DNA of 64,000 bases from Polytrichum commune. Lineage: Eukaryota; Streptophyta; Polytrichopsida; Polytrichales; Polytrichaceae. Shown one piece after another: positions 1 to 64,000 of this stretch. Every line of letters starts with the position of its first letter. The first letter of the stretch is position 1. Both the position numbers and the translations under genes were made by a program. The stretch covers positions 77,205,554-77,269,553 of the forward strand of contig OX485803.1 in the NCBI GenBank assembly GCA_950295325.1. The letters are read 5' to 3'. Below the pieces are notes generated by a model, which was not told the origin of the DNA, did not search any database, and saw nothing but the letters and a program-made list of their open reading frames with translations.

Positions 1-604
1 GTTGGTGATCGATTATGTAGAACTTTGACAATGTTATTAGATTGTCACTCACATTACTACCAATTCTTCATATTATATACCCGCTCTAAGAGAGTCCCCC
101 TAATGCTTCTATCCCAGTTTGGGACTTAGCCAATAAGAACATGCTCGGAGAACACTACCTAATGTTCAAAAGACGAAACACCTTGAATTGGGGGATTAAA
201 AATGTCCTCTCTCGTATTGTTCCCAAGGACTAGTCCCTAGGTTTCTCACATGGTTGGCAAAATAAATCTAGTTCACCGAAATACCCCCAATGGATGATAA
301 AGTGGACCATAGTGGAAGCACATGAACGCAAGTGCTACAAAGATCACCCATCTTAATACTCTTCCCGTGCCAAGCAACTAACATTGGAGTTTCCATGGGG
401 TCCATCTTACTTGCACAAAATCGGGACAAAATTCAAAAGTGCATGTCAACTCATCCTCGAATCCTGATGGATCGTCACACAATTGGATATTTGTTTATTG
501 ATATCAGGACCCACATACCACAAGCCTACTCAAGAGAACTTGCAGATTCCAACTTGAGTGTTACTTACCTAGGCATCATGAAACTCCAGGAGACACTTCG
601 ATCC
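1..604. other. Unassigned intergenic DNA
   Basis: No gene or repeat is recognised here. The short open frames start at non-ATG codons and show no family motif. The stretch leads into the duplicated block that follows. Confidence 0.4.
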
Positions 605-1850
605 GCCATCATGGTGACTGCATGCACAAAAGAAGCGTCAAGAGAAGGGGTGATCCAAGCAGCCTGCACAACAACCATACGTTTAGAGACTTGCCCTTAG
701 GTAAATAGAGAGAAAGACGAGTCTAAGCTGGTGGCAAAACTCAAGCTAGTTAAGTAGAGAGGAACGAACTCTATTTTGAGCAAGGATGGGTTGCATATTC
801 CTCTAGTGGTATCAGCACAAACAAACTCAAGAGAAGCAGCAGTTTGTAAGAGTGTAGCTTGCCTCCAGGAGGCACGGCCGCCATGGCGAGTGCTGAAACA
901 AAAGAAGTGTCAAGAGCGGCGGATCTGCAAGCAGCCTGCACAGCAACGATACAATGGGAGTGGCCTCGGCAGAAGAGACACAGACAGAGAGCGAGACACA
1001 CAGAAAGAGAGAGCGAGAGCGAGTCCTGGTGCCACAACTTCAAAAGATAGCTTAAGAGAGGACCGGACTACAGTAGTCTTTTCCTTTTGTCAGGCATTGT
1101 GTGCCTGCCAGAGAGTTGGGGGCACCTAATAATAAGTTAGAGTGCTACAGTGGCAGCCTACAACGCAAGTGGCCTCAGGCATCTTGGGCAGCCTTTCTGA
1201 ATAATTGAACCGACTTTGTGAGTGAAGGCGTGCAGACCTAGGTACAGCTGAACCTAATAACATTATGATAACGAAGTCTATTATGAGCAAGGATGGGTTG
1301 CATATTCCTCTAGCAGTATCAGCACAAACAAACTCAAGAGAAGCAGCAGTTTGTAAGAGTGTAGCTTGCCTCTAGGAGACATGGCCGCCATGGCGAGTGC
1401 TGAAACAAAAGAAGTGTCAAGAGCGGCAGATCTGCAAGGAGCCTGCACAGCAACGATACGATGGGAGTGGCCTCGGCAGAAGAGACACAGACAGAGAGCG
1501 AGAGAGACACAGAGAGAGAGCGAGACACAGAGAGCGTGAGAGAGAGTGAGACCTGGTGCCACAACTTCAAAAGTTAGCTTGCGAGAGAGATAGAGGAATG
1601 GACTCCTTCTTTCCTTCTTTCGTTCATTGTGTGCCTGCCAGAGAGTTGGGGGCACCTAATAATAAGTTAGAGTGCTACAGTGGCAGCCTACAACGCAAGT
1701 GGCCTCCGGCATCTTGGGCAGCCTTTCTGAATTATTGAACTGACTTTGTGAGTGAATGCGGGCAGACCAAGCAACTATTATACTGCACTAACGAGCAGTG
1801 AATGGGGACAACCAGCTGCTAGGTACAGCTGAACCGGTTGAAGTTCAAGA
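605..1850 (+). repeat. Tandem duplication of a ~507-bp unit plus a diverged third piece
   Basis: Unit 1 (about 763-1269) and unit 2 (about 1270-1850) are direct repeats of high identity with a period near 507 bp. Unit 2 has an extra stretch after 1772. A diverged copy of the central part (Met-Ala-Ser-Ala-Glu-Thr-like frame) lies at about 605-700. Each unit contains a purine-rich GAGAGA/ACAGAG tract and short frames, but no recognisable protein. Unit 1 has TGGTATCAG at about 806-815, which resembles a tRNA-iMet primer-binding site; unit 2 has lost it (CAGTATCAG). The unit could be internal sequence of an LTR-type or TRIM element, but no LTR was found. Confidence 0.7.
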
Positions 1851-2161
1851 GCCCAGGTAAACAGTCAACCATTTTCAAGGAAGCTATGGAATAAACTCTG
1901 ATTTTATAAAGGAGGCCTGAAAGATTTCAACATGTACCGCCTTGGACTTGAGAACAATAGGATATCGACCGAAAAATCCTCCCCAAATAACTAGGGGCAG
2001 GTGTCACATGGGTGGGCAGGCTCCACATGCGGGGGCTCCTTAGCTGCCCAGATTTCATGTCCACCCTTCATCATTCGAAGGTTCTTCAACTTCCACTGCT
2101 CTCCTGACCCAGAACAGATGCGGTGAACATGCAGGCTTCCCCTGCAGTAAGGTAGACAGGT

Positions 2162-2480
2162 CTTAAGTGGTTACTGTTTCCAAGTAAGCCCACTTCTCTT
2201 AGGATACAAAACACGCGATTAGTACAAAATGGTTATCAAATCCATATCGAGGCCATAGCCACCTTCCTAATAATTTTCGGAGCTTTTATGAATATATTTT
2301 TGCATCATCAAAGTGAAGATTCTTGTGCTCATTAAACGATTATGAATTATGTTCATTGTTGAACCTAGAATGATTAGCATATTTTGAGCACGTAGTCTAG
2401 TCTCTCTCAAACATATATTTTGTCATGGTTTGTTTGTGGAGCTACACCTTACCTCAAACCACGCAAAAATAGGTAAATTC
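2162..2480 (+). repeat. Dispersed repeat family R, copy 1
   Basis: A roughly 320-bp non-coding repeat. The same order of motifs (CTTAA.TGG, CCACTT, GGAGCT, a TTGTTGAACCTAGA block, GGAGC.ACACCT) recurs at about 20333-20690, 28470-28760 and 29905-30215, and in reverse at about 30460-30590. The copies are diverged by many substitutions. The element class is not clear. Confidence 0.6.
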
Positions 2481-2659
2481 GATTAAGATAAGTTATAGAA
2501 TAAGGTGCGCCTACCTAATAATATAGCACTAAGGAAACCCAACAAATTACTTTAGCATCACATAAAGCCAAGAATTTGGAATCATTCATTTGACATGAAA
2601 TTGGAATTTTGAGCGGGACTTTCTACATTGAGAAACGTGGCGTGAGTACATTCAGTAGT

Positions 2660-3025
2660 GTTATGAGGTGTATGCCTATGTTACATAATGGTCTACAAGT
2701 TGATTAAAGTATACGCAAATAACAATTGGCATTAGAATGCTCAAGAATATATTCCTCTTGCATACTAAAATGTAAACACATGACACTTGCCATTTGTATG
2801 CTCAATGATATTTCTCCTTGCATTCTAAATCATGAAACTAACATCTCAAGTATCCCAATGTGCTACGTTAAATGTCATGATGTAAATAACTTTCCACTTA
2901 GAGAAGTTACTTATGTTGACGAATAACTTCCTATTAGCAATTAGCATACATGACGCTTTGAAAACTCTAGGTATCTAGTTTGGTCCCTTCGCAAATAGTG
3001 TACGAGACACGCCATAAACAATGTA
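2660..3025 (+). repeat. Dispersed repeat family S, copy 1 (holds an empty insertion site)
   Basis: This block is homologous to 26521-26833 plus 27578-27640, sharing GTGTATGCCTATG near its start and GCAAATAGTGTACG near its end. At 2976-2977 this copy has a single TA where the other copy carries a 742-bp element flanked by TA on both sides, so it serves as the empty-site allele. Confidence 0.7.
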
Positions 3026-3618
3026 GGGTGCAAGCAGGATAAAGTGGACCAAAAAAGAACTCTAGTATGCTAAAATCATTATCTTCTTGGTATGACGCCT
3101 ATAACTAATATCAAGATGTTGTTTATATATTTTTTAATTTTTTTAATTTTTTTAATTTTTTAATTTTGCTCATGATTCTCAAATATTCAATATCAAAATG
3201 AGATCTTCAACACTTATCATTAAAGTGTTGTTGAAAATCACATGGTTAAAGATGGTTTGGATGTAAATTTTATGACCTTAAATGTTTTTCATATTACTTG
3301 AATTCATTATAAACTTGAGGGCATCATAAAAGAACGGAAAACATCAAATTAATGTAGTCGTTTGTCATTTTTTTTAATTAGACAATTATTGAATCGATAA
3401 CATCCACTTGCACGCCACTTGCACTATCTTCTAAAATATGCATACTTTGTTTAAAGATATTTTTGGTCAACATAAATTTCTTGGCTTTATAAATATATGT
3501 TTTCCTTTAATTTTTTCTGATTTTTTCACAAAATTCGAAGTTAGTGTATAATCTTGAACCATTTTCACTTTAAAATATGCAAGGATCAAAAGATGTCCAC
3601 TTTATCATGCTTGCACCC
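3026..3618. mobile_element. 593-bp MITE with 24-bp terminal inverted repeats
   Basis: The left end (3026-3049, starting GGGTGCAAGC) matches the reverse complement of the right end (3595-3618) at 23 of 24 positions. Both sides carry TGTA (3022-3025 and 3619-3622). The homologous repeat near 27630 has one TGTA and no insert, which supports TGTA as the target. The interior is AT-rich with runs of T6AA (about 3126-3170) and no coding. The 4-bp target does not settle the superfamily. Confidence 0.65.
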
Positions 3619-3899
3619 TGTAGTAGAGTTAGTTTTCATTAGCAACATATTTCGTGTCAGGAGATACATAAAATAATAATAATAATAATAACGTCGGGCA
3701 TTTTTTGTACACCGACGTGAATGGGAGCCCGTTCCTCCATACTATGTTCATGTTTGACCAAGCATCACTGTACGGGTACTTCCTTCCTCTCGGAAGGTGG
3801 GCTCCTTGAGTTTTTGAAGAACGGACGTTGCGCCTGTCGTCTAGGGGGGATTAATAGGGGGGTTGTTTGTTTTCGAGCTTCCTTTTGTTTAATATTAGG

Positions 3900-6664
3900 T
3901 ATGTGAGATATTTAATGGCAATTTGGTGTAGGTGTTTCATAAGTGTTTTGATCTCGTTTTTGGGTATTTTAAGTTTTTCTAGGTCTTCAATTGGTTGTTT
4001 GTGGATAGCTCCTCTAACACCTGCCGTGATGGTGACGAGGGGGTTGACTTGCCATCCGGCTGCTCTAAGTGTTTTGTATGAGGGGGTTGTATTTGATGGT
4101 TTTTTCACTATGCGTTGTATTTGGGAATATGTCGTGGCAGTATGTGAATTCAATGAACTGTATGACATTTGATAAGGTTGGCGCTAGGGGGGGTTGGTTG
4201 TCCGTGGGAGCGCCTAGGACACATAGTATATGCATATGCATATAATATGTGTCCTAGGCATATGCATCGTGAAGGGGGGCATGTGCATTTGAGTAGCCAT
4301 TGTGGGAATGTATTGTCTTGTGGTCTAGAGTTTTGGTTGCCCGCATTTATGAGTGTATTATATGTCGTGTGTTTATTTGATTGTAGTGTGTGTATAATTT
4401 GGTGCATTGCTTTATTATGGCGTGCTATACGTAAACCTTTTATGTGGGGGTTTGAGCATGTAGAGAGTAGGTGTGGCCATGTGTCTATGGTATTATTGGG
4501 GCATAGCGTGCAAATTGGGTTTGGGAACAAGTTAGGCCAAAAGATGTTTTTACGATGGTTACCCATGTATTGGGCATAGCAGAGTTTTAGAGTTTGCGTA
4601 ATTTGGGCGTCTGTGATCTTGGGGTTTTTCCAAAATTGGTTTGAGAGTTTGTGGTCAATTTGGTCGTTGTTTGTCCATTTGTCTATGTATGTGAATTAAG
4701 GTTGGGCTAATCTGAGTTCTTGATTTTTGTGTTCTTTATTGATGAAAGTTTGTAGGTTGCGTATAGTACCCGTGTGGGTGCCCGTGGGGACTCCATTGAG
4801 CCAATATTGTGTAGTGTGTGCCGTATGTATCCTAGGGGTCTAGTAGGGCTCCGCTGTTAGGTAGTTGGTCCGCAATGTCGTTACCTATTATGCATGTATG
4901 TACTCTGACTTTATGTATTGTGGTTTGGTGTGTGGACCAGGTTATGTGGTTGACTATAGCGGATATGAGTAGTTTGTCCGGGTGGTTGTGTTGGGATGAC
5001 GGGTGTCGTATGTGGTTGTGTATTAGATATATGCTATTGAGGCTATCTGTAAATTTGTGTATGTCTTGCGTATTTTGTTGTGTATTCTAGACGGCTATTA
5101 GGATAGCATTTAGCTCCGCTCTAAGGATGTTTTGTAGACCTGGGAGTCTCTCTGCAATTCGGAGGTTATTGGCGGGACAATATACTCATGATCCCGTTGT
5201 GTTGCCTATGCCATTTTTGTCAGGGGGGATAAATGATCCGTCTGTGTATATGGATTGTTGGGGCTTGAATTTGAGAGGGTGTGTATTGTAGAGTTCTAGT
5301 GGTAGGGGTTGTGTTTGGTGGTTATTGTCCGGATGGTTGTAGTTTGAGGTTGCATGCCATGTGGGGGAATATTTCCATTTTTTTCCGAGGGAATGGGTGG
5401 GGGTCTTTTTGTGGGTGATTTTTCATTTTAATATTATACAACTCTCGTATGTTGGTTTCTAGCGCGTGGGGTACTTGTGGGGTGTCTAGGGGGTTTGGAT
5501 TTTGTATGCTTAGTATGGTAGTGTATTGGTTTTCTAATTGATGTAGGTATTTTGGCCATTCTGATGTGAGGTTGTATTGTATGGTGTTAGGTGGAATGGT
5601 TACTATCGTGTGTATTTCTACGTGGGTGATGGGAAGGGGGTTCTCTTTGTGGTTGATTATGACAACATTTTTGGTGTTGTGGTTTTCTTGGGCTGCCATG
5701 CGGGCCCATTAATTTGATGTCATGGCAGTTTTAAGGTCTGGGGGTGGGCTAAACCAATGCCTGCCCATTTTGATGAGTGTGCGTGGTCTGTTGAGCCAAA
5801 TATTATGTCCCGGTTGTGTGGGGAATTGTATTGAGTGATTGTTATTGGACACGTGAGGGGCGAGGAGTAATATGAGTGTGTAATATTGTACGTTTCTATT
5901 AAAGCTTGGAAGGTGGAGGGGTGGAGGGGTGGAGGGTTTGATGGTTATTATTTGGGTTATGTATTTTTTGGCTTTTTTTTTGGGAGTATTGTGACATACC
6001 TTTGGGTTAACCATAGAATTTCAGTGGTGAAATCTTGTGGTGGGGGGTTCAAGAAGTGTAGCATGGGATGTTTTTGGCTTTGGTTATGTCTTTCCCATCG
6101 CCATTGTAACCTTGTGAGTGGCATGGTGAGGATATATGCTCCCATTGGGTTGTATATATTGGTTTTCATTTCTTGTATTTGTATGGTAGGTTTGGTAGTA
6201 GTAAGATCTTTGTCTGGGATTCGTGTGAGGTTTGGGGCTATGATGGGTGGGCGGATACATCTTTGGTCCTTGGATTGCCTAAAGTTTATACAAGAGTTGT
6301 ATGCGGTGTGGTTTTTTGTTGGTGTTGCAAAAATTTGTGGAGTGCGAATATGTTATGATCAAGGGCGACATTATCATGATGGAGAAGTAGTGAGGCGTCT
6401 ATCCATTTGGTCGTGTTAGTTGGGGGGGGGGTGGCTCCATTGGCATAAGTAGTGTTGTTTTATGGCTTTTGCTCCCCATTTGTCCTTATATGTTGTAGTT
6501 TTGGCGTTTATTATGGCTTGTATTCGTTTTCCATTTGTGGGGTCCACTTGGTTACTAGTGTTTATGGGTGGGGTGGGCGTTGGTACTTGTTGTGGGGGAG
6601 GGTTGTGGATTGTGGGTGGGTTATGTGGGAATAGTAGTTGAGCTTGTGCCAAGGCTTCTTTGAT
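3900..6664 (-). pseudogene. LINE C-terminal part: RNase H and zinc-knuckle domains, broken
   Basis: The RNase H core is visible between about 5250 and 4860: an Arg-Ala-Glu-Leu-Asn-Ala segment, then Phe-Thr-Asp-Ser-Leu-Asn-Ser, then a Val-His-Thr/Gly-Asn-Asp-Ile-Ala-Asp-Gln segment. These are the E, D and D positions of the family. The 4566-4150 frame has Cys-Thr-Leu-Cys followed by Trp-Pro-His-Leu-Leu-Ser-Thr-Cys, the CCHC-like knuckle typical of LINE C-termini. Several stops and frameshifts separate the pieces. The segment near 6652-6416 continues the post-RT region across the 6667-7607 insertion. Confidence 0.75.
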
Positions 6665-6666
6665 TA

Positions 6667-7607
6667 CCGTACGTTAAGGGCAGGTTCGGCACAAAATAAT
6701 TCTAAAAATAGACGCCGATAATTTTGGAATATTATTGGCATTTTTTGCCGAATATAAAATTAATTATTTTTCAAAATTGCCGAAAAGTAAGAAATTTTTA
6801 CTTCTCACTAGAGTTTTACTTTCAGTGGAAGCATATGTGAATTTTGAAAGAGAGAAGGTGCTCCTTTTGTAATCAAGCTCACTTCCATTAGTCCACAAAG
6901 AATATGGGTTAAGAAGAAGCAAGACTCTAGGTGAGGCTTTTCAAATGTGTTGTACACAAATTTTTGGAGTCCAATTGAGCATAGAAGATGAAGTTTTATA
7001 GTATTTTTTCCAACTAACAAAAGTTGAGAAATCAATCCTTCTTCCACCTCCAACAAGTTTTGTGTCAAAATAAGTCTTTATGCAAAAGATATGGACAAAA
7101 CATTGCAGCCGTGTAAAGATCAAAAAATTAAAATGCGTTCATAACAGTTTTTCAGAGCTCATTTGTGCATAGAAGATCAACTTTTTTGGAATTTTGTTGG
7201 TCCAAGAAAAGTTTACAAATCAAGTAATCTTTCACCTCCAACAAATTTTATGTCATTTGAAGACTCTATGCAAATGTTATGCGAGTTATAAAAATGAAGT
7301 CTAACTCCGTGCTTCACCTCAAAGTTTACATATCCATATGCATTGTTGAACACAACTCCACTCTACTTGCATAAAGCATAGAGCATTCTCTACTCTTCAC
7401 TCACATCTTACTTGTCATTCAATGCAAGAGAGATGTACAAGATATAAGCTTAAATAGAGAATTAAAAATGAATTTAAGCTGAATTTTAAAAATTAAAAGA
7501 GAAAATTGCCAAAAATATGAATATACTATTTCTAGGTGCCGAACACTATTTTTTTACTTTTAATAATTATTCAGCAAGAGAGCGCCGAAGCTGCCCTTAA
7601 CGTACGG
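6667..7607. mobile_element. 941-bp TA-flanked DNA element in the LINE
   Basis: The ends are inverted repeats of 24 bp (beginning CCGTACGTTAAGGGCAG) with one mismatch, flanked by TA at 6665-6666 and 7608-7609. Removing the element and one TA rejoins the LINE frame, giving Lys-Leu-Ile-Lys-Glu-Ala across the junction. TTGCCGA-type motifs cluster just inside both ends. The interior has two diverged direct copies of a ~130-bp block (about 6967-7095 and 7153-7280) and no transposase. TA target choice fits a Tc1/mariner-type non-autonomous element, but the TIR is not one I recognise. Confidence 0.85.
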
Positions 7608-7609
7608 TA

Positions 7610-8357
7610 GTTTAGGGGTCGCTTTGAATTTTTGTTTGAACTCCTTAGGGGATAGGATTTGGTGTGTGTTCGGGTTTTGGATTTGGGTTAGGGCGGTGAT
7701 GTTGTACGTGTGTAGCTTATTAAGATTATTTTTGGTGGTTTGTTTTTGATCTTGGGAGAGTAGGGCGTAACATGTTGTTTGCAGCCATGTATATTCTATT
7801 GCTGACTGCTTTATGGGGAAGTTTTTGGTGGTCGTATGGACATGGATTTCATATTCCTGTTCTAGTAGGTATAGTGTGCGGGTTGTGGGTGATCTTACAC
7901 ATGCATGGTATTTTAGGCGTGGGAGGTGGCATGATCCCCCATATTTGGTTGTTATGTATTTGGTTAGACATTGGTAGATTTGGGTTAGTTGGCCTTGGTC
8001 ATTAAGGGCATTGAGTAGTTGCTTGCCAATACAATGAATGTAGTCGGGGAGGATGGAGGTGGTATTCATGCCAAAGTCTTCATGGGAAAGGTGACTTAGT
8101 GCATTCGTTGTGCTATTGGGTAGATTGCATATTTCTTCAGTGGGTTTACTAAGGACTTTGTCTAATTTTTTGATGTCAAGTTTAGAGAATGGGACTGCAT
8201 AATATGCGTAGGCTAATCCTGGTTTGAACACTGTATTTAGGATGTGGATCTTTTGTTTATTTATGGTTGGGGATGTTGTTGATAGTTTACTTTGTTTTTT
8301 GGCTTTTTCCATGGCGATGTATCTTTGGATGTTCCATTTTAGTGAGGGGATTAGATG
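7610..8357 (-). pseudogene. LINE post-RT (thumb/linker) region
   Basis: A long open frame of about 240 codons begins upstream of the solo LTR at 8363 and runs to the TA-flanked element at 7607. Its last residues, as translated straight through, belong to that element. The sequence includes a Leu-Lys-Trp-Asn-Ile-Gln-Arg-Tyr segment and a Lys-Pro-Gly-Leu-Ala-Tyr-Ala-Tyr-Tyr stretch, as expected between RT and RNase H of LINEs. It is unusually free of stops compared with the rest of the element. Confidence 0.7.
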
Positions 8358-8362
8358 GATGC

Positions 8363-9574
8363 TATGAGCCCAAAATGGTTGCTCATATTTGTTTTATGTT
8401 TAGAATCTATTTAGAATTGCATTTGGAGTGTTATTGAAACAATCAAAAGTATAAAAAGAGTGAGGCTTGATGTGGTTTATGTTTTAGGCCTTAAGCCTAT
8501 TTTGTGTGGTTAATTAGAAGCTTAGTGATATTAGGGAGTGTTTTGGTTAAGTGTGTAGTGTTTGGTGAAGCAAGGGGAAGGGCCTTGTATTTAAATGTTT
8601 GATTTAGAACATGTTTGTGTTGGTTTAGGGGGTGAGGGTTTAGTGGATAGGATAAGGTCCTATTAAGTAGGAGAAGGTTAAGGGGTTGTGGTCTTGGGTG
8701 CCTCTCCTCCTCCTCCTCTCCTCTCTTCCTTCTTCTTCCTCTCTTCTTCTCTCCTCTCTCTCTCTCCCCTTCCCCTCTAGGAATGTGAGCTCTTAGAGCT
8801 AGAAAATATGTGGGGATTAGGTGGTGTTTTAGTGGAATTAGTGGGCTTGGTTAGGGTAATTAGGTAGGGGGCTTGTTAGAAATTAGGTAGATGCTTAGTT
8901 AATCAGCTGGTTTAATGTGGGCTTAGTAACTGGAGACTGCCGAAGGCAGCTGGTTAAGGTGGAGATAGCAGTTGGGAGACTGCCGAAGCAGCTGGTTAAT
9001 GTGGATTGGTTAAGTTGGGCTTAGCAGTTGGGAGACTGCAGAGGCAGCTGGTTCATGTGGACTGGTTAAGTTGGGCTTAGCAGCTGGGAGACTGCATAGG
9101 CAACTGGTTAATGTGGACTGGTTAAGTTGGGCTTAGCAACTGGGAGACTGCAGAGGCAGCTGGTTAATGTGGACTGGTTAAGTTGGGCTTAGCAGCTGGA
9201 AGCCTGCCGAGAGGCAGCTGGTTTAAGGTGGGCTTAGCTAGTTGGAGTTAGGAGGATGGGTTGAATTAGGAGCCGGATATGGACCATTGGCGGACCGGCC
9301 GATCATGGGGAAGGCCTAAGGGCACTAATGGCACTTAGATGGTAGGCTAGGTAATTAGGGATTTAAGTGTTGGTGTGTAAGTATCTTAGGAAGAAGGAGA
9401 AGAGCATTTTTCAATGCTTGTATTCTTATTATGAAATAAATTGGTGTGCAAGATTTGATGGAAAATGTAACAGATTCTCACGAAGTTGGTAAGATGGAGT
9501 CATGGGAACACGAATGTGATATCCATTCCCTCACCCGGACTAGGACGCTTAAGGGTGGGCGGTTTGGCCTCACA
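8363..9574 (+). mobile_element. Solo LTR 1 (1,212 bp) with perfect 5-bp TSD
   Basis: The element begins TATGAGCCC, ends GGCCTCACA, and is flanked by GATGC on both sides (8358-8362 and 9575-9579). Removing it with one GATGC rejoins the LINE frame without a stop. A TATAAAAAG box lies near 8450. There is a pyrimidine-rich block at 8698-8780 and a 56-bp tandem repeat at about 8930-9235. No internal retroviral-like coding is present, so this is a solo LTR. A second copy in opposite orientation is at 11541-12808. Confidence 0.88.
8930..9235 (+). repeat. 56-bp minisatellite inside solo LTR 1
   Basis: About five copies of a unit containing GGGAGACTGCAGAGGCAGC and GGACTGGTTAAGTTGGGCTT recur every 56 bp. 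Solo LTR 2 of the same family lacks this array and has a different one. Confidence 0.8.
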
Positions 9575-9579
9575 GATGC

Positions 9580-11450
9580 CAAAATATGTATATGGTTCGT
9601 TTTGTGTCAAGATGGGGAAGGGTTTATTCTTGAAGTGGATCTAGTGAGCATGTATGTAGGCTTTGAAGAGAGTAGGTTTCAGGTTTGATTTGTTGGGGCA
9701 TCCTATGATGGCGCATTTGGAGATATTAAGGTATAGGTGTGCCCATTATGAGAATTTTTAGAGTTTGGAAATTTGTGGTTGGATTTGTGTTATGTTGTCG
9801 GTAAGATGGCTAGGTCATCAGCGTAGGCTATGGTGTTACATGTAGTTGATGATGTTTTAAAGTGATAACATGTGTTGTCTTTCTCTAGCCATCTGAGGAG
9901 TGGGTCTAGGAATATGATAAAGAGGTATGGACTTAGGGTGTCACTTTGGATGGTACCTCTGTTAATTTGTATGGGTGGGGTTGTTCCGAAGTGGCTTCCG
10001 TGGAAGGCGGTAGTTGAGTTTGTGTAGATATTGCCGATTAGGCTTATTGCATCACGGGGGTAGCCAAGATCCTTCATTATCGCAAGGAATCTTGCATGAT
10101 CTATGGATCCGAATGCATTTCTAAAGTCTATATAGGTGAGGTATATATCGTTGTTAGTTAGACGAGCATCTTCTAGTGTTGCTATGATCATTTGGATTAG
10201 TCTGGTGATTTTTCTTTGTGGTCTGAAGCCTTTTTGACTAAAGTGTATTATTTTGTGTTTTCCACCGTACTTTGTGAGGAGGGCAGTGAGCGTACTAGTG
10301 TAGAGTTTATATATAGTGTTGGCCAATGCGATGGGTTTATAGTTGGTGATTAGTAGTGGGTCTTTTTTTTGTGGAAGAGTATTGTTTTTATTATGTTTCC
10401 AGTATTGGGGTATATTTTTCTGGTGGTAACATTGCCAGAAGAAAAGAAATAATAAATCATAAAAAGGGGTGAAAGGGCTTTGAGGATTTCGTTTGGGATG
10501 TTGTCCGGTCCTGGAGTTTTTCCTCTGGCTAATTTTTTAAGGCTATTGTCAAATACTTCACGGGTGAAGTTTTTCGATATTCTGGGATGATGGGGGCCTC
10601 GTTTTTCAATGATGAATCCTTTTTGGTCCAACCACGAGTAGTTCCGGACTACACATTGGCAGGTTGTAGGGTGGTCAGTGGGGTCCTCGCACAGAGGGGC
10701 TTTCCTATTAAAGGAGTTTTGTTGTGTTTTTAGGATTTCTTGATTTATGTTTATTGGGTTTGTCAGGGTGTTGTCATTTGTATCTTTCAGGCAATCTAGG
10801 GATATATTTGTAGATGGTTTAAATATTCTTTTATGCATATTTTTGGATTTAGTGTTTAGTAGGAGCCTATATTTTGTGATGGTTTTCTTACAGTTGATGG
10901 CAGTTTGTTTGGTGGTAATCTTGTGGGCTTATGTTTTTGCTAGGTGTCCTATAGCAACGAGCTCTTCAATCCATTTTTTTACCATTGTGTCATTAGTGGG
11001 GGTGGGGGGGACAACCGTATTTTTTAGTGTATATAATTGTTGTATATCCGGGTGGTTTGGCCAATTTGCGCATGGTATGGAGTATGTTCTGCGTATGGCT
11101 TTTCTAGTGTTATGGTAGGTCTAGAGGTGACGTTTCCACAATTTTTGTTGTTTACGTGGGAGGAAGCCTCCTTGTTGGCGGGCCCTGTGCGGTAGTGTAT
11201 GGGGGGTTTGTGTGTTAAGACACGTTTCTTCGATGCAGGTGCTTACTAGTGTATTTATTATCTCTTGGAATTTTTCTTGGGCTTCCACCCATTCTGTGTG
11301 ATGGAGATGTGACATGTACATTTTTTGGGTGAGAGTTTGTATGGTTGGTGGTTTCTTGAAATTGGATGAGTATTTTTTGGATTTTTTCTGGTGGTATGGG
11401 GTATGTGATTCTTGGGGTGTATCTATCGGGGTTGTTTGTTTTCTAGGCAA
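9580..11450 (-). pseudogene. LINE reverse transcriptase domain
   Basis: The frame at 10326-9790 has classic non-LTR RT blocks: a Gln-Lys-Gly-Phe-Arg-Pro-Gln-Arg motif, a Tyr-Ile-Asp-Phe-Arg-Asn-Ala-Phe block holding the first catalytic Asp, and Tyr-Ala-Asp-Asp-Leu at 9811-9825 for the catalytic pair. Upstream, 10838-10350 holds the N-terminal RT part with Lys-Thr-Pro-Gly-Pro-Asp-Asn-Ile-Pro-Asn-Glu, and 11450-11121 the EN-RT linker. Frames change between these pieces, so the enzyme is not made. RT at the target site, primed by the nicked DNA, is the known role of the family. Confidence 0.88.
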
Positions 11451-11540
11451 GTGTGTTGGGGCCTAGATCCAGGCTGACATGATAGTGATCTAAATTTTGA
11501 TTTTGGTGGAGTAGGGTTGTGCATGTTATGTGTGCGTGGG

Positions 11541-12808
11541 TGTGAGGCCAAACCACCCACCCTTATGCGTCGTAGTCCGGGTGGGGGCATGGGGCTCACA
11601 TTCCTACTTGTCTAATTCCATTTTTTTAACGTCATTAACCTCCCTTGCATTCCACATCAATCTTGGCACCACAATTCATTCCACGATAAGAGTACAAGTG
11701 TTAAAAAACACTCTTCTCTATGATGGCCCTATTAGCACACTCTATTACAACCCCACACACCTCAACCACAAGTTCAACCCCCTAATGCCACCTTCTAACA
11801 CCTTGTGGCCCTCACTCTCTAATAAATTAATTCCCTAGCTTAATACTTCATGTTAAGCCTACTTAACTAGCCTACAACATAATTTAGCCTAAATGCTACT
11901 AGCCCCTACCCTTAACTCAATCTCAGTCCCACCCATGACTCTGGCATTCTACGCTGTTGGGGCTCGGGGTCAAACCCGTCATTGCCCGTCACCGGTACAG
12001 GTGGCCCAGTTTCGGCGACCCTCAACCTCCATTCCATCTCAGTAGCTCCAGGCTCGGCCTTGAGCCTTCCCTCCTTGGTTTCGGCGACCTTGAGCATTCA
12101 ATCCAGTTCAGTAGCTCCAAGCTTCGGCCTTGAGCCTCAATCTCAGTAGCTCCAAGCTCGGCCTTGAGCCTTCAATCCATGGTTCGGCGACCTTGAGCCT
12201 TCAATCCAGCTCGGTAGCTCCAGGCTTCGGCCTTGAGCCTCAATCTCAGTAGCTCCAAGCTCGGCCTTGAGCCTTCAATCCCTGGTTTTGGCGACCTTGA
12301 GCCTTCAATCCAGCTCAGAGCTTCGGCAGTCGCCCCCCCCCCCCCCCCCCCCCCCCGCCTTCGAAAAATGAGAGAGAGTGATCTTTTTGCGAGCTGCCAC
12401 TCCTCGCTACCTCGCAGCTGATCCATCCGAGAATCCAGTGTTGCTCCGAATTGCAAGGCCTACCCCTACCTGATTCTAACAAGGCTACAACCCAATTCCA
12501 CCAGCCCCCGGTCCCAATGTGGGCAGCTTCCAAGCCCAATTCAGGCACCTAACCTAGCCTTAAGCCCCAAGCTCACATTCCCCTTCCTAATAACAAAAGT
12601 ACTAACTACAATCATTTTAACTCAATCTAATTAACACTAATTCTCTCTCAACACACAAGTGACGTAAATCCCTTGTTAACACAAAAACACACCAAACCCA
12701 CGGGTTACACTCTTTTTAGTTTTAAAATAGTAATCACAATAAGAAAAAGAACAATTCCTAATAACTTCTGAGGTTAACCACACATGTGGGCACCGTTTTG
12801 GGCTCACA
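11541..12808 (-). mobile_element. Solo LTR 2 (1,268 bp) with perfect 5-bp TSD
   Basis: On the - strand it starts TGTGAGCCCAAAA and ends GGTTTGGCCTCACA, matching solo LTR 1. GTGGG flanks it (11536-11540 and 12809-12813). The segment at 11541-11720 aligns with 9400-9574 in reverse. Its middle holds a ~103-bp tandem repeat (about 12030-12320) and a run of 24 C (12333-12356). It interrupts the LINE endonuclease. Confidence 0.88.
12030..12356 (+). repeat. ~103-bp tandem repeat and C24 homopolymer in solo LTR 2
   Basis: Units built on CTTGAGCCTTCAATCC and CAGTAGCTCCAAGCTCGGC recur about every 103 bp, and an uninterrupted run of 24 cytosines follows at 12333-12356. On the LTR's own strand this is a G24 tract. 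The array is absent from solo LTR 1. Confidence 0.75.
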
Positions 12809-13735
12809 GTGGGTTGGCATGTTAGTGTAGAATCCATCGATGAGACTGGTGGATGAGTAGTTGTGTCCACCTTGTCGGGATAAAGTTTCAGTGTTTTGGA
12901 TTGGGTGTAGGGTTAGGGTTTGCATACAGCATGCCCATTCCCTATCTTCCCGGGTGGGGGCTTGGGGTGTGCCATCGTGGGTATGTCCTTGTAGGAGGAT
13001 GTCTATGTTAAAATTGCCTGCTAATATGGTTTTGTGTGTTGGGTGGTGTTTTGTTAGGATGGTGATTTGGGCTATAATATTGGGTATGAGGTTTATGTTG
13101 TGTGGGTGTGATGGCATGTATATATTCAAAATGAGGAGTGGTGTTAGTGGTCTGTTGGCTATTTTGAAAGCTTGTAAATAGGGTGGGATACGGGTTGGTG
13201 TGGGATTTTGGTTATGTTCTCAGAGGTGTGCATTTTTTTGTGGATCATGGCTAGAACTCCTCCGCAAGGGGACTCGTTTGTGGCGTATTGGTGGTTTCTT
13301 CCTGAATCTATAATGTTGGTGTTATTGTATGATATTTTGTAATTTGGGAACTTGTTGTCTATATACGTGGTTGATTTATTTTTGGTTAGTTTAGTTTCAT
13401 GTAGTATAATGATGTGGGGTTTGTTGTGCAAGGTGTTTATAAGTTCTATAATGCTTGGTAGGTTGGAGCTAATATGTCCCATATTCCATGTGATAATGTA
13501 GGTGTTGGTGTTGTGGGTGTCTGTGCATTATGGTTGTGGAGGTTGGTCGTATGTTTGGTTTGGGGTGGGTGTAAATCTTGCGACCTGGTGGGTGCGCTTG
13601 GCAATGTTTTGAAGGAAGTGTTTAGGTACTAGGGGGAAGTGTTGTCCTAGGTTTTTTTGGGTGACGGGTTCCCCTTGGGCAATCTTTTGGTTAATATGTG
13701 CGTGTATAGGTATTGTCAAGGGGGTTTCTAATGTG

Positions 13736-15948
13736 TGAGTGTTAAGTATTAGACTTAATTACATTCAATTACACTTAATTAGTTTGAATGCGTATGAATA
13801 CATGTGAAAGTAGACAACATTACCTAAAATATTATAAAATATACATACTAAATCAACACACTAACTTAAGTGCCATTTTAGAATGACAAAGACAAATTCA
13901 AATTGTAAGTCACACAAATTATAACCTCAGTGGTAGTGAGGGTTTTGTAATATTTTTGACTTCCAAGTCAATTACATGCTTTATTGACGGTTTCACTTTG
14001 ATAATGAAATCCCAATCAATTGCTTATTTACTCAATGGAAGTGAACACATATATTGGATTTTGGGCCTTGAAGGTGAAGTGCACTCAATATGGGATTTGT
14101 AGTCAAGCGGCCTTCAAAAATGCAAGGGCAATGTTTTTTTCGAAGTTGGGCTAGGCGGGCAACAGTTTTCAGTCGGGTTCAAAAAATTCCTGGGAGGGCT
14201 GCCCTCGCCCGGATCTGACACCCCCCAAAGTTCGTAGGCGGGTGTTTAATGTCTGCCATTTTTTTGAAGTGGGTGGGTAACATAGTTGTTGTTATAAATG
14301 TGACATTCAACTTTGAAGTCAATTCTTGCAAAAAATGTGATGTTCAGAAGTCAAAAGTGACAATTTCTATGTTAATTTAGATATTGGTGTAGCGCTAACT
14401 GACCGCGTCCACTAAGTCTTGGCCTAGCCCATTCAAGCCTTGCCAACTGTCCTAGGTAAGTCAAACTTGTGGGGTTATGTGGAGCATATTGGATCCTCAA
14501 GGAGGTTGGACGACTAAGATCTGCCCTCTAAAGCATAGGCCAAGGCACGTAGTGTGAACTAGTCAAAGAGGATGTGATGCTCCGAAATCAGTGGTGTACG
14601 TAGTACATGTTGTTTTTATGGGCATTGACCTATGCCAAAGTTTAGTAATTCTAATTCTTAGCGTTACATATGTAGCGGTACTCCACCCTTTCCCCCCAAG
14701 TTGGAAGAAAACGTTTCATTTGTTTCTGGTTGGAAGAGAGTGTTTTATTTTGAATGGGAGTGCAAATGTCCAAGCGCCATTCAAAACCTTCATGCAAAAA
14801 AATGCTAACATGCACAGAAACACTTGCATCAAGAATCTATTTGATTATGACAGTGTTTAGGACTCAATGTTGTTGGAGTCTATAACAGATCGCGGCACCC
14901 ATGTGACTTCTCTGCCAAGAATGTTCATGAGAATATTTTGATATCAGTGTCAAGAGCACAACAGACTAAGTTGAAGGCATGGATGTGGAAATCGAGCAGA
15001 CGCGCAGGTTCTATGTTGAATTTGTGCTCTTGTAAGTGCAATTTGGTGACCAAATAAGGGCCTATATACTATGCTTGGAATTTCCCTTTCCCTTTTGCAT
15101 TTGCATTTCCTCTCTTTGTGATATACCAACAATCCTCCTATAGTGAAGGCATGGTTGAATTTGACCCTTTTGTTGTGGTTGAAATTTTGTGCAAACTACA
15201 CCTACTATATGTTAGGTTGGTTGTCTACATCATGTTCCTTGCACGCATTGCAGAGGTGTGTGATATCCGCATCTATTCCCTACCGATGATAGTGTTTATG
15301 CATAATTTTTCAGGTTGCATTTAATGCGTAAATGTCCTACATGTTGCGAGGATTGAACTATGTTAGATTTGTGGCAACTCTTCCTTTCTTGGGACTTGGA
15401 GCAAGCACAATTTTCCATTGAAAAGCTTGTGGAAGATGAGTTTCCCATTGACTACGAGGTGGTTGGACTAATGGTAACGCAACTTCTTCGCAATCGTTAA
15501 ATCGTTATCAGTTGGTTCAAGCCATGTCCAACAAGTGTGCATGAGATCATTGTACAGTTATGGATCCATTGTCGGCTATACATGATTATGGCAAGACAAT
15601 TTATTAGTCCAAAGGAACTTAAAATGGCAGCAATATGTTGTTTTCATTCCCAATTCATGGCAAATTACAAGTTGACAACATGGATATCCAAACAATGGTA
15701 AAACATGCACTCAATCAGTTTGATGGAATTGCAAAGGCTTAAGATGAGATACGTTGTATCATGTACACAATTTGGTATGTTACAAAACTTGGGAGTTTGC
15801 AACACCCTTGTTCACATGCCATCATCAACGAAACAAATACTGAGGATCCTCAGAAATGTTGTAATGTGCAAGAGTCATACGCTTTGCTCATATTGAGTTA
15901 TTGTTTATATTTGTTAAGAAAACACAAGGCTTTTGGTAGTATAGGTTT
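13736..15948. other. Non-coding DNA with one coding-like relic
   Basis: Most of this stretch shows no gene. A frame at about 15360-15507 on the + strand is open for some 50 codons with ordinary amino-acid composition before a stop, and short frames follow to 15900. It may be the relic of an unidentified transposon protein. I do not recognise it. Confidence 0.35.
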
Positions 15949-16199
15949 CACTACAAGAGTTTATATGACCTATTTGACAAAAATGTGACGAAATTCTGTT
16001 AATTTGGGTGTCATATAGGGCACCTTGATTCGGTCATACAATTAACAGAGTTCTGTCAATTTCTTTGTCATCTGGGACAATTATACACGTAGGATTCCAT
16101 TTACTCCGGCCCCCTTGCCATGTTGGATTCTCTTTACCTCGTCATTTACCCATGGTGATGTGGTTTAATGTCCAAGTTATACTAGTAAAAATATCCTAA

Positions 16200-16390
16200 A
16201 TTAGTAATCCACCCTCGCATTCGGGGCCTACTCACATAGGTCTAAGGGCGAAGGGCCACCTCACCTAACCTAGGCTAATGGACAAAGCCACCTACCTACC
16301 CTAGGCGAAGCCAAGGGTGAGGGGTCAAGGGGATCGAACCTTGAACCTCTTAGCTATAGTGCGAAGGCCTTAGACACTAAGCCACCGCTC
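16200..16390 (-). mobile_element. tRNA-derived SINE-like sequence
   Basis: On the - strand the sequence starts GAGCGGTGGCTTAGTG (A-box-like) and reaches GGTTCGATCC (16331-16340), an exact fit to the B-box of RNA polymerase III promoters. A tRNA-unrelated body of about 130 bp follows. It does not fold as a complete tRNA with a clear anticodon arm, so a SINE head is more likely than a tRNA gene. It sits inside the CACTA element. Confidence 0.6.
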
Positions 16391-16627
16391 ATTACATGAT
16401 ATAGACCAAGTATGTAAGAGTTTTGTATGAAGAAGCCATAAGACTTATAAACTTATGTATATATATTTTTTAATTAGTGAAAGTAAAAACAAGCATAGAA
16501 TTAATGTATTTACTTTTTTTAATTAGTACGTATTGTATTTGTATTAAAAACAATTTACAAAAATACTCCTAAACATTATTACAGTAATTATTGTAATTAT
16601 TTTAACTACATTAATTACAATAATTTC

Positions 16628-16945
16628 AGTATTTTACTGAAAATAGCAAATTTCAGTATTTACTTAAATTAGCAAATTTCAATATTTACTTAAATTAGCA
16701 AATTTCAGTATTTACCTAAATTAGAAAATTTCAATATTTACTTAAATTAGCAAATTTCAGTATTTACCTAAATTAGCAAATTTCAATATTTACTTAAATT
16801 AGAAAATTTCAGTATTTACTTAAATTAACAAATTTCAGTATTTAGTTAAATTGGTAATTTCCCCATTTACTTAAATTGGTAATTTCAGTATTTACTCAAA
16901 AGGGTAATTTCAGTATTTACTTAAATTGGTAATTTCAGTATTTAC
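16628..16945 (+). repeat. 26-bp minisatellite in the CACTA element
   Basis: About twelve copies of a unit like AATTTCAGTATTTACTTAAA recur every 26 bp, with variants (CAATATT, GGTAATTTC) towards the right end. Confidence 0.85.
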
Positions 16946-17254
16946 ATTAATTAATTAAATTAGTTATTACATTAATTATAGTAAATATATTATTTATATT
17001 AATTACTTATACTAGTAATTACAATAATTAAAAACCTTTTGTAACACCTTTTGTTGTTAATAAATATGAGACACATGCTCAGGTGAAGGGAATAAGTTAA
17101 ACGTGAAATATATAAATCTGATGACAGAAAATTGACACAAATTTTGAATAATGTCCGAATTGACAAAAACTCATAGCTTTGAGCTGATTTTGTCACTTCG
17201 GACATTTTAGTGTCACATTTTTGTCAATTATACACCCATTTCCTTGTAGTGTTT

Positions 17255-18380
17255 TGTAATCTAAATATTTTTATAAAATATAAGTTAGTTTTTGCGATTC
17301 ATTTTTTACAAAAATATCTTGATTATATTGAATATGATTTTTTCTTATAAATTAAATACTAATTTAATAGATCACACTATCTACTTAATCTAATAGCAAA
17401 ACCCCACTTTTTCATTAAATTTTTCACCTAAACTCTGAATTCTTCACTAAAATTAAAATTTTAATCATTTATTGAAACTAAATTCTCAATCTTGATTCAA
17501 CAAAATTCTTTGCCCTTCATTCAAACAATTCAATCTTTTACTTAAAGTAAACTCTCAATCTTTCATTCAACTAAATTCTTCATTCTTCACTCAAACCACT
17601 TAATATTTGATTCAAGTTTAACTCTTAATCTTCCATTCAAACTAAACTCTCCATTCTAAACTCAAATTTCTCAAACCTCGTTTCTTCACTTATGTATTAT
17701 TACTTGTTGTTTCCAGCATTTGACATTTTTGTAGCATTGTTGCATCACTTTTACATCACTCAAGCACCATTCATAGCCCATTTAATTTATACAATATTCT
17801 TAGGCCTCTCACCAATGGTTTTCTATGGTATCTAATGCTTTGTCAATGGTCTCCACCGCTCGTCCGAGGTCTTTAATGCCTTCGATTCCTCCAAGATCTT
17901 CAACGTCTCCAAATTCCTCCAAGGTAGTCAATGCCTCGAAGCTCCCCTAAACTCCTCCAAGGTCTTCAACTCTTTCAACTCCGAATGTCTAACTCATCAA
18001 AGATCTTCAACTCCTCAGACTCTAAATGTCCAACTCATAACGATCTACCATCTTTATTCTACCTCTTAGATTTTATTTTTCCTTGCTCATTTTGGCCAAT
18101 TGAAATACCATTGGTATTAGGGCATCAAGGCCCCTTAAGCAATTAGATGTCGGCCGCCGCTGCTGCTGGTAAACCCTAACCTTCCCTAACCCTTACTACA
18201 CATCCTACCTACCAAAACCTACTTACCAAATACTTCCTACAAAGTCCTCCCAGTCTTGAACTCAAAACTAATTGTCAAACAAACAACTAACTAGAATATG
18301 ATTACCACAACATCATACCAATCTCCATATATATATATATATATATAATAACAATAACACATGTAAATATCTATGTTTTA
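17255..18380. other. Low-complexity, repeat-like DNA
   Basis: From 17450 to 17680 degenerate TTCATTCAA/ACTCTCAATC units recur. From 17855 to 18030 a TCCAAGGTCTTCAAC-like unit recurs. An (AT)n tract lies at 18327-18347. There is no convincing gene. Confidence 0.5.
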
Positions 18381-18654
18381 ACTAGTGACCGGCACACATC
18401 ATGACAACGTTTCCATTGAGCCTTCCAAATTTGTAAAAAATATCAAACTCGTATTCTTGGAAGAGAGAGCCCATTTGGCAAGCCTTCCCATGAGGTCTTG
18501 GCTGGAGTGCAATGTTTTGAAAGAAAGGAAAAAAAACATGGTCCATTTCAATGGAAACTCGAACTCCATGAATGTATGGCCAAAATTGTTTAACTGCAAA
18601 AATCACTGCAAGTCTTCCTTATCCGTTATCATGTAGTTATTCTCCACCTTAGAT

Positions 18655-19125
18655 ATCATTATTCTCTCTCTCTCTCTCTCCTCCTTCTATCCTTTGACTG
18701 AGGGTCACTTCACAACTAGAGGCCGGGCCAATTCGTTGTGTAAGAGGCTTGAAATCCTCACTTGTGATTGGCCAAAAGGCTGAAATCGGCCCCAACCCCT
18801 TAACAACTAGAGGCTGGGCCGATTTGGTGGTATGACACGTTCCGAGCTCATTGAATTGGGTGCACCCAAAATGGAGGGCCAAATCTTGGCCTCGGGGCCA
18901 ATGTCACATTTCAACAAAAAATTAAAAAAATTAAAAAAATCAACAAACTATATCCATTGAATTATGTGGAAATATGAACGGCTCTATGCTAGATTATCCT
19001 AGATTTATTGAATCGGCCTAGCTTCTTGGCCCTAAGGCCTTTACATATGAAAAAATTGGCCCCCATTATAATCTTATAATAATGTGTAGTTCAGGTCAGC
19101 CTCCAACCCAAAAGGGCTTGAAATT
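18655..19125. other. ~470-bp insert of unknown class within the gypsy RNase H
   Basis: RNase H coding resumes on either side, at about 19126 and 18650. The insert carries a (CT)n tract (18664-18680) and two related blocks, each containing AACTAGAGGC(C/T)GGGCCGA/AATT-like sequence (about 18713 and 18805). Its termini were not resolved. Confidence 0.4.
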
Positions 19126-19534
19126 TCATGCAATCGCCTCAAGGGGAATTGGCCCGGCCTCTAGGTGTAAAGCAGCTCTAAGTATAGCGGCCACTACATC
19201 CCATGATGCATCAATTTGTAGATAATATGGCTTGTCAAACTGCAAGTCTAAATACAGGATTTGTCCACACCCCGTCACTGAGGCGTTGTGAATGAGCCTC
19301 TTGATTTCGCGAGCATGGTGCATCCGGACCGTTGATCCACCAAGGCCCATCCAAGGGCCTCAATGATCCTAGGTGGCAAGGGGGGTGGGGGTGGTGCTTG
19401 CCACCAAGGCGGGGTAGGGCCGTGGGCCTCATGTCTTTTTTCAGGGAGGCTAGCTTGAGGGTGGTGTCGGCACTGTCGGGCCTAGTAGCTAGGCGGGCTC
19501 GGTGGGCTAGGCAGCTAGGTAGGCTAGGTGGGCC

Positions 19535-19725
19535 TACTTACTAACTAGCTATTTAGTTACCCTTACTCTACTTACTAAATAACTACTGTAGTTGGTTACC
19601 CTTACTCTACTTACTAAATAACTAGTTGGTTGGTAACCCTTACTCTACTTACCAAATAACTAGTTGGTTACCTTTACTCTACTTACTAAATAACTAGTTG
19701 GTTACCCTTACTTGCTAAGGGCCAC
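19535..19725 (+). repeat. ~35-bp tandem units in the MULE arm (inverted copy at 21107-21300)
   Basis: Repeated TTACCCTTACTCTACTTACT followed by AAATAACTAGTTGG units, four to five times, occur in each arm as mirror images. Confidence 0.8.
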
Positions 19726-20216
19726 TTCACACACGAGCCAAGAGCCATGACCATGAAATTGTGAGAGCCCACAAGAAAGTGTCTAAAGGCCGTCCCAAGA
19801 CACCTCCAAAATCATGTAGTGCGGTCACGGATCCTCAAGTGTAGTGTGAAGTCATATGTACCGGGCCCTCAAGCAAATGCTATTTCATTGAATTTCTATT
19901 CATGCGGGTCCTCACACATGATAAAATAGAATAAACCAACGATTGTGAGCGTTCGGAATGCAATGGTCTCCCAATTTTGTGTTAGGCCTACCTCCAAGAT
20001 GTGGTTTTTGAAAGTAGTCCAAGTGACCATGAAACATGACCCCTTTGATGCCATGTAGGATTCAATGTAGACTTTACATCCACCTTGCATTCACTTACTC
20101 CATTGGTCCTTCAAACGTAATGTGAAGCGAACTTGGACCGGCTCCGCCTTTTCCACCAATGAGAGTGCTCAAAGTGTAAGGGTCACAAGCTCTCAGTCTC
20201 GTGTGTGAAGTGGCCC
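19719..20216 (+). mobile_element. Tourist-like (PIF/Harbinger) MITE, copy 1
   Basis: The ends start GGGCCACTTCACACACGAG and the element is flanked by TAA on both sides (19716-19718 and 20217-20219), matching the TWA target and GGGCC start of Tourist-type elements. It is 498 bp and non-coding. The first ~67 bp also appear, inverted, at 21046-21112 inside the opposite MULE arm. A longer, reversed relative is at 50203-51497. Confidence 0.85.
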
Positions 20217-20332
20217 TAAGTGGCAAGGGACGGCTAAGGTTGGGTCACTTCTTTTACGTACTCATACATGAATTTACACTTCAAAGCAATGTGGGCACTT
20301 CCAACTTCCCCCAACATTGTAAGGTAACCGCG

Positions 20333-20690
20333 TCTTAAATGGACATTCTCTTTTTTCACCCACTTGTACTAAGATACTAGGATGCCAAACATGTAATTAA
20401 TGCGAGATGATTAGCACATCCAATTTGTGCCCGTGCCCACTTTCCTCATAATTTGAGGAGCTCATGTAAATATTCTATTCACTATCAAAATGAACATTCC
20501 ATAAGTTAAAACAATTACCATTTAGGCATCCCCAATTATGAGATTTGTTCTATTTAGCATGGTTAATAAATTCTTAGCACGATGTCCTCTATGTTTTCAA
20601 GACATGCATTTTGGTGTCCATACCTAACTTCAAGACTTGCACATATACCACTCAAATATACATGTTCAATTAAGAAGAGTGACCACAAAA
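20333..20690 (+). repeat. Dispersed repeat family R, copy 2 (in the MULE loop)
   Basis: Shares motif order with the copy at 2162: CTTAAATGG, CACTTG, GATTAGCAC, CTTTCCTCAT, GGAGCTCATG, then CATATACCACTCAAATATACA. It is non-coding and diverged. Confidence 0.5.
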
Positions 20691-22136
20691 GGCCCATATA
20701 CATTTGTAAATAATTATATCATACTTAGTATCACCTACATTACATAATCTATATATTATGCCTATTGTCAAGCAAATTGAATATTTTCATCTGGAAATGT
20801 AATGCCTCTAATGACATTACCATTATGTTGTAATTCTATGCTATATGATTGTGGATAGTCTCCCTCCTTGCAATGGTGTAACATGATAGCCTACCAATAT
20901 ACCATTTGTTTGTTTCGTCATTGAATATCTCCACCAACTTTCCAACCAATGACCCATCAATGCCGATTGTTCCAAATTCTAACTCGCTTCTAGTCACTTG
21001 CGAAGCACAATTCCTACATGAGGTGGAATCATAACTAGATAAAATTAGACAGTTTCTTGTGGGCTCTCACAATTTCATGGTCATGGCTCTTAGCTCGTGT
21101 GTGAAGTGGCCCTTAGCAAGTAAGGGTAACCAACTAGTTATTTAGTAAGTAGAGTAAGGGTAACCAACTAGTTATTTGGTAAGTAGAGTAAGGGTTACCA
21201 ACCAACTAGTTATTTAATAAGTAGAGTAAGGGTAACCAACTACAGTAGTTATTTAGTATGTAGAGTAAGGGTAACCAAATAGCTAGTTAGTAAGTAGGCC
21301 TACCTAGCTGCCTAGCCCACCGAGCCCGCCTAGCCACTAGGCCCGACACCACCCTCAAGCTAGCCTCCCCGAAAAAAGACATGAGGCCCACGGCCCTACC
21401 CCGCCTTGGTGGCAAGCACCACCCCCACCCCCCTCGCCACCTAGGATCATTGAGGCCCTTGGATGGGCCTTGGTGGATCAACGGTCCGGATGCACCATGC
21501 TCGCGAAATCAAGAGGCTCATTCACAACGCCTCAGTGACGGGGTTGTCCACACGGCATGTTTAGCATTGCAAATGCACTCTGTTCCGACTCTGCCCATTT
21601 TTAGGGGACACTCTTCTTGAGCAGCCTATACAAAGGGCTTGCCAAGTGTGGATAGAATGCATGTAGTGATTAACTACATGTAGGTTGAACGCAAGTTGGG
21701 TAGATTTTGTCCTATGATTAACATATTAGAAAAATTTATGCAATCTATAAGAACATTTAAAAAAAGAAGGTAAATATGTACATGTATATTTACTTATTTA
21801 GGCACATAGCATATCCTACATACAAATGCATGTACTCTAAATCATTTTTCATTCATTCATGACTTTGAATTGAGCTTTCCTATACACCGAATTCCCTAAA
21901 ATTGAGGCATTTTGATGATTGTTTCATTTAGGTCATCTAGCCCAAGAATTTCTAGTAAAATTAGACTTAAATGTTTTGAATAGTTTCCACCCAACCTACT
22001 ATTAGCTTACGGTAATCATAGGAACGATTGTACGCCTTGACAGTTCTTGGTGTTGGGAACTCTTGGGCCACGGCCACTTTTTGGGATCAGGTTTGATTCC
22101 TTTGGTTGATAATCACATGTCCATGATTATATACTA

Positions 22137-22467
22137 CACTAAATATGATATCTAGTGTCACCAATTCTAATTGTCTTGCTCGATACTAATTGTACATTGT
22201 GGTATAGTGTCACCAACACTAAATGTTAACCCAACATTATTTGTCATTCCTTTGTAAATTTTTCGGAGGATTACAGATTTACAGTGTTCCAATTATTCTC
22301 ACTTACCAAGTGATTTTTCATCACAAGTTGTTGACAAGAGAAGGTAGAGTTTTGGCCACCGGATGAACTCATCCATCACCCATGACAATATTTGCTCACT
22401 TACTCATAAGAAGTGTCACCTGAAAAGTTACCATAGTGACATATGGCACAAAACATCATATCTAGTG
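22137..22467 (+). mobile_element. Palindrome-ended MITE family P, copy 1 (331 bp), inside gypsy RT
   Basis: It starts CACTAAATA, then three bases, then TATCTAGTG. Its right end is the inverted counterpart. TA flanks it (22135-22136 and 22468-22469). It splits the gypsy pol between the Leu-Lys-Leu-Lys-Pro-Gln-Lys-Cys block and the Gly-His-Val-Ile/Gly-Ile-Lys-Pro block. Full copies: 51565-51940 (reverse), 30845-31973 (interrupted) and 63614 to the window end. A deleted copy is at 52568-52706. Confidence 0.85.
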
Positions 22468-24350
22468 TAACTTAGTTCATGCATGCCAATGGAACATTTC
22501 TGAGGCTTGAGCTTCAACCCTACTTGGATAAGCTTCTAAAAGAAAGCATGTAGGTCTTTGGTGCAATCCCCGAATAACTTTTGAGTTCACACTAATGTCG
22601 TCTACTTAAACTAAGGCACGTTGCCATAATAGGTTGCCTAATACCACATCTATTAATCTTTAAAATGTGCTTGTGGCATTGCACGATCCAAAGGGCATGG
22701 GCATGGTGGTGTATTTGTGTAACCCTTCCCTACACACGAAAGTTGTTTTCCCCTTATAAGACTCATCCATGGGTACCTGCCAAAAGCCCGCAACGAGATC
22801 AAGGTAGGAATATACGATGCCCCCCTAGAGTTGATCCAATGTGTCATCAATTATGGGCAATGGGTAGGTTTCCTTCTAGGTGAGTGAGTACAAGCATTGG
22901 TAATCTACACAAAAACAAACGGGTTGTCACATCCTTTCTTGTGACTAGCACCATGGGTGAGGCCCATGGGGATTGCAATGGTCTAGCCATTGACTACGTC
23001 TACAATTTGTTTACTTCTATTCTAATAATTTCTTTCTTTCTTTATGGCTTTCTTGTGTAGCATATTGCTTCACTAGTTTGCCTTTAGTCTCAATGTTGTG
23101 AGTAGCCATGTGAGTCTTTCCCAAGTCAGTGGGCCCAAGACTAAACATTTCCAAATTCCGCATAATCGATTTGGCTATGTAGTTTTTTTGCTCAATAATC
23201 AATGTCCTTCCTAGTTGTAGTTCCGAGTCTTCCGACATTACTATTAGAAATTGTTCTTTGTCTGCAGGGTGATGAGTATTGGCTTTATGTCTTCTTGTAC
23301 ATGTGTGATGGCAAACGACACTTCAAATTGGTGATGTATGAACAATTCGGGAGTTTCAATTCCCAATCCACCAATTGGGGGGACGCAAGTAAATCACTCA
23401 CCTTTGTCAATGGTATGCTTCAAGTTCTAGCTAAAAGTTGCCTTTTTCTTACCTTCAATGGGTGTCTAAGTGGCTTCGTAACGAGGAGCTTCAATTCAAC
23501 CTTATGTGCTCGATCATACATCCCATGTGCCATGAGGCAATGGTGGTTGCATGTCTATTTGCATAAGGGTTTTACTTCGACATAGTGTCCTTCTAGGCAT
23601 ACTATTGTCATGTGTGTATTATGGAGTTTCTATGAGAATGGCGCAATTTCACAGTCTTTGGTCACTCTACTTAATAAGAATTGGTGTGACACATGTATGG
23701 GGCATTCTCCCACCGCTCTTGGCTTGGTAATATCCCAAAGGTGTAGTTGTTGGTTTTGCACTTCGAAAGTAGAAAACACGTCCAATTCAAAGATTTATTT
23801 GTCTTGCCAACCCTTGGAGTTGGATTTTGAAGTTGTTTACATGAGATATATGCTTGCATCGTTACACTTTTCAACTAAGCTATCACAAGTTTGTGTGTCA
23901 TCCTCATGGTGAGGGTTTACGATTGTATGTCTAGTGTACATCATGTTTGCTCCAACCAATCCAATCCCAAGAGAATTTGGTCACATGTGCTGACTAGGGC
24001 TTGGACCCCTGCTACCACCCCTTGCACCCCAATTTGTACATCAACCATCCCTTTCAGTTTGTTGGTGTTGCATCAACAATGATCACATTCATGTGTGGTG
24101 CATCAACGACTTTTATTTTGAATAAGGATGCAAGTTGCACTGGTGTGAGATAACAACCTATGTCAACAATGCATGGCCTTTTGATGCCCTTGATGACACA
24201 TCGTTATGATCTAAGATTAATTTCCTTACCTTGAGCATGTTTCCTTTACACACAATTCATTAGCTTGAAACATGCTGACATGAATTTTGATTCAATGTGT
24301 ATGGGTTTGTAAGAGATGATTTTTTCCATCACCCATTCATGATGGAGCAT

Positions 24351-26520
24351 TTTAGTTTATAGGTTTTTCAACTATTACATCAAATTTTTTGGCCGTAACC
24401 TTGGATTTCAACTTTGGGATTATATCTAAAACATAGGGTCTGTAGTTAGGATGGACAAACAATCGGGGGAGGCTTAAAACGTGGTTTGTATAACATCTCG
24501 GTGTCATATATAAGTTTTATTAGGACAATGACATGATTATCTCATGTTACTTCATATTTGAATTGATAATTGGGTTATGATTTATAGGGTAAAGTCTCAC
24601 AAACTCTCATAGCATTACATACAATTGTGGTAGTCACTCAATTCACACTTTTTACCCCTAGCAATAGTATGACACTGAATTCATTTTAATTTTACCAAGT
24701 GTGGTGCTCAAGCATAGGCACAACTGTCAACAATAGTCTTGCATTTACTATCCCATTTTTTTCTCTTTACCAAACCAAGGACATTTTGTTATAGTCAATA
24801 GTCTTGAATTAATCAACTTGGAAATGGCAATGCAGTCATCCTAACATGGTTTTTGATATTCCTTCATTATTTTTTGATCTAATTAAATTGTCAAAAAAAT
24901 TCTTTTACCGAATCTCGGCCAGTACATTCCTCATTTGTAACCACAAAGGAAATATTGTCACCACAATATTGTCAATGGATCATGACAAGGTTTCTTAATT
25001 CATTCTCTTTAATTAATATCTATTATGATCTCAAGTTACCAATTTTTTTCTAATTTTTATCCATCAATCCAATCCCGAGACTATAGCCTAGTCAATTGAA
25101 TTACCGTGATGCATACAAATCCAAATCACTTAGTAACTTTCAAAACTTGCTGGAATCCAATCTTTACCGGCTATTGGCTTCCTCAAGGACCTCTCACAAT
25201 CCATAGCCTTTCCGTGGTAACCCTCACCCTTCCACAAACTACTGACCTTTCATGAGCCTCCTATCTTCTACATACGTCATCTCCAACAATCAATGTAGAA
25301 TCTCTGATATACTTCAGTGACATACATTTGCTAGTTTCTTCTTGAAATTGAATGTTGTTTCAATTCCTGCCGAAACAAAAACAAACCCCCAAAGAAAATG
25401 TCAAAAACTCTCAATGCAAACTCTCCCCAAATTCTTAGTGTTAGGAGATGTCTGCAGAGTGAGCGGGGCTTACTAAAAAGAACAACGAGAAGCCTCTTCA
25501 AGCTAAACCAAAACAAATGATGCACTCTACAAACACCTTAGAAACACGCACAAATTAGTTTGACATGTACGATATGGATTCACGAGTTTGGTATCACTCA
25601 ATAGAATATTTAGCCCTCACTAATTTTGGGATTCGGCAAAATAGTGTGTGTTACCGGAATTAGTACCACGTGCACTAAATTAGTGGAGTACAGAGCGACC
25701 TCGGGAGAAGGTGACCATTTAAGACCCGTCGACTGTGATGCCAAATCAGCATGGGAGCTTCGGTTCTCCTCCACTCAGGCTCAACAGATTCTTGGCTTCT
25801 GGTCCTTTGGCTATTCGCTCTGCCAAAGCCTTTCAAGCTTAACCGATTCGAGTGGGTCACTTAAAAGCGATTCTTGGGAGCCGATCCAAAGCCTTTTGTT
25901 TTTTCTATGGCGTGCATCATGGTTGTTGTAATAGTGGAAGCGAAGGTATCAACTCCACTAACTTACAAGGATCGAGTGGCCTTAGCTTGCCCTTGGTTGT
26001 GTGTGGTTGTAAATTTCATACATCTCCATGTTCGTGGATTTCGTAACCGTCTAGATGCATAGTCTAGGTTTAGGGTTAGAAGTGAGGATGTGTTTCACAT
26101 TTCCATGTGCCCCTATTGAACATTGGAAGCGTACGTTGTCCTCTAGTTCCAAACTTAGTTGTTTCATACGGTGTTTGAATGATGAAGGTCTAGTGGCATG
26201 CAACTCAAGGTGGATTCTCCCTACGTGGAATTTTACTTAGAGCGATCCACATGGAAAACAACTACACTAGTATGTGCAATTAGGTTGTCTTCACGAATAG
26301 GTGGCCTCTTTACTTAACGGAATGTAAGTGAGATTGCTCTGGTCACTTCAAAAAGGGCATGTTGGAAGTACTACTACATTGTTTATGGTACTTAGTGTCA
26401 CTTACCTTGTTTTGAGGCATATGCTAGGTTACACTAATGATCAACAACCTCCCCATCATTGTCACCTCATGACATTTGGTGTCCAAATGTGCTCACTAAT
26501 ACCTTGGCACCAATATACAA
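24351..26520. other. Intergenic DNA without a recognised gene
   Basis: This is mostly AT-rich with short frames. A somewhat GC-richer piece at 25620-26060 has overlapping frames in several phases but no family signature. Gypsy gag would be expected just upstream of the protease (higher coordinates), but I could not recognise it. Confidence 0.4.
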
Positions 26521-27640
26521 GGTGTATGCCTATACTACACAACAGTCTACAAATTGACTAAAAATGTACACAAATGACACTTAGCATTTGTATGCTCAAG
26601 AACATCTTCTCTCGCATACTAAAATGTAAACATGTGACACTTGCCATTAGTATGCTCAATAATATCTTCCACTTGCATCTCAAAGACAAAACAATCATCT
26701 CAATCAACCAAATGTGCTACGCTAAATGTAATGATGTAAATAGATTTAAACTTAAAGAGTCACTTATGTTGACGATCAACATCGTATTGGCAATTAGCGG
26801 AAGTGGCACTTTGAGACCTCTATGTGGCATCTAAGGTAGAGGGTGCTTAAACCAACACTTCAAGCTATTGCACATACATATGGCTATGTGGTTGATATAA
26901 AAAATATCTATTCATATTAGCCTTTGGGCTAAACATAGGTATCAAGAAATAAAATATATTTTTAGTCTAAATTATATATTTGATGAATATTCAAAGTCAA
27001 AACTATTAGCTTCCTTAAACCAATCCATAGGCCCTGTGTATGACAACCTCGCATATGACGAGGACCCCCACCTTCATTGCCTAGAACCAACACAACATAG
27101 TTGGGCACTAAACCCAAACTACATCAAAGCCCAAGTAGTTATGGTATGCAAAGCCACACGGCTACCTCCATGATCCCACCCGGTTCGCTTGCAAAACCAT
27201 CACCTTGCATCCTGGGAACCGATCCCCTTGCATCCCGAAAACCAACCCCCTTGCATCCCGGGAAATGGCCATGTTGTGCTTTGTTGGCCTACCTCCTTGG
27301 CGTTGTGAATGGAATGGCTAGAATAGGCATTGACAAGCCACCCTAATCCCACCTTGAACCAACCCGAGATAGAGTAGAGCCCGTTACCTACCCTACATGA
27401 AGGTAGTGGAGGTTGCTATGAGATGGCACCACTAATGACACCTAAAACCGTCACTATGTGGGCCCAGACACTCCTACACCGCCGGGTACGGTTCAAGGTT
27501 GTAGAATGTTGACAATTGGGAGACGTTTATAGGTGTTGGTTTTAGTTGGGGTGTTGGTTTGAGCACCCTCTACCTTAGTTCAGGGCTTTGCAAATAGTGT
27601 ACGTGACACTAAATACCATAACCGGTGTACTACTAAACCT
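26521..27640 (+). repeat. Dispersed repeat family S, copy 2, interrupted by a TA-flanked element
   Basis: Positions 26521-26833 and 27578-27640 together align with 2660-3025. The insert between them is annotated separately. Confidence 0.7.
26834..27575. mobile_element. 742-bp TA-flanked element with 25-bp TIRs
   Basis: Left TIR 26834-26858 (AGGTAGAGGGTGCTTAAACC...) and right TIR 27551-27575 differ at one of 25 positions. TA occurs on both sides (26832-26833 and 27576-27577). The related repeat at 2976-2977 has a single TA and no insert. The interior is moderately GC-rich and non-coding. The target suggests a Tc1/mariner-type non-autonomous element. Confidence 0.88.
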
Positions 27641-27911
27641 GTCGTAGTAGGTAGCACTCTTGGAATCTTATTAGTGTAACAACTTCCAAACCAAAATCAC
27701 CGGCCAGGCGGTTGGATTTTCTGACAAAGGACTTTGTCATAGGAGCTTAAATAACTATCCCATGGCCGGAAGGTTAGTAGTATCATTCCAGAAGGCAAAT
27801 CAGAAGGCCATGAAGCACAGTACTTCATGGAAATATATTGTACATTCGATCCACGCTCCCTGCTTAACTAACATGGTGGATGGTTGCTAAATTGTAACGT
27901 TTTTTTGACTA

Positions 27912-28131
27912 CACTGATTATCCCAATTAGTGTGTGTTAATATTCAGAGTTACGTAGTGCTACTACTATATCATGAGAATGTAATAGTTTACCAAGTAAA
28001 AGTCATTTATGTTTTATAATGTCTAAACACCCTATCGAACTTTTGCTAGTAAAAAATTGAACTCATGAGTAAGATATTATTGCATTGTGTAAACTATGAG
28101 TAGTAGCACACACTAATTGGGGTGATTAGTG
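27912..28131. mobile_element. 220-bp hairpin MITE
   Basis: The left end CACTGATTATCCCAATTAG and the reverse complement of the right end (CACTAATCACCCCAATTAG) match over about 25 bp, continuing through TGTGTG. No clear target duplication is seen. It is non-coding. Confidence 0.6.
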
Positions 28132-28469
28132 CAGCCTACTTCCCGTAGGTTATGGAACACGTGATCACACATCACATTGAATTTCTTCTTTGGCTTCGTG
28201 ATTGCACCAAAAGTAGTGAGATCCCCCCCCCTTTCCCCTTACAGCAAACTAAACAAGGGGTAAGAAAAACCAACAAACAATGTGGTTTGGTGGGTCAATG
28301 TCAAGAACAATGGCCATGATAGCTCCTCTCTTGTGACCTAGCTCAAATTTTTAAGGATTGCATCATATTGCCAACTTTAAATTTGGATCAAACAAAGAAA
28401 AAACCAAATGGCAGTCTTCATTGTGCATTGTGCGGCCAACATGCATATTCTCATGTTTCCAAATATAAA

Positions 28470-28760
28470 CATTATGCTACAAGATGCTTAGCAAATCCAA
28501 AGAAGGCCATAGTTGATTTCCTCATACTTTTTGGAGCTCGTATAAACATCTTATCTCCATCAAAGTGAAGAGTCTCATGCTCATTAACCCCTTCCCCTCC
28601 AAATTATGTTGATTGTTGAACCTAGACTGGTTATCATATGTTGAACATATAATCCAATCCCTTTTAGACACATGTCTTTTTGGTATCCATTCTTAAAGCC
28701 ACACCTAGCCAAACACCATTCAAATACAGGTGTCCGATGAGGATAAAAAATAAATTGAAT
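28470..28760 (+). repeat. Dispersed repeat family R, copy 3 (5' end missing)
   Basis: Shares the GGAGCT, CATCAAAGTGAAGA, TTGTTGAACCTAGA and AGCCACACCTA blocks with the copy at 2162. The first ~100 bp of the family are not present. Confidence 0.55.
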
Positions 28761-29246
28761 AAGGTTTGTTTTCCTTCTATGCTTTGAAGTGGATATCGCA
28801 ATGAAATGAAAACATTTTAAAGTCCGGGAAGTCGAAATGGCTATGGGGTTTTAATGAAGATTTTATATGTTGAAGGAAAATTCAACATACTACGAGAAAG
28901 ATACCATAACATTACTAAGTTGGCAAGTTGTGTTTAGCTACCTTGACTTCAAGTTTAGTTTGAAGCATTGGGATTCCCACATCCGGAGGCTATATTGTCG
29001 AATCTATTGCGGACTCGTGAACACAACTCATGAACTCAGTAATGTTATATCACACCATGACCATACAAACAATAATGTAAGTAACCAAATAACATCCGCA
29101 TACTTTACATGGAGACCATGTAACCTTACCACCAAGCATTTCAATGCATGATATCATGTGCATCATGTCATTTATCAAATCTTTCAAGAAGCGTAACTAA
29201 TATCTGCAATGGGTAGGATCATGCACTCATCACGATTCATCTTTTG

Positions 29247-29290
<44 letters not shown>

Positions 29291-29904
29291 AACCAAAAAG
29301 CTAAGGGGATTGTTAAATCAACCATAAAGACGCATCACATGGTCACATGAGTTGTCGAATTTTGAATTTTCATCGCACACTTGAAGAGGAGCAAGATATC
29401 AACTCTATGTTAGAATCAATAAACTTAGCCAACTAAAATGAATTTAACAACTTGGCCAAAACTTGTGTATGCGTCTCCATGGTTGTCTTAACTAGTGTGG
29501 TCAATTTAACAATCTCCAAAGCTCAAATGTTTTATTACTTCATTATCCGTTTTGGATTTCAAGTATGAAATCCCCACTATTGAAGAAGAATGTGCACTGA
29601 GGTCCATAATTGTAGAGAAAAAGGAACGTTACCCATAGATCTTTAATGAACACGGGAAGCGAGGAAACTACCACCAGATATTTGGAAGGCATATCAATAA
29701 TGTAAGAACTTTGAGAAGTCTTTTGTGAACAGAAGTGTGTTAGGTGATGAGTAGACCGGTGCCAAATGAAGGTCTTGGAACTTATGACAAGAGAGAGTCT
29801 TTTGAGTTGTCAAGGTCGTCGTGAGGGAACGAGACCCCGGTCTCTCATGCCATATGGATGAAAGCAAGGTTTGGCTCTCATCCAACTTTGGAAACTAAAG
29901 TAGA
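28761..29904. other. Intergenic DNA with an (AC)16(TA)5 microsatellite
   Basis: No gene is seen. The microsatellite lies at 29249-29290. Confidence 0.5.
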
Positions 29905-30590
29905 TGGGTCTTAAATGGTCACTTTTTCCAACTAGTCCACTTCTTTTGGGATATGAAATACACAATTAGTACAAGATGGTTAGCAAAACCAAATCAAGGT
30001 CATAGTCACTTTCCTCATTTTGTTTGGAGCTCATGCGAATGTTTTATTTATCATAGGTTCTCTTAGTTAAGTGGACAATGGAACTTTAAATGCTTATCAT
30101 ATTTTAAACATGTAGTTCAATCTCTTTTATATACATGCCTTCTTTTCGGATATCTATTCTTGGAGCCACACCTAGTACATATCACTTGAATTTGGATATA
30201 CGATAAGATAACCACCAAATTAGGCATGTGTACCTTATTGCTTTAAACACCTTTGGTTTTTGTGGAGGGGGCTTGTAGGGGGTTAGATGACCACCTCAAC
30301 CCCACCTCTAATAAGCATTTTGTGATCCCAAATTTTCCACCTCACATCATGTTTTGCGGTTGTTACAAAGTGAGGAAATTTGTGGTCATAATTAGGCTAA
30401 GTATTTGCAAATAGTTCAAAGTTCCCAAGAGGTGATAGAACCTTGGAACCTAAGTCATGGATCACTTCACATATAATCCATTAGTGATAATGAATAAGAT
30501 GTTCCTCTGAGCTCCAAACTTATGGGAATAGTGGCTACGACCTCAATTTGGAGGTGCTAACCCATCTTGTGCTAAGGGTAGTTTCCATGT
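29905..30590. repeat. Dispersed repeat family R, copies 4 and 5 as an inverted pair
   Basis: A + copy at about 29905-30215 is followed by a partial - copy at about 30460-30590 (GCACAAGATGGGTTAGCAC and GGAGCTCAGAGGAAC on the - strand). The spacer of about 250 bp is non-coding. This suggests R may be the end of a larger foldback element. Confidence 0.5.
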
Positions 30591-31179
30591 AGGTTGCTTG
30601 CCCACTAGAATCTAGATAACAACGGGTTGGCGGTGTTCTCGTGTAGATAAGCACAAGCCCCCAACCAACCACATTCCGGTGGCCTACTAGAATGTGGAGG
30701 GTTGTAGACATGGGCTACTAGACTTCCATACTCACACTAACACACTTTCTAACCTCCAAGTGCCAAACACTGAAGGATTGAAGATTGATTTTAGGAGGAG
30801 GAGGTTAGTAGGTGGGACCCGATTTGGGAAGATGAGAGTAGCTACACTAAATATGATATTTAGTGTCACCGATTCTAATTGTCAAGCTCAATATTAATTG
30901 TAAACCGCAGTGTAGTGTCACCAACACTAAATGTTAAGCCAACATTATTTGTCATTCCTTGTAATTTTTTTTTGGGGGGGGGATAATAGATTTATTGTGT
31001 TGCAATTACTGTCACTTTCCAAGTGATTTTCCATCCAAATTTCAATCATCCATGACAATATTTCATCACAAGTTGATAAGAGAAGGTAGGGTTTTGGCCA
31101 GTGGATGAATTCATCCATCACCCATGACAATATTTGTTCACTTATTCATAAGAATTGTCATCCGAAAAGTTGCCATATA

Positions 31180-31949
31180 GTCTAACCTCGTTAATACAAC
31201 ACCCTCGATATTACGACACATTTTTGCACATTTTTAAACCCTAAACCCTAAACCCTAAACCCTTTTTAGTTCAAAACTCCCTCTTTTGTACGACTACGAC
31301 ACTCGATAATGCGACATTTAGAATCTCCGTTTTGTCATATTAAAGAGGTAGTTAATGCTAAAATTCCTTTCATCTATACAATGTACATCTAAAATACATC
31401 CATTTTCACTTGGGAACTACTTGGGAACTTCACTTATCATTGGAAACTTAATGATAATTAGGATTACTAGAGTAGAATGGGCATGGTTGGGGTTAAAGTG
31501 GCCTCCTACTTAGTATGTTGCCTTGTACATGGGTGATATAGTATCACCGGTATCTTGATGCCAAACGTCATGCATCATTGTTGTCTAATTTTTCATCAGA
31601 GAACTCTTTATATTTTGGTGTTAATGAAATTATGAATTTCAAAAGTTAGTAGGGAATTTAGATATGACAATTGTTAACCTGGGTAGGCAACACCAAAGAT
31701 CTTTGGAATCCTATTTCAAGAGTTCTTGAGAATATTTGTATTTGTTTAAAGTTATAAGTTATTATTTCATACCATCCATATTGCTTAAACTCGTTGTATA
31801 TATTTTAAAGCTCATATTACTTATGTTTTCATATTCCCTCAATAGTACGACAATTTTATGCCATTTGTCATATTAATGAGAAGACGACACCTCGATAATA
31901 CAACTTTTTTTGTGTTTCCCAAACGTGTCATACTAAAGAGGGAGAACAA
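31180..31949. mobile_element. Probable pogo-like (Tc1/mariner) non-autonomous element nested in the MITE
   Basis: It lies between TA (31178-31179) and TA (31950-31951). The left end reads CTAACCTCGTTAATACAACA and the right end, reversed, reads TTCTCCCTCTTTAGTATGAC. They share an imperfect terminal repeat of CCTC..TTAATAC-type sequence, reminiscent of pogo/Lemi ends. Further CTCGATAATRCGAC motifs occur at about 31300 and 31890, in both orientations. There is no transposase. Four telomere-type units lie near its left end. Confidence 0.55.
31236..31263 (+). repeat. Interstitial telomeric repeat (AAACCCT)4
   Basis: Four perfect AAACCCT units, the Arabidopsis-type plant telomere sequence, lie inside the pogo-like element. 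Confidence 0.95.
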
Positions 31950-31975
31950 TATGACATTAAATATCATATTTAGTA

Positions 31976-33604
31976 TGATTGGCACATATAAACCCTGCCC
32001 CATCGGATTCCATGTACATTTGGATGAGTTTATCCTTATTCCCACTAGAATCTAGTGGGTGATGGCCTACATGGAAACTCACTTTCACATCCTAGGAGAA
32101 GTGCGGAAAAAAATTTAACCTTTTAAGACCCTTCTACCTTACACACACATAAACCAAAAAACCCAAAAAATCCACTCAAAAGAAAACCAAAAGCAAAAAA
32201 GAAAAAAGAAAATGAGGAAATAAAGGGAAGAAAAAGTGAAAAAAGGGAGGACTCCAAAGGAGGAAGTAATGTGCTCCGTTGTTCCGAAGCATGGGAAGCG
32301 GTAGTAGGTAGCAGACAACCGCCGCTTCTTCGCAGGCTCCTTCCGATGAATGCTGAATCATCGACATCTTTAGTAATTTGTGACCACGATCTTCCTTTCC
32401 CCTTTCCAGATTTGCACAAACACTTGGCAATCCTACGGAGATTTCCTCTTAACTTACTCTGCCACCTCCTCACATTTGCTGCATTGCTTGCTTCCCATGC
32501 TCCTCTCAACGAATGTACTGACATACCTCTCTATACGCACATTCGAGCATCCTTCTCCCACCACAATGAGGTGTAATTGAGAATCCTGTATCTCGTCTGC
32601 TTCAAGTGATGAGAATCTCACTCATGGACACAGGTGAGTTAAAACTGATGATGATCCTCCTCAGCAATTCACACTGTGCTGCAGCAATTCGCAGAACAAC
32701 TGGTTGTATGTATGTATTGATACGGGACGCAACAAGGATCCAAATGGCTTTGGTTGGTTCGTAGGATTAGGCGGGTTTTAGGTTGGGGTGAGACGGTTGG
32801 CATTTGGCAGGAAAAAAAAAACATTCTAGGCGCTATGATATGGTATGATATGATGTGTGAGTAGGTGTGAGAAATCGGGTGCAATGGGTGGTTGTGAGAA
32901 TTGGTGACCTATTTATCTGGTTGTGGTAGTTTCTTGACTTTTGTTTGAAATTGGGAGCTGGGAGGGATTTAAAGTCCCCTTTGCAACATTCGTAGGGATT
33001 GTAGCGCTGTTCAAAAGTAGGCCCGGCCTATCGGGAACGAATGATCCAGCCGCTGCTGTTTCTTGTGTCTGATGTTTCTGTAATTCCTCATGGGTAACTG
33101 ATAATCGTACTTAGCTGCATTCGAATATGGATACATAGTGGGGTGTGGTTTTTGGCCGAGTTTCGATAATCTTGGGCAACTTTATAATGGTCGGAGCTAA
33201 GCTAGGGGTTTTGTATGGGGTTCCTCGGGATACCAAGTTTTTGTGCAAACCTCGGAAATGGGCGGGACAAAGAGGACAGAAGCGAGGTTGCTTCGATTTA
33301 CTTACGAGGTGGTTGCACTTTTTGGGTAATGTGGGTTCAATGCCTGAAAGAAGCCGGCGGTCGTGGGCGAGCTGTGGTGGTAGGACAGTGGATGGAATCT
33401 GATTTTCTTGGCGCTCCGTGCAGGATATTGGGGACATACAATACATGACGAGGGTGGTGGTACCGGCAATGCGTGGGATTGCACAACAGCAGTTGCCTCC
33501 TCCTCTTTCTCATTGCTGCTGCTCTGGTGAGGCCTGCATTGCTGCTGCAAGGATCGTCACCGCTTTGTAGTGTAGTTGTGATTGCTTTGCTTCGGCTGGG
33601 CGTC
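31976..33604 (+). promoter_or_regulatory. Upstream region and probable 5' leader of the BOR gene
   Basis: The first part is AT-rich. A strongly purine-rich tract (A/G on the + strand) lies at about 32155-32262. GC content rises from about 32270 to the start codon. A donor-like CAG|GTGAGT at 32632-32639 could mark a leader intron, but no acceptor can be assigned with confidence. Several upstream ATGs exist. The AUGUAA minimal uORF used by flowering-plant BOR1 leaders for boron-dependent translation was not found in 32581-33604. Confidence 0.4.
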
Positions 33605-34103
33605 ATGGGGAAGGCTGTCGTGCCTATGCGCGGCATTCGTGCGGATTTCAAGGCTCGCCTGGCATGCTACAAGCACGACTGGATCGGTGGCTTCAACTCC
33701 GGCTACCGGTGCGTGAGAGAGAGAGAGACAGACTTTGTGCCCTTCCCTCTTCTCCTTCTGTTCTTGCAAACAAAACAAAATCCAATATTGCAGTAGCCAA
33801 CCTTGGATTCCTCAGGCATTGTGCTTCTTCTTCCGATGCTGTTCTTCTGTTGTTGCAAAGTAAAGAGAATACAATGCTTAACCCAACTAGGAGTGGGAAA
33901 TAGTGGTTCTTAGTCTTCCTTATATCTGTGAGCATGCGGCAGGCATTGTGGTGCGGTTTCTGAGTCACTTGAAGAGTGCCGGGTAACCAGTCTGTGAGCC
34001 CTATTGCCTGTGTGGCTGAAGGCGTGATGGGTAGATTTGGGCCTGAAGTTAAGGCAAAACTGTGTTAAGTTTCATCTTTGTAGCTTGATGCCTCATGCTC
34101 TGA

Positions 34104-34134
<31 letters not shown>

Positions 34135-37100
34135 CTGTGTGAGTGTGTGTGTGTGTAAGTTTGCATATTTTCTGCTTTAAGCTTTCTTTGAAGGGTTGCG
34201 AATGTGGTGGGAATGCCTATTTAGTTTGAGGGATTCATGTGCTCAATTTGTTGACAAATTTCGTTCTTTTTTTGTTGGTACCAGGATCTTAGCAGCCACA
34301 GCATACATATTTTTCGCATCAGCGCTCCCTGTTATTGCCTTCGGAGAGCAGCTGGACCGAGACACAAGTAATTGTTTGATGACCTTTTCCTGAGAGTTGG
34401 TTATTCTGAACTTCAGATGATTACGACTGATAAGAATTTGTTACATCTGAGTTGCACAAGAGGTGGCGGTTATGTTTACGTTATCATGATATTGGATACG
34501 TCTGGGACCATGAGCTAATAGATGAGTTCCTCCAAATTATGTGCAAACATGTTGATCGCAATGCTTTTCCTCTTTTATGCTGAATACAAAGTCACTCCAC
34601 AGTAAGCTCTGTAACGTCCTCACAAGCTGACCGTTCTTCAAACCTGGTCTTCTGACAAGAGTCATATATTTGCACTAGCTAGTTCACCTGAAGAAACTTA
34701 AATTCTGGTGAAGGGTAAAGTTGACGAGTGCTCACTTCAGCATGATGATACTTAACGTGCATGGACTTGTGTGTAAACAGATGGAGTAATAACTGCAGTG
34801 CAAACGTTAGTGTCCACAGCTATTTGTGGCATCGTGCAATCTGTCATTGGAGGTCAACCGCTTCTAATTGTTGGAGTTTCTGAGCCCACTTCCCTGGTCT
34901 ACACATATATGTTTAATTTTGTGAAGAACAGATCACAATTGGGACCCCAGCTTTTTCTGGCCTGGGCAGCGTGGTATGTCATTTGTTCTCACGCTAGCTT
35001 GGATTCTCTTCCTATTTTCAAAATGCTTGAGATGCATGGCACTTGTTCACCTTTGGGACAGGATCTGTGTTATTACAGCTACAGGTTCTGATTTTAAGAT
35101 TAGCTCTTTATGCACTAACTTTCTTCGGTGCTTGCAGGGTGTGTGTGTGGTCAGCTGCTCTAATAATTATTCTTGCTATTCTGGGAGCTTGCTCTTTTAT
35201 CAACCGATTCACCCGAGTGGCCGGGGAGCTCTTTGGTATCCTTATAGCAGTGCTCTTTGTGCAGCAGGCAGTCAAGGTAGCCACCAGCTACTTCATGTAA
35301 AGCGAAATAATCAATGTCCCTATCAATGTCCATAATGCATCAGAGTGGAGAAATCCCGCTCTAATAGTTGTCATTTGTGTTTCAGGCAGCTCTACATGTA
35401 GGATAAGCTTAGTTTTTCTGAGTTGGCCACGCAGTAAGAGCTCCTCTGGGGGCTGTTCTATCACTTGTCATATGAATTTGTGAGTCTGAATGGATGTTGA
35501 GTTGGCAGTAGCACTCTTCCTTTTTGGAGCATTTCATTTTATTTTATTTTATTTTATTTTATTTTGGTTTTTCTCTTTGCAGGGAGTAGTGGATGAATTT
35601 CGTATACCAAATCTAGAGGATCCAACTCTTGAGCAATTTCAATACTCATGGCGATTTGGTAATGGCATGTTTGGGTTGGTCCTTACATTTGGGCTCCTCT
35701 GGACTGCTGTGAAAAGCAGGAAGGCACGGTCGTGGCTATATGGCTCAGGTACTTCCTTAAACATCATTCTCTAGGCTTTAGACATTCACGCACTAGAGAC
35801 AGCTTGCATTCTTCAATCCAATGGGACTTTTCATCAGAAGTTGGTGCTCTATGATTTCCCATTGATTGTTTTGCCTACAAAATCAATTCCCACTTGCAGT
35901 GCATGCTTGGAGGTAGTGTTTGAATGTGAATGAAGGGCAACCTATTTTGGTTCAAAGAGGGCCAAACTCATTTTAGCACCTCTTGACATGCCAAAATAAG
36001 TTTGACCCTCAATGAACCGATATAGCATGTTTATCATTCAAACCTCCATACTACCTCCGAACATACACCAAAAACTTACCAAACATGGAAGGTGTTGTAT
36101 GCAAAGCAACCGACTCTTGACCTGAAGTCCAGCTGAAGTAAAGGATAACTCTATTATCTGCTATTACAGTCTGTTTACCTGCATATGAAAATCACCTGTT
36201 TTATTTTCATCTTGGGGTGGTTACGTCAGATGGTACCTCCTGCTTACTCTGTTTTTCCTCGGTGTGGGTTGTTCCAGAATTTGTGAGGGGGTTCATTGCC
36301 GATTATGGTGTTCCCCTTATGGTGGTTGTTTGGACTGCCATTTCCTACGCACCATACAGATCTGTTCCTCCTGGAATACCAAGGCGCCTGTTTACTCCAA
36401 ACCCATGGGACCCAAAAGCGACAACTCATTGGACAATTGTTCAGGTCAGAGGCTTTCTGTGTATGATGCTTCTTTTTGCAATATCATTATGGCAAAGAGA
36501 ATGATGTTAGTACTGCTGTAGCAGTATACTGTGTCTTCTTAATTGTAAGTTTGAGTATTTTGTGCATTGCCTAATTATCGCCTTTTTATTTGGGCATTGT
36601 TCCGCAGGATATGATTCAAGTCCCAGCTCTTTACATATTAGGAGCTGTAGTTCCAGCTCTTATGATTGCTGTTCTATACTACTTCGACCACAGTGTATCT
36701 GCTCAGTTAGCTCAACAGTCAGAGTTCAATCTACGGAAACCGTTTGCATTTCACTATGACATGTTCATTTTGGGCTTTATGGTAAACGTTCTAATTGATA
36801 GAATCCACTAGGGAACTATGCCTGCTGGTAAATGTCCATCTCTAGATAGATTGTACATAAGTTTGTCCATTTCCTCCTTGCACAAGAAGTGGTTCATCAA
36901 TTTCAAATTTAGCTATCAAACCATGCTGATGTAATTTAGGGAGTCTACTTGGTTTCCATGTGAAGCAGCTATGAGCCTTCCAAAGTATTGAGATCTCAGT
37001 ATCTGGTGCTTTGGGTTTGTGTTTGTTAGTTGAAAGCCTCAGTTGTTCACCTAGTAAAATTTGTTTGTACAGGTTCTTGCGTGTGGATTACTAGGCCTTC

Positions 37101-40100
37101 CCCCATCCCATGGAGTGATTCCACAATCACCCATGCACACTAAAGCACTGGCCTCGTTAAAAAGGGAGGTGAGGTTCTCATAGTAGATTTTTATTTTTTT
37201 GGTGCAGAAAATTCACAATAGAGAATTGTTTCAAAAGGCAGTTCTTTGCCTCTTCTATCAGCTCAGCAAGGTTTGTGTGAGTCTTAGAATGCAGTAGGTA
37301 AAGAGAAGTTATAGGTTCTGGGTGGGTGAAATTATATGACCTATTATTGATGTATTTGTGTATCTGTATGCAGCTCGTGCGCAACAAATTGGTGAGGCGA
37401 GCAAAGAGCAGTTTGAAGCAAAATTCGTCCTTGACAAAGCTCCACAGTGACTTGCAAGATGAATTTCACAAAACTGAGTCACCTCTTCCATATCCATGTA
37501 CTCCCCGGGTACGTCTCATTTTCATCAGTTACCTTTGATTTAGTGAGGTCTGTTTTTCTCAATCTTTTGAATCTGAGACGTCCTTTGCATTGCAGGCGAC
37601 CAATGACCTACACTTCAGCATCAAAACCGAGGCACATGCAGGAGAACTGGGTTTTGATCCCGAGAAGGATGTCGACCTGCTTCTACCTGTTGAAGTGAAA
37701 GAGCAGCGGTTGAGCAATTTGTTACAGTCATTGCTAGTTGGCGGATGTGTTGCGGCAATGCCTCTCCTTAAGAAGATTCCAACCTCGGTGTTGTGGGGCT
37801 ACTTTGCTTACATGGCAGTTGAAAGCCTGCCTGGGAATCAATTTTGGGAAAGACTCTGTCTAGTTGTTACCACTCCGAATCGTCGATACAAGTAAGTTCA
37901 TTGCAACTATTTGAAGTGTCTTATCTTCACACATACCTATTTTGGATTCTCTCTTCCAGGTCTACACTTTAAATATGTGTTTTTTTTGTCTCTTGCTTCA
38001 AACGGTGATGCAGTTTCGTGAATTCCCTAGTACAGTTTTCTTCTATACTTAGAGGCTTGTAGTAGTAGCTACGTGGAGAAGTTCACAGTTTGGACACATG
38101 TAGCATTTCAGCAAGTTGTGTCTTAGAAAAGCAACCCTTGCTGAAAAACTTTTTTTTTTATCTAACAAGCATCTCCAATTCAAGAAATACATCACAATTA
38201 GGGTGCAATATGGCCAAGTATGTGCGGGAATGGAATATTAGTTTCCATGCAATACCAAGTATTCTTAGCCACCATTTCTACACATGATTGTATTTTTTTC
38301 GTTCTTTTCAATCTATGGTGGACATAAGTTAGTTTTAGGCCTTGGGACACAACCTCATAAAATTATGCCTTGCTATGATTTTTTCATGAATATTTGCAAT
38401 CAAAATCTTATATACAGCTTTTTGTCATGTCAGGATGTTAAATTTAGCTTTCAATTATATGAGTTTAATCTCAAACTGTTTTGTAACAAAATTTCTTGTA
38501 ATGTAAACAACATTTGAGCATTGAAAGTCTTTCATAGAAAGTCATCTCTTAAGGGTCAAAGGGCGTCCACCTTTTTTATTATTCTAAGGGTTAACTTAAT
38601 TTCATGGGTGGGTTTTTTTTAACAGGTTGTTGGAAACAAGACATCTTATGTTTATGCAGACGGTGCCTTTCAAAGTCATTGTTTGCTTCACTTTGTTCCA
38701 GCTGGTATATATGCTGAGTTGCTTTGGCATAACCTGGATCCCTATAGGCGGTGTACTATTTCCTGTCTTGATTATGCTTCTCGTCCCAGCACGCCAATAC
38801 CTTCTTCCACGCTTCTTTAAAAAAGAGCATTTACAAGAGCTTGACGCTGCAGAATACGAAGAAGCAACTGCACTTCCCCTAATATTGGCAGTGAAGGTGA
38901 GCTTGTTTCTTCAATCTGGGTGTTCATCTTCCATTTTATATAAAGTAAACCAGCCTAATTTGATTACTCATTTAATCATGGACTCACATTTGAGTGGCAT
39001 GTGGTTACGTGTGGAATTAAGACCAGACACCAAAAAGATATGTGTTCAAAAGAGATTGAATTCTTGATCAGAATTTGTTAACTATTCTAAGTGCAATAGA
39101 CAACACAATTTGTGGGGGGACCTATATGATTGTTTAAGAAAGAGAAATTACACCTTGATGATAAATAAGATATTCATATGAGCTTTGAAACCTGAGGAAG
39201 ATGACTGTCGTCTCAATCTGGAATTGCTAATCATCTCATACTATTTGCGTGTGTAATTCTCTAGGAGAAGTGGGTGCAGAGGTAAAAAGGTCCATCTTCG
39301 TGCTTCTTAAGTGGTTACAAAAGTGGGTTTTCTTTTCTGTCAAACAGGAGGCTGAAGCCAATGGTCTTGGAAAAGTAAATGTCATTGATGTTGAAGCTAT
39401 TGATGAGGAAGCGATGGACCAATCTGTAACCATAAGTCGGGGGGAGTTTAAACACACTCACCCTGCCCCAGTGCACGCCCTTTCAGGTAAGACTGGCACA
39501 GAAAGTGTTCATGTGTCGTGTTTTAAAATTGTGATCCAGATAATAGAGTAATTGTTAAAGTTTCGCCAATGCTCATGTTCTAATAGGGAGTTCCTTTCCG
39601 CTTTTAATATTCTATAATGTTTAACGAGTGTTCAAGTGGTGTTGGAACCAATGTTGGTCTAGTGTATAGATGGATGCATAGTATCAATAATCAACATTAA
39701 TAAGGGCATCGAAGAACCTACCTGTGACCTACCCATGAGAATCAAATTTGTAATACCAGTTGATTATTGATATATGATGGATATGTCAAGGGGAGAGAAT
39801 TATTGTGTACTCAAGTTATTTGGGTCAAAGGCATTCTAAACCATATTGATACTAAGACGATTTTGCGTAGGTATGAAGGTTTTTGCAAGGTATATAGGCC
39901 TAAATGTTATCAAAAACAAAAATAGTGTCAAATACCCATATCCTACTGGTATCAAAAGAAAGAAATCCTCATGTTAGGTACCCAAAAAAAGGACAATACC
40001 AGACCAACACTCGTCGTAACTTCTAATTTGGGTGAAACAAAGGGAAGGCACTTGACTGTTGCCAAACCATGGCTATATAAAAAAGAATTTTATGGCAAAC

Positions 40101-40465
40101 TTTTGAAGGCACTTAAAATGGCACTCTCGAAAGGTTGGCTAGAAATTCATTTTTTAATATAGCCAAATTTTGGCCAAATGTCAAACGCCTTCCCTTCATT
40201 TCACCAAACTTAGGGGTTCTGATATCTCTGGTGTGTTCAGTTTCATAGTCAGATTATTTTGAGGAATACAAGACTTGCAGCCTCTGAAATTGTTTTCTGT
40301 TGGCATTTCAATTTTTACTTCATGGTGATCATTTTGATGCTTGGAAAAGGATAGAGGGAATACTGTTTGTAACTGCACCTTGTCGACATGGCCTGTACCT
40401 ATAGCATCTGACCCTTCTTCGTTTTCACTGCAGCTTCTCACATCTCAGAGGACATTGATTCTTAA
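33605..40465 (+). CDS. BOR: Boron (borate) efflux transporter, BOR/SLC4 family, 13 exons
   Basis: This is a membrane exporter of borate, related to Arabidopsis BOR1. Exons: 33605-33708, 34285-34367, 34781-34973, 35138-35276, 35583-35748, 36278-36444, 36608-36781, 37073-37168, 37374-37508, 37596-37891, 38626-38896, 39348-39486 and 40434-40465. All introns are GT-AG and the sum is 1,995 nt (664 aa plus stop). The start fits because residues 1-11 align with the family N-terminus and no in-frame ATG lies upstream. Visible motifs are [40 protein letters not shown], Asp311 in YYFDHS (the residue needed for transport in BOR1) and [10 protein letters not shown]. Multiple hydrophobic segments fit the 14-TM SLC4 fold. 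The three BOR1 sorting tyrosines (373, 398, 405) are Arg, His and Phe. The C-tail is short. The last exon is the least certain: a second frame would run to 40529. Confidence 0.93.
34107..34155 (+). repeat. (AT)14 followed by (GT)n microsatellite in BOR intron 1
   Basis: An uninterrupted AT run at 34107-34134 is followed by a GT-rich run. This stretch is likely to vary in length. Confidence 0.95.
35536..35565 (+). repeat. (ATTTT)6 tract before the exon 5 acceptor of BOR
   Basis: Six ATTTT units lie 17 bp upstream of the acceptor AG at 35581-35582, acting in effect as the U-rich region of the splice site. Confidence 0.9.
35900..36066. mobile_element. Foldback MITE in BOR intron 5
   Basis: The ends pair (TGCATGCTTGGAGGTAGT with the reverse complement of 36034-36066, which contains GGAGGTAGTATGG). 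An inner pair, GGGCCAAACTCATTTTAGCA / TGCCAAAATAAGTTTGACCC, extends the hairpin. It is about 167 bp and non-coding. Confidence 0.7.
39600..39970. repeat. Dispersed repeat in BOR intron 12 shared with 62640-62960
   Basis: Blocks such as GGTATATAG, CCTACTGGTA/CCTACTAGTA and a GGTACCCAA/GATACCCAAG end recur in the same order at 62806-62960. It is non-coding and diverged. Confidence 0.5.
40026..40210. mobile_element. 185-bp MITE in BOR intron 12
   Basis: The left end TTTGGGTGAAACAAAGGGAA pairs with the reversed right end TTTGGTGAAATGAAGGGAAGG, followed by GGCTATAT on both sides. TA flanks it (40024-40025 and 40211-40212). It ends about 220 bp upstream of the last BOR exon. Confidence 0.75.
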
Positions 40466-43400
40466 GAAAGTATCCACTTCTTTCAATCAACTGAAAGACC
40501 CACAGGTTTCCTTCAGGCGGGACATGTAAAATGGAGAATCTGTAATGTAAGATCATTTCCAGCAGAAAATATTCAAATAACCTCCTCACAGTGGAGAATC
40601 GAAACCTATGGTTTGGTATACCCCGAGATATGGCATGGTCCCAGGCTTAAACCCAAGTCTTGCATGTCCACATCTACTAACACCAATGGACTTGGGAAAA
40701 GCAAGGCCTTTTTCAAATGGAGAGTGTACAAAGTCATGTTCTGATTTTTTTCAAGTTATATCTTGGAAAAGCATGGTTTTTAGGTTCATTACATCAGTTC
40801 TAAAATAGCACCTCTCTAGCCATCAGGTATTAAAATTCTGTTCGCTTTCAAGTTTGGTGAACTGAGCTTTTAGTCTGCTAGAACTAAAATGCACAGGAAC
40901 TGAGTATGTGCATTGGAATTTTTTTAAATATTTGCAAACTTGGTCGTTGGTTACTACATGTACAATAGGGATTTGTGACTATATTCTTAGCAGACTAAAA
41001 TATAGAGAAGGCACAGATTATACATTGCTTCTTTCCTGCTCAATTGAAGAGTGGGAACATAAATATGGGGAAATTTACTGTGCAAGATACAAACTATTAT
41101 GTGCATGTTGCAGATTATGATGGGGGTATTGAATGTTACAACTTCCATGGATTTGCAGAGATGATAAACTGAAGGTGAAAACTTTAGAGCACTTTACTTG
41201 ATTTGGCCCCAGAATTAGCAACACAATTCCTAAATTAATGACGAGGGTTGTTTGAGGGTTTCAGTTTAGATGACGGGGACTAGAAACCAATAACCTGGGA
41301 GCTAGGGCTTCTCAGGATACTTGACACATTGAATATAGATAATTATCAAAAAGACCTTTTCACCTGATGGAGTTACTCTTCCCACCACAGGTTTCTAATT
41401 TGTTATGTATTCCAGTTGAACTTGTCAGTGTTTGACCCGTGAAGGCACAAGGGTTTTTTATGAAATGCAAATATGATCTACAATTAGAAGCTTAATGACA
41501 TCGAAAGCTATCTCCTCGAAATTAAAAATGGTTGCAATTAAGCTAAAGGTGATATTCATGTGGTTAAAAGAAGTATTCACACTTGTGGCACAGAGGAAAT
41601 GATAATTCATGACTTCAGTTCCATAACTGTATAAAATTCTAATAGAATTAAAGCGGTTTATTCTAACACCCTTGTGAATAATTCGAGAATTGTTAAACTT
41701 GTGTGCAAATAGATATTTTCACGTGCTGCAAGAATCGCCCAAAAAACAAAAAAACACACACACACACACACTAGCATATCCATATGTATTCATTTTTCAG
41801 ACCCAATCCTTATTCAAGGCATATGTAGGACACCAATAAAAAGAATGCAACACATAGGATGCCTCAAACCTTTAAGGATTAAGTTACAATTCTACTTGCT
41901 AAATGTTATGTTACCTAGGTCAAGGCCAGTGGTGCCTGCATCCTACATCTTCATTTCCAACTAAAAAGTACGTGCCATATTGTTCATCTACAAAAAACCA
42001 AGTGTTTCTCATAGAGCAAGTCACATACTCGAAATAGTTTGAAATGAAGACGTGATACTATATATGCATATATCAAACATTTGTGAGAACTTAGATTGCC
42101 AGCATATTTGTCTACAAACTGAAACCAATAATATTAGATGTACGCTATGAATATTGCATTTAATTCCTTATATGCTTGATCCAAAGACAATTGGCCTTGC
42201 TCTTGATTTTTAAACCCTTTATTGCATGAACCTACTTATCTAATATACAATTGTTGGTAGTGGCGGTGGGGCCATCACCCCATCGTTGCATGCCATACCA
42301 TCCCAACCGGTCCCAATTTGGATTTTCTCAAATACAAATATGAATTGTACTTGAAGCAACCATTGACTCCACCACAAAAAGATCATCGATACCTACAACA
42401 CCTTGAATCATAGACTTGTCGTTTAAATAGTGATAGTCGAGTTTAATGTCAATATTGGTTATATCATGTCTGTAAAGTGATCACATGTAAGATGAAATGT
42501 TGTCGAATTGTTTTTTCATCATAGAATACCCACAATACAAGTTGATCAACACCTTGGACCTTGTTGTATGGGTACCTCAAAGCCCTTTGGGGGGATATCA
42601 TGTCCGGTATCTTCAAGGCACTAGTGGCTAGCTAGGAACTAGTATAGTGTGTCACTATAGTGTCCATCCTCGAAAGGGGAGAGTAGTATTGTCCCAATGT
42701 CCCCTTGTCCAGTGGGCATCGGGTCATTGGCATTACGAACGGACACTTTATTCACGCCGGCCCCTTGCTAAAAAGGGACCGGAGTTTCTATCTATCTATC
42801 TATCTGATCAGCACCTCGAAGCCACATACCCTCCCTCCCTAATTTGCCCAAGTGGTTTGGAACCATCTTGATGTACTTCCAGTCCAATTAGCTTACATAT
42901 AGACAATCACTATTATCATGTCATGTAGGTGACAGTCATGTCAAAGGGGGTGAGAGGAGAACTTTGAAGAATTATTGTCACCTTACATCACGGTGCGGAA
43001 TGGCGTAGGACAGATAATAGAGTTCATTACATAAGCCAAGCATCTCCAAATTTCTAAATCGAGTTCGACCAACAAAAAGGCCCCACAGGGCTTACACCAT
43101 TAAAGAGTAACCCGGAGAGATACCACGTATTGAATACCCCGATCAACCTTTTTTTGGTCTCTGTATCGCCAAAACATAAAAATTTCACATAGAAACTTGA
43201 GGTGGACTAACCACAAACACATGGGGGTCACTATTCTTGGTAATAGTAATGAAGTCCATCTCAAAGAGATGTACGACTGCCCTGACCACTGTTCGCTTTT
43301 CTGATTTGATGTATGACGTCAATCTTGCTATGCAAAACTCGATCTTGTGTCTGTGTATGACTCTATGCGAAACCTTTCCCACAATAAAAAGGTAAAGAGT

Positions 43401-44124
43401 GGATGTATATATCCTTTACCCTGACACAGCAAGTGTGAGATAGAAAGGGAAAGCAACAACAGCACAAAGCAACATGACATGATAAAGGTTCGAACTTCAT
43501 AATTCCTACCATGCACGACTGTAGTTGATGGATCTTCATTGGAGACATCAATTCTATTAATCGTAAAGATTCGGAAGAGCATGGAACGATACCAGTCATT
43601 TCATATGCAGCACGCCTCTTCAGGATTTTCAATATCATGAGGACTAATCCAAAGAATTCAGGAGCCCACAAAGGAGTGCAATGAACATTCCTCTGTAGGT
43701 GCTTTGAACAAAGGAGTCCATTGAACATAAAACTAAACAAAAATCAACAAAGACCCTAATATGCTGTCTGAACTTTAGGTTGATTCATTTGAAAGAGAGG
43801 TATGAACCCATTACCTGTAAATCAGTTGCAAACTGATGACATTACCAAAGCTCTCCAGATCATGTAAAGACATGACCTAAGATGTGAATGAACCCTAACC
43901 AATAGGACAATTTATGAAATAGTCACAAACCCTACCTTCCCGTGCCAATTTCATGCAAAGGTAGGAGATAAAGCCACAACATTGCTCTGGACATTTATAT
44001 GAATTGACAAAAGAACCTCAGAATTGGTGTCAACACGTTCCTTTCGTCAAAAATCTCAAAGGCAATACATAGCCGATGCATCACCTTGTAAACTTCCTCT
44101 ACTAGATGAATTACGACCAGAACT
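40466..44124. other. Convergent intergenic region between BOR and RPL8
   Basis: It holds the 3' ends of both genes. There is no canonical AATAAA close to either stop. A (TATC)n tract lies at 42787-42805. A - strand frame of 125 codons at 43740-43363 starts with ATG but shows no known family and overlaps other frames, so it is left unannotated. Confidence 0.5.
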
Positions 44125-45538
<1,414 letters not shown>

Positions 45539-45610
45539 TGCGGAGGAGGGATAGCGCGGTGGCGAGAAGGGGCAGAGTTCGATCTGCGAGAGAGATCGCA
45601 AAAGAGGGAG

Positions 45611-45655
45611 CTAGGGTTTGCGTTGGTGCCTTCTAACCCTTGCGCCAAACCCTAA
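45611..45655 (-). promoter_or_regulatory. Two telo-box motifs in the RPL8 5' region
   Basis: AAACCCTAA lies at 45647-45655 on the + strand, and AAACCCTAG is its counterpart on the - strand at 45611-45619. Telo-boxes near the transcription start are a known mark of plant ribosomal-protein promoters. No clear TGGGCC/T site II element was seen beside them. Confidence 0.7.
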
Positions 45656-45829
45656 TTCCTGAGAGAGACGACGTTCCCGCGCTCCCGGTAAACGATAACT
45701 GCGTTCCCATAAGTTCCCGACCCTCAAATGCATTCCTCCGTTCCTAGGGTGGGTTTAGACCAAAGAAATAAATTATACCAAAAAATATATTAAATTTTTA
45801 TTATTGAAAATCATAATTAAAAAATATAT

Positions 45830-48230
45830 TTATTTTTTTTAAATCGGTGCTTTTGCTTGTACTGACGTGAATGAGAGCCCGTTTTTCCTAGCCTTGATCA
45901 TGTTTTACCAAGCTTCAAGGTAAGGATATTTCCTTTCTTTTGGAAGGTAGGCTCCATTTCAGTAAAATGTGTGACAAGATGGGGGGGGCAGTGTTTGTTA
46001 ATCTTCATTCGGGGATTATGTTTTGGGATTGTGAAGACCTTCTAGAGGGATCCACCAGTGTTTGATTGTTATCTAGTTTTCATCTGTTGAGTACTATGTA
46101 AGTGAGGTACTTGATGGCAATTTGGTGGTTGTGTTACATGAGTTTTTACTTTGTTTGGAGGTATTTTGAGGTCTTCTAGTGCTTATAATGATTGTGTTGT
46201 GTATGGTGCCTCGTACTCCGGCAGTGATGGTAATGAGGGGGTTGACATTCCATCATGCGGTTCTTAGTGTTTGGACGAGGGGGTTGCGATTGTTGGAATT
46301 TTCACTTTTGGCCATGTTGGGGAATATATTGCAACAATGGATGAATTCTACGAGTTAATGGGGTTGAGGTTATCGGTGGTTGGATATCAATTGGGGCACC
46401 AAGAATACATAGGATGTTGGGGCTTAGTTGAGTTGTGCATGTGCATGCATTGGTAGGCCATGTGCATTGTAGTAGCCAATTTGGAACCGTGATGTCTCAA
46501 GGTCATGATTGTTGGTTTCATGCATTAATAAGTGAATAGCATCTTGTGTGTTTGTTGGTTTGTAGTGTGCGGGCTATTTGATGTATAACTTGGTTATGGT
46601 GAACTATGCATAAGCCTTTGATGTGTGGGTTTGTGCATGTGGATAGTAGGTGTGGTCATGTATCAATGTTGTGATTTTTGCATAACTTACAGTTTGGATT
46701 TGGATGTGTTCTTGGCTAGAAGATGTTCTTTCAGTGATTTCCCATGTATCGGCAATAACGGGATTTTAGTGTGTGTGTGATTTGGGCATCTAATTCACCT
46801 TTGGCTTTCCACGAGCGGTTTGATAATTTGTGATGAATTTGTTCATTAGAGACACATTTGTTGATGTATGTGTAAATGTATTGTGCGGCTCTTAGCTTAT
46901 GTTCGGTGTGGGATTTATTCATGTAGGTTTGTAGGTTGTGTATTTTTTCCTTTGTGTTCACATGTCGGGATCTTGTTTAGCCAATAGGGTAAGGTGTGTG
47001 CACAGTGCATGTGGGGAATGTGGGAGGGTTTTATTGTGGGCGGTTCCTTCATTCGCGAGTTGGTTTCGTTACCCATGATTCCAACATGCACTCTAATTTT
47101 TTGTATTGTTATATTTTGTTTAATCCATAAGATTTGGTGGACTATGTCTGATAAGCATAGTTTGTCAAGGTGTTTATGTTAGGATGATGGGTGTCTAATG
47201 TGATTGCTAATGAGGTATATGTTATTAAAGACTATTTGTGAATATGAATATATATTGTGGTTGGCTTTTTGTGATTGTTGGGGCAACGAGGAAGGTCTAT
47301 GATTATGCTCGTAGGATATTTGGTAGGCCATGGAGTCCTTTTGCAATGCGGAGATCATTATTTGCATTGTATACGCCTAAGCCTACTATATTGCCTATGT
47401 CATGTTTGTCTAGTGGTATGAATGAGCCATTAGTGTCTATATATTGTTGTGGGTTATATATTGGGTTGTCGATGTGGTATAGGATAATTGGTAGGGGGGT
47501 CGAGTTGTTGTTGGTTGGATGGGGTGACTCTCGGGGTTGTCTGCCATGCTTTTGTGAATTTGACTTTGTAATCTATGGGTGTGCTTTTGGGTGGGGTTGG
47601 TTTTTCACGTGTACGTTGTATAATTGTGACATTATGAGTTATTTGTTGGTTTCTTGGGGGGGGGGTCCTTTGGATGTGGATGCATATTATGAAAGTATAT
47701 TGGTTTTCATGTTGTTGTAGGTACTTGGCCATTGAGGTGTGGGGTTGTATTCTATGGTGTGTGGCAGGACGGTGAGAATTATGTGCATGTTTTCATGTAT
47801 TGTCATGAGCTTGTATTCTTTGTGATGGCTTACAAAATTGGTGATTGTGTTGGGGTATTCTTTGGCAGCCATTTGTGCCCAGTGAATGGCTTATGTTGTG
47901 GAGTTTTGATCAAGTGGGGTGAGCTAGGCCAATGCTTGTCCATTTTGATGATTTTTTTTGTTGGGCACGTCAAAGGCTTATAGCAATTTCATGGTGATGG
48001 CATTGTTTGGGTGATTGGGGTGTTTTGGATGCGGGAGCTTGTTGGGGTCACCACAGTTGAATGTGGAGGTCCCAACCATAGGGATTTGTGTTGTTGGAGT
48101 GGCAAGTTGGTGCTAGCTCATGTTGGTGAGTGTTTGCACATTGTTGTAGATTTGGTGTATGGCTAGGGTAGGATCTAGTTGCGTAAGGTAAGGTGTTAGG
48201 GTTAGGGTTTTGGGGGTGAGGTTGTAGATC
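45830..48230 (-). mobile_element. 5'-truncated second LINE copy
   Basis: It is similar to the 3' part of the LINE at 3.7-6.6 kb. The 3' ends align (GACGTGAATG.GAGCCCGTT), as do the knuckle region, the RNase H piece with Asn-His-Ile-Arg-His-Pro-Ser-Ser (about 47180) and the Lys-Ala-Lys segment at 46961-46731. It has many stops and frameshifts. EN and RT are absent, as is usual for 5'-truncated LINE insertions. Confidence 0.75.
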
Positions 48231-50202
48231 TATTATTATTTTTTGGACATTGGGATTGATAGGCTAGGAAAATGTAATTAGACACTACAAACACATGGAT
48301 CTTGTGTTTGTCCTTGAAGGAGGCCTTTTGTGATGTACTAGTATTAAGAGATTTGATGTTGGATATAAGAACGAAAGACTAACAATGTTTGTTATACTTA
48401 GCATGTGAGCAGATGGTGTTTGGAGTTAGACAACTCCAAAGAAAGAATTGATTACCATTTAAGTTATTTTCACCATTTCATTACATCACTTGGATGCTCC
48501 ATATAAATATGAGTGCATGAATCTCATCCATTACTTCATTTGTCACTTAGGCCCTCACATTCTAGTGCAAAGTGAAGTGGGCATTTTCTATCATCGAGAA
48601 ATTTTAGATTTCGGTGGTCACGGGACCCTCCATAACATTATCCAACCACGTGGGTCGGTTCCTTGACCCTAGAATATGGCGATTATATTTTGTGCCCCCC
48701 CATACAAAGTAAGAATATCCATTTATTATTTATACATTCAGGCCGACACTTGGAAATGTGGGTAGAGTTGTACTCTCGGCACTTTTTGCAGGAATCGTTA
48801 TTCATCCCAATACTATTCACTCAAAATACCAACACTATTCACTATTCGTACCAACATCAATTTCTTCTTATTTTTTTGATTATCTTCCCATGAAGATAAA
48901 ATAGTGGAGGCCCATGTTAGATTAAATATAGAATGGAACACAACTATGTGGCTGAACAATGTTATGTCGAGCTCTAGTGGAAGATGCCGCTTATTTCTAT
49001 AATAGGATGCCCCATGATTGTTCATCCAAGACTCTGATAATGCAAACCTCAGGCAAATCTTATGTGGGATACTCTTAGAAAATACCTTTGAAAAAAAAGT
49101 TCGATGAGTCATGACATGCAAAGAGTGTGCAAATGGTTGTGCATTCATTCAACATTGAAGAAGAAGCTTGGAGGAAAGTTAGCATGTTAGTTGTCTTATG
49201 TTTATACTCCATCTAGACTTGTGTATGTAAATACACTCTAAACCTTAGGTGATAAATGAGTTCGACACAAAATAAAATAAATTTAAGACTAAATGACATG
49301 TGTTGTTATTTTATTAGTCAAAACATGTATAAAAATCCACATGGCACTTCATAAACTAGCAAGTCACACCAAAATGTTGAACATGTTTATCACCTATGAA
49401 TGATAATATTTTATCCACTCAAGGTGCATTTCCACTAGTGTCGAGTGACCATGACCACCGCTTTCTAAAATCTCTAATTAATTAATAAACGAATGGCAGA
49501 CCCACTTTGTTTTACACATGGTCATGAAAAATAAAGGTCATTGTAGGTGAACATGGATGAGAAAGTGGCATGGAAGTGTTCTATGAAACCCTACACGTTC
49601 ATAAAATGAATAATGTTTGGTGGTCACATGGATTTTGTGGAAGAGAGAATCCAAATAAATAAATTCAACAAAAAATACGGCGACCATGAAAAAAAAGCAT
49701 ATTAGCATACATATTATATATATTATTATAACAAACATTGCGTTATGGTCTCAATCCACTTTGCATTATCCCATGACCAAGGTTTTTAAAAGGTGATGTG
49801 AATTTCTCTTGGCACAGTCTTCGGACTGCCAAATGTGACCACAAGAAGTTTTAAATCATGTTCTTCTCATGGCCCTTGGTTATATGTGTGTAAACCGGCC
49901 CTCATATCACCACGAAGCTATAAACTCATGATCCCCAAATATATATATATAAATTAATAGGCTCTCCCCGTCCCTCCTTGAAGTACCAATTTAAGTTAAT
50001 GAAATCACCTATACAATTGAACATGGCATCTATTCCACTTCCTCTAAATTATAATGAACATGCCGAGGATCCAATACCTACAATGCAGGTCGCATGTCTA
50101 AGAGGGGTGCATTGAAGAGCCATAACACAAAAAACGGATGTGAGGGTTGTGGGCCCTTATAATCAGTGAGCCATTATCTTGGAGAGTACCATAGACTACA
50201 TA
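48231..50202. other. Intergenic DNA without a recognised gene
   Basis: This is AT-rich, with short frames only. A brief TTAGGGTTAGGG at about 48200 is too short to mean anything by itself. Confidence 0.45.
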
Positions 50203-51497
50203 GGGCCACTTCACACACGAGACTGCGGGCCCGTGACCACTCCACTTAAAACACTCGCATAAGTTGGAAAGGCGGAGCGGGTCCAAGTTCGCTTCACACT
50301 ACGCTTGAGGGACCAACGGAGTAAGTGAATGCAAGATGAATGTAAAATCTACATGGCATCAAATGGATCGTAATTCATGGTCACTAAGATTATTTTCGGA
50401 ACCACCTCTTGGAGGTAGGCCTAGCACAAAACTAAGAGATCACAACACCCTGAAATCTCAAACCATTTTTATTGTATTTTATCATGTGTGAAGACCATGT
50501 CTAGGGTCCATTGTTCATAGTCCATAGTCTATGACCCATTGAAGTAGCATTTGGTTGAGGGCCTAGCCAATATATGAGGAGTGTTCGGGCATATTAGTGG
50601 AGGCCGATGAGGTGGACATAGTTACGTGTCCAACAACGCGATTGAACCCGGGCAGGGGGGGGGGTTGGTAATCTTTTTGGAGCTGACAAGTTGAGATGTG
50701 GCGAATGATTGAATGTCGGGATGGATGTTCATGTTAAATAGGTGTGGTGGTCATTGTTCTTAGGTCTACTAGATGGTTACTTTCTCTTGCATAGTGCTCA
50801 TCCTGATGCCAGTTGTCCAAGATCATATGAATTAAAAGGAGTCAAAAGGAGTTAGTAAGCTTACCACTAGGGGTTACAAGTAATTAGCTAGATTGCCACA
50901 AATCCATTATCCTACACTTGGCTTCACAATAGCCTAATTGAGTTCACCCTTGAGGCTTCATAATAGTCTAGGAAATGAATTATCTGGGCTTGTTGATAAG
51001 TTGCATTGTGATAGTTGAATTTATTTTTATTTTTATTTATTTATTTATTTATTTGGTTGGTGTGTTTGGAAATGCCTTGGAGAATCAAAGCAACGGCTTG
51101 TGTGGAAGCACCATAATGCATTGCAATGTTATGCACAAGTGCTCTAGTTCTTACAGTCTTTGATGTTTGCATGTGTTGTGGACATTGTTGGGAGTGTTAT
51201 GCTTGCACATTTAAGAATTCAGTGGAGTCTTATATGTGAAAATAATTTTGTTACTTCAACCTTTCAAAGTAATAGGTGTTGGTGATGTGTCCTTCCGTGT
51301 TTTATTTTTCCCTAGAATATTTATGAGGGGGGTTCCCTTTATGAATAGAACACCCAAATATACCATATACAAATACACTCGAGCGCCCGTGACCACGGTA
51401 CAAGATTTTGGAAGTGTCTTTGGATGGCACTTGGACACTTCTTTTGAGCTCTCATAATGTCATGGTCACGGCTTTTGGCTTGTGTGTGAAGTGGCCC
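50203..51497 (-). mobile_element. Tourist-like MITE, copy 2, with internal extra DNA
   Basis: Both ends match copy 1 (19719-20216) in reverse: GGGCCACTTCACACACGAGA at the left and the TTTGGCTTGTGTGTGAAGTG...CCC end at the right. Positions 50203-50590 and 51340-51497 align with copy 1. About 750 bp between them do not, and are likely a later insertion. An (ATTT)n tract lies at 51020-51055. The flanks (ATA and TTA) are not a perfect duplication. Confidence 0.75.
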
Positions 51498-51564
51498 TTA
51501 TGTAGAGACCCTAACTTACCGTGAAGTTTTTAAAAAGAAAAGGATGAGACAAACGCATATTCTA

Positions 51565-51940
51565 CACTAAAGATGATATTTAGTGTCATATGGTATTTAA
51601 CATGACTATGGTGACTTTTTTCGGATGACACTTCTAATGAATAAGTTTACAAATATTGTCATGGACAATGGGTGAGTTCATCCATTGGTCAAAACCCTAC
51701 CTTTTTCTTGTCATCAACTTGTGATGAAATATTGTCATGGATGATTGAAATTTGGATGAAACATCACTCGGTAAGTGACATTAGTTGCACCACTGTAAAT
51801 CTATAATCTATTAAAAAAATTACAAGGAAATGACAAATAATGTTGGGTTAACATTTAGTGTTGGTGACACTATACTATGGTTTACAATTAGTATTGAGCA
51901 AGACGATTAGAATTGGTGACACTAAATATCATATTTGATG
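51565..51940 (-). mobile_element. Palindrome-ended MITE family P, copy 2 (376 bp)
   Basis: It is flanked by TA (51563-51564 and 51941-51942). It has the same end structure as the copy at 22137, in reverse orientation. It is complete and non-coding. Confidence 0.85.
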
Positions 51941-52567
51941 TAGCTTTCTGCTTACAATTTTGATTCAGTAATTATAATATTGATTAAGGAAACCTTAACA
52001 CATAGTCAACTCTTACATTGACCCTAACTTTTATCACATCTATATTACATTGGCAATTTCCATCATTTTCAATGCCACGTGCAACTTACTCTCTTTTTTT
52101 GGAATAATTTTAGAAGAGCGTTGAGAGGAGTGCAAGGAGGATGGGAAGCCACCACATTTGAACGGTTCAAAACTCATCATTTGAAATTTCAACAAACCCA
52201 CATTCCTTCCATAAAACGTGGCCTACGAAGAGGTAATACGAGCATTTCATGTTGATGCCAAAAAGGACAAAAGTCCAATATTTCAATACATGGGACATGA
52301 TTGTTCCTTACCGGCTATTTAGAAGAATTCAACATTTTGAAGAATTGGAATAAGGTTCGGGAAGTGTGGGTCCTATAGGAGCTTTGTAATTTGATATGAA
52401 GATGATACTAATATTAATCAAGACAAAATCTTATAGACACACTAAATATTGTATTAAAGCATCATCGTCATAATAATAAATAGTAATGTCAATGTGTTTT
52501 ACATTAACAAACAATGTCCGTTTAGCACCTCATCAAGTATTTGTAGAGACATATGGGAGGGGAGGGG

Positions 52568-52706
52568 TTTAGTGCCATATGGTAGTTTTTGTCATAATGG
52601 TAATTTCGTAGTGACACTTCTTATGAACCTATTATTTATAAGAAATGAGAAATGATGTTAGGTTTGCATTTAGTGTTGGTGACACTACACATGTGGTTTA
52701 CAACCC
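52568..52706 (-). mobile_element. Palindrome-ended MITE family P, internally deleted copy
   Basis: Both outer parts of the family are present (CATATGGTAGTTTTTGTCAT and TTTAGTGTTGGTGACACTAC), while the middle ~200 bp are missing. Confidence 0.65.
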
Positions 52707-53109
52707 CTTCACACTCCTCCAACATTTTTTTTCTACAATTCATCAAATTTACATATTGTCATGACGTATTTCCAGAGTTAGCCATCAAACGCAAATGGAA
52801 CAAGTACATCCCCCCTCATGATTGCCATCCCGCATATGGGACTCATAATCATCACTACATGGCAAAGAGGTGGAATCCATAAAGACAATTTCAATATTTT
52901 CTTTGCTCAACTCAATCTCCTTCCTTCCTCCCAACCATATTCAATGCCCTCTAAGAACACCTACACACAACCCTCGTAAGATCATTGTCCACATTGATCC
53001 TTAACAGATGACAACTTGAAACAAAATGTCACCCCTCACACTTGCCCCCGTAACCCCCAACAAAACCCAGAAACTGCGAAAGTAGTTAGTGGATGTTGAC
53101 ATTTAGACT

Positions 53110-53515
53110 TAGTTAAGGGATACTCCTACGACACTCACCCCTCATAGTTTCAAACCTAGATCGTTACAAAGATTACACCACAACACCCTCCAACCAACTT
53201 AGTTAACCCCAAAGTGACCAAATCCACATGCCCATGGCCTCTAACGTAGATTCCCTTACCATTGTTTGGATACCACACATACAGCATGCCCTGAAAGAGG
53301 AAAGTAACCCGAGGGCAAAGAGGAAGACTAACATCTACAATGCAACTTTCTAGTCCATAACAAAACCCATAGTCACGAGGCCAACAAGTAAACCCCACTA
53401 ATGTCTTGATCAAGGTAGGGGAAGGCAATATGAATCACTCTCAAAGGGGCCTTGCAAGGTTTTGAACCCACACGACTCCAAGGTGACAACACCACAACCC
53501 ACTTTTAGACTTAAA
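53110..53515 (-). repeat. Two tRNA-like (SINE-type) heads in the same orientation
   Basis: On the - strand, 53190-53140 reads GTTGTGGTGTAATCTTTG then AGGTTTGAAAC. Positions 53505-53460 read GTTGTGGTGTTGTCACC then GTGGGTTCAAAACC. These resemble pol III A and B boxes about 30 bp apart. No complete tRNA fold is claimed. Confidence 0.4.
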
Positions 53516-54479
53516 CAAAAATAATCCTTACCCCCACACTATTATAATTATATTGGTTACTTTTGGCACTGTTACTTTGGATAGAGCTGATCCTTTAAAA
53601 AGGGAAGTAACATGTTGGGTGAAGAGGGTCTTCATTCATCATGCCGTTGAACACAACACTTGAAATATTACTCGCACTCTATAATACCTGCAAGTTCAAG
53701 TATCTACATGACCTCATTTTAGGAATAAATTGAAGTGTAAATGAACTTGTCATTATTGTACTCCATTTCTTGTTGAGCGATGTTCCTTCATCAATCCCTT
53801 GTACGTATGAGCAAGGGTGCCATGTTTGGCAGTTCCGACTTTGGCATTGCAGGACAATCAATTTCTAACATTGGTATGGTATGTGTCACACCATGCTCTG
53901 CAAAATTCAAGGACTCCTTTATGCATGCCCTTTTAGCTATAATATTTGGGCAAGGAATTGAGTAGTTCACTTTCTCAAATCGGCATGAATCACAATCTAC
54001 ACCTAGTGGCAAATTAAACTTCTGTTTGGTAGATCCAAAAAGTTCACACCCTTTCCAAAGCAAAATCCCTATTGTTTAGATCTTCCGTCGCCTAATAGGA
54101 CTTAATGGCATCTACCAATAAGTTCATATTTCTAATCTTGGCAACAACCTTCAATTTCAAGGACACAAAATCAAAGCCTTTCCCAATAGAAACACCTCTC
54201 AATCACAACTTGTAATTTGCAATATGCATGAATACATGGATCAAATTGTCCATTATCTTTGTATAGATGAATCACTTTGTTTCTAGATTGTTGGAGCCAT
54301 TTATTATACAATGTCTCTGCAAGGTTACACGTTGGCATTTTTGTACATTAATACATCACATATGTCATATCCAGGTATATACATCATATGCTACAAACAT
54401 TACAATATCATAGTAGATTATGTGTATCATGGATATTTAAATTAGAGAATACTGTAAAATACATAGTAGATGATGCACT

Positions 54480-54960
54480 TACAAAAATTATTTGACCACC
54501 CCATTGTCTACAATGGAAGTGCCAAAAATCCAACCACTCAAAGAGCTCAGTAATGTATACTTTTGTGACAACTCCATATGACAACTACCACGAATAAATG
54601 ACATAATATTTAGTTTTGGATTTATCCATTTTTTTGCGTCCATGTAGTCCTCACACAAATGTTTGTGATGAAACTACAAAGATGCATTGATATATTTTTG
54701 CATGATCTTATCCAAACTTTGCGACCAATGGAAAAACCAAATGCGGTCGCAATCCATCATTAGCATACTTGGATCACCTTTACCTCATATCTTCATGACT
54801 GCTAGCCAATTGACATGTGTATTGTCCGCCATGAAGCCCTTGTGATTCACAATCGACACTCCATTCTCCGTTATTACATAATTCGAGTTTTTCTAGAAGA
54901 GAGTCTTAGCTACGCCGTCTTCAATTTGCATATTACAACATGCAATGGATAGTTACATTA
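54480..54960 (-). pseudogene. Transposase-like fragment (MULE-type core, inferred)
   Basis: About 145 codons are open apart from two stops, running leftward from about 54890. Visible landmarks are a Gly-Phe-Met-Ala-Asp segment, a Gly-Asp-Pro-Ser segment and a Phe-Phe-His-Trp-Ser-Gln-Ser-Leu-Asp block. Upstream, frameshifted pieces continue the homology-like pattern. I associate this pattern with transposase-like multicopy proteins of non-seed plants that carry a C-terminal SWIM motif. The family name is an inference from memory. It is certainly coding-derived and dead. Confidence 0.5.
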
Positions 54961-57900
54961 CAATTCATTGCTATCGTATACATGACACACTAAGGTGGTG
55001 TAGTCCTTTAAACGTCGATGTGATCAAATTCCATTGTCCATATCTCCTCCAACTTGCATAAGCTTAACAAAATCCACACCACTCCCTCAAAGATCTGACG
55101 ACATCTTAAAGACAAATTATATTGCTTTCGAATTGCCCCGGGAATCTATTGCCATAGACATACTTGAAGCCCAAATGGTCTTTGAGCAACCTAATACTAT
55201 CTTCCATACCCATTCCTCTACAAACAAAACGTTTGGAGTCCGATATAGTGTTACGACAATTTGGAGAGGCAAGAATATTGAATTTATCCATAATAACCTT
55301 CAAGACGAACTTGCGAGATGATGTCGTTCACCGTTTGATAGAGATTTGAGGAGCTAGTATGCAAGGAATTGTTTGTTTGTTGTTATTATTATAGTAGAGT
55401 CTGTGGCAGTGGATGTCTTTATGACCTCGTTGACAACACATCGGTAAAGTCATGTCAAGTGACTTATGTCAAGTGCCATTTGATGTATGGTGTTTATGAA
55501 CACCAAGATATATACAAACCCTTGACATCTCAATGATGTGGATTGAGCATATATTATGATAGCATGGCATAACGCAAATATACATTGGTGTGGAATGACA
55601 TATTTTACATTTTAATCTTGATTTTTCTTGATTAATATCTCTCACAAAATATGGGACAAAAGTTGATCCAATCGATTTGGCATAGTTAGGGTTACCTCCA
55701 TTGTGATACATATGATTATAATGTTTATTTATAGATTATAAATGACCAAGACAAGAAGAACACTCAAAGAGAGTCCAAAATCATTTTGGATATTTGTTGA
55801 TTTTGTTGTACACCAAGGGTGGCCATCACACATATTATCCGTGTTATCCTTAGAACGGCCATACGCACTATAAGCACCCATAGACATTGGGGTTAACACA
55901 AACAAAACATCACCATCAAAAAAGAGTGGCAAGTACTTGACGTCATGTACATCTATGTTGTCAAGATCAATTGTGGTAAGATCATATTTAAACATTCTTC
56001 TATATTCTGCCAATTTCAATACATAGACAATGCTCATGCCTAAAAATGATGAAAAATATTAAAAGAGGTGGATGGGGAAAATCAGATCCATGGCAAGACA
56101 ATTTTACGCACAACAAATCGTGAGGGGTTTTATGAACATTTTGCAAAACCAAAGGTGGATTGGGAGTTCTAGTTCTAAAAAAAAGATAATGTATCGACAA
56201 GATCAACAACATGACAAACATCATCATTTGAATCCAATAATAGAATAACAATATCACCATTTGATTTTATTTTGACATTGGCCATAATAAATAATTGGAC
56301 TGTGGATGTGCAAGAATTATTTATTAATACAACAATGGATGTTTGAACCTAGAAATCATAAAGACTTGTAACTCTAAATGATCATGGACCCAAAATCCAA
56401 AAATGATCATCTTCACTTTTTTCTTTTCTTTTTGCAACAAGATTGTTTCTAAGATATCACCATCCATAAAAATACATCTCTTGCTCCACGTATATGGTTC
56501 CTATCCGAAGATTGAACCTCAAATTAAGCAAATCTTCTGAGACACTCACATGACTTTGATCATCAAAAGGCAAAGTGAAGGGTACAAAGAATTCATAATA
56601 TGTAGTGGTAGCCGAAGTAAGGAAAAAATTGAAAGACATTAAAGCTTGTAATTGAACCACTATTATATGGGTAGCAAGGGATCAATTTGCTTGAATAAAA
56701 ATACAATTATATTACATAAATTGTTGAATGTGGACATAACATGAGAAACACAATGCAAACGAGAAAGCATCCCAAAATCTAATTGTAAAATAACTTTTAA
56801 ATACAAAGATTGAATCCATATCATTATTAGTAGGATAACTATTATAAGGGTGGGCACGACAACCCACAAACGCCAACCAAATACAGATAAACATACATGG
56901 AAAAATCGCCGAGTGGATGACTACACTAGATGTCAAAAAAATCATAGGTACATCCCCACCTAAACCATAATCTTCACCTTTAAATTTGATGCTTAAATGG
57001 ATGTTTTGGGCAAGGTTTGATCAACCAACCCCCCACTGTCTGGCTCTTCTTACTAGGAGCTTTGAGCTCGGACGAAAATGATTATGTTTTACAACAAGGA
57101 GAGTTCGAGACTGAATGAGTGACAGGAGGATAAAATCCCACAAAATGCTGCAAAAATATGTTGATAATTTAGCAAAAATACAAAGGAGTATAAATATTTG
57201 TAAAATGGATCAAAAAAATGAGGAGAATGAAGTAGACCTTGTTGCAAATATAGTCGATGATATCACATAAGAATTCCATGTGCAATATGAGGAAGAAGAT
57301 GAAACCGACAAGAATAGGAGCTTTGAAGAATACGACAAGTACACCGATGACAAACACAAAGTAGTTGAATGCGTATGCATTTTGTAAAATGTAAATACAC
57401 ACTGCGACTTATTTTATCTGGAGCAAATTAGAATGCTACAGATATGACCAAAGATTTTTAAATAAGTTTAAAATCCACAACTAATAGCCATTAACAACAA
57501 TCTAAAGAGGATATGATTGTAGTGGTATTTGAACCAATATCATAGAAACATAATATAAACATCAAGATATAAATATATGTGAGAACACATAGGGGTAATG
57601 GTGGGATTGTCAATACTCAAGAGAGGGAAAACAAAAATGGATTTGGGTAGGACTAAGAATATTCACAATGCAGCCAATTCCCAGGAAAGAGAAAATGAAA
57701 TGGGGTTAGATAGGTATGGGGATATGGGTGGTGCCGCCAATACCTGGAAGTGGAAAAATAAAATCAGGGTAAGATAGATTTGGGGGTTATTGGCGGTGTC
57801 GTCAATACTTGTGAGCGAAAAAATGAAAATAATTTGTTTGTAAGACTTCTCATCTAAAGAGACCTATTCATCCAACAAGTTTCATTCATTAATCATTAAT

Positions 57901-59989
57901 GATTTATGCATAAGACATAAAAAAAACCCAAGTTCATATTTTTTGTCTTTGGACTTTGAAACAAGGAAAAGATATGCGTAGAAGGAATACATGATAAAAG
58001 ATAAGTTACACTATCAAGTTGCGAAAGTTCAAACAACATGGTATTCAAGGTGAACGTCTCCATGAATTTTATGATGTTTGTATTGCTAATTAATATTGTG
58101 TATGAGGGTATTGTTTATTCTCAAATTCTATTGTTTTTCTAGGGCCTTAAATTTGTAACCCAGTGTAGACCCTCGGTAGATTTCCAAGTTTATGTCTTGT
58201 AATACTCTTTTGGTTATGCAACTTTAAATGTCCACAAATATTTAAAAATTTGGAAATATATGAAATACATTGGACATTTGTCATTATTGTTTATTCTACA
58301 ACTCCTTCACAAAATATTTTCTCATTTGATTTTATCTTTCATGACCAAATAGTTGTAAAAATTATGTATTTGGTTTTTTCTCGTATTTGATCATGTTTAT
58401 TATTTATAACTTTATCATTGTGTTTTTGTTACAAATAGATACTAATGACTATTCTAATCAGTTGGCTTTTAATTGTAAGTTGCTTGATAATTTATTAGAG
58501 TTTAATGTTGACTCCACTTCTTAGCACCTAAAAACGAATGTAATTTTGACTCATATGTTTGATACAACTACTTATCAACTTATGAGAGATGATGATATGC
58601 TACCTTGAAGGGGCCATGAGAAAAACATCCATTATTCTTCCAAGTTTTGATTGATGTTTTGTCAAAACCCAAAGGCATTGTTGCAGACCTCACTGCATTC
58701 ACAAGCATAAATTCATTTGTTTTTTACTTTGATATATTTTTTAATATAATTTCAATACCAACTAACATGCTCTCATTGATTGTTCTCTTCATGATTGTGT
58801 ATTATCTTCTTTTATATAAAACCTCCACACATGCTTGCCTCACTTTGAAGCATCACCTCTTGGCATGGGAAGCTCACATAGAAGTTTTTGATTCCATTGT
58901 AAAGCGTCTGACTATACAAACCCCTTTAATTATTGTCAAAGATACCATTTATGAAGACTCATATATTATCCAATTCTAAATCTCGAGGCCATCAATTGTG
59001 TAAATAAGTTTTGCTTGTTTTTCTTCTTTAAATGCTTTAGATGGTTCATTTTGTAAATTTTTCTTGAAGCATATTGTATACATGATTTTTTGAATTCTTC
59101 TTGAATAATTAATAATTATTAAGACATTTATGTTGTCAAGTGCTAGCAATATGATACCACAATGTTGCCAATGTTGGCACCATATTTTGAAGGATCTAAG
59201 ATTTTTAACAAGTCCATCACCCCCGCGAGGCCTCCCTATCTATCTTGAGACTATAACTTCCATTATTGTTGCTCAACCTTCCCCTTCAACTCATGGAAAA
59301 ACTAGACATTATGATCGGTGGGTTTTAGATTTCATAGAGTTAGAGGCTAAATCATGTTCAACATCCATCACAACAAGGTATAACGATGATTAGTTTTTTG
59401 TTAGCATGTGTTCGATTGTAATTACGGAAGGTTTCATTATTGGTAACATATATTTAACATACTTTCACTAATGCTATCCCTTGGAATTACACATGTTTTG
59501 TGTCTAATTCTATCTTCTTTGCACTCTCTATGTTTGTATTGTATCATTGACCTATTACAAAATAAAGTGTCCTTTGCAATATGTTTTGTTTCATTTCTAA
59601 ATTGTTCATATTATGAATGTCAATGATAATTATTATCAAGATGTCATATGACATGCAATACAAACTATGAAATTTTTTGTATGATATATATATATATATA
59701 TATATGCCCATAGTCATGTACGTATTTCTCATTGTTCGCTACTCAATGCTCATTTCTCACTATGCACAATCTAGCATTCATGTTGTCTATCGTCCCTACC
59801 CTTCTTTCTATTGAACCCTAAAATTGTTATTTTTCATGCCCAAATACCATAGTTATAGGATACCGGGGGGCCTATTGCCGACATTTCTCCTTCTTTGCGG
59901 CTCACAAGTTATAACTCATTGCTCATTGCTCACAAGATAGCACACCCCCCTCACTCAATCATGCCAGAAGATGTTGGACAATGTAGGTC
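54961..59989. other. AT-rich DNA with coding-like relics, unassigned
   Basis: Open frames on the - strand at 56037-55729 and on the + strand at 58647-58979 have no recognised family. A TA run lies at about 59682-59704. No RNA gene or intact gene is seen. Confidence 0.35.
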
Positions 59990-60750
59990 AATACACGAAC
60001 TTTGTGCAATGCGAAAGTTGAAATATGCAAACATGACAACCCTACACCAATGTATAAAGGGTTGGAGAAGGAGTTCCGCTCCACCAACAACGTGGAGTAC
60101 AAGTTGTGGTTTTGCCCTAACGACATCAAACATTATGTGAGTGGCAACAAGAGTAAATATACGCTAAATTTACCTATAGCACTTAACATGTGGTATGTGA
60201 AGATAGGCAACAATTTGTCGAGGGAAGAGGTGTTGGCACTAGAGGATGAATTCCAATTGCAAAAGAGGAAGACATTGTCTCGTCGTTGTAGGCTTTCAAC
60301 AATTGCAACACTCCCCATCTCTTGGTTACATTTTTAAGTGCCCCCAAACCTGAACTTCCATCCAAGCTCAAGAATTTCCAAGACATTGCAACAGAATCCA
60401 CCAACACCAACACGATTGATCACAAACAACAAATGGGAGAATGCCGAACTCATGAATGGATACTATTTTGTTGGAGTGATTGCTGTTCCTTACCCAAAAT
60501 ATGGAGTTATCAACAACATCATCTCAATGACAAACAACGCCCATTGTATGACAATTGGTGACATCCCATAGTGCACCTACCTGAACTTCATGAAGATGTC
60601 CTCTTAGGCTCTACAAAAGAAAGGTAAATGAATGTATTGCAAACACACTTACTATGTGTACAAATCTTTATGCAAGGTGGATTACAACACTGACAAGTTC
60701 ATTCATGCTCCAATGTACACATACAATGAGGTCGTGTGATTACTTGAGCT
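59990..60750 (+). pseudogene. Transposase-like fragment with SWIM-type zinc motif (C-terminal part)
   Basis: Two frames carry it. Positions 60002-60337 include Leu-Trp-Phe-Cys-Pro-Asn-Asp-Ile and Ala-Leu-Glu-Asp-Glu-Phe-Gln-Leu. From about 60440 another frame has Gly-Tyr-Tyr-Phe-Val-Gly-Val, Met-Thr-Asn-Asn-Ala-His, then Cys-Thr-Tyr...Tyr-Cys-Lys-His, close to the SWIM pattern CxC...CxH with the second Cys changed to Tyr. It ends near Val-Asp-Tyr-Asn-Thr-Asp-Lys-Phe-Ile-His-Ala-Pro. It probably belongs to the same family as the 54480 fragment, in opposite orientation. Stops show it is dead. Confidence 0.5.
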
Positions 60751-63613
60751 AGCCAACATTGTTGAGCAATAGTGTTGATGCTAGTGTGGTGTTCACCATA
60801 TAGTTTATGACAAATTATGTTTGGGAACATATTTGGTTGCACACATAAATATTTTTGGATTGTTACAATACGAATCAACATTTGGTTGAAAGTTGCTCCA
60901 ATTTAACATAGTAATAGGCCCCCACCATTTGTGATCAATGTAAATGTTTATTATATACAATTGGAGAAATAGAAACTTATCATGCCAAATTTGGAATATA
61001 ACCCCTACTCATGTGCAAACTTATCTAAATTTGGGCTCATCGCTCACATGTTTCCGCTCATTGCTCATAACCTATCTTCCCTCACCTATGTATTTAGTTA
61101 AGAATTCAACAAATTTTGACTACCACTTACCATAACTACAATCAATGGGGATATGGTAATGAATGCAATTGTTGTTGAACCTTCGTCATAGAATTTCTTA
61201 TGCAACACAAGTTTCATAATGCAAATCTTATTTGTAGAGGTTGGAGAACTTGAAATTTGAACCAAATAACACTCATGTACCTTATGGGCGGTGAAAATTA
61301 AAGAAAAAATTAGTACTTGAGGTATGTAGCTATTATATATTCGGTTACCAAGTGAACAAGTGAGCATCAATGAACAAACACCGTAAAGATTCATGTGTTA
61401 AACAAGACAATACTACGTCTTCAAAATTTATTAACTACTCCGCACTCATTAATGGGGGACGATTTATGTATTCGATTAAAGAATCAACAGACATGCATTT
61501 CCAATAATCATGATGAAATCAAGGGAGATCTAATTTATCAATCCGATTTTTGCCCAATATTTCATCATAGACTTGCTAATGCAACACAAGTTTTGTCGTG
61601 TAAACCTAATTGGTAGAAGTTGGAGAACATGAAAAACAAAACGAATCAACGCCCATATACCTTCAACTAATTTGTAAGTGGTAGAGCGGGTAGGAGACTA
61701 GGGTGGTGGGTAAAGGTGGGTTGGGGGTGGGTGGACATGAAGGAGAGGTAGTGCATAGAGGGAGAATAATGACCAAGAATAATAATAATATAAGACGGTA
61801 GTCCATACTCACCTCTAATACTTAAGACAAGGCCATTGATGAATGCCACTCTTGCATTGCATCTCTTGAAGCCTCCCCCGGCCTCTCCTTTCACAACATT
61901 CTTTAAGTAGCCTATTATGGATTCCATGCAAAGGAACGAATCTTAGTTAATCCGGACCACATAAGGATGATTCCATTGCGACTTACGTCTTCGAAGGGTT
62001 TTATGTTTGAAGATAGGCAATAATGAGGTGCCGATTACTGTAGGGTGTTCTATGGTACAACAATTTGAGTGGCAAAAGCGGATTTCCATGTTGGATTCGA
62101 TGTGGTATTGATGAATGTGGATACAACACATAGTAATTTTCTTCCAAAAATTGATTGTTTTATGACAAACTAGGTGACACTCTACGGTATCGGGAACTTG
62201 TCACTTCATTGTGATCAACATTCATGCATGTCCTCGTGGACTTTGATGTTGGAAGTTTATTCTTGAAGCTATAATAGAAAGAGCATGTCCTTACCCGTGT
62301 GTCGCAAAAGTTACACACTTTATTTACTTGTTATGAAATGGAGGTCGCAAAGTTAGGAAGTCATAACTTTGCAAAGAAACAATGTTGATATTGATTCAAA
62401 GATCGCAAAGATTGAAGTGATGTGATCCCCATCCACTCTTCCAAAGATTTTTCATATGGACAAAAACGACCATGTGGGACATTGGGGATTAAAACTTGTT
62501 GAAATACTACGGATGTCATTCTTCGAGAAATGATAATAGAAGAATATCAATCAAAGTATTTCTTCACACCACATGACCATAGTCAAAGATGGTGTTGCCA
62601 AATTACGTATAAATACATGTAAAGGGTTAATAATAATGCTAGGTGGGTATGAATACACCTTATCAATAATGTTGTTATGGAACGTACCTGACCCATATTA
62701 TAATTTACACTACCTTCATATATTGCTACTAGGTTGGTAGCACATGATGAGAGCACTTGTTTAAATGCAAGTAGTTTCTATTTGGGTCAACATCATCTAC
62801 AACCTAAATTGAAACTATGGTGATTCTACGTAGGCACAAAGGTTTTGAAATGGTATATAGATCATAGAACGTCATAAGCAACAATATCCTTAAATACACG
62901 TATCCTACTAGTAAAGAAAACAAAGTGAAGTCTTCATTTTTGATACCCAAGTGAAATAAATCAATAAATATTAATTTTGATCCAACAATACATTGATTTT
63001 GGTAATTATGCCAAGGCCACATTATTGAGCTTGTTTCCACATAATAACAATGCTCAAAGTGATCATATGCCTACTAAATGTGGTGCTCATCATCAAAACC
63101 TATTGTCAAGAAACACCTCTAAATGCTGCAAATTATATATCTCCTATTATTTCTCCATAATAAAACAATCTATCTTGTAGAGTCCCGTGTTCTCTCTTCA
63201 TAGACACCAAGATCACCTCCTAAATCTTGGCCATTTGGGCACATGGATCATTCAAGTATCAGTTTACCATTTATCAAGATCTTTTAATGTTTTCTCGCTA
63301 GATTCTTTAACTTTAGAAGTGAAACGAAGCTCTTTCATAATATGAAACCGCATTGTCAAAAACATACATTTGATGCCTTGCCCAAATCTAGAAGTGAAAA
63401 TTTAGAATATAATTAATGAATCGATAAAGATGAAAGTGTAACTAAAACTGCATGTTATTTTCTTGCGTGATGATGTACAATGTGGGCCATGCTATAGGGT
63501 TGCCCAACTTAAATCATACTAAACATCTTGAATCTCCCCACTCTCTAAATTGTTTATAATCATTGTAGCGAAAACTCATAATTATTTCTACCCCCCAAAA
63601 TTCAAATATACTA
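60751..63613. other. Intergenic DNA with diverged direct repeats
   Basis: Blocks at about 61180-61275 and 61558-61665 share ATGCAACACAAGTTT and GTTGGAGAAC.TGAAA. The 62640-62960 stretch is the relative of BOR intron 12. A - strand frame at 61927-61800 ends at a good donor-like AG|GTGAGT but stands alone. No gene is supported. Confidence 0.4.
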
Positions 63614-64000
63614 CACTAATTATTGTATTTAGTGTCACCAATTCTACTTGTTTTGCTCCGTACTAATGGGAACCGCATGTGTAGTGTCAACAACACTAAA
63701 TGCAATCCTAGGAACATTATTTTTCATTCCTCGTAAAGTTTTTTGGGCACTACAAATTTACAGTGTTGTAATTAGTGTCACTTACTAAGTGACTTTTCAT
63801 CCAAGTTTCAATCATCCATGACAATCATCCGTTAAATAGTTTTTTAGGATGCATAATATAAGACCGAACTTTGTTTCAATAGTTGACAGTTGGATGAATT
63901 AAAAGTAAGTTGGGATGACGATACTTGTAAACTTATTCATAAGAAGCGTCATTGGAAAAGTTACCACAATGACATGAAATACCATACGACACTAATTATA
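63614..64000 (+). mobile_element. Palindrome-ended MITE family P, copy 4, running off the window
   Basis: It starts CACTAATTATTG after TA (63612-63613) and follows the family to the last base. The right end is outside the window. Confidence 0.8.

Follow-up and report, generated by a model that had tools for sequence, protein, structure and literature searches.

We characterized a BOR gene in a 64,000-nucleotide stretch of the Polytrichum commune genome (the window; contig OX485803.1) from its exon structure and from alignment of its product with AtBOR1 of Arabidopsis. The gene occupies 33605–40465 on the + strand, where 13 coding exons, running from the ATG to the stop codon, specify a protein of 664 residues. 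Exons 1–7 are located at 33605–33708, 34285–34367, 34781–34973, 35138–35276, 35583–35748, 36278–36444 and 36608–36781, and exons 8–13 at 37073–37168, 37374–37508, 37596–37891, 38626–38896, 39348–39486 and 40434–40465, the last including the stop codon. All 12 introns have GT donors and AG acceptors, and the joined frame is open. The junction between exons 8 and 9 (37168/37374) is in phase 0, and inspection by eye revealed no alternative GT at the end of exon 8, from the Lys of LASLK to the donor. Cereal BOR genes have about 13 exons on average (PMC9002812).

The BOR gene and its family in the assembly

The protein matched the SLC4 transporter domain (PF00955) with an E-value of 1.8e-88 and 298.1 bits, against a cut-off of 27. 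A phmmer comparison with AtBOR1 (PDB 8teg) aligned residues 3–656 at E=1.3e-283, and in a MAFFT alignment 408 of 646 aligned residues (63%) were identical; both programs left the alignment gap-free up to residue 415. Like AtBOR1, the protein has a long intracellular insertion between TM10 and TM11, in which 74 of the 82 AtBOR1 columns 369–450 are aligned and the remaining 8 are gaps. The last exon contributes 11 amino acids that are without homology support, and unspliced read-through would give a different short tail. Judged by homology over nearly its whole length, the window gene is a plant BOR borate exporter, and its product would export borate across the plasma membrane.

Upstream of the coding region (32600–33604), no minimal AUG-stop uORF was found and longer upstream ATG frames are present, the position of the 5′ UTR being unmapped. 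A promoter and terminator scan over exons 8–9 relied on bacterial consensus patterns and is uninformative for this gene. The introns hold two imperfect inverted repeats, at 35899–36068 (80-nt arms, 71% complementary, 10 nt spacing) and at 40018–40218 (49-nt arms, 76% complementary, 103 nt spacing), which are perhaps small transposon remnants.

To assess copy number, we searched the assembly with the protein at E≤0.1; each of the 12 matches was an exon of the window BOR gene. No second BOR was found by this search, in which a missing match does not prove absence, and the gene is apparently single-copy. The original prediction had offered 'specialised' as one reading of the protein; in the sense of a paralogue, this is unlikely given the search result. 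PF00955 itself had eight matches in the assembly, four in the window BOR gene and four at one other locus, on contig C2 (5903200–5912900, minus strand). The gene at this locus is another member of the SLC4 family; it lacks the BOR loop, and its first-exon frame has no early Met. Its joined 480-residue core matched anion exchange proteins 3 and 2 and NBCe1 with E-values from 3.8e-76 to 1.2e-72, the best being anion exchange protein 3 (3.8e-76), and AtBOR1 with 1.4e-30. Its resemblance to AtBOR1 being the weaker one, the gene was rejected as a second BOR. Searches of genome contigs for relatives of this core yielded 19 pattern stretches, none of which was confirmed. Likewise, none was confirmed among the stretches with the pattern of BOR residues 285–518 (tblastn), of which there were 35 in genome contigs and 7 in viral contigs.

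Tyrosines of the TM10–TM11 loop

In AtBOR1, the loop carries three YxxPhi motifs, at Y373, Y398 and Y405. By gap-free counting, the original prediction had assigned Arg, His and Phe to these positions and had found D311 kept, and the MAFFT alignment confirms both claims. AtBOR1 Y373 corresponds to R373 (codon AGG, 37163–37165, exon 8), Y398 to H398 (CAC, 37443–37445, exon 9) and Y405 to F405 (TTT, 37464–37466, exon 9), all read on the + strand; the Asp aligned with AtBOR1 D311 is encoded at 36686–36688 in exon 7. The interval originally marked for the finding starts at 37166, immediately 3′ of the codon for R373. No YxxPhi motif occurs anywhere in residues 369–445 of the window protein. The fourth AtBOR1 loop tyrosine, Y414, is kept but is not part of a YxxPhi motif.

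Outside the loop, the window BOR has seven YxxPhi matches (at 34, 42, 103, 255, 334, 491 and 517) and AtBOR1 has five (at 42, 103, 334, 495 and 553, within residues 3–656); four of the seven (34, 255, 491 and 517) have no aligned Tyr in AtBOR1. Since such matches exist, a claim that tyrosine signals are absent holds for the loop alone. Many of them probably lie in membrane helices, and YKLL at 517, which may be exposed to the cytosol, could act as a replacement sorting signal. Position 373 has a further aspect. Segment 369–373 of AtBOR1 switches fold (PMC11494103), and R373 adjoins K372 within it, so that this position may serve the transport cycle as much as sorting.

How surprising the loss is depends on what it is compared with. 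In columns 369–412, 19 of the 44 gap-free positions are identical between the two proteins and 25 differ, while identity is 248/366 before the loop and 101/140 in 451–590; the loop is thus a fast-evolving part of BOR. Given 25 changed columns out of 44, the probability that the three named columns all differ is 0.17. Because only 19 of the 44 columns around the tyrosines are identical, loss of the three named positions is unremarkable. Counted by residue type, AtBOR1 has 17 tyrosines outside the loop (up to residue 613), of which the window protein keeps 14, against none of the three named (Fisher p=0.018); this test is post hoc, uses one sequence pair and omits Y414 of the loop, which is kept, and Y624 of the tail, which is Glu in the window protein. 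Over residues 3–656, 15 of all 22 AtBOR1 tyrosines are kept, and the transmembrane ones may be constrained for other reasons. The absence of the tyrosines is real yet only mildly surprising: by position it is no more than chance would give, and by residue type it is weakly more. Among the papers and passages listed by literature searches, none dealt with columns 373, 398 and 405 in bryophyte BORs, and a search on the evolution of moss or clade III BORs gave no match.

Other control signals and clade placement

The original prediction had credited the three tyrosines with both polar placement and boron-triggered endocytosis. By and large, this account holds. BOR1 variants lacking the Tyr or the di-leucine motif show neither polarity nor boron-induced vacuolar transport (PMC5698777), and the triple-Tyr mutant undergoes no borate-dependent endocytosis or degradation in tobacco BY-2 cells (PMC3954168). 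Two qualifications apply: the BY-2 mutant is still polar, if somewhat more weakly, so that polarity there is largely Tyr-independent (PMC3954168), and at low boron the Tyr and di-leucine variants are endocytosed normally (PMC5698777). Polarity indices of 1.2 for BOR1(Y373A/Y398A/Y405A), 1.2 for BOR1(L455A/L456A) and 2.0 for the wild type have been reported (PMC4737877). Since mutating the di-leucine costs BOR1 as much polarity as mutating all three tyrosines, the sorting code comprises more than the tyrosines alone. In addition, the association of BOR1 with AP-2 does not need YxxPhi (PMC7253699), and AP-2 recognises AtBOR1 residues 637–704 (PMC11494103).

The phrase 'without that sorting code', used of the window protein, is accordingly correct for the loop tyrosine signals but not for the di-leucine or the ubiquitin lysine, both of which are kept. 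The acidic di-leucine DVDLLL (residues 444–449; 37668–37685, exon 10) corresponds to EIDDLL of AtBOR1 (451–456); it is the only [DE]xxxL[LI] match in the protein, and its L448 and L449 align with L455 and L456. The ubiquitin acceptor K590 of AtBOR1 (PMC8136889) is represented by K583 (38819–38821, exon 11). For Arabidopsis and five cereals, the di-leucine has been reported in BOR1-like proteins only, and K590 in BOR1-like proteins as well as in AtBOR3 and AtBOR5; both FxxM and YxxM motifs are found among BORs (PMC9002812). In the tail, TISRGEFKH (residues 636–644; 39429–39455, exon 12) takes the place of the autoinhibitory TRSRGEFRH of AtBOR1 (PMC11494103), the substitutions being R637I and R643K; R637A by itself enabled AtBOR1 to rescue yeast at 80 mM boric acid (PMC11494103). 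The AtBOR1 tail runs to residue 704 (PMC11494103, PMC8136889), whereas the window model stops at 664 and retains only 637–664 of the stretch recognised by AP-2.

The description 'active exporter' had been drawn from D311, the proton-site Asp that AtBOR1 needs for transport (PMC8136889). This residue is kept, but activity does not follow from it alone. Of the seven pocket residues studied in Arabidopsis, five are kept (D311, G356, P359, Q360 and P362), and two are changed, A315 to S315 (36698–36700) and the substrate-pocket residue N355 to H355 (37109–37111). These two changes fall where Arabidopsis mutations alter degradation and polarity: N355A transports slightly less and is degraded more slowly, and A315V stopped degradation within 3 h (PMC8136889). 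T410 of AtBOR1 is reportedly phosphorylated and needed for transport, a point on which the authors of that study call for further investigation (PMC11494103). The window protein has S410 instead (37479–37481), followed by Pro as in AtBOR1, and four of the five basic residues around the phosphate are kept (R327, K328, K372 and K461), K31 being replaced by Asn.

These features place the protein in neither clade I nor clade II. It has the five kept pocket residues, the di-leucine, the SRGEF tail core and an equivalent of K590 in common with AtBOR1 (clade I), and it differs from AtBOR1 in lacking Y373, Y398 and Y405 and in carrying A315S, N355H, T410S, K31N, R637I and R643K. The clade I features found are the loop acidic di-leucine and the K590 equivalent, and those lacking are A315, R637 of TRSRGE, and YxxPhi at 373, 398 and 405; K590 does not mark clade I strictly, since AtBOR5 of clade II has it. 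AtBOR4, also of clade II, presumably shares Arg373 and Phe405 with the window protein. In clade II, which includes AtBOR4, the first Arg of TRSRGE is likewise replaced, but the clade II motif is TTSRGE (PMC11494103) and residue 637 of the window protein is Ile, not Thr. BOR4-like proteins moreover have no di-leucine (PMC9002812), whereas the window protein has one. Clade II BORs are described as having one residue fewer than clade I between H12 and the tail motif; in the MAFFT alignment the window protein has 7 extra residues between the DAAEYEEA segment and this motif and none missing, with gap placement there uncertain. Because it fails features of both clades, we file it with neither. Moss BORs form clade III, in which A315 is not conserved (PMC8136889), and the Physcomitrella BORs are set outside clades I and II with a transport function described as unclear (PMC5698777). 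With S315 and its position outside both clades, the window protein appears to fit clade III best. Yeast Bor1p is a more distant borate exporter related by sequence (phmmer E=1.5e-51), in which D347 corresponds to D311 (PMC8136889), but it has no aligned counterpart of the intracellular BOR loop. The window BOR is an unexceptional relative whose combination of features is informative, not a transporter without sorting signals.

Origin of the loop state and surroundings of the gene

The reading to which we lean, with moderate confidence, is that of a clade III-like BOR exporter whose regulation relies on ubiquitin and the di-leucine rather than on loop tyrosines. On this reading, the protein would export borate over the plasma membrane, and excess boron would remove it by ubiquitination at K583. 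The di-leucine would assist sorting, and the loop tyrosines would not be used. Tail autoinhibition would be weaker than in AtBOR1, R637 being Ile, and the YxxPhi trio would be a layer added later, on the vascular-plant line leading to clade I. The 'ancestral' state named in the original prediction would fit the loop columns. As the di-leucine is present in a protein outside clades I and II, it would predate the split between them, although it may also be kept for structure, as it opens the conserved stretch 451–590. AtBOR1 with mutated tyrosines remains undegraded at high boron, in Arabidopsis as in BY-2 cells, despite having K590, so K583 and the di-leucine may not suffice for degradation.

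The sorting code may have been assembled stepwise, a possibility that we put forward tentatively: the ubiquitin lysine and the di-leucine would have been in place before mosses and vascular plants diverged, and the YxxPhi tyrosines would have been added toward clade I together with stele-ward polarity. If so, boron-triggered degradation would be older than the tyrosine layer and separable from it. A natural exporter that has the di-leucine and the lysine without loop YxxPhi separates these layers and lets one ask about their need and order, which bears on the evolution of lateral nutrient-transporter polarity in land plants. The finding is modest, as it concerns one sequence and moss BORs were already known as a separate clade.

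Secondary loss would be the mirror image of this history: the YxxPhi trio would go back to the ancestor of land plants and have been lost in this lineage, since a rootless plant without a stele-side barrier needs no lateral polarity. From one such sequence, the ancestral and the lost state would look the same. A single base change would turn CAC of H398 or TTT of F405 into a Tyr codon, but AGG of R373 matches neither Tyr codon at any position. The non-loop tyrosines are mostly kept (the 14 of 17 above), and RG-II-like structures in several bryophytes amount to about 1% of the angiosperm level (PMC6482432), at which directed boron supply may matter less. As the comparison contains no Tyr-bearing outgroup and the yeast Bor1p loop is unaligned, we regard this history as unlikely, though it survives better than the two that follow.

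A constitutive, unregulated boron excluder like the clade II protein BOR4, with neither stele-ward polarity nor boron-triggered degradation, is decidedly improbable. R637I does remove the Arg whose mutation relieves autoinhibition, and the positions at which N355A slows and A315V stops degradation both differ here, albeit to other residues. The Arg373 and Phe405 that we take AtBOR4 to have would point the same way. So would the occurrence of FxxM motifs among BORs (PMC9002812). Against these stand the kept di-leucine, which BOR4-like proteins lack, the kept K590 equivalent, and a tail that reads TISRGE and not TTSRGE. Finally, it is hardly credible that a gene-model or assembly error hides the tyrosines: the exon model was built from genomic sequence only, but we rejected this explanation on the GT-AG sites on both sides, the conserved flanking residues and the gap-free match to AtBOR1 across exons 8 and 9.

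Several observations concern the surroundings of the gene. Seven large contigs of chromosome size account for 406.07 of the 407.81 Mb of the assembly, and n = 7 is typical of Polytrichales. A contig of 146,561 bases with a full rbcL (C8) is likely the plastid and could hold a duplicated stretch. Its rbcL is followed downstream by trnR-CCG and by an accD-like frame (315 residues). The contig is longer than the plastids reported for three mosses (123.54–124.96 kb). It carries rpoA, and two weak rpoA-like matches on contigs C2 and C6 are below the family cut-off. Plastid rpoA is described as present in early-diverging mosses including Polytrichopsida and Buxbaumia, and absent in Tetraphis and arthrodontous mosses (PMC4035505). 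For cysT, the assembly gave no match in a search that was positive in 14 of 14 control genomes. Plastid cysT is present in liverworts and hornworts. Together, the seven contigs, the plastid rpoA and the missing cysT match suggest that the source is an early-diverging moss, perhaps one of the Polytrichales.

Within the window, the minus-strand frame at 45056–45610 presumably encodes ribosomal protein L8 of the large subunit. Another minus-strand frame (9790–10536) contains a YADD stretch that by eye resembles reverse transcriptase, and the minus-strand frames at 4150–4695, 7560–8393 and 10350–10928 may share a decayed element with it. Tandem arrays with scores of at least 150 and units of 26–103 bases are found at 8950–9231, 12036–12322, 16622–16953, 17463–17650, 19534–19712 and 21119–21297, and the units of the last two look, by eye, mutually reverse-complementary.
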